DNA from: Peptoniphilaceae bacterium
GTDB lineage: Bacteria; Bacillota; Clostridia; Tissierellales; Peptoniphilaceae
Assembly: GCA_028723425.1 (NCBI GenBank)
Contig: JAQYEZ010000026.1
Coordinates: forward strand, 1-42,423
Direction of reading: 5' to 3'
DNA length: 42,423 nucleotides
Below are positions 1 through 42,423 of the stretch, piece by piece. Position 1 is the stretch's first letter. Each line of letters starts with the position of its first letter. Under the pieces are notes generated by a model. The model was not told where the DNA came from and ran no database searches. It saw only the letters and a program-made list of their open reading frames with translations. Both the position numbers and the translations under genes were made by a program.

Positions 1-1062
1 ATAACAAAATTAGGCAAAACAAAAGCCGGAAAAAACAGACTAAGTCCATACATGGCAAGACTGCCAGCATATTACGATATCGAAGGAAAAGAAATAAGAA
101 AAGTAATAGGTTGCTTTAGAACTTATAACGAAGCACAAGAGGCCTTATTAAACTATAACGGACTAGACAACAAAGCCGATAAATTAATAGACATATACAA
201 TGCCTACAAACAATCGAAAGATTTCAGAGATCTAACAAGAAAAACACAAGTAAAATACGATACAGCCTTCTCCCACTTCGAGCAATTGCATACACAAAAA
301 ATAATCAACATAAACAGATACCAATTGCAAAAAGTAATCGATAACAAAGTAGAAGAAGGCTACTACACTGTAGAAAATGGAAAAGAAGTCCATAAAAACT
401 ATAGTAAAGCAACCATAAGACAACTAAAAACAACAATAGTAAAAGTCTTTGAATTTGCCATAGATAATAATATGCTAAAAATAAACATAGCAAAAGGACT
501 AAAAGTAAAGGGTGAAAAAGAAAACACCACCAAAGGCAAGGACCTTTTCAAACCATCAGAAATAAGGATAATGTACTCTCTAAGAGAAAAAATCCCCTTC
601 CTTAACCATTTGATAGTCTTATGCTTTACAGGACTTAGAACAGGCGAATATCGAGGTTTAAAAACAGAAAACATAAACTTTGAAGACAATGTAATAGAAA
701 ACTTCGGAATAAAAACAGAAGCAGGAATGGACAGAAAAGTTATAATCCTACCAAATATAAAACCAATACTCATACAATTAGTAAAAGAATCCAAAACAGG
801 ATATATCTACGAAAAAGATGGCAAACACGTATCAGAAAATACATTCTACAAAGAATACTATCAAGCTTTAAAACAAGCAGGACTAAAAAGAAGAAAACCA
901 TACAACGGCAGATATACATTCGCAACCAATATGTATAGATCCAAAGTAGACAAAAAAGCAATTACTGCCCAAATGGGACACACAAACTTTAACATAACAG
1001 ATAAATATTATATTCTAAACGACGAAGAATATTTAGCAGCAGAAATGAAAAAAATGCAATAA
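1..1062 (+). CDS. Tyrosine recombinase/integrase, 5' end outside the window
   Basis: Site-specific recombinase of the phage/ICE integrase family, which cuts and rejoins DNA through a catalytic tyrosine. The first ATG is at 52, but the frame is open to base 1 and the upstream residues (KTKAGKNRLSPY) read straight into an arm-type DNA-binding domain, so the true start is probably outside the window. Numbering from the ATG at 52: an N-terminal arm-binding region (about 1-40), a core-binding domain (about 45-150) and a catalytic domain (about 165-325). Visible catalytic residues are R196 in TGLRTGE, R287, H310 in MGH and the nucleophile Y319 or Y320 in DKYY. The usual His of the HxxR box is a Tyr (Y284-N-G-R287). 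It is followed by tandem repeats and a terminator, and beyond that the gene direction changes, as expected at the end of an integrated element. The family call is firm; whether the element is a prophage or an ICE cannot be seen. Confidence 0.9.
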   Translation: MTKLGKTKAGKNRLSPYMARLPAYYDIEGKEIRKVIGCFRTYNEAQEALLNYNGLDNKADKLIDIYNAYKQSKDFRDLTRKTQVKYDTAFSHFEQLHTQKIININRYQLQKVIDNKVEEGYYTVENGKEVHKNYSKATIRQLKTTIVKVFEFAIDNNMLKINIAKGLKVKGEKENTTKGKDLFKPSEIRIMYSLREKIPFLNHLIVLCFTGLRTGEYRGLKTENINFEDNVIENFGIKTEAGMDRKVIILPNIKPILIQLVKESKTGYIYEKDGKHVSENTFYKEYYQALKQAGLKRRKPYNGRYTFATNMYRSKVDKKAITAQMGHTNFNITDKYYILNDEEYLAAEMKKMQ

Positions 1063-1067
1063 ATCTC

Positions 1068-1088
1068 CGTTGGTAACACGTTGGTAAC
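1068..1088 (+). repeat. Tandem direct repeat, candidate integrase arm-binding sites
   Basis: CGTTGGTAAC occurs twice (1068-1077 and 1079-1088), 11 bp apart, about one helical turn, starting 6 bp after the integrase stop codon. Short GGTAAC-type repeats next to int genes commonly act as arm-type sites for the recombinase N-terminal domain. That role is inferred from position and spacing. A perfect palindrome TTGAAATTTCAA follows at 1115-1126. Confidence 0.55.
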
Positions 1089-1144
1089 TCGGGCAAAAAA
1101 CAAAAAATTAAACATTGAAATTTCAACACTTAACCAAAAACTGC

Positions 1145-1172
1145 GGAGCCGGGAAGTGGCTCCATTTTTTTT
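1145..1172 (+). terminator. Rho-independent terminator after the integrase gene
   Basis: Stem GGAGCC (1145-1150) pairs with GGCTCC (1158-1163) around a 7-nt loop, then a run of eight T (1165-1172). A run of A precedes the stem, so it could also stop minus-strand transcription. Confidence 0.8.
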
Positions 1173-1220
1173 GCCCATTTTTACTCAACTGATAATTAAT
1201 TTATTTCTAAAAGTATAGGA

Positions 1221-1262
1221 TTAGCTATACCAAAACATTTTAATAGTGATTAGTATAGCTAA
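1221..1262. repeat. Perfect 10-bp inverted repeat with 22-nt loop
   Basis: TTAGCTATAC (1221-1230) and GTATAGCTAA (1253-1262) are exact reverse complements. The pair lies between the integrase end and the convergent YwaF-like gene. There is no clear T run, so it is not a textbook terminator. It could be part of the attachment region, an mRNA 3' stem or a fortuitous AT-rich dyad. Confidence 0.45.
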
Positions 1263-1306
1263 ATATAAGAGTTTAAAACCATAAACTTTAAAAACAAGTC
1301 CTTTTA

Positions 1307-2008
1307 TTAATTAAGTGGCTCTTTTGCAAGTATTCTTCTATTTACTCTCCATAAATCAGTTTCAAAAAATCCTAAGCACACTGTAATAAGCCCTGTAATA
1401 GCCATGAATATAAGTGGTTTTGGCAAATCTATATTTAAAGCTTGGGGCAATTTTGATAAATATCCATAATTGCTTGAAAATATAAAGTTAGCAATAAAGA
1501 TAAGAGAATTTACTATAATAGTGTACTTAAAGATATCTCTGTAATCTATTCTTACAGATGAATTTAATAGTATCATTGTTCCTGTCATTACCAAAGTTAA
1601 ATGACTCCCTATATAGGTCAAATTTGTTATATGAGGCCATAGATATTTGGATGGATCTGGTATCATAAAGGCTATGAAAGCTCCAAGAATACCTAACCAA
1701 GCAAAATACCTAGCCTGTTTTTGCCTATTAGAAAAATATGATATAGCCATCATTATAGTAGCAATTCTACAATGGTAAAGTGGAAGACCCTCTGTCAAAA
1801 AAATATTATCAGCTCCCTTGTACCAGTACATTAGACTTATTTGAAATAATAGACCCAATATCAAAAGTAGCTTTAATATAGTTTTTTGTTTTCGTAGTTT
1901 ATAGGCCAAAAAAATTCCAAACACAAAAGCCAACCTTATCATATTCATATTAAAGCTAGTGTATCCATCTTCATTATGCCTAAAAAAATATTCTAAAAAT
2001 TTATACAT
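1307..2008 (-). CDS. YwaF/TIGR02206-type integral membrane protein
   Basis: Polytopic membrane protein of 233 residues with about six or seven hydrophobic segments and no signal peptide. The motif LPLYHCRIA in the third segment, the downstream IPDPSKYLWPH loop and the overall length match the TIGR02206/YwaF family of unknown function, which is related to eukaryotic TMEM164. The His-Cys pair in LYHC is the family hallmark. The gene stands alone: it converges on the integrase and is separated from the threonine aldolase by a terminator. The ATG start at 2008 has a weak, distant AAAGGA as its only ribosome-binding candidate. No function can be assigned beyond the family. Confidence 0.75.
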   Translation of the reverse strand: MYKFLEYFFRHNEDGYTSFNMNMIRLAFVFGIFLAYKLRKQKTILKLLLILGLLFQISLMYWYKGADNIFLTEGLPLYHCRIATIMMAISYFSNRQKQARYFAWLGILGAFIAFMIPDPSKYLWPHITNLTYIGSHLTLVMTGTMILLNSSVRIDYRDIFKYTIIVNSLIFIANFIFSSNYGYLSKLPQALNIDLPKPLIFMAITGLITVCLGFFETDLWRVNRRILAKEPLN

Positions 2009-2080
2009 TCTTAACTTTTAATCCTTTAACTAATATCTACAAGTTTATCATATGGCTTAATTTTTGACATTTATTTTCCA

Positions 2081-2109
2081 AAAGAAAAAGCCTCCAGAAA
2101 GAAGGCTCT
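2081..2109 (-). terminator. Terminator after the threonine aldolase gene
   Basis: Read on the minus strand, AGCCT (2107-2103) pairs with AGGCT (2093-2089) and is followed by a T-rich tract. It lies just downstream of the aldolase stop codon. Confidence 0.7.
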
Positions 2110-2119
2110 TTGACAAAAT

Positions 2120-3145
2120 TTATAGACATTCTTCCAAAAGCTTTAAATCCTCATCTGTTGTTGACCAAGAAGAAGCAAACCTAATCACAGTATGATTTTC
2201 ATCATAAGTTTGAGTAAAACCAAAGTCTACTTTTTTTGCTAATTCTTCCATTTTTTTATTTTCTATTAAAATGAATTGTTGGTTTGTAGAAGTTTTCATA
2301 AAAAACTCATAACCCTTGCTAGCAAGGATTTCTTTTAATTTTTTAGCTTTATCAATTCCTATCTTACCAATCTCATAATAAAGTCCATTTGTAAATAAGG
2401 CATCAAATTCTACTCCCAAGAGCCTTCCCTTGGCAATCATGGCACCCCTTTGTTTTACAAGGGTGTTAAATCTTTTTGGTTGGTTATTGTGAGTAAAGAC
2501 CACAGCTTCCCCAGCAAGAGCTCCACATTTGGTACCACCAATATAAAATACATCACAAAGTCTTGCCAAATCTTTCATAGTCAAATCACATTCATCTGAC
2601 ATTAACCCATAGGCAAGCCTTGCCCCATCTATAAATAATTGCATTTGGTATTCTTTGCAAAGTGAATATATATCTTCTAATTCCTTTTTACTATAAAGAC
2701 TGCCATATTCTGTTGGATATGAAATATAAACCATGCCCGGAAAGACCATATGTTCATAGGATCCATCCTTGTAGAAAAGTTCTAGATAAGATCTTATTGT
2801 CTTTGCATTTATTTTTCCATCAACTGTATCTACCGTCAAAACCTTGTGACCAGAAAATTCTATAGCACCAGCTTCATGCACATTAACATGACCTGAAGTA
2901 GCAGAGATAACTCCTTGGTAATCATCAAGCATAGTATCAATTACTATTTGGTTTGTTTGTGTTCCACCAGTCAAAAGATAAACTTGTGCATCAGGCTTGT
3001 CTATTTCTTTTTTTATTTTTTCAATAGCTTTTTGAGTATAAATGTCGTTTCCATAGCCTGCCATTGATTCTAGATTAGTATCTACTAAAGCTTTTAAAAC
3101 ATCCGGATGTGCCCCTGCTATATAGTCGCTTGAAAATGATAACAT
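2120..3145 (-). CDS. ltaE: Low-specificity L-threonine aldolase
   Basis: PLP-dependent fold-type I enzyme that cleaves L-threonine or L-allo-threonine to glycine and acetaldehyde in the cytoplasm. At 341 residues it has the normal family length. Landmarks: the opening SFSSDYIAGAHPDVL with the YGNDIYT substrate loop, GGTQTNQ (60-66), HVNVHEAGA (86-94), D173 in FIDGARLAYG (binds the PLP pyridine nitrogen) and K206 in GGTKCGAL (Schiff-base lysine). The strong AAGGAGG lies about 12 nt before the ATG, longer than usual, and no better start exists. It is monocistronic, with a terminator downstream and a large upstream gap. Related beta-eliminating lyases share the fold, but the active-site motifs favour threonine aldolase. 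Confidence 0.88.
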   Translation of the reverse strand: MLSFSSDYIAGAHPDVLKALVDTNLESMAGYGNDIYTQKAIEKIKKEIDKPDAQVYLLTGGTQTNQIVIDTMLDDYQGVISATSGHVNVHEAGAIEFSGHKVLTVDTVDGKINAKTIRSYLELFYKDGSYEHMVFPGMVYISYPTEYGSLYSKKELEDIYSLCKEYQMQLFIDGARLAYGLMSDECDLTMKDLARLCDVFYIGGTKCGALAGEAVVFTHNNQPKRFNTLVKQRGAMIAKGRLLGVEFDALFTNGLYYEIGKIGIDKAKKLKEILASKGYEFFMKTSTNQQFILIENKKMEELAKKVDFGFTQTYDENHTVIRFASSWSTTDEDLKLLEECL

Positions 3146-3270
3146 AAAAACTTAAAACCTCCTTACATAAATAAAAGTAAATATCTTTAATTGAGAAATA
3201 ATATTCCTATTTTCTATAATTTTACTATAGTTTCTCCTAAATAAAAACATTTACCTTAAATAAAAGCTAA

Positions 3271-3309
3271 GGACTTTTGGGTAAACAGGAAAAGTTTGTC
3301 CAAAAGTCC
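3271..3309 (-). terminator. Terminator after the lipoprotein gene
   Basis: A perfect 10-bp inverted repeat, GGACTTTTGG (3271-3280) and CCAAAAGTCC (3300-3309), with a 19-nt loop. T-rich DNA follows on both sides, so it may act in both directions. Confidence 0.8.
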
Positions 3310-3347
3310 TCCTTTATTTTTTTCACATATTGTTATTAGATTTATAC

Positions 3348-3968
3348 TTAAGAGGAAATGGAAACAGTAGTAACAAGTCCATTTTCTACTTTAATAATTA
3401 AAGCAAGTCCAGAGTCTTCAACTTCTTTAGCATATTTCAAAAATTCTTCTTGAGTAAACATTTTTGCTTTAGCTGTTCCACCTACTGCTTGGAATATAAC
3501 ATCATCAGCAAGTTTGAAGGAATGTTCATTACCTTCTATAGGATTTGTTTGACCATTACTATCTTCTTTGCCATCACTATAGTCCATAGTTCCTTTTACT
3601 ATAAGATTTCCATCTTCTATAGCTATTTGGTAAGTAGTACCAGCATCTATGTCTTCTATTCTTTCTCCCTTCTTAGATAAAAGCATATTTGTTATATAGC
3701 TACCGTCATTAACTTGTTCAACTGCTTTTTCATCTTCTGTAACTTCTACTTTGTTAGAAGCTTTAGGATCAGATGATTCAGTTGACATGTTATTACTTTC
3801 TATACTTTTTTCATCAGCTTTGCTATCTTCTGTTGAAACATCACTTGAAACATTTTCTACGCTTGGTGTAGATGCTTGATTAGTTTTTGGTGCATTATTA
3901 GAACATGCTGCAAAAGCTGCTAATAAAGTAAACATAGAAAGTACTTTAATTATTTTCTTGTTTTTCAA
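3348..3968 (-). CDS. Putative lipoprotein with acidic Ser/Thr-rich linker
   Basis: Predicted lipid-anchored extracellular protein of 206 residues. A type II signal peptide is visible: KNKK at the N terminus, a hydrophobic core, and the lipobox AFAAC with the modified cysteine at C22. Residues about 24-80 are rich in Ser, Thr, Asp, Glu, Lys and Asn and look like a flexible wall-spanning linker. The rest (about 85-206) looks like one small folded domain of beta strands and one helix. The start codon is TTG at 3968, supported by AAAGGAGG five bases upstream. The gene stands alone with its own terminator, and a short GGGCA/TGCCC hairpin (3988-3999) lies in the leader. I do not recognise the C-terminal domain. 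Confidence 0.75.
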   Translation of the reverse strand: MKNKKIIKVLSMFTLLAAFAACSNNAPKTNQASTPSVENVSSDVSTEDSKADEKSIESNNMSTESSDPKASNKVEVTEDEKAVEQVNDGSYITNMLLSKKGERIEDIDAGTTYQIAIEDGNLIVKGTMDYSDGKEDSNGQTNPIEGNEHSFKLADDVIFQAVGGTAKAKMFTQEEFLKYAKEVEDSGLALIIKVENGLVTTVSISS

Positions 3969-4108
3969 TTTTGCCTCCTTTTATAACGGGCATCTGCCCT
4001 AGCTATATATTAATATATACCCCTTAAAAATAAAATTAATTTTTTTGTAAGTTTCTTAAAATTTATAAGCAAAAAAAATTGAAACTATCTCTAAGTGCAA
4101 ATATTTTC

Positions 4109-4792
4109 TTATATTAATTTAGAATCTATAATATTTTCCACTATATCTATACACATTTCTGCTGCTTGTCTAAATCTTTTTTCAAACTCATCAGCTCCAC
4201 CTGTTATAGAGTCTGAAACAGTCTTGATTATTAAATTTGGAACTTTGTTAATATCAGAAATTAAAATCACAGCTGCACTTTCCATATCGCAAATATCTGC
4301 ACCAAATTTATCATTTAAAGCTTTCTTGTCCGAATCCTTATGAACAAACTTATCTGCGCTAGCTGCCACAAAAACTGGTATTTGTGGATACATTTTTTTT
4401 ACTCTTTCAAGTATATTTTTTGATGCTGGTAGGTAGATATCTTTATATTCTATATATCTTCCAACTTCTACATTATCTATTGCAGAAGTGTCCATATCAT
4501 AATGGACTACCTTTTCTACAAAGCAATTATCATATACTTTTAAATCATCTCTTAGAGCCCCTACAACTCCGAAATTAATCAAAAAATCAATCTTATAAAT
4601 ATCACATAACATTTGTATGGCTGCTGCTGCACGAATAAGACCTGCGCCTGAATGAACAAAATGCAATCTGTAATCTTTTCTTTCTAATATATAAACATCA
4701 AAGCCATTTTTATTTTTTACAATCAAATCATTCTTATACTTACCTGTAACCGCTTCTATTTCAACTGCTACCAATACGCCAATATTTTTCAT
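4109..4792 (-). CDS. MTA/SAH nucleosidase-like phosphorylase-superfamily protein
   Basis: PNP/UDP superfamily protein of 227 residues, the length of 5'-methylthioadenosine/S-adenosylhomocysteine nucleosidases. Matching landmarks: E11/E13 near the N terminus, the phosphate/ribose loop SGAGLIRAA (48-56), NFGVVGAL (73-80), the ribose-binding M170-E171 in CDMESAAV, and the catalytic Asp D194 in TVSDS. The likely role is removal of toxic SAM by-products or nucleoside salvage. The motifs are diverged from canonical MTAN (DMESAAV rather than EMEATAI), so the substrate is uncertain. Its ATG overlaps the stop of the PrsW-like gene in an ATGA arrangement with GGAG inside that gene, so translation is probably coupled. 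It is last in a three-gene operon. Confidence 0.75.
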   Translation of the reverse strand: MKNIGVLVAVEIEAVTGKYKNDLIVKNKNGFDVYILERKDYRLHFVHSGAGLIRAAAAIQMLCDIYKIDFLINFGVVGALRDDLKVYDNCFVEKVVHYDMDTSAIDNVEVGRYIEYKDIYLPASKNILERVKKMYPQIPVFVAASADKFVHKDSDKKALNDKFGADICDMESAAVILISDINKVPNLIIKTVSDSITGGADEFEKRFRQAAEMCIDIVENIIDSKLI

Positions 4793-5598
4793 ATAAACTC
4801 CTCTAAATCAAAAAAATCAACCTTTAAATATTTTTTTAAAACAATTAATAAACATATTATTATACTTGCACCCAAGAAGATAGATCCTAGGCTTTCTTCA
4901 AAAATTGGACTATCCCACAAAAAATGGTTAAACAGAACAAACAATATTAAAAATATTCCCAAAGCTTTATTTTTATTTTTAAACAAAAAATAAAAGCCTA
5001 AAGCAAACAAGGCTGTATAAGCCCAATGTGAGGACCAGGCACCTGAAATTCTTGACAAAACCATAGGGAATAAATCATCCATATTGCTAAGTCCATCGCT
5101 ACCAATATAAGAAATATATTCCATTATTTGAAAGCCAAATCCTACGGCAAAACCACTTATGAAAAAATCCTTGAGTGAATTTTTATTTAATAAAAAAAGT
5201 ATGAGCAAAACAACAAATAGTTTTATTGTTTCTTCGTTAATAGGTGCTGTAAAAGCCAAGCCCCAATCTTCGGATATAAGATTTTTGATTAAATTTTGCC
5301 CTGTATCATTTGCAAAAGCAGAAAGAAAACCTGGTATAAACATACCACAAAGCAAATATAAACTTGTATGCTTTCTATCAAGACAAAGCTTATCTGATAA
5401 GAAAAAAAGCATATAGCTTAAAGGAATAATGTATATAAGCAAAAGAAGACATGAAGCTAAGGCTATTAGATAGTCACTTGCCCTAGCTTTCTCATAATAA
5501 AAATAGTTTAATTCATATTCAAAGCCATACAAAAACAAAAGGATAAGAATAAGAAGAAGTATCCGCCTATAAAATTTATTTTTTTTATCCAAATTCAT
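4789..5598 (-). CDS. PrsW-family intramembrane metalloprotease
   Basis: Multi-pass membrane protein of about 269 residues with roughly eight hydrophobic segments. It carries the PrsW signatures in order: NEETIKLF (the EExxK-type box), GFQIMEYISYI, SHWAYTALFALG and NHFLWDSP, whose Glu and His residues would bind the catalytic metal. PrsW in Bacillus subtilis does site-1 cleavage of the anti-sigma factor RsiW; no anti-sigma gene is seen nearby, so the substrate is unknown. The frame can start at a TTG at 5610, but the ATG at 5598 is preferred because AGAGG lies just before it. It sits 20 bp after the histidine phosphatase gene and overlaps the nucleosidase gene. Confidence 0.82.
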   Translation of the reverse strand: MNLDKKNKFYRRILLLILILLFLYGFEYELNYFYYEKARASDYLIALASCLLLLIYIIPLSYMLFFLSDKLCLDRKHTSLYLLCGMFIPGFLSAFANDTGQNLIKNLISEDWGLAFTAPINEETIKLFVVLLILFLLNKNSLKDFFISGFAVGFGFQIMEYISYIGSDGLSNMDDLFPMVLSRISGAWSSHWAYTALFALGFYFLFKNKNKALGIFLILFVLFNHFLWDSPIFEESLGSIFLGASIIICLLIVLKKYLKVDFFDLEEFI

Positions 5599-5618
5599 AA
5601 AACCTCTCAACTTTTGCC

Positions 5619-6197
5619 TTACTTATTTAAGCTTTTAATAAACTTATGTTTTCCATTATTAGATTCATAGATCCTTATTTCGCAATTTTTTGGTTTTGGT
5701 CTCCATTTTATACCATTTGGTCTATCTTCTAGATAACCACACAAGGCACGGATAATACCACCATGACAAACTATTAGGACATCTTCATAGTCTTTTTTTT
5801 CTATATCTTTCAAAAAACTAGAAGCCCTATCAATCATAGACTGTAAAGTTTCTACAGTCTTAGGCGTTTTTATTATTTCTGGATATAGCCAATATAAGGA
5901 CATTTTTAAGCCTAAGCTTGCAAAATATCTATTATCATATTTGCCAAAATCAACTTCTATTAATCTTTGGTCTATAATTATTTTATCCCTTTCTACATTT
6001 CCTATGATTTCAGCTGTCTTTATAGCTCTTTCTAAAGGAGATGCATAAACTGCATCAAATTTTATATCACCGATACTTGCTCTAGCGCTTTTTGCCTGTT
6101 CTAGGCCTTTTTCATTTAATAAAGAATCAATCAAGCCTTGCATATATTTTTTCTTATTTAAATCAGTTTGTCCATGTCTTGTAAGCCAAATTCTCAT
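5619..6197 (-). CDS. Histidine phosphatase (phosphoglycerate mutase-like) family protein
   Basis: Cytoplasmic phosphatase of the branch that forms a phosphohistidine intermediate. LTRHGQTDLN near the N terminus carries the RHG motif with the nucleophilic His; SPLERAIKTAE supplies the second Arg; VCHGGIIRALCG supplies the second catalytic His. The 192-residue length fits CobC/GpmB-type broad-specificity phosphatases, and the true substrate cannot be told. The frame extends to a TTG at 6215, but the ATG at 6197 is preferred: GTGGAG lies about 9 nt upstream and MRIWLTRHG is the family's normal N terminus. It heads the operon with the PrsW-like and nucleosidase genes. Confidence 0.85.
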   Translation of the reverse strand: MRIWLTRHGQTDLNKKKYMQGLIDSLLNEKGLEQAKSARASIGDIKFDAVYASPLERAIKTAEIIGNVERDKIIIDQRLIEVDFGKYDNRYFASLGLKMSLYWLYPEIIKTPKTVETLQSMIDRASSFLKDIEKKDYEDVLIVCHGGIIRALCGYLEDRPNGIKWRPKPKNCEIRIYESNNGKHKFIKSLNK

Positions 6198-6297
6198 TGT
6201 TGTTTCTCCACACAAAATTGTTTATATTAATTATAGCATTAAATGTCTTTCTAATAAATTTAAAAATCTAAACTTTAACAAGTAATAATCATCCCTT

Positions 6298-7008
6298 TTA
6301 ATCAAAATCTTTCTTTAAAAGGTAGATTTCCTCATCGCTTAGTTTCCTATAAGAACCACTTTTTAAATTTTTATCTAAATATACTTTTCCTATAGCAAGT
6401 CTTTTTAAGTATAGGACTTTTTTACCACAAGCCTTTAGCATTCTCTTAACCTGATGGTACTTGCCCTCTCTGATATAGACATAACATTCTTTGGGCGAAA
6501 TAATTTCAAGTTTTGCAGCTAAGCACTTATAATTTTCTTCTTTTATATATATGCCTTCTTCAAATTTTTTTATATCAGCTTCTTCCATAGCTTTATCAAC
6601 CCTAGCATAATATTTTTTATATATAGTGCTTGATGGACTAATGATTTTTTGCAAAAAAAGCCCATCATTAGTCAAAATCACCAAGCCTTCCGTATCTAAA
6701 TCTAGTCTGCCCGCCGGTGAAAGGTCTTTTTTTTGTAAATCTTTTGGCAAAAGATCTATAACTGTCTTTTTTGATAAGGACTTAGTTTGGCAAATAAAGC
6801 CACTTGGTTTGTTCATCATAAGATAAAGATAGTCTTTAGAAATTTTATCCTTATTTTTTAGAACTAGCTTATCCTTTTCTGGATTAATTTCTTTATTTGC
6901 CTTGGTAACTAAAAGACCATTAATATATACATTCTCTTCTTCTATATATTTTTTTACTTCTTTGCGTGAACCAAGTCCCTTATTCGCCAGATACTTGTCT
7001 AATCTCAT
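6298..7008 (-). CDS. rsuA: RsuA/RluB-family rRNA pseudouridine synthase
   Basis: Converts specific uridines in rRNA to pseudouridine. An N-terminal S4 RNA-binding domain (about 1-60, MRLDKYLANKGLGSRKEVKKY) precedes the synthase domain. The catalytic Asp lies in AGRLDLDTEGLVILTNDG, and the later motifs YHQVKRMLKACGKKV and LKRLAIGKV are family hallmarks. At 236 residues it matches RsuA (16S rRNA position 516) better than the longer RluB/RluF enzymes, so the symbol is given with moderate confidence. The gene is separate from the operon downstream and divergent from the MATE gene across a 160-bp gap. Confidence 0.85.
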   Translation of the reverse strand: MRLDKYLANKGLGSRKEVKKYIEEENVYINGLLVTKANKEINPEKDKLVLKNKDKISKDYLYLMMNKPSGFICQTKSLSKKTVIDLLPKDLQKKDLSPAGRLDLDTEGLVILTNDGLFLQKIISPSSTIYKKYYARVDKAMEEADIKKFEEGIYIKEENYKCLAAKLEIISPKECYVYIREGKYHQVKRMLKACGKKVLYLKRLAIGKVYLDKNLKSGSYRKLSDEEIYLLKKDFD

Positions 7009-7102
7009 AAATTTTCCTTTTCTTTCATTTCTTTACTTTACCCCTAATATATAAAATAAGATAGGCTCTTTCAATAATTAAATTATCAGAAATATTCTTT
7101 AT

Positions 7103-7132
7103 TTGATATTTTGCTAGCTTAACTAGTATAAT
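7103..7132 (+). promoter_or_regulatory. Sigma-A-type promoter of the MATE transporter gene
   Basis: TTGATA (7103-7108), an 18-bp spacer and TATAAT (7127-7132), ending 36 bp before the MATE start codon. The spacer holds CTAGCTTAACTAG, a short inverted repeat that could be an operator. Confidence 0.6.
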
Positions 7133-7168
7133 TATATTAATTTGACACTAAAATAAAGGAAAAATACA

Positions 7169-8530
7169 ATGGCAGATAAAAAAAGCAATATAGATTTTAT
7201 TACTAAGGGTGATGTAAGCCAGGTTATTTTTAGACTTTCGATCCCACTTATGATTAGCAACTTGATTAAAACTTTATATACTATAACTGACGGAATATAT
7301 GTGGCCCGTATTTCTTCAGAAGACTATGCCGCTACAGCATTTATTTGGCCAGTCTTATTTTTATTTATAGCTGTAGGACTTGGTGTAAATGTAGCTTCTA
7401 CTTCCCTTATGAGCCAAAAACTTGGAGCCAAAAAATTTGACCAATGCAAAAATTACGCTTCGCATACAATTTTTATTACCTTGGTTTTAGGTATAATTTT
7501 TTCCATACTGGGCTATCTAATATCACCATTTATAGTTAGGTGGATGGGTGCAAGAGGTTCTTTTGCTCAAAAATCAGAAATATTTCTAGCAATTAACTCT
7601 GTTGGCCTATTATTTGATACTATATTTTCTGGTTATCAAGCTATTCTAAATTCCCAAGGTAGAACAAAAACAATGACTATTATTTCTACCATTTCTTCTC
7701 TTACCAATGTTATCCTTGATCCTTTCTTTATCTTTGATAATGTTTTGGGACTTCCTGGCTTAAACATGGGCATAAGAGGAGCAGCTATAGCCACAGTTAT
7801 CTCAAAATTATTATTGGTCCTTATTTCTATTAGGGTAGTAAAAAAAGAATCAGAAATTGAAGTTACTTTCAAAGATTTCAAATTTGATATGGCTATAGTT
7901 ATAAATATTTTTTCAATGGCTATTCCTGCTTGTCTTGGAAGTAGTGGAGAGGCTATTGGATTTACAATACTTAATGGTTTTATCCAATCTTACGGAACCA
8001 CAACCCTTGCCGCCTTCTCTATGGGTAACAGGCTAGCAGACTTATTTAACCAAGGATCTATGGGCGTTGGAATGGCTCTAACATCAATAATCGGTCAAAA
8101 TTATGGAGCAGGCAACAGAGAAAGGCTAAAACAAATTTTTAGAAAAGCAAATATAATAATAACTTTCTTCTCCCTTTTTACGGCAATCTGCCTAATAGTT
8201 TTCAAAGATCCACTACTTTCTATATTTATAAAGGATATGTCTGATGTAGAACTTTATAAACAGGCAAGTGAATATATGTATTTTACTTCTGTTATAACTT
8301 TCTTTATGGGATATTTTTCGGCAATAAATGGTTTCTTCCAAGGAATTGGAAAAACAAAATTCACCATGCTCTTATCCCTAGCAAGGCTTTGGGCTTTGAG
8401 ACTTCCTATAATTTTAATCCTAAAATATACAACAAACCTAGGTTCCACTGGTATTTGGATTGCTATGCTCTTATCAAACGCCTTGACTGTGGCTTTTGGT
8501 TTTTATATGTACTTAAAGAAAAGATACTAA
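7169..8530 (+). CDS. MATE-family multidrug/Na+ (or H+) antiporter
   Basis: Twelve-helix efflux transporter of 453 residues, the usual MATE size, with the two six-helix halves visible. The N-terminal signature (VIFRLSIPLMISNLIKTLY followed by DGIYVARI) and the repeat-half motifs NRLADLFNQGSMGVGMALTS and IIGQNYGAGN are typical of the NorM/DinF superfamily. It probably exports cationic compounds or metabolites; the substrate cannot be read from the sequence. The ATG at 7169 follows AAAGGA. It is monocistronic: its own promoter lies upstream and the terminator overlaps the stop codon. It is one of few plus-strand genes in this half of the window. Confidence 0.88.
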   Translation: MADKKSNIDFITKGDVSQVIFRLSIPLMISNLIKTLYTITDGIYVARISSEDYAATAFIWPVLFLFIAVGLGVNVASTSLMSQKLGAKKFDQCKNYASHTIFITLVLGIIFSILGYLISPFIVRWMGARGSFAQKSEIFLAINSVGLLFDTIFSGYQAILNSQGRTKTMTIISTISSLTNVILDPFFIFDNVLGLPGLNMGIRGAAIATVISKLLLVLISIRVVKKESEIEVTFKDFKFDMAIVINIFSMAIPACLGSSGEAIGFTILNGFIQSYGTTTLAAFSMGNRLADLFNQGSMGVGMALTSIIGQNYGAGNRERLKQIFRKANIIITFFSLFTAICLIVFKDPLLSIFIKDMSDVELYKQASEYMYFTSVITFFMGYFSAINGFFQGIGKTKFTMLLSLARLWALRLPIILILKYTTNLGSTGIWIAMLLSNALTVAFGFYMYLKKRY

Positions 8531-8556
8531 GCGCTTTTTAGCTTTTAGTATCTTTT
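8519..8556 (+). terminator. Terminator overlapping the MATE stop codon
   Basis: AAAAGATACTAA (8519-8530) and TTAGTATCTTTT (8545-8556) are perfect 12-bp reverse complements with a 14-nt loop. The left arm contains the last codons and stop of the MATE gene. It is symmetric enough to work in both directions between convergent genes. Confidence 0.8.
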
Positions 8557-8628
8557 AAAATTTAGGATATAAAAATCAAATTTTTTCTATTATAGTATAT
8601 TTTGATAAAAAATTGTTTGCTAAAATTA

Positions 8629-9555
8629 TTAAAGCTTGCTATCAAAGAAACTAATTATTCCATCTTCTACTTCATCCCTGATATCTGGATAATTATGTAT
8701 CTCGTGACGATAGCCTTTGTATATCTTTGTCTTTACATCATGACCTGTCTCTTCTAACCAAGTAGATACTTTTTTAACTCCTTGACCAAAGTTTCCAACT
8801 GGATCTTCATCACCTGCTATATTATATATAGGCAAATTTTTCGGAACTTTCTCTGCCCATTCTTTGCTATCAATTTCCTCTAGCATTTGGATAAAATAGA
8901 GCAAAGATTGGTTATTAGTTGGTTTTGTAAAAGCATTAAACGGATCTTTGGCATGGTCTAATTGTACGTACTTATCATGGCAAATCCATTCATTACCAAG
9001 TTTTATTTCTTCATCTATTTTTACAAAGAAACTCTTAAATATCTCCCCAAGAGCATCAGGGTTAGCCTGATCTGCCTTACCTTCTTCAATTAATTTTTCA
9101 AGATATGCTTTTATTTCTTTGGATCCTTCTATAGTACCAGTTGTTCCGCAAATAGTTACTGCATCTATTGTATCCTTATATCTTGCCATAAATTGTCTAG
9201 CTATCATAGATCCCATAGAATGCCCAAAAATAAAGTATTTGTAGTTAGGATAAAGTTCAATAGTCTTCTTATAAAGGCTATATTCATCTTCTACCATTGT
9301 AGTATAACCCTTATTTCCAAAGTCTCCCCAGCTATTATTTTCTATAGCAGTTTTTCCGTGTCCAACATGGTCATCATAGCAAACTATATAACCCTTATCT
9401 ACAAATTTTGAGATCATATGTAGATATCTTCTGGAGTGTTCACCAAAACCATGAATCAATTGAATTATTCCCTTAATTTCGCTTGCAGGGACATTAATAA
9501 ATCCATAGATATCATCTCTTTCATTAAATGACTTAAATTTCAATTCGTGTAACAT
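8629..9555 (-). CDS. Alpha/beta hydrolase (monoacylglycerol lipase-like, Hydrolase_4)
   Basis: Serine hydrolase of 308 residues with no signal peptide, so probably cytoplasmic. The triad can be traced: nucleophile S113 in FGHSMGS, an acidic residue in AGDEDPVG near the C terminus, and the His in GYRHEIHNYP. The oxyanion-hole motif LIHGFGEHSRRY and DDHVGHGKT match the lysophospholipase/monoglyceride lipase (S33-like, PldB) group. The likely role is hydrolysis of lipid esters or acylglycerols. The start is well supported by GAGGAGG about 6 nt before the ATG. It converges on the MATE gene and has a 223-bp AT-rich gap downstream of DUF1846 without further genes. Confidence 0.87.
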   Translation of the reverse strand: MLHELKFKSFNERDDIYGFINVPASEIKGIIQLIHGFGEHSRRYLHMISKFVDKGYIVCYDDHVGHGKTAIENNSWGDFGNKGYTTMVEDEYSLYKKTIELYPNYKYFIFGHSMGSMIARQFMARYKDTIDAVTICGTTGTIEGSKEIKAYLEKLIEEGKADQANPDALGEIFKSFFVKIDEEIKLGNEWICHDKYVQLDHAKDPFNAFTKPTNNQSLLYFIQMLEEIDSKEWAEKVPKNLPIYNIAGDEDPVGNFGQGVKKVSTWLEETGHDVKTKIYKGYRHEIHNYPDIRDEVEDGIISFFDSKL

Positions 9556-9750
9556 TTTATCCTCCTCATAAAAATTTTCTATCTTTAGCTATAAAGATAT
9601 CCTTTACTACAAATAATTATCCTTCACATATATACCCAAAAAAACATTTTCATAAATCTTTTATTTATTAGAAACTTTTGTCTATTAAACCTACTAAATA
9701 AAAATTAAAAAAATATAAAATTATTCAATTTAACTTTATTCCTACAAAAT

Positions 9751-9775
9751 AAAAAAGCCAAGCCAAGGCTTGACA
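9751..9775 (-). terminator. Terminator after the DUF1846 gene
   Basis: On the minus strand AAGCC and GGCTT arms flank a short loop and run into TTTTTTATTTT, immediately after the DUF1846 stop codon. Confidence 0.65.
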
Positions 9776-9778
9776 ATT

Positions 9779-11260
9779 TTATAGGTCATATACATTTGAT
9801 GAACCAAATATAGGTTCTTCTGTATAGTTCATTTTTAGTTTTCTTAGGACATTTTTGTCTACACTATCAAGTATTACTGATGAGTGAGCTTCAAGTCCTT
9901 TTAAATAAGGAAGATGTTGGAGAGCTAGTTGAGCAAGGGGATTTGTAGTTGCTGACATAGAAAGAGCTGTCAAAACTTCATCCAAGGAAAGTGAAGTATT
10001 TTTTTCTTTTAATATTTCAGTTTTTAATTTTACTACAGGCTCTATTACATGAGGAGAAAGTAGGGGTATCTCATCATTTATTTTTGCTAGAGTTTTTAGG
10101 GCATTTAATACACAAGCAGAAGTTGCAGCAAGTAAATCAGATTTTTTACCGGTTACAATTTGACCTCCATCAAGTTCTATAGCAAAGACTTCTGTATTGG
10201 TCTTTTCTGCTTTTTCTATAGCCTTTGTAGCTACAAGTCTATCTTTTGCTTCTATGTTTAACTGACTCATCAAAGATTCTATCTTTTCTACTGTTTTTTG
10301 TTCTTCTTTGGCAAGTTTTATATTAACAAGAGTTGTATAGTATCTTCTAATTATTTCTGCCTTTGATGCCTCTATTGCTGCTTGTTCATCTGCTATACAA
10401 AAGCCTACCATATTTACTCCCATATCTGTTGGTGATTTGTAAGGAGATTTTCCCATTATTTTTTCAAACATTAATTTTAGGATTGGGAAAGCTTCAACAT
10501 CTCTGTTGTAGTTAACTGTCATTTCTCCATAGGCTTCCAAATGATATGGATCAATCATATTAATATCATTTAAATCAGCTGTTGCTGCCTCATAAGCCAT
10601 ATTAATAGGATGCTTTAAGGGTAGATTCCATACTGGAAAAGTTTCAAATTTTGCATAGCCAGCATTTATACCATTTCTATGATCCAAATACATTTGTGAA
10701 AGGCAAGTAGCAAGTTTTCCACTTCCAGGTCCTGGTGCTGTTACTACTACAAGAGGCTTGGTTGTTTCTATACAATCATTTCTACCAAAACCTTCTTCAG
10801 AAACTATTTGTTGAACGTTATTTGGGTAGCCTTCTATATCATATGTTTTGTAATTTTTTATATTTTCATTGTCCAAATACTTGGCAAACTTTACGGCTGA
10901 TGGTTGGTTATCGAACTGAGTAATAACTATAGCAGTGACGTTTAGTCCTATTTGTTCAAAAGAATCTCTTAGTCTTAAAACTTCGCTATCATAACCAATA
11001 TCCAAATCTCCTCTAATTTTGTTAGATTCTATATCATTGGCATTAATTACTATGATAATTTCAGCCTTATCTTTTAATCTTAAAAGCATTTGTAGTTTTG
11101 TGTCAGGTAAAAATCCTGGCAGTACCCTAGAAGCATGTGAATCATCAAAGAGTTTGCCTCCAAACTCCAAGTAAAGTTTGTCAAAATGCGAAATTCTCTC
11201 TAAAATCTTTTTCGTTTGTAATTCTATATATTTATCGTTATCAAAAGCAATTTTTTTCAT
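9779..11260 (-). CDS. DUF1846 (UPF0371) protein
   Basis: Conserved cytoplasmic protein of 493 residues, full length for the DUF1846 family of Firmicutes. Recognised from the start MKKIAFDNDKYIELQ, the segment SHASRVLPGFLPDTK, the glycine-rich loop VTAPGPGSGKLATCLSQMY (a P-loop-like nucleotide-binding segment) and MVGFCIADEQAAIEASKAE. Structures exist for the family but its biochemical function is not settled. GGGGG lies about 6 nt before the ATG. The ApbE gene is 84 bp upstream on the same strand with no visible terminator between, so the two may be cotranscribed. Confidence 0.88.
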   Translation of the reverse strand: MKKIAFDNDKYIELQTKKILERISHFDKLYLEFGGKLFDDSHASRVLPGFLPDTKLQMLLRLKDKAEIIIVINANDIESNKIRGDLDIGYDSEVLRLRDSFEQIGLNVTAIVITQFDNQPSAVKFAKYLDNENIKNYKTYDIEGYPNNVQQIVSEEGFGRNDCIETTKPLVVVTAPGPGSGKLATCLSQMYLDHRNGINAGYAKFETFPVWNLPLKHPINMAYEAATADLNDINMIDPYHLEAYGEMTVNYNRDVEAFPILKLMFEKIMGKSPYKSPTDMGVNMVGFCIADEQAAIEASKAEIIRRYYTTLVNIKLAKEEQKTVEKIESLMSQLNIEAKDRLVATKAIEKAEKTNTEVFAIELDGGQIVTGKKSDLLAATSACVLNALKTLAKINDEIPLLSPHVIEPVVKLKTEILKEKNTSLSLDEVLTALSMSATTNPLAQLALQHLPYLKGLEAHSSVILDSVDKNVLRKLKMNYTEEPIFGSSNVYDL

Positions 11261-11344
11261 CTCATCCCCCTTTACATACAGTTAATATTATATCAAATTT
11301 TTAGGACTCTTATAGGAATTTATAGATAATTTAATTTCTTATTT

Positions 11345-12457
11345 TTATTTCTTTTCTAATTTTTCATAGCCTGGTGTTTTGTATTCTTTTCCATCTGTAG
11401 CTATCCAAAAGACTTGAGCCTTGTATTTTTTGGCAAGTTCTTCTCCCTTGTCTCTATCTTCCACAAATAGAGCAGTCGAAAGGGCATCGGCTTGACCTAT
11501 ATCATCCATGATTACAGTTACTGATTTATATTTTGTTGATGGTTCTAGAGTATCTATATCGATAATATGGTGGTATTTTCTTCCATTTATTTCAAAGTAT
11601 CTTTGGTAGTCCCCACTAGTTACAACAGAAGTATTTGTTACATAGACAACAGATGAAAAGTCTTCTTTACTCAAATCAGGATCTTGTACGGCTATGGCAA
11701 ATTTTTTCTTATCCCTTGTTGGATTATCACCGATTATAGCGACATCTCCACCTACAGATAAAATACCATTTTTTAAGCCAGCCTTTATCAAATCTTGTTT
11801 GATAAGTTCTGTTGCATAGCCCTTACCTATAGCACCTATATCTATTTGAACATCTTTCTTATTTATATAAACTGTTGAGTCTTTTTCATTTACTTCTATA
11901 GCATTTATATCCATATTTTGGCTTGCTTTTTCAAGTTCTGTTTTTGAAGGAAGCTTGGCTTTTTCAGGATTGGCATTTGCATCATCCCTAAACTTGTTCC
12001 AAATACCCAATAAGGATCCTGCCCCAATGTTAATTTTCCCATCCGTTTCCTTGTACCATTTTTGCCCTACTTTAATTAAGTCAATAACTGCTTTATCAAC
12101 CTTTACAGGTTCTTTTCCAGCCTTTTGATTAATAGTATAGAAGTTATTTACGCCCTCAAAGCTATCATAAGAGTTAAAAAGTTTATGGTAATATCCCATC
12201 TCTTTTTCAACTATATTCTTATACTTTTCAAATTCCTCTTGGCTATTGTTATAAGCAGTGAAGGTTGTTACAGTATCAAAATAATCATAAATTGTAACTT
12301 GGAATTTTTCAGCATCTCCTTCCTTAGTATGAGTAACTTGAGACTGATTATCCATAGAATCAGGTGATATTATATTTTCTTCTTTATTAGTCTTTTCATT
12401 CTTGCAGGCTGTTAGGACTAACGAGAGAGAAAGAATTATAAGTAATGTTTTCTTCAT
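11345..12457 (-). CDS. apbE: FAD:protein FMN transferase (ApbE), lipoprotein
   Basis: Transfers FMN from FAD to Thr residues of extracytoplasmic redox proteins such as Rnf/Nqr subunits and FMN-bind reductases. The signal peptide ends in the lipobox LVLTAC with C18 as lipid anchor, so it acts outside the membrane. Family motifs: GAGSLLGIWNKF, DIGAIGKGYAT (FAD/Mg binding), LSVGGDVAI, VTSGDYQRYFEINGRKYHHIID and the late DALSTALFV region. At 370 residues it is a normal length. AAGGAGAAC precedes the ATG. None of its acceptor proteins is encoded in this window. DUF1846 follows on the same strand. Confidence 0.92.
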   Translation of the reverse strand: MKKTLLIILSLSLVLTACKNEKTNKEENIISPDSMDNQSQVTHTKEGDAEKFQVTIYDYFDTVTTFTAYNNSQEEFEKYKNIVEKEMGYYHKLFNSYDSFEGVNNFYTINQKAGKEPVKVDKAVIDLIKVGQKWYKETDGKINIGAGSLLGIWNKFRDDANANPEKAKLPSKTELEKASQNMDINAIEVNEKDSTVYINKKDVQIDIGAIGKGYATELIKQDLIKAGLKNGILSVGGDVAIIGDNPTRDKKKFAIAVQDPDLSKEDFSSVVYVTNTSVVTSGDYQRYFEINGRKYHHIIDIDTLEPSTKYKSVTVIMDDIGQADALSTALFVEDRDKGEELAKKYKAQVFWIATDGKEYKTPGYEKLEKK

Positions 12458-12573
12458 TATGTTCTCCTTATATTAAAAATCGACTATATAACTATACAAT
12501 ATTTTCCTTTTAATTCCAAGATTATTAAGCTTTTGATTTTTAAATTTTTTTAGTGTACTTTATCAAAAACTCA

Positions 12574-12606
12574 TAAAAAATAGGCATACCTTAAAGAGCA
12601 TGCCCC
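12574..12606 (-). terminator. Terminator of the udk-glgB operon
   Basis: On the minus strand GGCATGC (12604-12598) pairs with GTATGCC (12589-12583), one G-T pair included, followed by a TATTTTTT tract. It lies about 50 bp after the last gene of the operon. Confidence 0.75.
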
Positions 12607-12657
12607 CTTTTAAACTTAACTAATTAGATTTCTTTTATATAAGTCTATTTTTACTAA

Positions 12658-13101
12658 TTAAAAATCAATATCTTTTCTTACCTTAATATTTTCATCTGTT
12701 GCCCAATCCCAAATAATCTTAGCTGCTATTTTTTGTCTATAGTTTTGTAAATCATTTTCTAGGCCTAATTCATACACTTTATCCAAAAACTCTTCTTCTC
12801 CAGAATAGGTGTTATAGTTTTCAGTAAACTGGTCTCTTAATTGTAAACCCAGGCTATTAATAAAAGAGTCCCTGTAAGTTTTTATATCTAATTCTTCCCT
12901 ACTAGGCATACAGACATAATCCTCAGGATTATTTTCAATATCAATATAGGAAAATTTCATATCTTCTTCTGTTTCTAATCCTTCTGATATCCTAATTAAA
13001 TCAAGAGATTTTAAATTTAACCATATACTTTTGATATATGGATCATCCCATACTGTCCATTTTTCTACTAGCCAAGAAAGATTTATAGTCTTATCTTCCA
13101 T
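12658..13101 (-). CDS. UPF0158-like small acidic protein
   Basis: Acidic protein of 147 residues with no signal peptide or membrane segment. The central stretch ENNPEDYVCMPSREELD followed by a Tyr and DSFI resembles the UPF0158 pattern (position-conserved 'RY-IP-x-S-x-E-x-Y-x-M-x-F'), and the C-terminal helix with IIWDWATDEN fits the family's end. That family has no known function. The gene starts inside the 3' end of glgB (11-bp overlap), so expression is tied to the branching enzyme. It is last in the operon and followed by a terminator. The family assignment rests on pattern only and could be wrong; the gene itself is well supported by the overlap. Confidence 0.6.
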   Translation of the reverse strand: MEDKTINLSWLVEKWTVWDDPYIKSIWLNLKSLDLIRISEGLETEEDMKFSYIDIENNPEDYVCMPSREELDIKTYRDSFINSLGLQLRDQFTENYNTYSGEEEFLDKVYELGLENDLQNYRQKIAAKIIWDWATDENIKVRKDIDF

Positions 13102-14899
13102 ATTCTATTATTTCAAACACTACAGCTTCATACTCCCAAAGCTCTAGTCTTAGTACCTCCTCTTCTTCTAAGATAATATCTGTGCGCTTTTTTTTGTAGT
13201 CGCCATATTTTTCATCCAAGGAATTTATTTTTTCAATCAATTTTATCTTTCCCCTAATAGGAAATTGATAAGTTTTATGATAAACATTAGCCATGTTTAA
13301 GACAACAAGAAATCTTTGATTTTCTGATCTTCTTTCATAGGCAAATACTGAATTTATCTTATCATCAACTACAAGCCACTTGAAGCCCTCATTCCTATAA
13401 TCATCCTTGTAAAAAGCTTCATTATTAATATATAGATTATTTAAATCTTTGTTAAACCTGTTAAAGTCATCGTGTTTGGGAAATTTTAGTATATCCCAAT
13501 TTATACTTTCATTTTCATTCCACTCATCAAAAGTAGCTATATCATTGCCCATAAAATTAAGTTTTTTGCCTGGATGAGTCAATTGATACATATTTAATAC
13601 TTTTAGTTCTTTAAATCTATCTTCATAGGAACCATTCATCTTATTGATCATTGGTTTTTTTAAATGAACTACTTCATCATGACTCAAAGGAAGGAGATAT
13701 CTTTCCTTGTAAAAATAAAACATCGAAAAATTAATCTTTTCTTGATAAGATCTTCTATTTATCGAGTCTATTTCAAAATATTTTATAGTATCATTCATCC
13801 AACCCATATCCCACTTGTAATCAAAGCCAAGTCCCCCATCTTCTACAAGGTAGGTTACTTTAGGATAGCTTGAAGAATCCTCAGCTATCTTCATAACAGT
13901 TGGAAATTTTTTAGCTATAGCTGAATTTAGGTCCTTTAAGAAATTAATATTTTCTATATTAGGACCACGATTTTGGTTGCCATCATAAAAAATCATGTTG
14001 GATATAGCATCCATCCTTATCCCGTCAAAATGGCACTCTTCTAGCCAAAAACAAATAGCCGATTTCATAAAACTTCTGACATGGCCTTTGGAATAATCAA
14101 AGTTTAATGATCCCCATTGGGAATATTGCAAATCCTTATACTCAGATTCATACAAATCATGACCATCAAAAAATTTAAGGGAATAATCATCTGCCGCATA
14201 ATGAACAAGAACAAAATCTAATATTACACCTATATCATTTTGATGAAGTATGTCTACAAAAGTTTTTAAATCTTTTAGACTACCAAACCTTGATGATGTT
14301 GAAAAAAATCCCGTAGACTGATAACCCCAAGATGGATAGTAGGGATGTTCAGTTACAGGCATTAGTTCAACATGAGTGTAGGACATTTTCTTTAAGTATT
14401 TTATCAAAGAATCCACTATATCAAGAAAGTTTACCCTGCTTGTGTATCTTTTCCAAGAGCCTACATGTATTTCGTAAATATTCATTGGTTGATCAAAGTT
14501 TTTTGATCTTTTATTAAGCCATAACTCATCTTTAAAGCTATAAGATTCGTCTGTTATTCTTGAGGCAAAAGCTGGTGGTAAATCCATTTCTTTGGCAAAA
14601 GGATCTGTTTTTTCTACTCTCTTACCCTTAGACTCAATTATATACTTATAATAATCTCCAATTTTTGCATCTATGTATTTAAAAAAATACCCAAACTCAA
14701 CATTTTTTGTAAGCTCTTCTTCTTGCCACTTGTTAAAATCGCCCTTGATAAAAACCCTATCAGCTCTTGGTGCATAAATCCTAAAGGTATAACCATGACC
14801 ATCTTTTATTGGTCCAAATATTTTATGACCCCAAGTAGATTTTCCATCAAGATAGTCTTGTATTTTTTTCTTATCAATATCGTGAATTCTTATCTCCAT
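13091..14899 (-). CDS. glgB: 1,4-alpha-glucan branching enzyme
   Basis: GH13 enzyme that makes alpha-1,6 branches in glycogen or other alpha-glucans. An N-terminal CBM48-like domain (about 25-110, with FRIYAPRADRVFIKGDFN) precedes the TIM barrel. Catalytic residues by position from the ATG: nucleophile D297 in GIRMDAISNM, acid/base E340 in IAEDSS, and D408 in LSHDEVVH. The signatures ELMPVTEHP and SWGYQSTGFF are typical. At 602 residues it is a short GlgB. The frame runs back to a TTG at 14911, but the ATG at 14899 is chosen because GAGG sits 6 nt before it, inside the end of udk, and it follows the udk stop directly. No glgA, glgC, glgD or glgP lies in the window, which is unusual. Confidence 0.9.
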   Translation of the reverse strand: MEIRIHDIDKKKIQDYLDGKSTWGHKIFGPIKDGHGYTFRIYAPRADRVFIKGDFNKWQEEELTKNVEFGYFFKYIDAKIGDYYKYIIESKGKRVEKTDPFAKEMDLPPAFASRITDESYSFKDELWLNKRSKNFDQPMNIYEIHVGSWKRYTSRVNFLDIVDSLIKYLKKMSYTHVELMPVTEHPYYPSWGYQSTGFFSTSSRFGSLKDLKTFVDILHQNDIGVILDFVLVHYAADDYSLKFFDGHDLYESEYKDLQYSQWGSLNFDYSKGHVRSFMKSAICFWLEECHFDGIRMDAISNMIFYDGNQNRGPNIENINFLKDLNSAIAKKFPTVMKIAEDSSSYPKVTYLVEDGGLGFDYKWDMGWMNDTIKYFEIDSINRRSYQEKINFSMFYFYKERYLLPLSHDEVVHLKKPMINKMNGSYEDRFKELKVLNMYQLTHPGKKLNFMGNDIATFDEWNENESINWDILKFPKHDDFNRFNKDLNNLYINNEAFYKDDYRNEGFKWLVVDDKINSVFAYERRSENQRFLVVLNMANVYHKTYQFPIRGKIKLIEKINSLDEKYGDYKKKRTDIILEEEEVLRLELWEYEAVVFEIIEYGR

Positions 14900-14900
14900 C

Positions 14901-15515
14901 TTAAGCCTCAATCAAATGTTCTATATGTTTTATCAAAATTTCTATGCCTCTAGTATTTTCTGCTCCTCTTGGAATTATAATATCAGCATATTTTTTGCTA
15001 GGCTCAACATATTTTTCATGCATTGGTTTTACCTGGTTTATATATTGATTTAAGACAGAATCAAGAGACCTTCCTCTCTCCTTGGTATCTCTTAATATTC
15101 TTCTTTTTAGTCTTATATCACTATCAGCATCAACAAAAACCTTGGTATCAGTCAAATCTCTGATTTTCTTATCATAAAGCACCAAAATTCCCTCTATCAG
15201 AATTATTTTGGTAGGATTTACTCTAATAGTTTTCTTGCTTCTGGTGTGTTGTGTATAATCATAGGTTGGCATGTCTATAGACTGACCATTTTTTATTTTT
15301 ATCAAATGTTCATAAAAAAGGTCATTGTCAAAGGCAGAAGGCTCATCATAGTTGAGCATTTGCCTTTTTTCAAAAGGTAAATCATCATGAGCCTTATAAT
15401 AATTATCATGGCCTATGACAAATAAATCATCCACAAAATAGTCATCCAAAGATTTTACTATTGAACTTTTACCAGAAGCAGACCCCCCTGCTACTGCGAC
15501 TATCTTAACATCCAT
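14901..15515 (-). CDS. udk: Uridine kinase
   Basis: Phosphorylates uridine and cytidine to UMP and CMP in pyrimidine salvage. The P-loop GGSASGKSS is at residues 10-18; HDNYYKAHDDLPFEKR, the lid motif RRILRDTKERGRS and the substrate segment MPTYDYTQHTR are family hallmarks. At 204 residues it has normal Udk length. Its ATG shares one base with the stop codon of the 2-hydroxyacid dehydrogenase gene, and glgB starts 2 bp after its own end, so the three are translationally linked. Confident call. Confidence 0.93.
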   Translation of the reverse strand: MDVKIVAVAGGSASGKSSIVKSLDDYFVDDLFVIGHDNYYKAHDDLPFEKRQMLNYDEPSAFDNDLFYEHLIKIKNGQSIDMPTYDYTQHTRSKKTIRVNPTKIILIEGILVLYDKKIRDLTDTKVFVDADSDIRLKRRILRDTKERGRSLDSVLNQYINQVKPMHEKYVEPSKKYADIIIPRGAENTRGIEILIKHIEHLIEA

Positions 15516-16462
15516 TAGAGCTCCACTTGATTTACAATCTCACCGTCAAAATATTTATACAAGTTGTTAAATACAATCTCAGCCCTAATTTCCATAGCTT
15601 CTTTTGTAAAGAATGCCACATGGTTAGTTAAAATGCAGTTTTTAGCATTTCTTAATGGGTAATCTTCTGGTATAGGTGGTTCCATATCAAAGACATCAAT
15701 ACCAGCCCTAATTTTATCTTGATTTAAAAGTTCTGCTAGATAAGCATTATCAACTATTGGTCCTCTTGCACAATTGATTAAAATTGCTCCTTCCTTCATC
15801 ATGTCTAGTTTTTCTTTATCGATAAAACCTTTTGTTTGCTTGTTGTTTGGAATATGAAGAGTAATAATATCAGACTCTTTCATCAAAGTTTCTATATCTA
15901 CATAGCTAACTCCCATAGCTTTTACATCTTCTTTTTCTGTTCTTGAATTAGCTATTATTTGACAACCAAAGGCCTTTAGAAGTTCAATTGTCTTAATACC
16001 AATTTTACCTGTTCCAATAACTCCAACCTTTTTATCTCTTAATAAACCACCTAGGAGAAAATTATTTTTTACTTGATACATATTTTCATAGTTTTTATCA
16101 AATTTTCTAAGTAGGCCTATAGCAAGCCCAATAACAAGTTCTGCTACAGAATCATCAGAATAACCAGAAGCATTTTCTACAATGATTCCCTTTTCCTTAC
16201 AAGCCTCAAGATCAATATGATCAACACCAGTAAAAGCAACATCTAATAATTTTAAATTTGTGTTTTTAATAACGTTTCCTGTAAGCTTTTTATTAGTAAT
16301 TATTGCAACATCTGTATCTTTTAATCTCTCGATTATTTCTTGGTCAGAACTTGCACTTTCTTTGAAATATTCAAAGTCATGACCTAAGCTTTCTATCTTT
16401 TCCTTATGTTTAATTATAATATCATCATCAACTGTTAAAGGATCTATTAAACTAACTTTCAT
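15515..16462 (-). CDS. D-isomer-specific 2-hydroxyacid dehydrogenase
   Basis: NAD-dependent oxidoreductase of 315 residues that reduces a 2-oxo acid to a D-2-hydroxy acid (or the reverse). The dinucleotide-binding motif GVIGTGKIG is at about 147-155. The catalytic trio is Arg in NCARGPIVDN, Glu in FDMEPPIPEDYPL and His in LTNHVAF. The specific substrate (lactate, hydroxyisocaproate, phosphoglycerate) cannot be fixed; there is no ACT domain, so SerA of the long type is unlikely. AGGAGG lies 5 nt before the ATG. A TATAAT-like -10 (minus strand, 16496-16491) suggests that the operon promoter is in the short gap after tadA. First gene of the dehydrogenase-udk-glgB-UPF0158 operon. Confidence 0.87.
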   Translation of the reverse strand: MKVSLIDPLTVDDDIIIKHKEKIESLGHDFEYFKESASSDQEIIERLKDTDVAIITNKKLTGNVIKNTNLKLLDVAFTGVDHIDLEACKEKGIIVENASGYSDDSVAELVIGLAIGLLRKFDKNYENMYQVKNNFLLGGLLRDKKVGVIGTGKIGIKTIELLKAFGCQIIANSRTEKEDVKAMGVSYVDIETLMKESDIITLHIPNNKQTKGFIDKEKLDMMKEGAILINCARGPIVDNAYLAELLNQDKIRAGIDVFDMEPPIPEDYPLRNAKNCILTNHVAFFTKEAMEIRAEIVFNNLYKYFDGEIVNQVEL

Positions 16463-16514
16463 TTTAACCTCCTATAATTCTTATAAGATTATTATAACAC
16501 ATAATGGTCATTCT

Positions 16515-17021
16515 TTAATCTTTTAGCTGATTTTTTGCCTGTTTCTTCTTATCTTTAGACCTTTTTCTCAACAATTTAAAAAATGTTTGCAGCTCATATT
16601 TTGCTTCTTCTTCCAAAAGTCCAAATTCTGGATCTACATAATGAAATTGTGACCTATCTGAAACTACATTGGTGTTGGACCCACATGCGCCTCTTTTTTC
16701 ATCCCTTAGACCAATAACAAGTCTTTTTATCCTAGAATTAATTATAGCCCCTGCACACATAGAACAAGGTTCCATGGTAACATACATGGTACAAGCTTCT
16801 AATCTAAAATCATTAATGTAATCACAAGCTTCTTTAATAGCTACCATCTCCGCATGAAAAATAGCAGATTTTTTTTGCATAGTTAAATTATGGCCTCTGC
16901 CTATAATCACATCATTTTGTACAATTACACAACCTACTGGAACCTCTTCTTGACTCCTCGCAAGTCTTGCCTCCATGAGAGCTTGTCTCATAAAAAATTC
17001 ATCTTTGTTAACTCTTTCCAT
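16515..17021 (-). CDS. tadA: tRNA-specific adenosine deaminase
   Basis: Zinc enzyme that deaminates A34 to inosine in tRNA-Arg(ACG), letting one tRNA read CGU, CGC and CGA. The catalytic HAE (in IFHAEMVAI) and the zinc ligands in MEPCSMCAGAI are intact; residues downstream (SRIKRLVIGLRDEKRGACGS) match TadA rather than other cytidine deaminases. The track of the frame extends to a TTG, but the ATG at 17021 is preferred: TGAGG lies about 6 nt before it and 168 residues is the family length. A Lys-rich tail (KRSKDKKKQAKN) ends the protein. The ribosome-binding site directly follows the T run of the tRNA-Arg terminator. Confidence 0.93.
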   Translation of the reverse strand: MERVNKDEFFMRQALMEARLARSQEEVPVGCVIVQNDVIIGRGHNLTMQKKSAIFHAEMVAIKEACDYINDFRLEACTMYVTMEPCSMCAGAIINSRIKRLVIGLRDEKRGACGSNTNVVSDRSQFHYVDPEFGLLEEEAKYELQTFFKLLRKRSKDKKKQAKNQLKD

Positions 17022-17031
17022 AACAAACCTC

Positions 17032-17074
17032 AAAAAAAAGGTTGTTGCAAAATAAATTATTCTGCTTCAACCTT
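17032..17074 (-). terminator. Terminator between tRNA-Arg and tadA
   Basis: On the minus strand AAGGTTG (17074-17068) pairs with CAACCTT (17044-17038) and runs into eight T (17039-17032). It lies 6 bp after the tRNA CCA end. TadA's ribosome-binding site begins right after the T run. Confidence 0.7.
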
Positions 17075-17079
17075 ATATC

Positions 17080-17156
17080 TGGCGTCCCGAAGAGGATTCG
17101 AACCTCCGACACCCGCCTTAGGAGGGCGGTGCTCTATCCAGCTGAGCTACCAGGAC
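17080..17156 (-). tRNA. tRNA-Arg (anticodon CCT)
   Basis: The cloverleaf is read on the minus strand: acceptor arm GTCCTGG pairing with TCGGGAC (two G-T pairs), a D-arm with AGCTCAGCTGG, anticodon stem CCGCC/GGCGG with loop CTCCTAA (anticodon CCT, reads AGG), a T-arm with GGTTCGAATCC, discriminator G at 17083, and an encoded CCA at 17082-17080. It lies 19 bp downstream of the D,D-carboxypeptidase gene on the same strand. Confidence 0.96.
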
Positions 17157-17175
17157 ATAAGATAGAAAAATATTT

Positions 17176-18387
17176 CTATCTAGCTATAATACATTCTAAC
17201 AAAAAGTTACATGTATCTTTAAATACTCTTACAAGTCTAATAAATTTACTAGCTTGATTTTGTTTTTCTTTTGTAACAAGGGCAACATCATAAGTTTGAT
17301 CATTGTAGTATACTTCTACATCACCAAGCTTTTCGCCAGCCTTGATAGGTGCCTTTATATTATCTTTAATCTTATATTTTGTAGCAGGCACAGTCCCATT
17401 TTTAATTATAAAACTTAAAGACTTAACAGGATATAGCTCTACATAGCCACTAGATACAGTATTTAACTTTAATGTTTCTGCAGCTAGATTGGTGTTGAGT
17501 ACTTCTTTACTATTATAATACTTTGACACATAATAAATCAAGTCTTTCATAGCTAAATTTCTAATTTCGTCACTTTCAGCTCCCATTACTACAGCTATGG
17601 TCCTAAAACTATCATTATCATCAAGTTTTTTCATATCGACAGTCGTTGTTACGCAAAAGCCAGCTTCTGCTGTAGAGCCAGTTTTTAGGCCATCTACTCC
17701 TTCTACTTCATCTACCAAGGGTATGGTTGAATTTTTTTCTATGTCTCTTTTTTTATCTTCAATCTTTCTTATTTTAGCATATTCTAGAACTTCTGGAAAT
17801 TCTTTTATAATTACTTGACTTAGCCTAAACATATCTCTAGCTGATGAAGAATTTTGTTTTTCATCTTCAGTTTGAAGGCCATCCGCATTATAGTAAGATT
17901 GACTGTCTAGACCAAGACTTTTGGCCTTCTCATTCATTTGTTTTACAAATTTTTTTTCACTGCCACCAACAGCCCTAGCTAGTTCATAGGCACAATCATT
18001 GCCAGAAACTACCATCAGCCCTTTTAGAAGTTCATCTATAGTGTAAACTTCTCCCTCTTTTAGTCCAAGATGAGAATACTCCCAACTTGTTAGTTTTTCA
18101 GCTTCTTTACTTGCTTTTATTGTTTGGTCAGTTGAAATTTCTCCCTTAGCTATAGCCTCTTTTGTCAAAAGATAGGTCATAAGTTTAGACATAGAAGCTA
18201 TAGGATAAGACTTATCGGCATTTTTTTCATAAAAAATCTCACCTATTGCTTGATTGCCTATAATATAAGATCTAACCTGTGAATCATAGCCTACTACCTG
18301 ATCCTGATTTTTAGCAAAAGCAAGACTTGGACTAAAAAGTATTATAAAACTAAAAAATAAACTTGCAATTTTTTCTCTTATCTTCAT
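17176..18387 (-). CDS. dacA: D-alanyl-D-alanine carboxypeptidase (PBP5/DacA-type)
   Basis: Extracytoplasmic penicillin-binding protein that trims the terminal D-Ala from peptidoglycan stem peptides. Signal peptide 1-25 ends in SLAFA; serine-peptidase S11 motifs are S65-M-S-K68, S128-G-N130 and K235-T-G. A C-terminal beta-rich domain (about 290-380) and a final amphipathic stretch (KFIRLVRVFKDTCNFLLEC) resemble the membrane-anchoring tail of PBP5. The 403-residue length is normal. The ANT(6)-like gene ends 28 bp upstream on the same strand, so they may share a transcript that continues into tRNA-Arg. Whether it is the DacA or sporulation-type DacF paralogue cannot be decided. Confidence 0.88.
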   Translation of the reverse strand: MKIREKIASLFFSFIILFSPSLAFAKNQDQVVGYDSQVRSYIIGNQAIGEIFYEKNADKSYPIASMSKLMTYLLTKEAIAKGEISTDQTIKASKEAEKLTSWEYSHLGLKEGEVYTIDELLKGLMVVSGNDCAYELARAVGGSEKKFVKQMNEKAKSLGLDSQSYYNADGLQTEDEKQNSSSARDMFRLSQVIIKEFPEVLEYAKIRKIEDKKRDIEKNSTIPLVDEVEGVDGLKTGSTAEAGFCVTTTVDMKKLDDNDSFRTIAVVMGAESDEIRNLAMKDLIYYVSKYYNSKEVLNTNLAAETLKLNTVSSGYVELYPVKSLSFIIKNGTVPATKYKIKDNIKAPIKAGEKLGDVEVYYNDQTYDVALVTKEKQNQASKFIRLVRVFKDTCNFLLECIIAR

Positions 18388-18414
18388 ATTTTATCCTATT
18401 TGTTTATATCAAAT

Positions 18415-19248
18415 TTAAAGCACTAGGCTTTCTATCTTCTTATAATTATTTCTTAAAACTTTAAGAACTTCTACATCTTCTTTTTTAAGATACTTAAATC
18501 CTAGATTTGTACTCTCTTTTAAACCAAGTTTTCTAAAAAGATCACATGCCTTAAATAAAGCTTTATATATTTCCAAATAATCAGCATTAAAGAAAGTTTC
18601 AAGGAAAAGAACCCTATACTCTTCTTCCAAAGAATAGGCCAAATTTTCAAAGTCTTTACCAATATCTTTAGTTTTTGAAAATCTATCTCTAATATACCAA
18701 TCGACCATCTTTAGAAGCTCTTTTTTTAAATAGTCCATTTTTAAAGAGGCAGCTATTTGATTTTTGTCAACAAGTAAAGATGATACTTCCATGGCATAGG
18801 AGAAAAACTGCCTTATACATTGGTCAAATTCATATTCCTTGGGTAGTTCATAAACAAAATTATAGTCTTGTGTCAATGATTTAAGGTCCATTTTATCATA
18901 CAAAAATTCCAAGTCATTGGGCAAATTTTTGATAAAGTCTTTGGCAAGATCATGAGATATTATACTCTCAGAAATCTTTCCTTCTTCTTTTGTAAAGACT
19001 TCAAGTATGGTATAATTTTGCCATTTTTTGTCAAGCTTAAAAGAATCTTTTTTCTTATTTGTAAGAATTACATCATCAAAAATATCACTTAGTTCTAAAA
19101 GCATCTTTGAAACTATAACTTCATCAACAACAGTATAAACTTCTGTAAATTCCTTGCTTTGATTTCTAGATTTTACATAAAATAAGGCTAAAATTTGTTC
19201 TTTTTCATTGGCATATTTCCTTAACTTTTCTTTTATAAAGGTTTGCAT
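18415..19248 (-). CDS. Aminoglycoside 6-adenylyltransferase-like protein, catalytic motif lost
   Basis: The C-terminal half follows the ANT(6)/AadK/AadS family: EFDQCIRQFFSYA, then ELLKMVDWYI, DIGKDFENL, and ADYLEIYKALFKACDLFRKLG, all in the family order and spacing. Those enzymes use an N-terminal nucleotidyltransferase domain with GSR and a downstream D-x-D to adenylylate streptomycin. Here the corresponding stretch reads VKSRNQSKEFTEVYTVV, which keeps SR but lacks the first Gly and both metal-binding Asp residues, so catalysis is unlikely. The reading frame is intact over 277 residues, which argues for a conserved non-enzymatic role rather than decay. A TTG at 19299 is possible, but the ATG at 19248 fits both AAAGAG upstream and the family N terminus. 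It precedes dacA by 28 bp. Confidence 0.6.
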   Translation of the reverse strand: MQTFIKEKLRKYANEKEQILALFYVKSRNQSKEFTEVYTVVDEVIVSKMLLELSDIFDDVILTNKKKDSFKLDKKWQNYTILEVFTKEEGKISESIISHDLAKDFIKNLPNDLEFLYDKMDLKSLTQDYNFVYELPKEYEFDQCIRQFFSYAMEVSSLLVDKNQIAASLKMDYLKKELLKMVDWYIRDRFSKTKDIGKDFENLAYSLEEEYRVLFLETFFNADYLEIYKALFKACDLFRKLGLKESTNLGFKYLKKEDVEVLKVLRNNYKKIESLVL

Positions 19249-19360
19249 ATACACACTCTTTCTAAAAACTTTCTTATATTTTTTGATTTTACCTTTCAAT
19301 ATAGTATTTTATCATAAAAACAATACTTTTGCCTAAATATTAATAAATTTTAACAAAATA

Positions 19361-19957
19361 TTATAGTATTATCTTATTTGTAGTAATATTTTCCATAAAA
19401 TCCTTTAAAAGTTCAGCAGTAAGTCCCCAGATTACAGGTTTTGTATCATAAAAATACATATAATGATAGAGAGGATAGAAATTATATTCTTCTCCACCAG
19501 GTATTTTTTCAAAAGGAAAATCATCTGGAAAAATCATCTTATACTCTGCCTTATATCTTTGGGGTGGATTTTTAAGCAAATAATTAATATCAACAGTAAA
19601 TAATTTTTCAACTTCCATATTATAGCTAATTTCTTCTAAACTCTTATTAAGTCTGCCATAAAAGGCCTTGATATGTCTATTATTTCTAGTCATAGTCATA
19701 GATGAATATCCAAGAAAATCTATGTCTTTTTCATGTAAATTTAATTCTTCTCTAGTCTCCCTTATGGCTGCCATTTTAAAGTCTTCATTTTCTTCAAGAC
19801 TTCCTCCAGGAAAAGAAACCTCCCCAGGTTGAGCTACTATAGAAGACCTTACTTCAAATAAAATATGGTTTTTTCCATCTACTTTTATTATTGGAATAAA
19901 AACCGCATATTTTCTTATTTTATTGTAAAATTTATCATCAACTTGTATATTTTTCAT
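19361..19957 (-). CDS. Nudix hydrolase (coenzyme A pyrophosphatase-like)
   Basis: Hydrolyses a nucleoside diphosphate linked to another group, probably CoA or a derivative. The Nudix box is visible as GGSLEENEDF with REL-type REELNL (GX5EX7REUXEEXGU pattern), preceded by VSFPGG as in the CoA-specific NudL/YeaB group; the usual upstream Arg-Ser context is present in FEVRSSIVAQPGE. The frame goes back to a TTG at 19984, but the ATG at 19957 is preceded by AAGAGG at good spacing; length is then 198 residues. Standalone gene divergent from mscL. Confidence 0.85.
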   Translation of the reverse strand: MKNIQVDDKFYNKIRKYAVFIPIIKVDGKNHILFEVRSSIVAQPGEVSFPGGSLEENEDFKMAAIRETREELNLHEKDIDFLGYSSMTMTRNNRHIKAFYGRLNKSLEEISYNMEVEKLFTVDINYLLKNPPQRYKAEYKMIFPDDFPFEKIPGGEEYNFYPLYHYMYFYDTKPVIWGLTAELLKDFMENITTNKIIL

Positions 19958-20046
19958 ATTATACCTCTTAATTAAATCATACAAATTTTAATGGCTCATG
20001 TCAAACTTCCAAATGCGGGTATAATAAATCTTACAAGGAGGAAATT

Positions 20047-20460
20047 ATGATAAAAGAATTTAAAGAATTTATATCAAGAGGTAATGTCATAGACATGGCT
20101 ATTGGTCTAGTAATGGGATCTGCTTTTACAGCTATAGTAACAGCTGTAGTTGACAATATATTAATGCCAATTATCACAGGCCTTACAGCTGGAGTAAACT
20201 ACGAAGACATAGTTGTAAGTATTGGTGGGGCTGACTTAAAAGTCGGCGCAGTAATTAACGCTATTATTACATTTTTAATTATCTCTATTTTCATGTTCTT
20301 TATAGTAAAATCATTAAACAGATTTAAAAAAGAAGAAGCCCCAGCAGAAGCTACTACAAAAATATGCCCACATTGCATGACAGAAATTCCTATTGGAGCT
20401 ACTAGATGCCCAAATTGTACATCTAAACTTGAAGGCTATAAAAACAATTTGGAAAATTAA
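20047..20460 (+). CDS. mscL: Large-conductance mechanosensitive channel with C-terminal zinc ribbon
   Basis: Homopentameric tension-gated channel that vents solutes during osmotic downshock. The N-terminal helix and first transmembrane segment (IKEFKEFISRGNVIDMAIG, then VMGSAFTAIVTAVVDN) are strongly conserved, as is the second segment (residues about 65-90). At 137 residues it is normal in size, but after the cytoplasmic helix it carries a zinc-ribbon-like CPHC...CPNC (about 107-123). Such ribbons are found on MscL of other Firmicutes. AAGGAGG precedes the ATG. Monocistronic, with a bidirectional terminator shared with topA. Confidence 0.94.
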   Translation: MIKEFKEFISRGNVIDMAIGLVMGSAFTAIVTAVVDNILMPIITGLTAGVNYEDIVVSIGGADLKVGAVINAIITFLIISIFMFFIVKSLNRFKKEEAPAEATTKICPHCMTEIPIGATRCPNCTSKLEGYKNNLEN

Positions 20461-20470
20461 GCATTGTATC

Positions 20471-20518
20471 AAAATAGAGGCTTTTACAGAATAAAATTCT
20501 TCAAAAGCCTCTATTTTT
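20471..20518. terminator. Bidirectional terminator between mscL and topA
   Basis: AAAATAGAGGCTTTT (20471-20485) and AAAAGCCTCTATTTT (20503-20517) are perfect 15-bp reverse complements with a 17-nt loop. The right arm includes the topA stop codon. T runs lie on both sides, fitting convergent genes. Confidence 0.88.
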
Positions 20519-22574
20519 ATCTTATTTTTTCTTTTATATAGTCACAAGAATTACATCTTATTTCGTCTGTATTTCTATTTTTTCTATGAACCAAAAGATC
20601 TCCACACTTAGGACATTTCTCTCCTGTTGGTTTATCCCAGGTTGCATAGTCACATTCTGGAAAATTGGAACAGCCATAAAATCTTTTACCTTTTTTGGAA
20701 ACTTTTTCTATTAGTTCTCCCTTACCACATTTTGGACAGGTAACTCCTGTAGTCTTTATAATTGATCTGGTATATTTGCACTCAGGGAAATTAGTGCAAC
20801 CAATAAATTCTCCATTTCTTCCATGTTTTACAGCAAGTTTGTGACCACAAAGTGGACAGTTTTCATCAAGGACCTTATCCTTTATTCTATAGTCTGTAGA
20901 ATCTTCTTTTACTTTTTTAATATTTTCTTCAAAACCTGTATAGAAATTTCCTATAACATCCTTCCAATTAATAGCATCCGATGCTATCCTATCCAATTGA
21001 TCTTCCATATCTGCTGTAAACTCGACATTTATTATATCGCCAAAATTTTCTTCTAAAAAGTCATTTACAGTAATCCCAAGCTTGGTTGGGACAATTTGCC
21101 TTTGATCAAATTCAACATAGTTACGAGATAAAATAGAATTAATTGTTGAAGAATAGGTTGAAGGTCTTCCTATGCCAAACTCTTCCAAAACTTTAACCAA
21201 GGAAGCTTCAGTATATCTTGCAGGTGGTTTGGTAAAGTGTTGTTCTTTATCAATTTTTCTAGCTTCTAAAATATCTCCTTCCTTTAAATCAGGAAGCATA
21301 TTTTCATTTTCCTTGCCTGTAGCAATTTTATTAAAGCCATCAAAAAGACAAAGCTTACCATTAGTCTTAAAAATCATTCCATTATTATCAAAACTTATTG
21401 ATGTTGACAAATATTCATAAGGACTCATTTGTGATTGTACAGTTCTAGTCCAAATTAATTTATAAAGTTTATACTGTTGGTCTGTCAAATATTCTTTAAT
21501 TGAAATAGGTGTCCTATAAACTGAAGTTGGTCTAATAGCTTCATGGGCATCTTGACTTTGTTTGCTCTTCTTGGAATAAGTATTGCCCTTAGAAGCATAC
21601 TTATCACCATACTCATTTTTTATAAACTTAAGTGTATCATCAACAAACTCATTAGCAAGTCTAGTAGCATCTGTTCTCATATAAGTAATTAGACCAGTAG
21701 AACCTTCACTACCAATATCAATTCCTTCAAAAAGTTGTTGGGCAAGACTCATAGTATATTTAGTAGAAAAACCAAGTCTATTTGAAGCATCTTGTTGAAG
21801 GGTTGATGTAGTGTAAGGACTTTTTGGCTTAGTAGTTCTCTTGGTCTTTTTTATTTCTATAAGCTTAAACTTATCCTTATCTATCCTATCTAAAATCTTA
21901 TCTGCTCCATTTTCGTTAGCAATCTTTATCTTTTTGTCTTTAGAACCATAAAATTCTGAAGTAAAGTCTATCTTATCTTTATTATGCAAGGCTGTAATGG
22001 TCCAATATTCTTCAGGTACAAAGGCATCAATTTCTCTTTGTCTATCTACAATTAATTTTAGAGCTACAGACTGTACCCTACCAGCAGAAAGACCACTTTT
22101 TACCCTCTTCCAAAGAATTGGAGATATTTCATAACCCACTATCCTATCAAGAACGCGCCTTGCTTGTTGGGCATCTACAAGATTTTGATCAATTTTTCTA
22201 GGATTTTTTATAGCATTTTTTACATTGGTCTTTGTAATCTCATGAAACTCTACCCTATTTTTTTCATTAGGATCAAGTCCCAATAAATATTGCAAATGCC
22301 AACTTATGGCTTCTCCTTCTCTATCAGGGTCAGTTGCCAAAAAAACCTTGTCTGCCTTTTTTGCTTCTTCTTTCAACTCGTTTATTGTTTTTGCTTTTCC
22401 TCTAACTTTTATATATTGAGGTTGAAAATTATTTTCTATATCGACTCCAAGCTTTGATTTAGGTAGATCTCTCAAATGTCCATAGGTAGCTTTTACCTTA
22501 TAATTTGAGCCAAGCATCCTTGAAATAGATCTAGCCTTAGTTGGAGACTCTACTATTACTAAATTTTTTGCCAA
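20517..22574 (-). CDS. topA: DNA topoisomerase I
   Basis: Type IA enzyme that relaxes negative supercoils behind RNA polymerase. The Toprim domain opens with LVIVESPTKA and holds TDPDREGE (81-88); the catalytic tyrosine is Y298 in ITYMRTDATRLA. Three C-terminal four-cysteine zinc ribbons follow (CPLC...CTNFPEC, CPKC...CSNFPEC, CPKC...CNSC). Full length at 685 residues. The start codon is TTG at 22574 with AAGGTG six bases upstream; MAKNLVIVESPTKA is the canonical N terminus, so this TTG is real. In Bacillus subtilis topA follows dprA directly; here a plus-strand gene intervenes, so topA must have its own promoter in the 390-bp gap. Confidence 0.97.
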   Translation of the reverse strand: MAKNLVIVESPTKARSISRMLGSNYKVKATYGHLRDLPKSKLGVDIENNFQPQYIKVRGKAKTINELKEEAKKADKVFLATDPDREGEAISWHLQYLLGLDPNEKNRVEFHEITKTNVKNAIKNPRKIDQNLVDAQQARRVLDRIVGYEISPILWKRVKSGLSAGRVQSVALKLIVDRQREIDAFVPEEYWTITALHNKDKIDFTSEFYGSKDKKIKIANENGADKILDRIDKDKFKLIEIKKTKRTTKPKSPYTTSTLQQDASNRLGFSTKYTMSLAQQLFEGIDIGSEGSTGLITYMRTDATRLANEFVDDTLKFIKNEYGDKYASKGNTYSKKSKQSQDAHEAIRPTSVYRTPISIKEYLTDQQYKLYKLIWTRTVQSQMSPYEYLSTSISFDNNGMIFKTNGKLCLFDGFNKIATGKENENMLPDLKEGDILEARKIDKEQHFTKPPARYTEASLVKVLEEFGIGRPSTYSSTINSILSRNYVEFDQRQIVPTKLGITVNDFLEENFGDIINVEFTADMEDQLDRIASDAINWKDVIGNFYTGFEENIKKVKEDSTDYRIKDKVLDENCPLCGHKLAVKHGRNGEFIGCTNFPECKYTRSIIKTTGVTCPKCGKGELIEKVSKKGKRFYGCSNFPECDYATWDKPTGEKCPKCGDLLVHRKNRNTDEIRCNSCDYIKEKIR

Positions 22575-22700
22575 TTATATCACCTTTTTATAATTTATCT
22601 TAAAACCACATATTTATTTTTTCTATAATATCAATAAATAGTTTACATCATATAAGAAAAAATGCAAATCTTATGCTAGAGGTAATTTAAAAATTATATA

Positions 22701-22728
22701 TTGACATTTTTCGCATATAGTGTATAAT
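22701..22728 (+). promoter_or_regulatory. Consensus sigma-A promoter
   Basis: Exact TTGACA (22701-22706), 16-bp spacer, exact TATAAT (22723-22728). It is one of the two best promoter matches in the window. The expected transcript begins near 22735, about 230 nt before the first annotated start codon downstream. Confidence 0.75.
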
Positions 22729-22742
22729 TTAAATAGATTAAT

Positions 22743-22752
22743 TGACGCGTCA
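22743..22752. promoter_or_regulatory. Perfect palindrome TGACGCGTCA, candidate operator
   Basis: A 10-bp perfect palindrome, unusually GC-rich for this DNA, lies just downstream of the expected start of the 22701 promoter. It also overlaps TTGACG (22742-22747), which with CATAAT (22765-22770) at 17-bp spacing forms a second possible promoter. A repressor bound here would block both. The regulator is unknown. Confidence 0.5.
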
Positions 22753-22779
22753 TACAAACGATTTCATAATATAATTTAT

Positions 22780-22787
22780 AGGAGGTG
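22780..22787 (+). promoter_or_regulatory. Strong ribosome-binding site without a reading frame
   Basis: AGGAGGTG is close to a perfect anti-16S match, but no ATG, GTG or TTG at usable spacing opens a frame longer than four codons. A frame beginning at ATA (22796) would run about 19 codons to a stop at 22862. It may be a relic of a lost gene or a leader peptide with a non-standard start. Confidence 0.4.
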
Positions 22788-22964
22788 TTTATAAAATAGT
22801 AATTTCTTGGAAAATTTGTCTCTATGTAAATAATTTTGATAATGATAAGCTTGTTTAATTTTAAATTGTCACAAAAAAGCTGTAGAATACCATCTATAAA
22901 AATAATAGTAACTACAAAGTATGAAACTTACATAGCAAGTAAGTAATATAATAAGGAGGGCAAT

Positions 22965-23513
22965 ATGAAAAAATTTCTTAAGAAACTTGCTCTATATATG
23001 CTTGCTATAATAATCCTTATACCAAATTTTAAAGCCTTTGCCTCATCAGATGAATTTGGTAAAGGTGATGGCTGGTATCAAGACGGTATGTATTTACTAC
23101 CTATAAGTGCAATCGCTGATACAAGGGGTGAGCAAGAAAACCCATATTATAAAAATAAGAGAGAAATAGTAAGTGAAAAAGAAGCAAAGCTTATCCTAAA
23201 AAATAAAAACCTACAATTATTAGTAGAAGCATATAATAGTTTATATCAAAATGTTATAACTTTATATAAATTCGGCTATAATCATATGGATTTATGGATA
23301 AAAGTAAAAAATATGGAAGATCCTGTTTTCGGAAAAATAAATAAAAAAACTTGGGTAGATACCTATGAGGAGGCGGTCGAATTACTCCACAAAATACGTT
23401 GTTACTTCTATTCAATTGGTATAGTTGATAAGATGTACACCTATGAAAAAACCCTAAATATGGCAAATATGGAAGATATTAAATTTCCTGAAATAGAATT
23501 TGTGAGCTATTAG
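22965..23513 (+). CDS. Exported protein of unknown function
   Basis: Protein of 182 residues with a clear signal peptide: KKFLKKLA, a hydrophobic stretch to about residue 22, and a probable cleavage after AFA (25). The mature part begins SSDEFGKGDGWYQDG and is about 155 residues, mostly helical, with no cysteine pair, repeat or anchor that I recognise. AAGGAGG lies 7 nt before the ATG and a strong terminator follows, so it is a real single-gene unit. It is inserted, on the opposite strand, in the otherwise conserved dprA-topA junction, which suggests a lineage-specific gene. No function is proposed. Confidence 0.75.
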   Translation: MKKFLKKLALYMLAIIILIPNFKAFASSDEFGKGDGWYQDGMYLLPISAIADTRGEQENPYYKNKREIVSEKEAKLILKNKNLQLLVEAYNSLYQNVITLYKFGYNHMDLWIKVKNMEDPVFGKINKKTWVDTYEEAVELLHKIRCYFYSIGIVDKMYTYEKTLNMANMEDIKFPEIEFVSY

Positions 23514-23520
23514 AAATTTA

Positions 23521-23554
23521 GCCTAGCTATTCTACTTTTATAGCTAGGCTTTTT
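23521..23554 (+). terminator. Terminator after the exported protein gene
   Basis: GCCTAGCTAT (23521-23530) and ATAGCTAGGC (23540-23549) form a perfect 10-bp stem with a 9-nt loop, followed by TTTTT. Confidence 0.88.
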
Positions 23555-23573
23555 CTATCTCTTAACTAAGTTT

Positions 23574-24650
23574 TTAGCTTTTTATTGTAAATTCATTCCC
23601 ACCAATATTTTCTATATAGTCTTTTAGTTCCAAAGATGTTAATAAGTAGTTTACATCATCTATAGAAAGATTTAAATCCAAAGCAATTAAGTCTGCGTTT
23701 GCATTGGGATTTTCTTCTATATATGTAATTATTTTAAGCTCGTTTTCATCAAGGTCTGAAAAGTCCTTTTCTTCATCTTTCTTATCAAAAAATGACAATT
23801 GACTTAATTCATCAATGATGTCATTAGCATCTATTATAAGTTTGGCCCCATCTTGTATAAGCCTATTGGTTCCCTTGGAATATATAGAGTTGATATTACC
23901 AGGTACACAAAATACATCTCTTCCTTGATTTATAGCACAAGCTGAAGTTATCATGGTCCCTGACTTTTCTTTTGCTTCAATTACAACAGTTGCCAAGGAA
24001 ATTCCTGAAATTATCCTATTTCTTTGTGGAAAATTCCAAGCTCTTGGCAAAGTTCCAAGGGGAAATTCTGAAAGAATCAGGCCTTTTTCTTCGATTTCTT
24101 GATAAAGTCTTCTGTTAGATTTTGGATAAATTTGGTCTATACCACAGCCTATAATTCCTATAGTCCTTTGATCTTTTTTTAAAGTACTTGTATGACAGAT
24201 TGAATCGATACCATAAGCAAGACCGGAAACTGTAGTTATGCCTTGTGATGCAACATCTTCTACCAATTTTTGACAAGCCCACTTTCCATAAGCTGTGCAT
24301 TTTCTAGCTCCAACAAAGGCTATAGAATACTTATCATTATCAGATAGGGATCCTTTGTAGTATAAAATTGCAGGCCTATCATCTATATTTCTTAAATTGT
24401 AGGGATAGGCTTTATCAAAAATTGTTACAATCTTTGCCCCACTCTTATATAGATCGTCTTTATAATATTTGAAATCTTCTAAGTTTTTTTTGGAAAATAT
24501 TTTATTGTAAGTAGACTTATCCAATATCTTTCTAAATTCATCTTTTCTAGCAAACAAATTTTCATAGTCAATTTGATCTATAATTTGTAAGACCACCCTG
24601 TTTGTAACATGGGCAAAGTTTAAATAAGTTAGTAATTCTTTTTTATTCAT
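23574..24650 (-). CDS. dprA: DNA-processing protein DprA
   Basis: Binds incoming single-stranded DNA and loads RecA during natural transformation. The Rossmann-like domain is seen in AFVGARKCTAYG, TTVSGLAYGIDSICHTSTL, GIIGCGIDQIYPKSN, FPQRNRIISG and KEKSGTMITSACAINQGRDVF. A C-terminal winged-helix-like segment (about 295-355) follows, where Gram-positive DprA proteins often carry a DML1-like domain. An upstream in-frame ATG at 24668 lacks a ribosome-binding site and overlaps yraN; the ATG at 24650 has GGATAAG upstream and is preferred. No other competence genes are seen here. The gene belongs to the conserved block after rnhB and yraN. Confidence 0.93.
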   Translation of the reverse strand: MNKKELLTYLNFAHVTNRVVLQIIDQIDYENLFARKDEFRKILDKSTYNKIFSKKNLEDFKYYKDDLYKSGAKIVTIFDKAYPYNLRNIDDRPAILYYKGSLSDNDKYSIAFVGARKCTAYGKWACQKLVEDVASQGITTVSGLAYGIDSICHTSTLKKDQRTIGIIGCGIDQIYPKSNRRLYQEIEEKGLILSEFPLGTLPRAWNFPQRNRIISGISLATVVIEAKEKSGTMITSACAINQGRDVFCVPGNINSIYSKGTNRLIQDGAKLIIDANDIIDELSQLSFFDKKDEEKDFSDLDENELKIITYIEENPNANADLIALDLNLSIDDVNYLLTSLELKDYIENIGGNEFTIKS

Positions 24651-24654
24651 ATTC

Positions 24655-25008
24655 TTATCCAAATGCATTTTCTATGTAGTTAATTTTTCCTGTATCCCTA
24701 TAGACTTCACAAACATCAAAGCTTATAAAATAATCTCCAAGATTTTTCTCCATTATATAAGCCTTGGCAGCCCTTATTATTCTTTTTTGTTTGTAATAAT
24801 CTACTGCCTCTGAAGCAGAAGCAAATAAGTCATTTTTCCTAGTCTTAACTTCAACGAATGATAAAACATTTCCTTTAAGGCAAATAATATCAATTTCTCC
24901 ATAAGGTTTTGAATAATTTCTATCAAGTATCCTATAAGAATTATCTTTAAGATATTTTACTGCCAAATCTTCTCCATAATTTCCTATTATTCTCTTTTTA
25001 CTGGTCAT
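24655..25008 (-). CDS. YraN/UPF0102 endonuclease-fold protein
   Basis: Small protein of 117 residues with the restriction-endonuclease-like fold. The conserved core is NYGEDLAVKYLKDNSYRILDRN, then GEIDIIC and SFVEVKTRK, i.e. the E...D...ExK arrangement of PD-(D/E)XK nucleases. Its cellular role is not established, although its constant association with rnhB and dprA suggests DNA or RNA processing. It overlaps rnhB by 4 bp (ATGA), so translation is coupled. Confidence 0.9.
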   Translation of the reverse strand: MTSKKRIIGNYGEDLAVKYLKDNSYRILDRNYSKPYGEIDIICLKGNVLSFVEVKTRKNDLFASASEAVDYYKQKRIIRAAKAYIMEKNLGDYFISFDVCEVYRDTGKINYIENAFG

Positions 25009-25628
25009 AAAAAAGTCATCTGCCTTTGATAAAATTTCTTTAGGAAAGTTTTTCGATGAATTGGACAGGGACCATATTTTTCCAGACCTTGGTAGTGTTT
25101 TTTGGTGCCATAACCCATATTTGTTTGGAATGAATAATAGGGATAAATCTCTGAAAATTTTATCATAATATTATCCCTTCTTACCTTGGCAAGGATAGAT
25201 GCACAAGATATTTGATATTCATACAAATCTCCTTTTACTATATTAAGTTGTTTGATATCTGTATCAATCCTTTCAGCATCTATTAAAAGTATATCAGGTC
25301 TTATCGAAAGACTTTCAACTGCTTTTTTCATAGCAAGTTTTGTTGCATTTTTTATATTTATCTGATCAATTTTTATATTATTGGCATAGCCAAAAGAATA
25401 CGCCAATGAATCTTCTATGATTTTATCATATAAGCCTAGCATCTTTTTACGGCTTAGCTTTTTTGAATCTGTAACCCCTTCTATCTTGCTATCTTTTTTC
25501 ATTATAACTGCACAAGTCACTACAGGTCCAGCTAAGGGTCCTCTGCCTACTTCATCTATCCCTGATATATATTCATAGTCTCTATAGATCTCTTCTCTGA
25601 TTGTCTCATTATATGGTGAATATTTCAT
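25005..25628 (-). CDS. rnhB: Ribonuclease HII
   Basis: Removes ribonucleotides embedded in DNA by cutting RNA-DNA hybrids. The acidic active site is visible in GIDEVGRGPLAGPV (Asp and Glu) and LLIDAERI (Asp), and KVRRDNIM and YPYYSFQTNMGYGTKKH match the family. At 207 residues it has normal length. The start overlaps the end of rbgA by 4 bp. Part of the conserved block. Confidence 0.95.
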   Translation of the reverse strand: MKYSPYNETIREEIYRDYEYISGIDEVGRGPLAGPVVTCAVIMKKDSKIEGVTDSKKLSRKKMLGLYDKIIEDSLAYSFGYANNIKIDQINIKNATKLAMKKAVESLSIRPDILLIDAERIDTDIKQLNIVKGDLYEYQISCASILAKVRRDNIMIKFSEIYPYYSFQTNMGYGTKKHYQGLEKYGPCPIHRKTFLKKFYQRQMTFL

Positions 25629-26467
25629 AGCCTTTCCAAAGTTATCCTTCCAAGTAATCCAGTCCTAAAATCATTCATAATTAAATTTCCACACCTTGTG
25701 TAATCTATCTCATTGCCTCTTAATATAGCTCCTCTTTTTTTTGCTATTTGCTCATATATCTCAAGAACTTCTCCTTTTGCAATAACTCCATATCTTTCTT
25801 CTAAAAGATTTGGATAATAAGCTTTTATTACTTGCAAAAATTTAAAAGCTAAGTCTTCCACATTTACTACTTCATCTTTTATAGCATGAGTAAAGGAAAG
25901 ATTTAAACCAGTTTGCTTATCAAATTTTGGCCATAATACTCCAGGAGTGTCTAAAAGTTGTAGATTATCACTAGTTTTTATCCATTGTTTTTGCTTGGTG
26001 ACTCCTGGCCTATTACCAACTTTCGCCCCTTTTCTTTGAGAAATATTGTTGATAAAAGTAGACTTACCAGAATTTGGTATGCCCACAACCATCATTCTAA
26101 TTATAGGGTTTTCTATATTTTTATCTTGATTTTTTTCAAACTTCTCCTTTAATTGATCTTTGGCAAGACTATAAAGTTTATTAGTATTTATCTTTTTTTT
26201 AGAATTTAATAATATAGCAGGAATGGACTCTTCTTTAAATTTTTCTATCCATAGCGTATTTTGCTTAGGATCTGCCAAATCTTCTTTATTCATTATTATA
26301 ATTCTTGGTTTATCTCCGATAATATCATCTAAAAGTGGATTTCTGGAGGAATTTGGAATCCTAGCATCAATTATTTCAACTACTATATCAACCAATTTTA
26401 AGGAATTTATTATATCTTTTTTGGTTTTTTCCATATGCCCTGGATACCAATTGATATTCATATTCAT
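25625..26467 (-). CDS. rbgA: Ribosome biogenesis GTPase RbgA (YlqF)
   Basis: Circularly permuted GTPase needed for late 50S assembly. The G motifs come in permuted order: NKEDLAD (G4) first, then GIPNSGKSTFIN (G1), then LLDTPGV (G3). The N-terminal NINWYPGHMEKTKK is the family signature. Length 280 residues. GGAGG lies 5 nt before the ATG at 26467, which decides between two nearby ATGs. The gap of about 180 bp to rplS holds a terminator, so the rbgA-rnhB-yraN-dprA genes may have a separate promoter. Confidence 0.95.
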   Translation of the reverse strand: MNMNINWYPGHMEKTKKDIINSLKLVDIVVEIIDARIPNSSRNPLLDDIIGDKPRIIIMNKEDLADPKQNTLWIEKFKEESIPAILLNSKKKINTNKLYSLAKDQLKEKFEKNQDKNIENPIIRMMVVGIPNSGKSTFINNISQRKGAKVGNRPGVTKQKQWIKTSDNLQLLDTPGVLWPKFDKQTGLNLSFTHAIKDEVVNVEDLAFKFLQVIKAYYPNLLEERYGVIAKGEVLEIYEQIAKKRGAILRGNEIDYTRCGNLIMNDFRTGLLGRITLERL

Positions 26468-26604
26468 ATAGGCCTCCTTTTAATTAATTGTTTATATTTA
26501 TTTTAACAGAAAATCACAAATACTTACTAGTCGCCTTCCTTTTTTATTACTTATCCTAATTATCCTTTTTAAGCATATAAGTATTATTTTTATTATTAAA
26601 ATAG

Positions 26605-26644
26605 AAAAAGGACTTCTTGTAAATAATTTACAATTGGTCCTTTT
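26605..26644 (-). terminator. Terminator after rplS
   Basis: On the minus strand AAAAGGAC (26644-26637) pairs with GTCCTTTT (26612-26605), and an inner TTGTAAATTATTTACAA extends the stem. It lies just downstream of the rplS stop codon at 26649 and splits the ribosomal block from rbgA. Confidence 0.75.
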
Positions 26645-26648
26645 AGCC

Positions 26649-26996
26649 TTAATAGTTAACTTTTTCTTTAACTTTAGAAGCCTTACCTTGACGATCTCTA
26701 AGATAGTTAAGTTTTGCTCTTCTAACTTTACCACGTCTTACTATTTTGAAAGCTTCTAGTCTTGGTGAGTTGTATAGGAAGGTTCTTTCTACGCCAACAC
26801 CATAAGAAATTCTTCTTAAAGTGAATGATCTGTTAATTCCACCTTCTTTGATACTAATTACAGTACCTTCGAAGTCTTGTAATCTTGTTTTATCTCCTTC
26901 TTTGATTCTGTATGATACTCTTAGAGTATCTCCAACTCTAAAATCGTAATTATCTTCACGTAATTGTTCATTTTCAATCTTTTTGATTAAATCCAT
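26649..26996 (-). CDS. rplS: 50S ribosomal protein L19
   Basis: Large-subunit protein at the 30S-50S interface. The sequence is strongly conserved: FRVGDTLRVSYRIKEGDKTR, FEGTVISIKEGGINRSFTLR, RISYGVGVERTFLYNSPRL and the basic RRGKVRRAKLNYLRDRQGKA tail. 115 residues. The start at 26996 lies inside the 3' end of trmD (23-bp overlap), and AAGGAGG sits within trmD about 6 nt before it. Confidence 0.97.
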   Translation of the reverse strand: MDLIKKIENEQLREDNYDFRVGDTLRVSYRIKEGDKTRLQDFEGTVISIKEGGINRSFTLRRISYGVGVERTFLYNSPRLEAFKIVRRGKVRRAKLNYLRDRQGKASKVKEKVNY

Positions 26997-27690
26997 TTCT
27001 ATCCTCCTTGTTGCGGTATTTATCGTATAAGTCTTTCCTAACTCTTTTGGTTTTTTCTAGACTATTTTTTTTGTTCCATTGTTGAATAAGTTTGTGATTG
27101 CCACTGGTTAACTCTTGTGGCACCATATATCCTCTGAAGTTTCTTGGTTTTGTGTACTCGTCATTTTGTAATAGTATATCATAATGACTATCTGTTGTAA
27201 GAGATTGTTCATTTCCAACAACTCCATCTATAAATCTTGAAATTGTATCAAGAAAAACCATGGCTGGGATTTCCCCACCTGTTAATACATAATCTCCTAT
27301 TGATATTTCATAGTCTACATAGTGATTTGTAATCCTTGCATCTATTCCTTCATAGTGACCACAAAGTATTACTAAATCTTTAAAGTCTGCAAATTTGATT
27401 GCTGTTTTTTGGTCCAGGACTTTGCCTGCAGCAGACATAAAGACTACTTTGGATTTTTGGCTTTTGACATCCATGATAGCATCATAGATAGGCTGTGGAG
27501 TCATAAGCATTCCCGCTGCTCCTCCATAAACTGTATCGTCAACCTTTTTGTGTTTATCCTTAGTATAATCCCTAATATTTACTATATCAATTTTTAGCTT
27601 TCCACCTTGTATTGCCTTACCAATTACTCCATAAGTTTCTAGAAAGTCAAAAGCTTCAGGAAATAAGGTTAGTATTGTTATTTTATTCAT
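26974..27690 (-). CDS. trmD: tRNA (guanine37-N1)-methyltransferase
   Basis: SPOUT-class enzyme that makes m1G37 in tRNAs reading CNN codons and prevents frameshifts. The trefoil-knot SAM site is seen in ILCGHYEGID and EISIGDYVLTGGEIPAMV. N-terminal KITILTLFPEAFDFLETYGVIGKA is canonical. 238 residues. It overlaps rimM by 8 bp and rplS by 23 bp. Confidence 0.96.
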   Translation of the reverse strand: MNKITILTLFPEAFDFLETYGVIGKAIQGGKLKIDIVNIRDYTKDKHKKVDDTVYGGAAGMLMTPQPIYDAIMDVKSQKSKVVFMSAAGKVLDQKTAIKFADFKDLVILCGHYEGIDARITNHYVDYEISIGDYVLTGGEIPAMVFLDTISRFIDGVVGNEQSLTTDSHYDILLQNDEYTKPRNFRGYMVPQELTSGNHKLIQQWNKKNSLEKTKRVRKDLYDKYRNKEDRNGFNQKD

Positions 27691-28171
27691 AATCCTCGAA
27701 GTCTTTTACTTCTATTTTTTTGTTATTTAGGTCAATTTTTTTCACTGTAGCTTTTAAGGCAGGAAAATATACTTCTTTACCATAAATAGTTTCTATTACA
27801 AAGATATCATTTGGATAAACTTTGGTAATAACTTCTTTTATATAGCCTATTTTTTTATCCTCTTGGTAAACGTCCAAGCCCTCAAGGTCAAAAATAAAGT
27901 ATTCATCTTCTTTTAGGTCCATCAAATCCGCTTCATCGATAGTAAGTTCGTGTCCAATAAACTTACTAACCTCATTGATATCATCGTAACCTTCAAGTTT
28001 TATTATATAAAAATCTTTTTGCTTAAAAGAATTTTCAATTATTACTTCTTTATCATCCAAATAAAGTTTTGATCCTTTATTGAATCTATCTTCATTATCA
28101 GAAAATGATTTTATTTTTAAATTCCCCTTGATTCCTTGTGTCCTTAAAATTTCAGCTACCAATATTCTCAT
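27683..28171 (-). CDS. rimM: 16S rRNA processing protein RimM
   Basis: Assembly factor for the 30S head, binding S19. The N-terminal RimM domain (VAEILRTQGIKGNLKIKS) and the C-terminal PRC-barrel (about 90-162) are both recognisable. 162 residues. Its ATG overlaps the stop of khpA by 4 bp, and its end overlaps trmD by 8 bp. In Bacillus subtilis ylqD lies between khpA (ylqC) and rimM; that gene is absent here. Confidence 0.9.
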   Translation of the reverse strand: MRILVAEILRTQGIKGNLKIKSFSDNEDRFNKGSKLYLDDKEVIIENSFKQKDFYIIKLEGYDDINEVSKFIGHELTIDEADLMDLKEDEYFIFDLEGLDVYQEDKKIGYIKEVITKVYPNDIFVIETIYGKEVYFPALKATVKKIDLNNKKIEVKDFEDYE

Positions 28172-28392
28172 ATTTTGATATTAACCTTAACATTTTCTTT
28201 GATGGCGCAAGATCTCGCTATTGTTCTAATTGAGTTTATTATATTGCCACCACGGCCGATAACACGACCCTTGTCTTTTTCTGCTACGTAGATAGTGATA
28301 TTTAATTCGCCATTATTTTCTATTTCTTCTATAGAAACAGCTTCTTTATCTTCTACTAATTCTTTTACTATAACTTCAATTAATTCTTTCAT
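28168..28392 (-). CDS. khpA: KH-domain RNA-binding protein KhpA
   Basis: Small RNA-binding protein of 74 residues (YlqC). Its single KH domain has the GRVIGRGGNIINSIR loop with the GxxG motif that contacts RNA. KhpA pairs with KhpB (EloR/Jag) in other Firmicutes to control cell elongation and RNA levels; khpB is not in this window. It lies 9 bp after rpsP and overlaps rimM. Confidence 0.92.
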   Translation of the reverse strand: MKELIEVIVKELVEDKEAVSIEEIENNGELNITIYVAEKDKGRVIGRGGNIINSIRTIARSCAIKENVKVNIKI

Positions 28393-28401
28393 AATCTTTA
28401 C

Positions 28402-28647
28402 TTATGCTAAAACATCATTGTCATTGAATAGCTTTTCAACTATAGATGTTGGTTTTGCACCGTTTTTTATCCATTGTTTAGCTTTTTCATTGTCAACTTT
28501 AAATACTTTTGGCTTGCTAATTGGATTATAATAACCAATTTCTTCGATAAATTTACCATCTCTAGCTCTTCTAGAGTCTGCAACAACCACTCTATAGAAT
28601 GGTTTTTTCTTTTGTCCCATTCTTTTTAATCTAATCTTTACTGCCAT
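28402..28647 (-). CDS. rpsP: 30S ribosomal protein S16
   Basis: Small-subunit protein of 81 residues. [42 protein letters not shown] and the C-terminal ALKWIKNGA-like segment (here [12 protein letters not shown]) are unmistakable. AGGAGG lies 6 nt before the ATG. Position 12 bp after ffh is the standard arrangement. Confidence 0.97.
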
Positions 28648-28659
28648 ATTTTCCTCCTC

Positions 28660-30003
28660 TTACTTAAAGAAAGGCATCTTAAATCTTTTGCCCATTCTTT
28701 TTGATTTTCCTTGTAAATTTGTCACTGTCTTCATCATTTTTTTGAGTTCTTTAAATTGCTTCAATAATTTATTAAGCTCTTTGACTTCAACTCCAGAACC
28801 TTTTGAGATTCTATCTTTCCTAGATTTACCAATTATCTCAGGTTTTATTCTCTCTTCTTTAGTCATAGAAGAAATTAATGCCTCAATCTTAACAAATTCA
28901 TTTCCGTCAAGATTGATTCCCTTTAGCATTTTTGAGTTTACTCCAGGAATCATAGCTAAAAGATCTTCCAAAGGACCCATGTTTTTGATTTGCTGAATTT
29001 GTTGTACGAAATCATCCAAAGTATAAGATTGGTTTCTAAGCTTTTCTTCCAACTCTTTGGCATCTTTTAAGGAAACTTGTTGTTCAGCCCTTTCTATTAG
29101 AGATAGAACATCTCCCATTCCCAAAATCCTCGAAGCCATCCTTTGAGGATGAAAAGGCTCTAGATCATCAAGTTTTTCACCTGTACCTACAAATTTGATT
29201 GGTTTTCCCACAACTTGTCTAATTGATAGAGCAGCTCCGCCTCTAGCATCGCCATCAAGTTTTGTAAGAATTACACCAGTAAAATCAAGATAATCATCAA
29301 AAGTTTTGGCAACATTTACAGCTTCTTGACCTGTCATTGCATCAACAACCAAGAGAATTTCCTTTGGTTTTACAGCTTCTTTAATATTTTTAAGCTCATT
29401 CATAAGTTCATCATCGATTTGTAATCTACCTGCTGTATCTAGGATTACAACATCGTGATTATTGCGCCTTGCATACTCTTTTGCTTCTAGTGCAGTTTGA
29501 ACTGGGTCTTGTTTTCCCCTTTCAAAAACTTCTACTTCTGCCTTTTGACCTACTACCTTTAATTGGTCTATGGCTGCTGGCCTATAAATATCAAGAGCTG
29601 CAAGCATAGGGTTTCTACCTTCTTTTTTTAGCTTTCTAACTAATTTTCCTGAGTGGGTAGTTTTACCTGAACCTTGTAGACCAACCATCATAACCATATG
29701 AGGGGTTGAGCCTTGCAAGTCAAGTTTAGAATTTTCTTTTCCCATAAGATTGGTAAGCTCTTCGTTAACAATCTTGACTACCATTTGGCCTGGAGATAGA
29801 GATTCCATGACTTCAACTCCCATAGATCTCTCTTTAACTGTTTTTACAAAGCTTTTTACAACCTTGTAATTAACATCAGCTTCCAAAAGTGAAAGTCTTA
29901 TCTCTCTCATTGCCTCGTCAATGTCTTTTTCGCTGAGTTTTCCTTTTCCAGTAAGCTTTGCTAAAGAATTTTGCAATTTTTCAGAAAGGTTTGAAAAAAT
30001 CAT
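28660..30003 (-). CDS. ffh: Signal recognition particle protein Ffh
   Basis: GTPase that binds signal peptides and 4.5S/scRNA and delivers ribosomes to FtsY. The N domain (1-85), the G domain with GLQGSGKTTHSGKLVRK (G1), AALDIYRPAAIDQL, DTAGRLQIDDELM (G3) and TKLDGDARGG (G4), and the methionine-rich M domain (about 300-447, with PGVNSKML and a basic end) are all present. 447 residues, normal. It lies 11 bp after ylxM in the same operon. The SRP RNA is not in the window. Confidence 0.97.
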   Translation of the reverse strand: MIFSNLSEKLQNSLAKLTGKGKLSEKDIDEAMREIRLSLLEADVNYKVVKSFVKTVKERSMGVEVMESLSPGQMVVKIVNEELTNLMGKENSKLDLQGSTPHMVMMVGLQGSGKTTHSGKLVRKLKKEGRNPMLAALDIYRPAAIDQLKVVGQKAEVEVFERGKQDPVQTALEAKEYARRNNHDVVILDTAGRLQIDDELMNELKNIKEAVKPKEILLVVDAMTGQEAVNVAKTFDDYLDFTGVILTKLDGDARGGAALSIRQVVGKPIKFVGTGEKLDDLEPFHPQRMASRILGMGDVLSLIERAEQQVSLKDAKELEEKLRNQSYTLDDFVQQIQQIKNMGPLEDLLAMIPGVNSKMLKGINLDGNEFVKIEALISSMTKEERIKPEIIGKSRKDRISKGSGVEVKELNKLLKQFKELKKMMKTVTNLQGKSKRMGKRFKMPFFK

Positions 30004-30014
30004 ATTTACACATC

Positions 30015-30338
30015 CTAAATTCTTTCTAGTATCATATCTAACTTATCAATTGCTTCTTTATCATTTGAACTTTCTACCAATTCTCTAATTTCCGATAAAT
30101 CAGCCCTTAGCTTTTCACGTTTTGAAAGTAGAGAAAGCTCTTTTTCAAACTCAAACAATTTGTCAACTGATCTTTGAATCATATCTGAAATAGCCTGTTT
30201 ACTCTTATTATTATTTTGAGCTATCTCGTTTAATGATAGATCTTCATTGTAGTAGCAATTTATTACATCTCTTTGCTTGTCATTTAACAAGGCTTTGTAG
30301 ACATCAAATAATTGCCCTATTTCCACTAATTTTTCCAT
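30015..30338 (-). CDS. ylxM: YlxM/UPF0122 helix-turn-helix protein
   Basis: Conserved 107-residue protein always found before ffh in Firmicutes; it binds Ffh or its RNA in some species. The helix-turn-helix resembles sigma factor region 4: LLNDKQRDVINCYYNEDLSL, then NEIAQNNNKSKQAISDMIQRS. It is first in the operon, and its promoter (30426-30454) is flanked by two 19-bp dyads, so it might regulate its own operon, although that is only inference. Confidence 0.93.
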   Translation of the reverse strand: MEKLVEIGQLFDVYKALLNDKQRDVINCYYNEDLSLNEIAQNNNKSKQAISDMIQRSVDKLFEFEKELSLLSKREKLRADLSEIRELVESSNDKEAIDKLDMILERI

Positions 30339-30400
30339 ATATCACCCTAATTTCTTATTTAAAATGATACTTATCGATTTATGTAGCCATAAATTCTGGG

Positions 30401-30419
30401 GTCAAGTTTTTTACTTGAC
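30401..30419. promoter_or_regulatory. 19-bp dyad B just downstream of the ylxM transcription start
   Basis: GTCAAGTTTTTTACTTGAC has perfect 7-bp arms (GTCAAGT/ACTTGAC) and is preceded by GGG at 30398-30400. It covers about +1 to +20 of the ylxM transcript. It is near-identical to dyad A. Confidence 0.65.
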
Positions 30420-30425
30420 TATAAG

Positions 30426-30454
30426 AGTATACTATGAATTCTCATAGCTGTCAA
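30426..30454 (-). promoter_or_regulatory. Promoter of the ylxM-ffh operon
   Basis: On the minus strand exact TTGACA (30454-30449), 17-bp spacer, TATACT (30431-30426). The spacer holds a further short inverted repeat, CTATGA/TCATAG (30432-30447). The -35 hexamer lies inside dyad A. Confidence 0.8.
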
Positions 30455-30468
30455 GTATTTTTGTTGAC
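30450..30468. promoter_or_regulatory. 19-bp dyad A over the -35 of the ylxM promoter
   Basis: GTCAAGTATTTTTGTTGAC, followed by CCC at 30469-30471. Same form as dyad B: GTCAA, 9 bp, TTGAC. The two dyads are mirror images about 30434.5, with centres 49 bp apart. Confidence 0.65.
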
Positions 30469-30503
30469 CCCAAAAAGTTAAAATTTAAGTAATTTCCCTG
30501 TAT

Positions 30504-31412
30504 TTATTTTTTTATAAGTCCTTTCTTTTTAAGTAAAAATAGACTTGTAATAATCAATGAAACTTCTACTATAGTGCAGAGTAAACTTGCTTCTATTCCA
30601 AAACTACCACCGGTAATTAAATCTGATCCCAAAAGACTAGTTCTAAAGATGCTAGCTTTTATAATAGGTGATCCTGATACAGATATTCCAAATATATTTC
30701 CTTGAATCATATTCCAAAAAGAATGGGCACCTGCTACTATCCAAATTGAATCTTTCAAATAAAATAGTAGTGAATAAGCAAGACCTGATAGAAAAAGATT
30801 TATAAGTGCTATTAAATTTACGCTATCATTGCCTATATGAAGGGCTGCAAATATCAAGGCATTAAATAATATAGAAGATTTTACAGAGAAAAATGCCGTA
30901 AAACCATTCATAAAAAGCGACCTACAAATTAATTCTTCACAAAAGCCTTGAATAATCCATCCTAAGGTAAATAATATGAGATATTTAATATTTAAACTTT
31001 TATTTAACCTAAGACTTGCCTTATTTAAGACAAAGGCCATCAAAACTACAAAGCCTATTTGGAAAAAACTAATTATTATGCCTTGACTATAATCCCTAAG
31101 AGCATTCTCTTTTCTAAGCCCAAGGGAAAAATTAGACCTATTTAAGTATTTTTTTGCTAAAATCAGACTAATTATTAGGGTAAAAACTCTAAAATTTAAG
31201 GAAATTATATTAAATATATCTGATCTAAGAAGACTAGCCTTATTTATAAAATCAAAACCAAATATAAGACCTAATAGTATAAGAGAAATTACTTCTCCTA
31301 TAAACATAGTCCCTACTACCAATACTATGTATAGAAAAATATTAGGCTTTAGCCTACTTGTCAGTGCTTCTTGTCTACTTTTTGAAATCGTCTTATTATC
31401 TAAAAACCTCAT
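30504..31412 (-). CDS. CPBP-family intramembrane metalloprotease
   Basis: Membrane protein of 302 residues with about eight transmembrane segments, of the CAAX protease/bacteriocin-processing (Abi) family. The conserved boxes are CEELICRSLF (EExxxR), FAALHIGN (FxxxH) and AHSFWNM (HxxxN), which form the metal-binding active site. Family members process prenylated peptides or bacteriocins or give bacteriocin immunity; there is no bacteriocin gene nearby, so the substrate is unknown. AAAGGA lies before the ATG. Its transcript is separated from htrA by a terminator. Confidence 0.85.
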   Translation of the reverse strand: MRFLDNKTISKSRQEALTSRLKPNIFLYIVLVVGTMFIGEVISLILLGLIFGFDFINKASLLRSDIFNIISLNFRVFTLIISLILAKKYLNRSNFSLGLRKENALRDYSQGIIISFFQIGFVVLMAFVLNKASLRLNKSLNIKYLILFTLGWIIQGFCEELICRSLFMNGFTAFFSVKSSILFNALIFAALHIGNDSVNLIALINLFLSGLAYSLLFYLKDSIWIVAGAHSFWNMIQGNIFGISVSGSPIIKASIFRTSLLGSDLITGGSFGIEASLLCTIVEVSLIITSLFLLKKKGLIKK

Positions 31413-31456
31413 TTTTTTCCTTTGTTAACTTTATGTATATATTACTAAAAATGTTT

Positions 31457-31486
31457 TAAAAACCAGGGACATTTTATTATCCCTAG
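31457..31486 (-). terminator. Terminator after htrA
   Basis: On the minus strand CTAGGGA (31486-31480) pairs with TCCCTGG (31469-31463) including one G-T pair, then TTTTTAAAA. It lies 14 bp after the htrA stop codon. Confidence 0.75.
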
Positions 31487-31499
31487 TCAACTTATCTAC

Positions 31500-32738
31500 T
31501 CATGGTCTAAACCAAAATGGTAATTCTGAATTTTCATCCTTTGTGTCGTCTTGATTTGAATTATTTTTTTCATTATTTGGGTTTGCCCCCTTATAGGCAT
31601 CTACTGATGAAGAATCTAGTGAAAATTTAAAATCAACACTTTTTTCCTTACCATCTCTATAGAGTTTAATCTTTACACTATCGCCAACCTCATAGTCCAA
31701 TAGAACTTTCTTTAAGTTAGACATATCTTTTACTTCTTTATCGTCAATAGCAGTTATTATATCACCTTTTTTTATAGATTTTAGATTAGTATCAAATACA
31801 TTTTGTACGACAATTCCCTTATCTGTTCCCAATGCTTTTGTATTTATATTATAAGAATTAGTTATTAGACTTAAATCAACTCCTGAAATGCCCAAATATA
31901 CAGATTGGAACTTGCCTGTTTTTACTACCTTGTCTACAATTTTTTTAGCAAGATTTGCTGGTATTGCAAAACCTATACCATCAGAGTTTCCAGCTTTTGC
32001 AGTATTAATTCCTATAAGCTCTCCCTTGCTATTTAAAAGAGCTCCACCAGAGTTACCAGCATTTATAGCTGCATCTGTTTGCATAAGTCCATCCATAGAA
32101 GCACCAGTTTGAAAAGATACAGTTCTATTTAGACCTGAAATAATACCACTGGTAACTGTTGATTGCAATTCAAGCCCTAAGGGATTACCAATAGCAACAA
32201 CTCTTGATCCTACTTGCATTTTATCAGAATCGCCAAATTCCATTACTGGAAGATTTTTTCCATCAACCTTTATAATTGCAAGGTCTAAGGTTGTGTCATT
32301 CCAAACTAATTTTGCTGGCATTGTTTTACCATTTTTTAGTAATACATTTATTTCTTGAGCATCACCATCATCTATTACATGGGAATTGGTTAAGATATAA
32401 CCATCAGCAGAAACTATAGAACCAGAACCTACACCTTCAACATAGCCTGTTTGTGGACCAAAAAATGAAAGCTCTGTTTTTTCTGTTTTTGTGGTTACCC
32501 CTACCACAGAATCTATTGATTTTTTTACTACGGCTGTCTCCATTGACTCATCGTCTTTACCAGGATTTATTACTATATTATTTGAACTTGAATCGCTATC
32601 TGATTGGCTTTGAGTATTATTGTCTTTTTTATTTGTAAAAATATTACCTGTTATAGCAAGAACTATGAAAGCTCCAATAACAGCACCTACTAGGCCTGAT
32701 AAGAAGTTTCCAAGTATGCCTGATTTTCTTCTATTCAT
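31500..32738 (-). CDS. HtrA/DegP-like membrane-anchored serine protease
   Basis: Surface quality-control protease (S1C). A single N-terminal transmembrane anchor (about 10-32) precedes an Asn/Ser/Asp-rich linker. The triad is H120 in LTNSHVID, D152 in LDLAIIK and S230 in NAGNSGGALL; one PDZ domain spans about 285-375. The tail (about 380-412) is Asn/Asp/Glu-rich and ends ELPFWFRP. Length 412 matches Gram-positive HtrA proteins. GAGGAGG lies 6 nt before the ATG. It is monocistronic. Confidence 0.93.
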   Translation of the reverse strand: MNRRKSGILGNFLSGLVGAVIGAFIVLAITGNIFTNKKDNNTQSQSDSDSSSNNIVINPGKDDESMETAVVKKSIDSVVGVTTKTEKTELSFFGPQTGYVEGVGSGSIVSADGYILTNSHVIDDGDAQEINVLLKNGKTMPAKLVWNDTTLDLAIIKVDGKNLPVMEFGDSDKMQVGSRVVAIGNPLGLELQSTVTSGIISGLNRTVSFQTGASMDGLMQTDAAINAGNSGGALLNSKGELIGINTAKAGNSDGIGFAIPANLAKKIVDKVVKTGKFQSVYLGISGVDLSLITNSYNINTKALGTDKGIVVQNVFDTNLKSIKKGDIITAIDDKEVKDMSNLKKVLLDYEVGDSVKIKLYRDGKEKSVDFKFSLDSSSVDAYKGANPNNEKNNSNQDDTKDENSELPFWFRP

Positions 32739-32910
32739 AACATCCTCCTCATAGGCAAAAGCCCATAAAATTTTATATCCATATTATTATATATAATATT
32801 GTTGAAAATGTGTCATTTTAAATATACAAATAAATTTATTATAGGCACTGCTTGTTTAAATTTAGCTCTTATGTAAAGAAGAGAATTCTTTTATAAGATT
32901 TTAAGCAATT

Positions 32911-32951
32911 AAAAAGACCCTTGGGACCAGTTTATCCCTTAGAGTCTCTTT
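32911..32951 (-). terminator. Terminator of the arc operon
   Basis: On the minus strand AAAGAGAC...GGGA (32951-32935) pairs imperfectly with TCCC...GTCTTTTT (32926-32911). It lies about 35 bp after the arcD stop codon. Confidence 0.65.
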
Positions 32952-32986
32952 AAATCTAATTATGACAATCAATATATAATTATATC

Positions 32987-34498
32987 CTACATAAAGTACA
33001 TTGCCAAAGATAGGATAATAATATTTGCAATCATTGTAATGATAAATGGTTTTTTTACCCATTTCAAATAAGTAGCATATTCTACTTTTGCTGCTGCGAT
33101 ACCACCCATTACAACACCTGATGTTGGGGTTACAAAGTTAATTAGACCACAAGCACCACAGAATATCATAATCATGATATTAGGGTTATATCCTAATTGG
33201 TGAGCTAGAGAACCCATAATTGGAATTGAAAGGGCTGCTAGTCCAGATGTTGATGGTACTAAGAATGATAGAACCATATAGATTAGGTAAGCAAGTGGTG
33301 CGAATACAAATGGTGATACACCTCTTAATAGTTTAGCAGAATTTTGTAGAATAAAGAAGTCTAAGTGGGTAGCACTCATAACTACAGTAATACCTCTAGC
33401 AACTGCTATGATTAGGGCTACTGAAAGTAAGTCTGCTGCTCCTGCTATAAATCCATCTACGAATTCTTTTTCATTTATACCTGCAACTAATGCAATTACT
33501 ATAGCTGACAAGGTAAATAAGGCTGCTAAGTCTTTGAAGTACCACCAACCTAAAGGTGAGCCTGTAAGAAAGTCTGACCAACCAAAGGCCTTCAAGTAAG
33601 CATCTTCATCACCGTGGAAGTTGATATCAACATATGATATCAAAGAAATAATCATAATAGCAAAGGTAATAGCAAATACTGTAAGTACTGCCTTGTGTTT
33701 GCCAGTAAATTCTAATTCTTTAGCTGTATCTTCTGCAAAGTATTGGTTCATATCTGCTTTTTCATCTGGAGTAAGTATTGATGCATTTTTATCTTTTTGT
33801 ACTTTTTTCGCATAGTTTAATACGAATCTAATAACAATAATATCTGTTGATAACCAAAGAATTGCACCAACAATCATTACTATAGTTGGGTCAGATTTTA
33901 TACCAACTGATTCTAAAGCTGACATAGCTGCTGCTGTTGCAAATGGGTTTATTGTTGAACCTAGTACACCTGCTCCAGCTCCAAGAAGAACTGTACCAAC
34001 TGCAACCATTGTATCAAAGCCTGCTGCAACCATAGCTGCTGTTATTAGTGGATAGAAACCAATAGTTTCTTCTGCCATACCATAAGTAGATCCACCAACT
34101 GAGAATAAGAACATTAAAGTAGCAATTAGTTTTCCTTCACTTCCCTTACTCTTTTTTACTAGAGAACGGATTCCAGCTTCCATGGCACCAGTGCTCATTA
34201 CTATACCAATAAAACCTCCAATACATAATATAAAGATGATAAGTTCTGAAGCATCCATAAATCCATTAGGAATAGCCATGATAAAGTCGCTAAACTTTGC
34301 ACTTTGTACTGTAACAGTTTCTCCTGCATTTACTGAGTCAATTAATTCACCATATTTTTCTGGATCTAATGATTTTATGATATCTGAATCAATAGGCTTA
34401 CCATTAGTCAATAAAGTGATTAAACAAACTACAGCAAGTACAATCATTAAGATAGAAAAGGCACTTAATGATTTCTTCTTTTTCTTTTCTTGTGTCAT
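32987..34498 (-). CDS. arcD: Arginine/ornithine antiporter, YfcC/DcuC type
   Basis: Polytopic carrier of 503 residues with about 12 hydrophobic segments of the YfcC/C4-dicarboxylate anaerobic carrier family. Streptococcal arc operons use this family as their arginine-ornithine antiporter, so the position directly after arcC is the main argument for the role; the sequence alone could fit other anionic substrates. Conserved parts are GGSTYGMAEETIGFYPL, GAGAGVLGSTINPF and PSTSGLAALSIP. It starts 9 bp after arcC, and the operon terminator follows. Role moderately sure; family confident. Confidence 0.8.
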   Translation of the reverse strand: MTQEKKKKKSLSAFSILMIVLAVVCLITLLTNGKPIDSDIIKSLDPEKYGELIDSVNAGETVTVQSAKFSDFIMAIPNGFMDASELIIFILCIGGFIGIVMSTGAMEAGIRSLVKKSKGSEGKLIATLMFLFSVGGSTYGMAEETIGFYPLITAAMVAAGFDTMVAVGTVLLGAGAGVLGSTINPFATAAAMSALESVGIKSDPTIVMIVGAILWLSTDIIVIRFVLNYAKKVQKDKNASILTPDEKADMNQYFAEDTAKELEFTGKHKAVLTVFAITFAIMIISLISYVDINFHGDEDAYLKAFGWSDFLTGSPLGWWYFKDLAALFTLSAIVIALVAGINEKEFVDGFIAGAADLLSVALIIAVARGITVVMSATHLDFFILQNSAKLLRGVSPFVFAPLAYLIYMVLSFLVPSTSGLAALSIPIMGSLAHQLGYNPNIMIMIFCGACGLINFVTPTSGVVMGGIAAAKVEYATYLKWVKKPFIITMIANIIILSLAMYFM

Positions 34499-34507
34499 AA
34501 AAGTCTC

Positions 34508-35443
34508 CTATTTTTTAATTACGGTACCTGTCTTTCCTTCAAGTGCTTCTGCTGCCCTTTCTAGAGATGTAATTAAGGCTTCACCGTTTTCAGACTTTTC
34601 AACAAATTCCATACAAGCTTCTACCTTTGGTAGCATTGAACCTGGTGCAAAATGTCCTTCTTCTATATATTGTTTTGCTTGATCTAGGTTCATTTCAGAA
34701 ATACTTTCTTGGTTAGGTTTATTGAAATTAATCATAACTTGGTCTACTGCTGTTAGAATTACTAGTTTATCTGCATGTAATTCTTCTGCTAGTAAAGCTG
34801 ATGATCTGTCTTTATCTATTACGGCTGGTACACCTTTTAAGCCTTGGCTAGTTTCTATTACAGGTACCCCACCTCCTCCAACTGTTATTACTATGTTAGA
34901 GTTTTTAACTAGGTCTTCTACTATTTTTATTTCCACAATGTTCTTTGGAATAGGACTTGCAACTACACGTCTGTAGCCTCTTCCTGCATCTTCAACATAT
35001 TCGTAACCATTTTCTGCGTGTTTTGCATCTGCTTCTTCTTTTGTCATAAAAGATCCAATTGGTTTAGATGGCTTTTGGAAAGCTTTATCATCTTCATCAA
35101 CTACAACTTGGGTTACTATATATGCAACTTCCTTTTCTATATTTCTATTTCTTAACTCATTTCTTATTGATTGAGATAAGTGATAGCCTATATAACCTTG
35201 GCTCATAGCTCCACATTCAGGAAATGGCATCTCTGGTGTTTTTCCGCCTTTATTTGCTGAAAATTCTAGGGCATTATTAATCATTCCTACTTGTGGACCA
35301 TTACCATGTCCGATAGCAATATCATAGTTTTCAGATAAGTCAACTATTGTTTTGGCTGTCTTTTTTACTAATTCTAATTGCTCCTCAGGGGTAGAACCTA
35401 AGGCATTACCCCCGAGAGCTATAACTATTCTTTGTCTCTTCAT
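34508..35443 (-). CDS. arcC: Carbamate kinase
   Basis: Transfers phosphate from carbamoyl phosphate to ADP, the ATP-yielding step of the arginine deiminase pathway. Signatures: IVIALGGNALG at the N terminus, GHGNGPQVGMI, GGGGVPVIE (205-213 approx.), and DKDRSSALLAEELHAD. 311 residues, normal. It lies 22 bp after arcB and 9 bp before arcD. Confidence 0.96.
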   Translation of the reverse strand: MKRQRIVIALGGNALGSTPEEQLELVKKTAKTIVDLSENYDIAIGHGNGPQVGMINNALEFSANKGGKTPEMPFPECGAMSQGYIGYHLSQSIRNELRNRNIEKEVAYIVTQVVVDEDDKAFQKPSKPIGSFMTKEEADAKHAENGYEYVEDAGRGYRRVVASPIPKNIVEIKIVEDLVKNSNIVITVGGGGVPVIETSQGLKGVPAVIDKDRSSALLAEELHADKLVILTAVDQVMINFNKPNQESISEMNLDQAKQYIEEGHFAPGSMLPKVEACMEFVEKSENGEALITSLERAAEALEGKTGTVIKK

Positions 35444-35465
35444 ATTATTTATTTATTGTTACTTC

Positions 35466-36470
35466 CTATTTTAATGTTGCATACATTATAGCTTTGATTG
35501 TATGCATTCTGTTTTCTGCTTGGTCAAAAACTTTTGATTGTTTTCCTAAAAATACTTCGTCTTTAACTTCCATTCCATCAAGATCGTATTTGTCTCCAAA
35601 TTTTTCATTTACATCTTTGCCTGTTGTTGTATTAAGGTCGTGGAATGATGGTAGACAATGTAAGAAAATAGCATCTTTATCTGCTAAATTCATTACCTTT
35701 TGGTTTACTTGATATGGGTGTAGAAGTTCAATTCTTTGCTCCCATACTTCTTTTGGTTCTCCCATTGATACCCAAATATCTGTATAGATTACATGGGCAC
35801 CTTTAACCCCTTCTTCAACATTTTCTGTAAATTCTACTTTTGAGCCATGAACAGCAGCAAATTCTTTAGCTTCTGCTACTAATTTTTCATCTGCCCAAAG
35901 TTCTTTAGGACCACAACCTGTGTAATTGATACCTAACTTAGCACAAGCTACCATCAATGAGTTACTTACGTTATTTCTGCAGTCACCCATAAATACAAAG
36001 TTTAAGCCTTTTAGGTAGCCAAAGTTTTCTTTTATTGTAAGCATATCTGCTATCATTTGTGTTGGATGGAATTCATCTGTAAGACCATTCCATACTGGTA
36101 CTCCTGAGTATTTTGCAAGTTTTTCAACTAATTCTTGGTCAAATCCTCTATATTCAATACCATCATAGAATCTTCCAAGTACTTTTGCAGTATCTTCTAT
36201 TGATTCTTTGTGTCCCATTTGGCTTGAACCTGGATCAAGATATGTTACTCCCATTCCTAAATCCATTCCTGCAACTTCAAATGAACATCTTGTTCTTGTA
36301 GATGTTTTTTCAAAAAGTAATACTATATTTTTACCTTCAAGATATTTGTGAGGTGTTCTTGTCAATTTTAATTTTTTGAATTCTTCTCCTAAATCGATTA
36401 GGTATTTGATTTCAGCTTCTGTTAGATATTTTAATCCTAAGATTGATCTTCCTTGTAAATTTACTGGCAT
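35466..36470 (-). CDS. arcB: Ornithine carbamoyltransferase, catabolic
   Basis: Splits citrulline with phosphate to ornithine and carbamoyl phosphate in the deiminase pathway. The carbamoyl-phosphate site [11 protein letters not shown], the [11 protein letters not shown] motif and HCLPSFHD (family HCLPAFHD) are all present. 334 residues. The ribosome-binding site (AAAGGAG) is 13 nt or so before the ATG, longer than normal. The catabolic role is taken from its place between arcA and arcC. Confidence 0.95.
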
Positions 36471-36508
36471 ATGTTAATATGTTCTCCTTTATTAATTATT
36501 TTTTTAAC

Positions 36509-37732
36509 TTAATCTTCTCTTACTAATGGCATTGACATACATCTTGGACCACCACGACCAACTGTTAAGTTTGATGCATCTAGTTCAAGAACTTCTATAC
36601 CTTCGTTTCTCAATACTTGGTTTGTAACTACATTTCTCTTGTAAACCAAAACTTTACCTGGAGAAATTGTCAATGTGTTAGAACCATCGTTCCATTGTTC
36701 TCTTTCAGCTGCAATTGGATCGCCACCACCACATGGAATTAGACGTACTTTTTCTATTCCAAGTGCTGTTGCCAAAATATCTTCTAGTTTTCCAGAAGCT
36801 GTTTCAATGTGAAGTTCATTGTTATCACCAGGAGTAATAACCTTAACTTCCATTTCTTTAATTATAGCTGGATGGTATGTGAATGCATCATAATCGATTT
36901 GTGTAAATACAGTATCTAAGTGCATGAATGCTCTACTTTCATCAATTTTTAATGCATAAATTTTTTCAATTTTATTTTCATTTTCGCCAAAGAATAATTT
37001 TTTAGCTAATAATTCTATAGCTTCATATTGAGTTCTTTGTGAAATACCAATTAATAATGTATTTTCATTGGCGTTAAATGTATCTCCACCTTCTATATGA
37101 TATGGGTTATCTCTACCATAAAGATCAGGTACTGCTTTATATTCTGGATGGAATCTAAAGATATAATCACAGTAAATTGTTTCTCTATTTCTTGTTACAG
37201 AATACATTCTGTTAACTACTGCACCGTTACCTACTGAAGAAAATGGATCTCTAGTAAAGTATAAGTTTGGCATTGGGTTAATAGCAAGATATGATTTTCC
37301 AACTACCATTTGGTGTAAATCTTCTTTTTTAAATAGGCCAAGTTCTTTAAGTGTTAAACCAGCCATTGTTTTTTCAACAAATTCTTTTGTATCTTCGATT
37401 TTTTCTAGATAAGCTTTTGCTTTCTCAAGAATATCTTTATCTGTAGTACCAGATTCTTCTAGATATTGATCTAAGAATTTTTCTCTTAAACCTTCATTAG
37501 CATCTAGTGTTTCTGCCATTAAGTCTTCAAGATAAACAACTTCTACACCATTATCTCTAAGGATATCTGTAAATCTATCATGTTCTTCTTGAGCTAATGA
37601 TAAATCTGGAATATCATCAAATAATAGTTCTTCTAGTGTTGATGGTGTTAAATTTAGCAATTCTTCGCCAGGTCTGTGTACTAGAACTTTTTTAAGTTGC
37701 TTAATTTCGCTTCTTACTTGTATTGGTTGCAT
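36509..37732 (-). CDS. arcA: Arginine deiminase
   Basis: Hydrolyses arginine to citrulline and ammonia, giving acid resistance and feeding ATP synthesis. The catalytic cysteine is C398 in GGPRCMSMPLVRED at the C terminus; the His/Asp residues lie in FMHLDTVFTQID, and EGGDTFNANENTLLIGIS and FTRDPF are typical. 407 residues, full length. AGGAGG lies 6 nt before the ATG. First gene of arcABCD, divergent from the AraC-type regulator across 257 bp; the leader has a 36-bp inverted-repeat region. Confidence 0.97.
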   Translation of the reverse strand: MQPIQVRSEIKQLKKVLVHRPGEELLNLTPSTLEELLFDDIPDLSLAQEEHDRFTDILRDNGVEVVYLEDLMAETLDANEGLREKFLDQYLEESGTTDKDILEKAKAYLEKIEDTKEFVEKTMAGLTLKELGLFKKEDLHQMVVGKSYLAINPMPNLYFTRDPFSSVGNGAVVNRMYSVTRNRETIYCDYIFRFHPEYKAVPDLYGRDNPYHIEGGDTFNANENTLLIGISQRTQYEAIELLAKKLFFGENENKIEKIYALKIDESRAFMHLDTVFTQIDYDAFTYHPAIIKEMEVKVITPGDNNELHIETASGKLEDILATALGIEKVRLIPCGGGDPIAAEREQWNDGSNTLTISPGKVLVYKRNVVTNQVLRNEGIEVLELDASNLTVGRGGPRCMSMPLVRED

Positions 37733-37756
37733 TGTTTCCTCCTAAAAAATTTTTTC

Positions 37757-37792
37757 GAGTTTTTATTAATCTCTTACTTTAACAAAAAACTC
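37757..37792 (-). promoter_or_regulatory. Inverted repeat in the arcA leader, attenuator-like
   Basis: On the minus strand GAGTTTTT (37792-37785) pairs with AAAAACTC (37764-37757), perfect over 8 bp with a 20-nt loop, and is soon followed by AAAAAATTTTTT before the ribosome-binding site. It could reduce read-through or hide the leader; this is inference. Confidence 0.35.
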
Positions 37793-37810
37793 TTTTGCAC
37801 TTACATCTTT

Positions 37811-37850
37811 AGTATATAACAACAGTTTTTTTATGCACGACAAATTTTTT
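37811..37850 (-). promoter_or_regulatory. arcA promoter with -10 box and direct repeats
   Basis: On the minus strand a -10 TATACT (37816-37811) has no recognisable -35 at 16-18 bp. In its place lie two 14-bp direct repeats, with plus-strand forms ACGACAAATTTTTT (37837-37850) and ACAACAGTTTTTTT (37819-37832), 11 of 14 identical and offset by 18 bp. Direct half-sites near a missing -35 fit AraC-type activation. Confidence 0.45.
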
Positions 37851-37871
37851 ACCATTCATTGTAAATAGAAT

Positions 37872-37900
37872 TTGAAAGAAATCATTTTCATTGATATAAT
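37872..37900 (+). promoter_or_regulatory. Promoter of the AraC-type regulator gene
   Basis: TTGAAA (37872-37877), exactly 17 bp, TATAAT (37895-37900). The transcript would start about 80 bp before the ATG at 37990. Confidence 0.65.
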
Positions 37901-37989
37901 AATAATGGAAAGCACTTATTGACCTGCTTAAATTAAGTTACTTATTTATATTTTTTTCAAAAATTTTACTAACCTACAGAGGTATACTA

Positions 37990-39252
37990 ATGTTATCAAG
38001 CAATATACAAAAAAAGATTTCAATGACTTCAGATCTTTCAAAACTTTGTTATTTTGAAGTTGAATTTCAAGATAAGCCTACAACAGCACTAATTCATTCC
38101 ACAGCAAGATTCTTATTGATAAAAAAAGGTTGTGGAAAATTTCTTATTAATGGTGTTGAATATCCAGTAAAACCAAACACTATGATAGTTATTTTACCTT
38201 GGGACATCACCACTATTACTCAGGTAGATGAAGATTTTGAATTTTATAAAATAGTTTACAACTTTTCTATAATTAATGATAGTTTTAGAAATATATGCAA
38301 CATAAGTCACAAACAGATAAACTCTATCGATAATCTATATAAACATCCAATCAAACTTTTGGATGAAAAAACTTATCTTAATATGGAAAAATCATTTATT
38401 GAAATTAAGGATGAGGTTGGCAATCATTCCTATCAAGAAGAAATCGCTCCTAAAGAATTTTCCGACGTCTTTATTATCTCACAACTTTTGATAATATTGA
38501 TTAAATTCTTAAGATATGAATATATATACAGTAAAGAGGAACACAATTTAGTAAATGGACAAAATGATGCTAATCAAATTTTAAAATACATGTATTCTCA
38601 TCTGGCAGAGAAGTTAACTTTAGAAAAATTAGCTACAACATTTTTTACTTCTAAATCTTCCCTATCTAAATATATAGAAGAAAATGTCGGTTTTACTTTT
38701 TCGGAACTTTTAAGCGAAATGAGATTTTCTAAAGCTATAGATCTTTTGATGTATTCTGAACTTTCCTATAATGAAATTGCCAAAAGTGTAGGCTATACTG
38801 ACTCTTCTCACTTCACAAAAGTTTTTCAAGCTTCAGAAGGCATGACTCCTGGTGAGTTTAGATCATTTTATGACGTTAAAAAAAGTGATTTGAAATCATC
38901 TAATATAGACTTACTAGATAAGGTAATTAAATACCAAAGAGATCATTTCCAAGATGAAGATCTTACTGTTGGAAAAATTGCCAAGGAATTTGGTCTATCG
39001 ACATCTGATGTAAATAAATTAATCTATTTCCAATTTGAAAAAAGTTTTTACGAATATTTAGATGTATTAAGGGTATCTAAAGCATGTGAGCTATTAAAAA
39101 AGACTGACCTAAAAATCATTGATATTGGACTAAAGGTTGGCTATAATTCAACAAGAACTTTTCAAAGAGCTTTTAATAGAATTACAGGCGTTTCTCCTAG
39201 CAAATTTAGGTCTACCATAAAATATCAAGATTCAGATGGAAATCTGATATGA
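37990..39252 (+). CDS. AraC-type regulator with two DNA-binding domains
   Basis: Protein of 420 residues: an N-terminal cupin-like sensing region (about 25-95), a linker of about 100 residues, and two AraC-type double-HTH domains, about 195-293 and 310-409. The first has LTLEKLATTFFTSKSSLSKYI and VGYTDSSHFTKVFQASEGMTPGEFR; the second has LTVGKIAKEFGLSTSDVNKL and VGYNSTRTFQRAFNRITGVSPSKFR. Each ends in the family's GxTPxxFR-like consensus. Normal AraC regulators have one such domain (about 290 residues), so this is a duplication or fusion. It is divergent from arcA and so likely controls arginine catabolism. AGAGG precedes the ATG. The next gene starts 33 bp later and may be cotranscribed. Confidence 0.88.
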   Translation: MLSSNIQKKISMTSDLSKLCYFEVEFQDKPTTALIHSTARFLLIKKGCGKFLINGVEYPVKPNTMIVILPWDITTITQVDEDFEFYKIVYNFSIINDSFRNICNISHKQINSIDNLYKHPIKLLDEKTYLNMEKSFIEIKDEVGNHSYQEEIAPKEFSDVFIISQLLIILIKFLRYEYIYSKEEHNLVNGQNDANQILKYMYSHLAEKLTLEKLATTFFTSKSSLSKYIEENVGFTFSELLSEMRFSKAIDLLMYSELSYNEIAKSVGYTDSSHFTKVFQASEGMTPGEFRSFYDVKKSDLKSSNIDLLDKVIKYQRDHFQDEDLTVGKIAKEFGLSTSDVNKLIYFQFEKSFYEYLDVLRVSKACELLKKTDLKIIDIGLKVGYNSTRTFQRAFNRITGVSPSKFRSTIKYQDSDGNLI

Positions 39253-39285
39253 TATAATATTAATAAAATAATGAAAGGAACTATT

Positions 39286-39990
39286 ATGGCAAAATTTATA
39301 GCAAATGAATCTTTTTGGGAACTTTTCCCAGAGGCAGAAATTGGAATTATTAGTGTAAAAGGAATAAAAATTGAGGATAAATCCTCTAAAGAAATAAGAG
39401 ATATGCTCTATGAAGCAAATGAGAAGGCCTACGATTACCTTACTCAACCTGTTTTTTCTGAAAATCCTGTAATTAAGGTTTGGAGAGATGCTTTTAAGCT
39501 TTTCAAAACAAAGAAAGGCGCTCGTTGTTCTATAGAAGCCTTATTAAAAAGAGTTTCAAAGGATAATCCTGTTGGTTCAATTAATCCTTTAGTAGATATT
39601 TACAACTCAGCTTCTCTTTTATACGCCCTACCATGTGGAGCTGAAGATACTGATAAGTTTGTTGGAGATGTATTTCTTGAGATAACTGAAGGTGGAGATT
39701 CCTTTATTCCTATAGGAGAAGATAAAAACTCCCCTACTCTAGAAGGAGAATTATGCTACAAAGACGATGAGGGTGCAATTTGTAGATGTTTTAACTGGAG
39801 AGACTCACAAAGAACAATGATAAATGATGATACAACAAATGCCATCCTATTTATGGAATCTGTTGATCCTACAAGAAAAGATGACTTAAAAGAAGCTATT
39901 ACTTTCTTGGCAAATAATATCCAAAAACATATAGGTGGAGAAATTCAAATTCATTTCTTAAACAAAGATAATTACCAAATAGAAATCTAA
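39286..39990 (+). CDS. Standalone B3/B4-domain protein
   Basis: Protein of about 234 residues with the B3/B4 domain that in phenylalanyl-tRNA synthetase beta subunits hydrolyses misacylated Tyr-tRNA(Phe). Matching stretches: NPVIKVWRDAFKLF, GARCSIEALLKRV, then GSINPLVDIYNSASLLYALPCGAED and CRCFNWRDSQRTMI. Free B3/B4 proteins are thought to edit or bind aminoacyl-tRNA or amino acids, but their function is not settled. The frame starts at an ATG at 39271, but the ATG at 39286 is preferred: AAAGGA lies 7 nt before it. It lies just behind the AraC-type regulator, without a visible terminator between them. Confidence 0.78.
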   Translation: MAKFIANESFWELFPEAEIGIISVKGIKIEDKSSKEIRDMLYEANEKAYDYLTQPVFSENPVIKVWRDAFKLFKTKKGARCSIEALLKRVSKDNPVGSINPLVDIYNSASLLYALPCGAEDTDKFVGDVFLEITEGGDSFIPIGEDKNSPTLEGELCYKDDEGAICRCFNWRDSQRTMINDDTTNAILFMESVDPTRKDDLKEAITFLANNIQKHIGGEIQIHFLNKDNYQIEI

Positions 39991-40002
39991 AATCAAAAAT
40001 CT

Positions 40003-40045
40003 AAGGTCTTTAAAGCTTACATAAGCTTTGCAAAGGCCTTTTTTT
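40003..40045 (+). terminator. Terminator after the B3/B4 gene
   Basis: AAGGTCTTTAAAGCTT pairs with AAGCTTTGCAAAGGCCTT (small internal loop), followed by a run of T ending at 40045. Confidence 0.85.
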
Positions 40046-40128
40046 CTTACATAAATCTTACAAGTATCAAAATAAGATCAAATATTTATATCCTACTATA
40101 AAAGAGTAAAAATTATTAGGAGGATAAT

Positions 40129-42294
40129 ATGAAAAAGAATAATAAGTTAGTCTTTTTGCTTGTTTTGGCTAATATATCCATAATGGCTATGCCAAAAAAC
40201 TCTTTAGCAGCTTCTTCATATGATGATATTTTAGAAAATTCATACGAAGAAAAGACAACAACAGATCAGTCAAATCAAGAAGATTTTAGTGAGGAAAATA
40301 AAGAACTATCTGATTTTTATCTTGATGATGAAAACTTAACTTTTCAAAAAAATGAAAGCAAAGAAAGAACTGATGACGGTACAGACAAATTTAACAGATC
40401 AACAGAAACAAAAAGAGAAACTTTTGGTCAAGATAAAAATGTAAACAATATCGAAAAAGAAGTTAAAGAAAAACTTGATCTAACTAAGGGCCAATATGGT
40501 AAAAAAGAAGGACCTTATGGTCAAAACAACTTAAAAGAAAACACAGATCCAATAAAAGATATAGTTGTTAACCAAGGTGCAAACGAAAATCAAATTGCAA
40601 TTACATGGTTTGGAAAAGCTCCTTACCAAGATTCAAAGGTAGTATTTGACGGAAAAACTTATAAGGCTTATGGTAGTAAAACTGGAGATAATCAAGGATA
40701 TTATTCTTACAGAGCTCTTATTGATGGAATAGTTCCAGGAAATACTTACTCCTATTATGTACAAACAGGTAATAATAAATCTCCTATATATAACCTAAAA
40801 ACTAAGGCTTTTGGCAAAGACAAGTCTTTTTCAGTCGCTTGGTTTGGAGATCCACAAATAGGATCTGGTGATAGTGTATGGGATTCTAAAGGTCTAGAAA
40901 AACATAGTCAAGGCAAGGTTGAACAAGATAAGGCCGACTTTGCAAAAATAATAAAAAAAGCTAGAGAAGAAAATCCGAATTTCTTTATATCTATGGGAGA
41001 TAATGTTGAAGTTGCAACTTATGAAGGCGAATATGATGCATTTTTGGATAACGACTTATTTAGAGAAGCTATTTTTACATCAGTAATAGGAAATCACGAA
41101 ACATATACAGACGAAAATGACCCAATAGACCAAAACACAGTCTTTAAAGATCATTTCTATCAACCAAATGAAGCTAAACAAGGCTCCATAGTAGGCCTTA
41201 CAAAACAAGGTAAGCCTATATATTTGCCTGGAGATTTCTACTACACTTATGGAGACAGTTTATTTTTAAATCTAAACTCAAACGAAGAAGACTCAGCTAT
41301 TCATGAAGAGTTTATCAAAAATGCTATCAAAGAAGCCACAAGTAAAAGAGGATCAAATTTTTCTTGGATAGTAGTATCCTTCCACCACTCCCCATATTCA
41401 ACAGCTACTCACACAGCCGATGATGATATAATACAAAGAAGAAAAGAAATGGTAAAAATCTTTAACGATAATAAAATAGACCTTGTTTTAAATGGCCATG
41501 ACCATATCTACGCAAGAACTTACCCTATGCTTGCAGGAGAAACAGCCATGAGCTTTAAAGAAGCCTTTGGTACAGATATAAATAATCCTAAAGCCCAAGT
41601 CAAAGACGGTTACTCCAAAACATACAACACAAAAATTTATGGAAAAGACATGGTAATTGTCGATGGTATTCCTGTAAAATATGATGGAAACAAAATCACA
41701 AATCCAAGAGGAACAATCTTTTTAACCATGTCAGATTCTACTGGTTCAAAATTCTACAATCCAATTTCAGAAGATTCTTGGTATGCAGCAAAATCTTTGG
41801 ATGATAGAAGCCAACTTTTTGCAAAGTTAATCTTCTCCAAACACCAATTCCAACTTGTAACAAAAGATGTTAGTGGAGAAATAAAAGATATGTTCACAAT
41901 CACCAAAACAGAAGATGCTATAAAAAATGGTATAAATTATGTAGAAGCAAACAACAAGGAAAAGCTAAAAAAAGCAATAGACAAGGCAAAATCTCTATCT
42001 AAGGATGTTGTATTTGATGACATGGAAGCTTATCTAGATTCAATACAAGAAGCAGAAAAAGTACTTCAAGATAAAACTCTTAGCCAAGAAACTGTTGACA
42101 GTGCAATAGATGCCTTAAAAACAAGACTTTCAGCTAATTCCCTCTTAAAATCTGAGGCTAAAGAAGAAAAGAAAATTAGCAAAAAAGAAAATAAGAAAGA
42201 AATACAACAAAAAGAATACAAAGCCCCTAGTAAAAATTCAAACCCAAAAACAGGCCTAGAAGGTATAGAAGGAATTTTATTTCTCCTCGTATAA
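40129..42294 (+). CDS. Secreted purple-acid-phosphatase-like surface protein, sorting signal cut short
   Basis: Predicted exported metallophosphoesterase of 721 residues. Signal peptide about 1-28 (SLAA), a charged low-complexity region (30-130), a purple-acid-phosphatase N-terminal fibronectin-like domain (about 140-228), then the phosphoesterase core: D241 in FGDPQIGS, D291 in GDNVE, N322-H323 in GNHET, H419/H420 in SFHHSPY and GHDHIYART (456-464). A FIVAR-like helical module (about 610-685) and a Lys/Glu-rich wall linker follow. The C terminus has an LPXTG-like NPKTG at 705-709, but only 12 residues follow, so the hydrophobic segment and basic tail needed for sortase anchoring are missing. 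AGGAGG precedes the ATG. Likely substrate: phosphate esters at the cell surface. Confidence 0.88.
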   Translation: MKKNNKLVFLLVLANISIMAMPKNSLAASSYDDILENSYEEKTTTDQSNQEDFSEENKELSDFYLDDENLTFQKNESKERTDDGTDKFNRSTETKRETFGQDKNVNNIEKEVKEKLDLTKGQYGKKEGPYGQNNLKENTDPIKDIVVNQGANENQIAITWFGKAPYQDSKVVFDGKTYKAYGSKTGDNQGYYSYRALIDGIVPGNTYSYYVQTGNNKSPIYNLKTKAFGKDKSFSVAWFGDPQIGSGDSVWDSKGLEKHSQGKVEQDKADFAKIIKKAREENPNFFISMGDNVEVATYEGEYDAFLDNDLFREAIFTSVIGNHETYTDENDPIDQNTVFKDHFYQPNEAKQGSIVGLTKQGKPIYLPGDFYYTYGDSLFLNLNSNEEDSAIHEEFIKNAIKEATSKRGSNFSWIVVSFHHSPYSTATHTADDDIIQRRKEMVKIFNDNKIDLVLNGHDHIYARTYPMLAGETAMSFKEAFGTDINNPKAQVKDGYSKTYNTKIYGKDMVIVDGIPVKYDGNKITNPRGTIFLTMSDSTGSKFYNPISEDSWYAAKSLDDRSQLFAKLIFSKHQFQLVTKDVSGEIKDMFTITKTEDAIKNGINYVEANNKEKLKKAIDKAKSLSKDVVFDDMEAYLDSIQEAEKVLQDKTLSQETVDSAIDALKTRLSANSLLKSEAKEEKKISKKENKKEIQQKEYKAPSKNSNPKTGLEGIEGILFLLV

Positions 42295-42300
42295 TAATGT

Positions 42301-42423
42301 TGTAGTTAAAAACTACATTCTCTTTTCTATCCCATATCCATTATGGGATAATAATTGTAATAGATAGAGGTCGTAGTCATCCTCCTTGAAGTTTGTCTTC
42401 CTAAGTTAGGGTTACGCCTCTTC
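42301..42423. other. Hairpin-rich DNA after the truncated surface protein gene
   Basis: Three dyads lie in the last 123 bp: TGTAGTTAAAAACTACA (42301-42317), TATCCCATA/TATGGGATA (42328-42336 and 42342-42350, 5-nt loop) and GAGGTCGTA/TACGCCTC (42367-42375 and 42413-42420, with one bulged base). The segment from 42367 is richer in G and C than the gene before it. It looks like the structured end of a mobile element, perhaps IS200/IS605-like, but no transposase is inside the window. It could equally be a structured 3' region. Confidence 0.4.

Follow-up and report, generated by a model that had tools for sequence, protein, structure and literature searches.

A conserved dyad pair at the ylxM-ffh promoter of Anaerococcus as a candidate autogenous operator read by YlxM

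The ylxM-ffh promoter in the 42,423-nucleotide stretch of Peptoniphilaceae DNA analyzed here (the window) is bracketed by two 19-bp dyads, and this pair is, judged by sequence comparison, one copy of an operator-like element that is kept at ylxM across the sampled phylum and is far older than the genus. The best reading, which we consider quite probable, is that a YlxM dimer sits on the dyads and represses its own ylxM-ffh operon. Within this reading, the identification of the dyads as an operator appears well supported, we strongly infer YlxM to be their binder, dimeric binding would be expected, and the geometry of the sites argues for repression as the effect on ylxM-ffh. As for an autogenous repressor, the putative operator overlaps the binder's own promoter and is tied to ylxM. 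How bacteria set the level of the signal recognition particle (SRP) protein is an open point that a conserved ylxM operator would address; according to the available text of PMC2704228, published in 2009, ffh had until then no described control of its transcription or translation.

The locus lies on the minus strand. The product of ylxM (30015..30338), the proposed binder of both dyads, matches PF04297 (E 6.7e-24; 84.5 bits against a curated cut-off of 22.7) and Sigma70_r4 (PF04545, E 7.5e-9). The gene for the SRP GTPase, ffh (28660..30003), which as a query retrieves Ffh in other genomes, follows directly, and rpsP, a KH-domain protein gene, rimM, trmD, and rplS (26649..28647, also minus strand; named by eye from their translations) probably make up the rest of the transcript; this stretch resembles the B. 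subtilis operon in the accessible portions of PMC10100781 and PMC8637298. Upstream of the dyads, a gene on the same strand (30504-31412) encodes a CPBP-type (Rce1-like, PF02517) membrane protease. Along the minus strand, the distal dyad O1 (30468-30450) and the -35 that it overlaps are followed by a 17-bp spacer, the -10 hexamer TATACT (30426..30431), 6 bp, the proximal dyad O2 (30419-30401), ylxM from 30338, and then ffh. The -35 hexamer TTGACA lies at 30449..30454, 17 bp from the -10, and the two hexamers match the consensus at 11 of 12 positions. O1 (30450..30468) reads GTCAAGTATTTTTGTTGAC, or GTCAACAAAAATACTTGAC on the minus strand, and its TTGAC supplies bases 1-5 of the -35 hexamer (30454-30449); O2 (30401..30419) reads GTCAAGTTTTTTACTTGAC, or GTCAAGTAAAAAACTTGAC on the minus strand, begins after 6 further bases past the -10, and is predicted to span about +1 to +19. 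The sequence-only reading of this DNA had reported two GTCAA-N9-TTGAC dyads with centers 49 bp apart, one over an exact TTGACA -35 and the other at the transcript start, and our analysis confirmed these coordinates, the centre-to-centre distance, and, as a prediction, the position of O2.

A whole-genome motif search recovered O1 and O2 as the only two exact GTCAA-N9-TTGAC sites in the 1,907,548-bp Anaerococcus genome (reversed control: 1). With up to two mismatches the motif was not enriched in the window (22 seen vs 19.6 expected), which indicates that the exact pair is what matters. The outer arms GGGGTCAA...TTGACCCC (30398-30471, in this strain) could form one long hairpin in read-through RNA. 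A mobile element, suggested by the 76-bp TGGGG...CCCCA inverted ends, was rejected as an explanation: elsewhere in the genome nothing matches better than a 20-base stretch (E 0.03), and target-site duplication was judged by eye.

The pair is conserved throughout the genus. All 61 genomes searched carry ylxM, 31 of these being Anaerococcus, and the dyads were kept before ylxM in all 30 Anaerococcus genomes with a full upstream region (28 exact, two with one mismatch), with G022 left out because its contig starts beside ylxM; a 160-bp upstream window gives 28/30 dual, as it clips L023 and L032. Separation was 49 bp (48 in G026), unchanged in G023 and G017, where one dyad of the pair carries one mismatch. 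The half-sites are invariant while the nine inner bases vary, and the distance from O2 to ylxM ranges from 10 to 135 bp whereas the O1-O2 separation hardly changes, which suggests that the pair and the promoter are held as one unit. The earlier interpretation as a dual operator is thus supported by the conserved pair and had, if anything, been understated. Two further features ascribed to it fared less well: the GGG outer flanks are present in the window, but among the 27 Anaerococcus pairs listed they occur on both sides in the window alone, and the supposed third dyad between -35 and -10 does have 6-bp arms in the window, but with p = 0.14 against shuffles and p from 0.1 to 1.0 in the other 26. 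Both were set aside as operator parts, being unconserved and, for the third dyad, not above chance.

Nor is the motif scattered across genomes, a possibility raised earlier: 41 of the 43 strict GTCAAG-N7-CTTGAC sites in the 31 Anaerococcus genomes lie at ylxM (reversed control: 0). The dual pattern was found in 32 of 130 family genomes, namely 28 Anaerococcus plus G094, G098, G130, and G131 (control 0), and in 391 class genomes G400 was the sole match beyond the family (control 1); at each of these 33 family and class places, a YlxM open reading frame (ORF) follows no more than 300 bp downstream. Scanning the public collection of 84,980 species genomes gave 91 dual-pattern stretches; of the 80 listed, 31 precede a YlxM ORF by at most 300 bp, and named relatives sharing the element there assign the genome studied here to Anaerococcus. 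Many of the other 49 listed loci are, by look, repeats in Bacillus and Bacteroidetes. Bacillus sp. EB01 and Neobacillus (L256, L257, L284, L309, L312, L301, and L311) have repeats, some in tandem, that hold two GTCAA-N9-TTGAC dyads 52 bp apart, which looks like an unrelated repeat family. Three dual-dyad loci (L259, L277, and L295) with no YlxM ORF within 300 bp come from one Clostridiales Family XIII genome (Gx485_bin216) and are possibly a repeat or a larger regulon.

The dyad reaches far beyond the genus. Among 60 phylum genomes, hand-picked as one per family label (58 from the better-scoring YlxM matches of 187 genomes and two from the class-level search), TGTNAAG-N7/8-CTTNACA was found upstream of ylxM in 49 (shuffle mean 0.55), and with one mismatch allowed the dyad was found in all 60 (shuffle mean 10.65), with upstream windows counted from where the protein match begins rather than from a verified start codon. 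At these loci, perfect sites numbered 56 in the 9,600 bases upstream versus 5 in the 129,246 downstream. The position is on the -35, close to +1, or at both places. Of 96 other family members (G026 and 95 from other genera), 89 have a perfect dyad, mostly the one near +1; the spacer in the 95 genomes of other genera was 9 bp in 78 and 10 bp in 10, and in the ten N10 genomes the dyad sits further upstream, by eye on the -35. At the order level, 23/24 genomes had a perfect GTNAA-N9-TTNAC, and 17/24 sites read GTCAA...TTTAC. Past the order level a spacer of 10 prevails, with perfect sites in 28/29 class genomes and 27/30 of the top 30 phylum genomes. The spacer between GTNAA and TTNAC is 9 or 10 bp in perfect sites; N4/N5 signals were, in the cases listed for genus, class, and phylum, mostly sub-matches within the same sites. 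ffh lies downstream of ylxM in 29/29 class, 30/30 phylum top-30, and 60/60 one-per-family genomes.

Two dyads set 44-56 bp apart, with no more than one mismatch between them, were found in 17/96 family, 3/24 order, 5/29 class, 12/30 phylum top-30, and 11/60 one-per-family genomes (shuffles 0.0 each). In five named Bacillaceae, chosen because the public dual-pattern scan had matched them at other loci, all five had the proximal dyad, and in four it is joined by a distal dyad with TTGACA. The two-dyad layout is therefore either ancient or repeatedly made, and it is most regular in Anaerococcus. By eye, the dyad lies inside a longer hairpin in two genera of the family, g7 (L157 and L170) and g53 (L128, L129, L132, and L163), and the g7 hairpin is terminator-like and follows the upstream gene, so that one sequence may serve there as both terminator and operator. 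These terminator-like hairpins are what could be said for the dyads being a terminator of the upstream gene, a repeat family, or chance, an explanation that we regard as next to negligible given the shuffle and downstream controls, the two exact sites in the genome, and a terminator scan of the window that listed none at the dyads.

The dyad also accompanies ylxM itself. We looked for Ffh in thirteen genomes that had given no YlxM match, and removal of three without full-length Ffh and one with a truncated YlxM left nine; the set excludes four family genomes and 8 of the 10 class genomes lacking a YlxM match, and its nine members represent five family labels and hence few independent cases. 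No perfect dyad occurred within 400 bp upstream of ffh in these nine genomes, and several of the promoters keep -35 and -10 elements by eye. One-mismatch dyads were seen in 5/9 within 400 bp (shuffles 1.6) and in 1/9 within 160 bp (shuffles 0.6), the latter in G648 on the -35; the excess at 400 bp left our confidence unchanged, since the matched 160-bp window gave 1 vs 0.6. The distant one-mismatch matches of G528 and G678 look like a common stretch of preceding coding sequence. G667 has neither ylxM nor the operator, while five other genomes of its family label have ylxM, among them G595 with a one-mismatch operator. In G594 (L378), a YlxM-like ORF that covers only part of the YlxM profile lies directly before ffh, and the dyad is absent.

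The sequence-only reading had left the choice between YlxM and a stress regulator. A separate, unlinked repressor such as the latter would leave the dyads as operators with another binder, and it draws on the facts that a binder cannot be identified from sequence alone and that, in the portion of PMC12077213 available, the S. mutans cluster of Ffh and YlxM goes up two- to threefold with fructose. We consider it unlikely, as dyad and ylxM occur together across the sampled families, the nine ylxM-less ffh promoters lack a perfect dyad, the strict Anaerococcus sites concentrate at one operon, and the half-sites match the YlxM recognition helix. Between the two candidates YlxM is favored, on the grounds of this association and of half-sites that would suit a recognition helix like that of sigma region 4.

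The helix-turn-helix (HTH) of YlxM is homologous to sigma region 4, as its PF04545 match indicates, and each half-site reads TTNACA, which is the -35 hexamer with its third base left open (consensus CTTNACA in the wide sets and TTGAC in the order/family set). Glutamine stands at the position of sigma70 E585 in 235 of 238 YlxM proteins, these being what remained of 269 after dropping those with no perfect site, with both spacer types, or with a length outside 70-180. The published change E585Q in sigma70 relaxes reading of base 3 of the -35 (PMC2613000). YlxM thus generally lacks E585, the residue at the base-3 contact, and glutamine there agrees with the relaxation of base 3 seen in the wide sets. 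Position 19 of YlxM is T in 106/106 N10 proteins and S, N, or T in N9 proteins, and position 51 is mostly Ser (N10) versus Tyr or His (N9); both are possible dimer or DNA contacts. Coevolution of protein and operator over the 9 vs 10 spacer was set aside as confounded by phylogeny. The identity of the half-site with the -35 hexamer might also mean that the dyads are merely extended -35 elements or double sigma-A contacts with no dedicated regulator. We judge this very improbable: O2-type sites follow the -10, where a -35 is useless, the spacing is fixed at 9 or 10, base 3 is relaxed in the wide sets, and several ylxM-less ffh promoters have, by eye, a -35 and a -10 but no perfect dyad.

A further alternative is that the dyads work as RNA, in a leader hairpin that is bound by YlxM or controls translation or decay. 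O2 would be transcribed and foldable, and S. mutans YlxM binds SRP RNA according to the available text of PMC8546722. The minus strand of the window from 30503 to 30339 is predicted to fold well (-44.2 kcal/mol, z -6.2), but this stretch takes in O1, which this promoter does not transcribe, and O1-type sites generally lie on the -35, beyond the transcript. Pairing between the arms at base 3 exceeded independence in three sets (36/56 vs 22.8, one per family; 23/31 vs 14.8, class; 19/32 vs 13.2, phylum top 30), an excess that a symmetric DNA operator yields likewise, whereas base 3 was unpaired in 18/24 order sites (6 paired vs 7.4 expected) and in 20/56 one-per-family sites. In addition, perfect sites have a spacer of 9 or 10 rather than a freely varying loop, and Rfam at gathering score gave a single match in the window, a tRNA, and none at the dyads. 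The unpaired third base and the untranscribed sites favor an operator over a hairpin, and we rate the RNA explanation as rather improbable.

Under the favored autogenous reading, a YlxM dimer would read two inverted TTNACA half-sites, GTNAA and TTNAC being separated by 9 or 10 bp. At O1 it would mask the -35 from sigma-A region 4 in direct competition, and at O2 it would cover and block the start site. As the first product of the operon, YlxM would repress itself, ffh, and the genes behind, keeping the SRP protein in check. In S. mutans, YlxM is described as binding both Ffh and the SRP RNA and as modulating GTP hydrolysis (PMC8546722, in its available text, citing Williams 2014), so that titration of YlxM by SRP would, speculatively, close a homeostatic loop. 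More tentatively, and with somewhat less than even confidence, we propose that YlxM may be a two-faced sensor of SRP assembly in Gram-positive bacteria, held in the particle when Ffh and SRP RNA are in excess and, as a free dimer on the relaxed -35 half-sites, competing with sigma-A and shutting off ylxM-ffh. If so, an orphan sigma-4 domain would serve a phylum-wide homeostatic loop in which transcription is tied to SRP stoichiometry and to the ribosomal genes further down the operon. The comparison also suggests a route from a detached sigma region 4 to a repressor, namely relaxing one base of -35 reading and dimerizing.

Several known systems resemble parts of this arrangement. Sigma70 region 4.2 at the -35 has the same kind of HTH, with aligned recognition residues and the TTNACA half-site of YlxM; in contrast, YlxM has glutamine for E585, is a separate small protein, and would use an inverted pair of half-sites instead of a single -35. 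CIRCE, the HrcA site, has the consensus TTAGCACTC-N9-GAGTGCTAA, and the CtsR box consists of direct heptad repeats. Both are also operators at Gram-positive promoters but differ from the present element in consensus and regulon, and the earlier exclusion of both holds: neither dyad matches the CIRCE consensus, and the repeats are inverted, not direct. KorA and ArdK are plasmid repressors without a link to SRP. YlxM/p13 of S. mutans (UPF0122, PF04297) belongs to the same family, shares the gene pair with ffh, and is annotated as a putative HTH protein, but the available text of PMC8546722 describes it as an SRP accessory protein and mentions no DNA target, unlike the operator role proposed here. 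M. pneumoniae YlxM (MPN424) is tabulated among mostly DNA-binding proteins, with no site given in the accessible part of PMC5344976. The alphaproteobacterial ffh RNA motif is likewise a conserved element before ffh, but according to the available text of PMC2704228 it is a structured RNA hairpin with stem covariation in another phylum, whereas the ylxM dyads lie partly outside the transcript. In B. subtilis, the accessible portion of PMC7042180 has PylxM picked as a constitutive sigma-A promoter after exclusion of promoters with DBTBS-listed regulators. Among the best-ranked matches to broad queries of the open-access literature, neither an operator for YlxM nor control of ffh by YlxM was reported. 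A conserved operator here would give the YlxM HTH a function and would open SRP autoregulation to direct tests in B. subtilis. Repression of an operon by its own product at a dyad is a known kind of control; what appears new is the system, the connection to SRP, and the way in which a free sigma-4 domain would read relaxed -35 half-sites.
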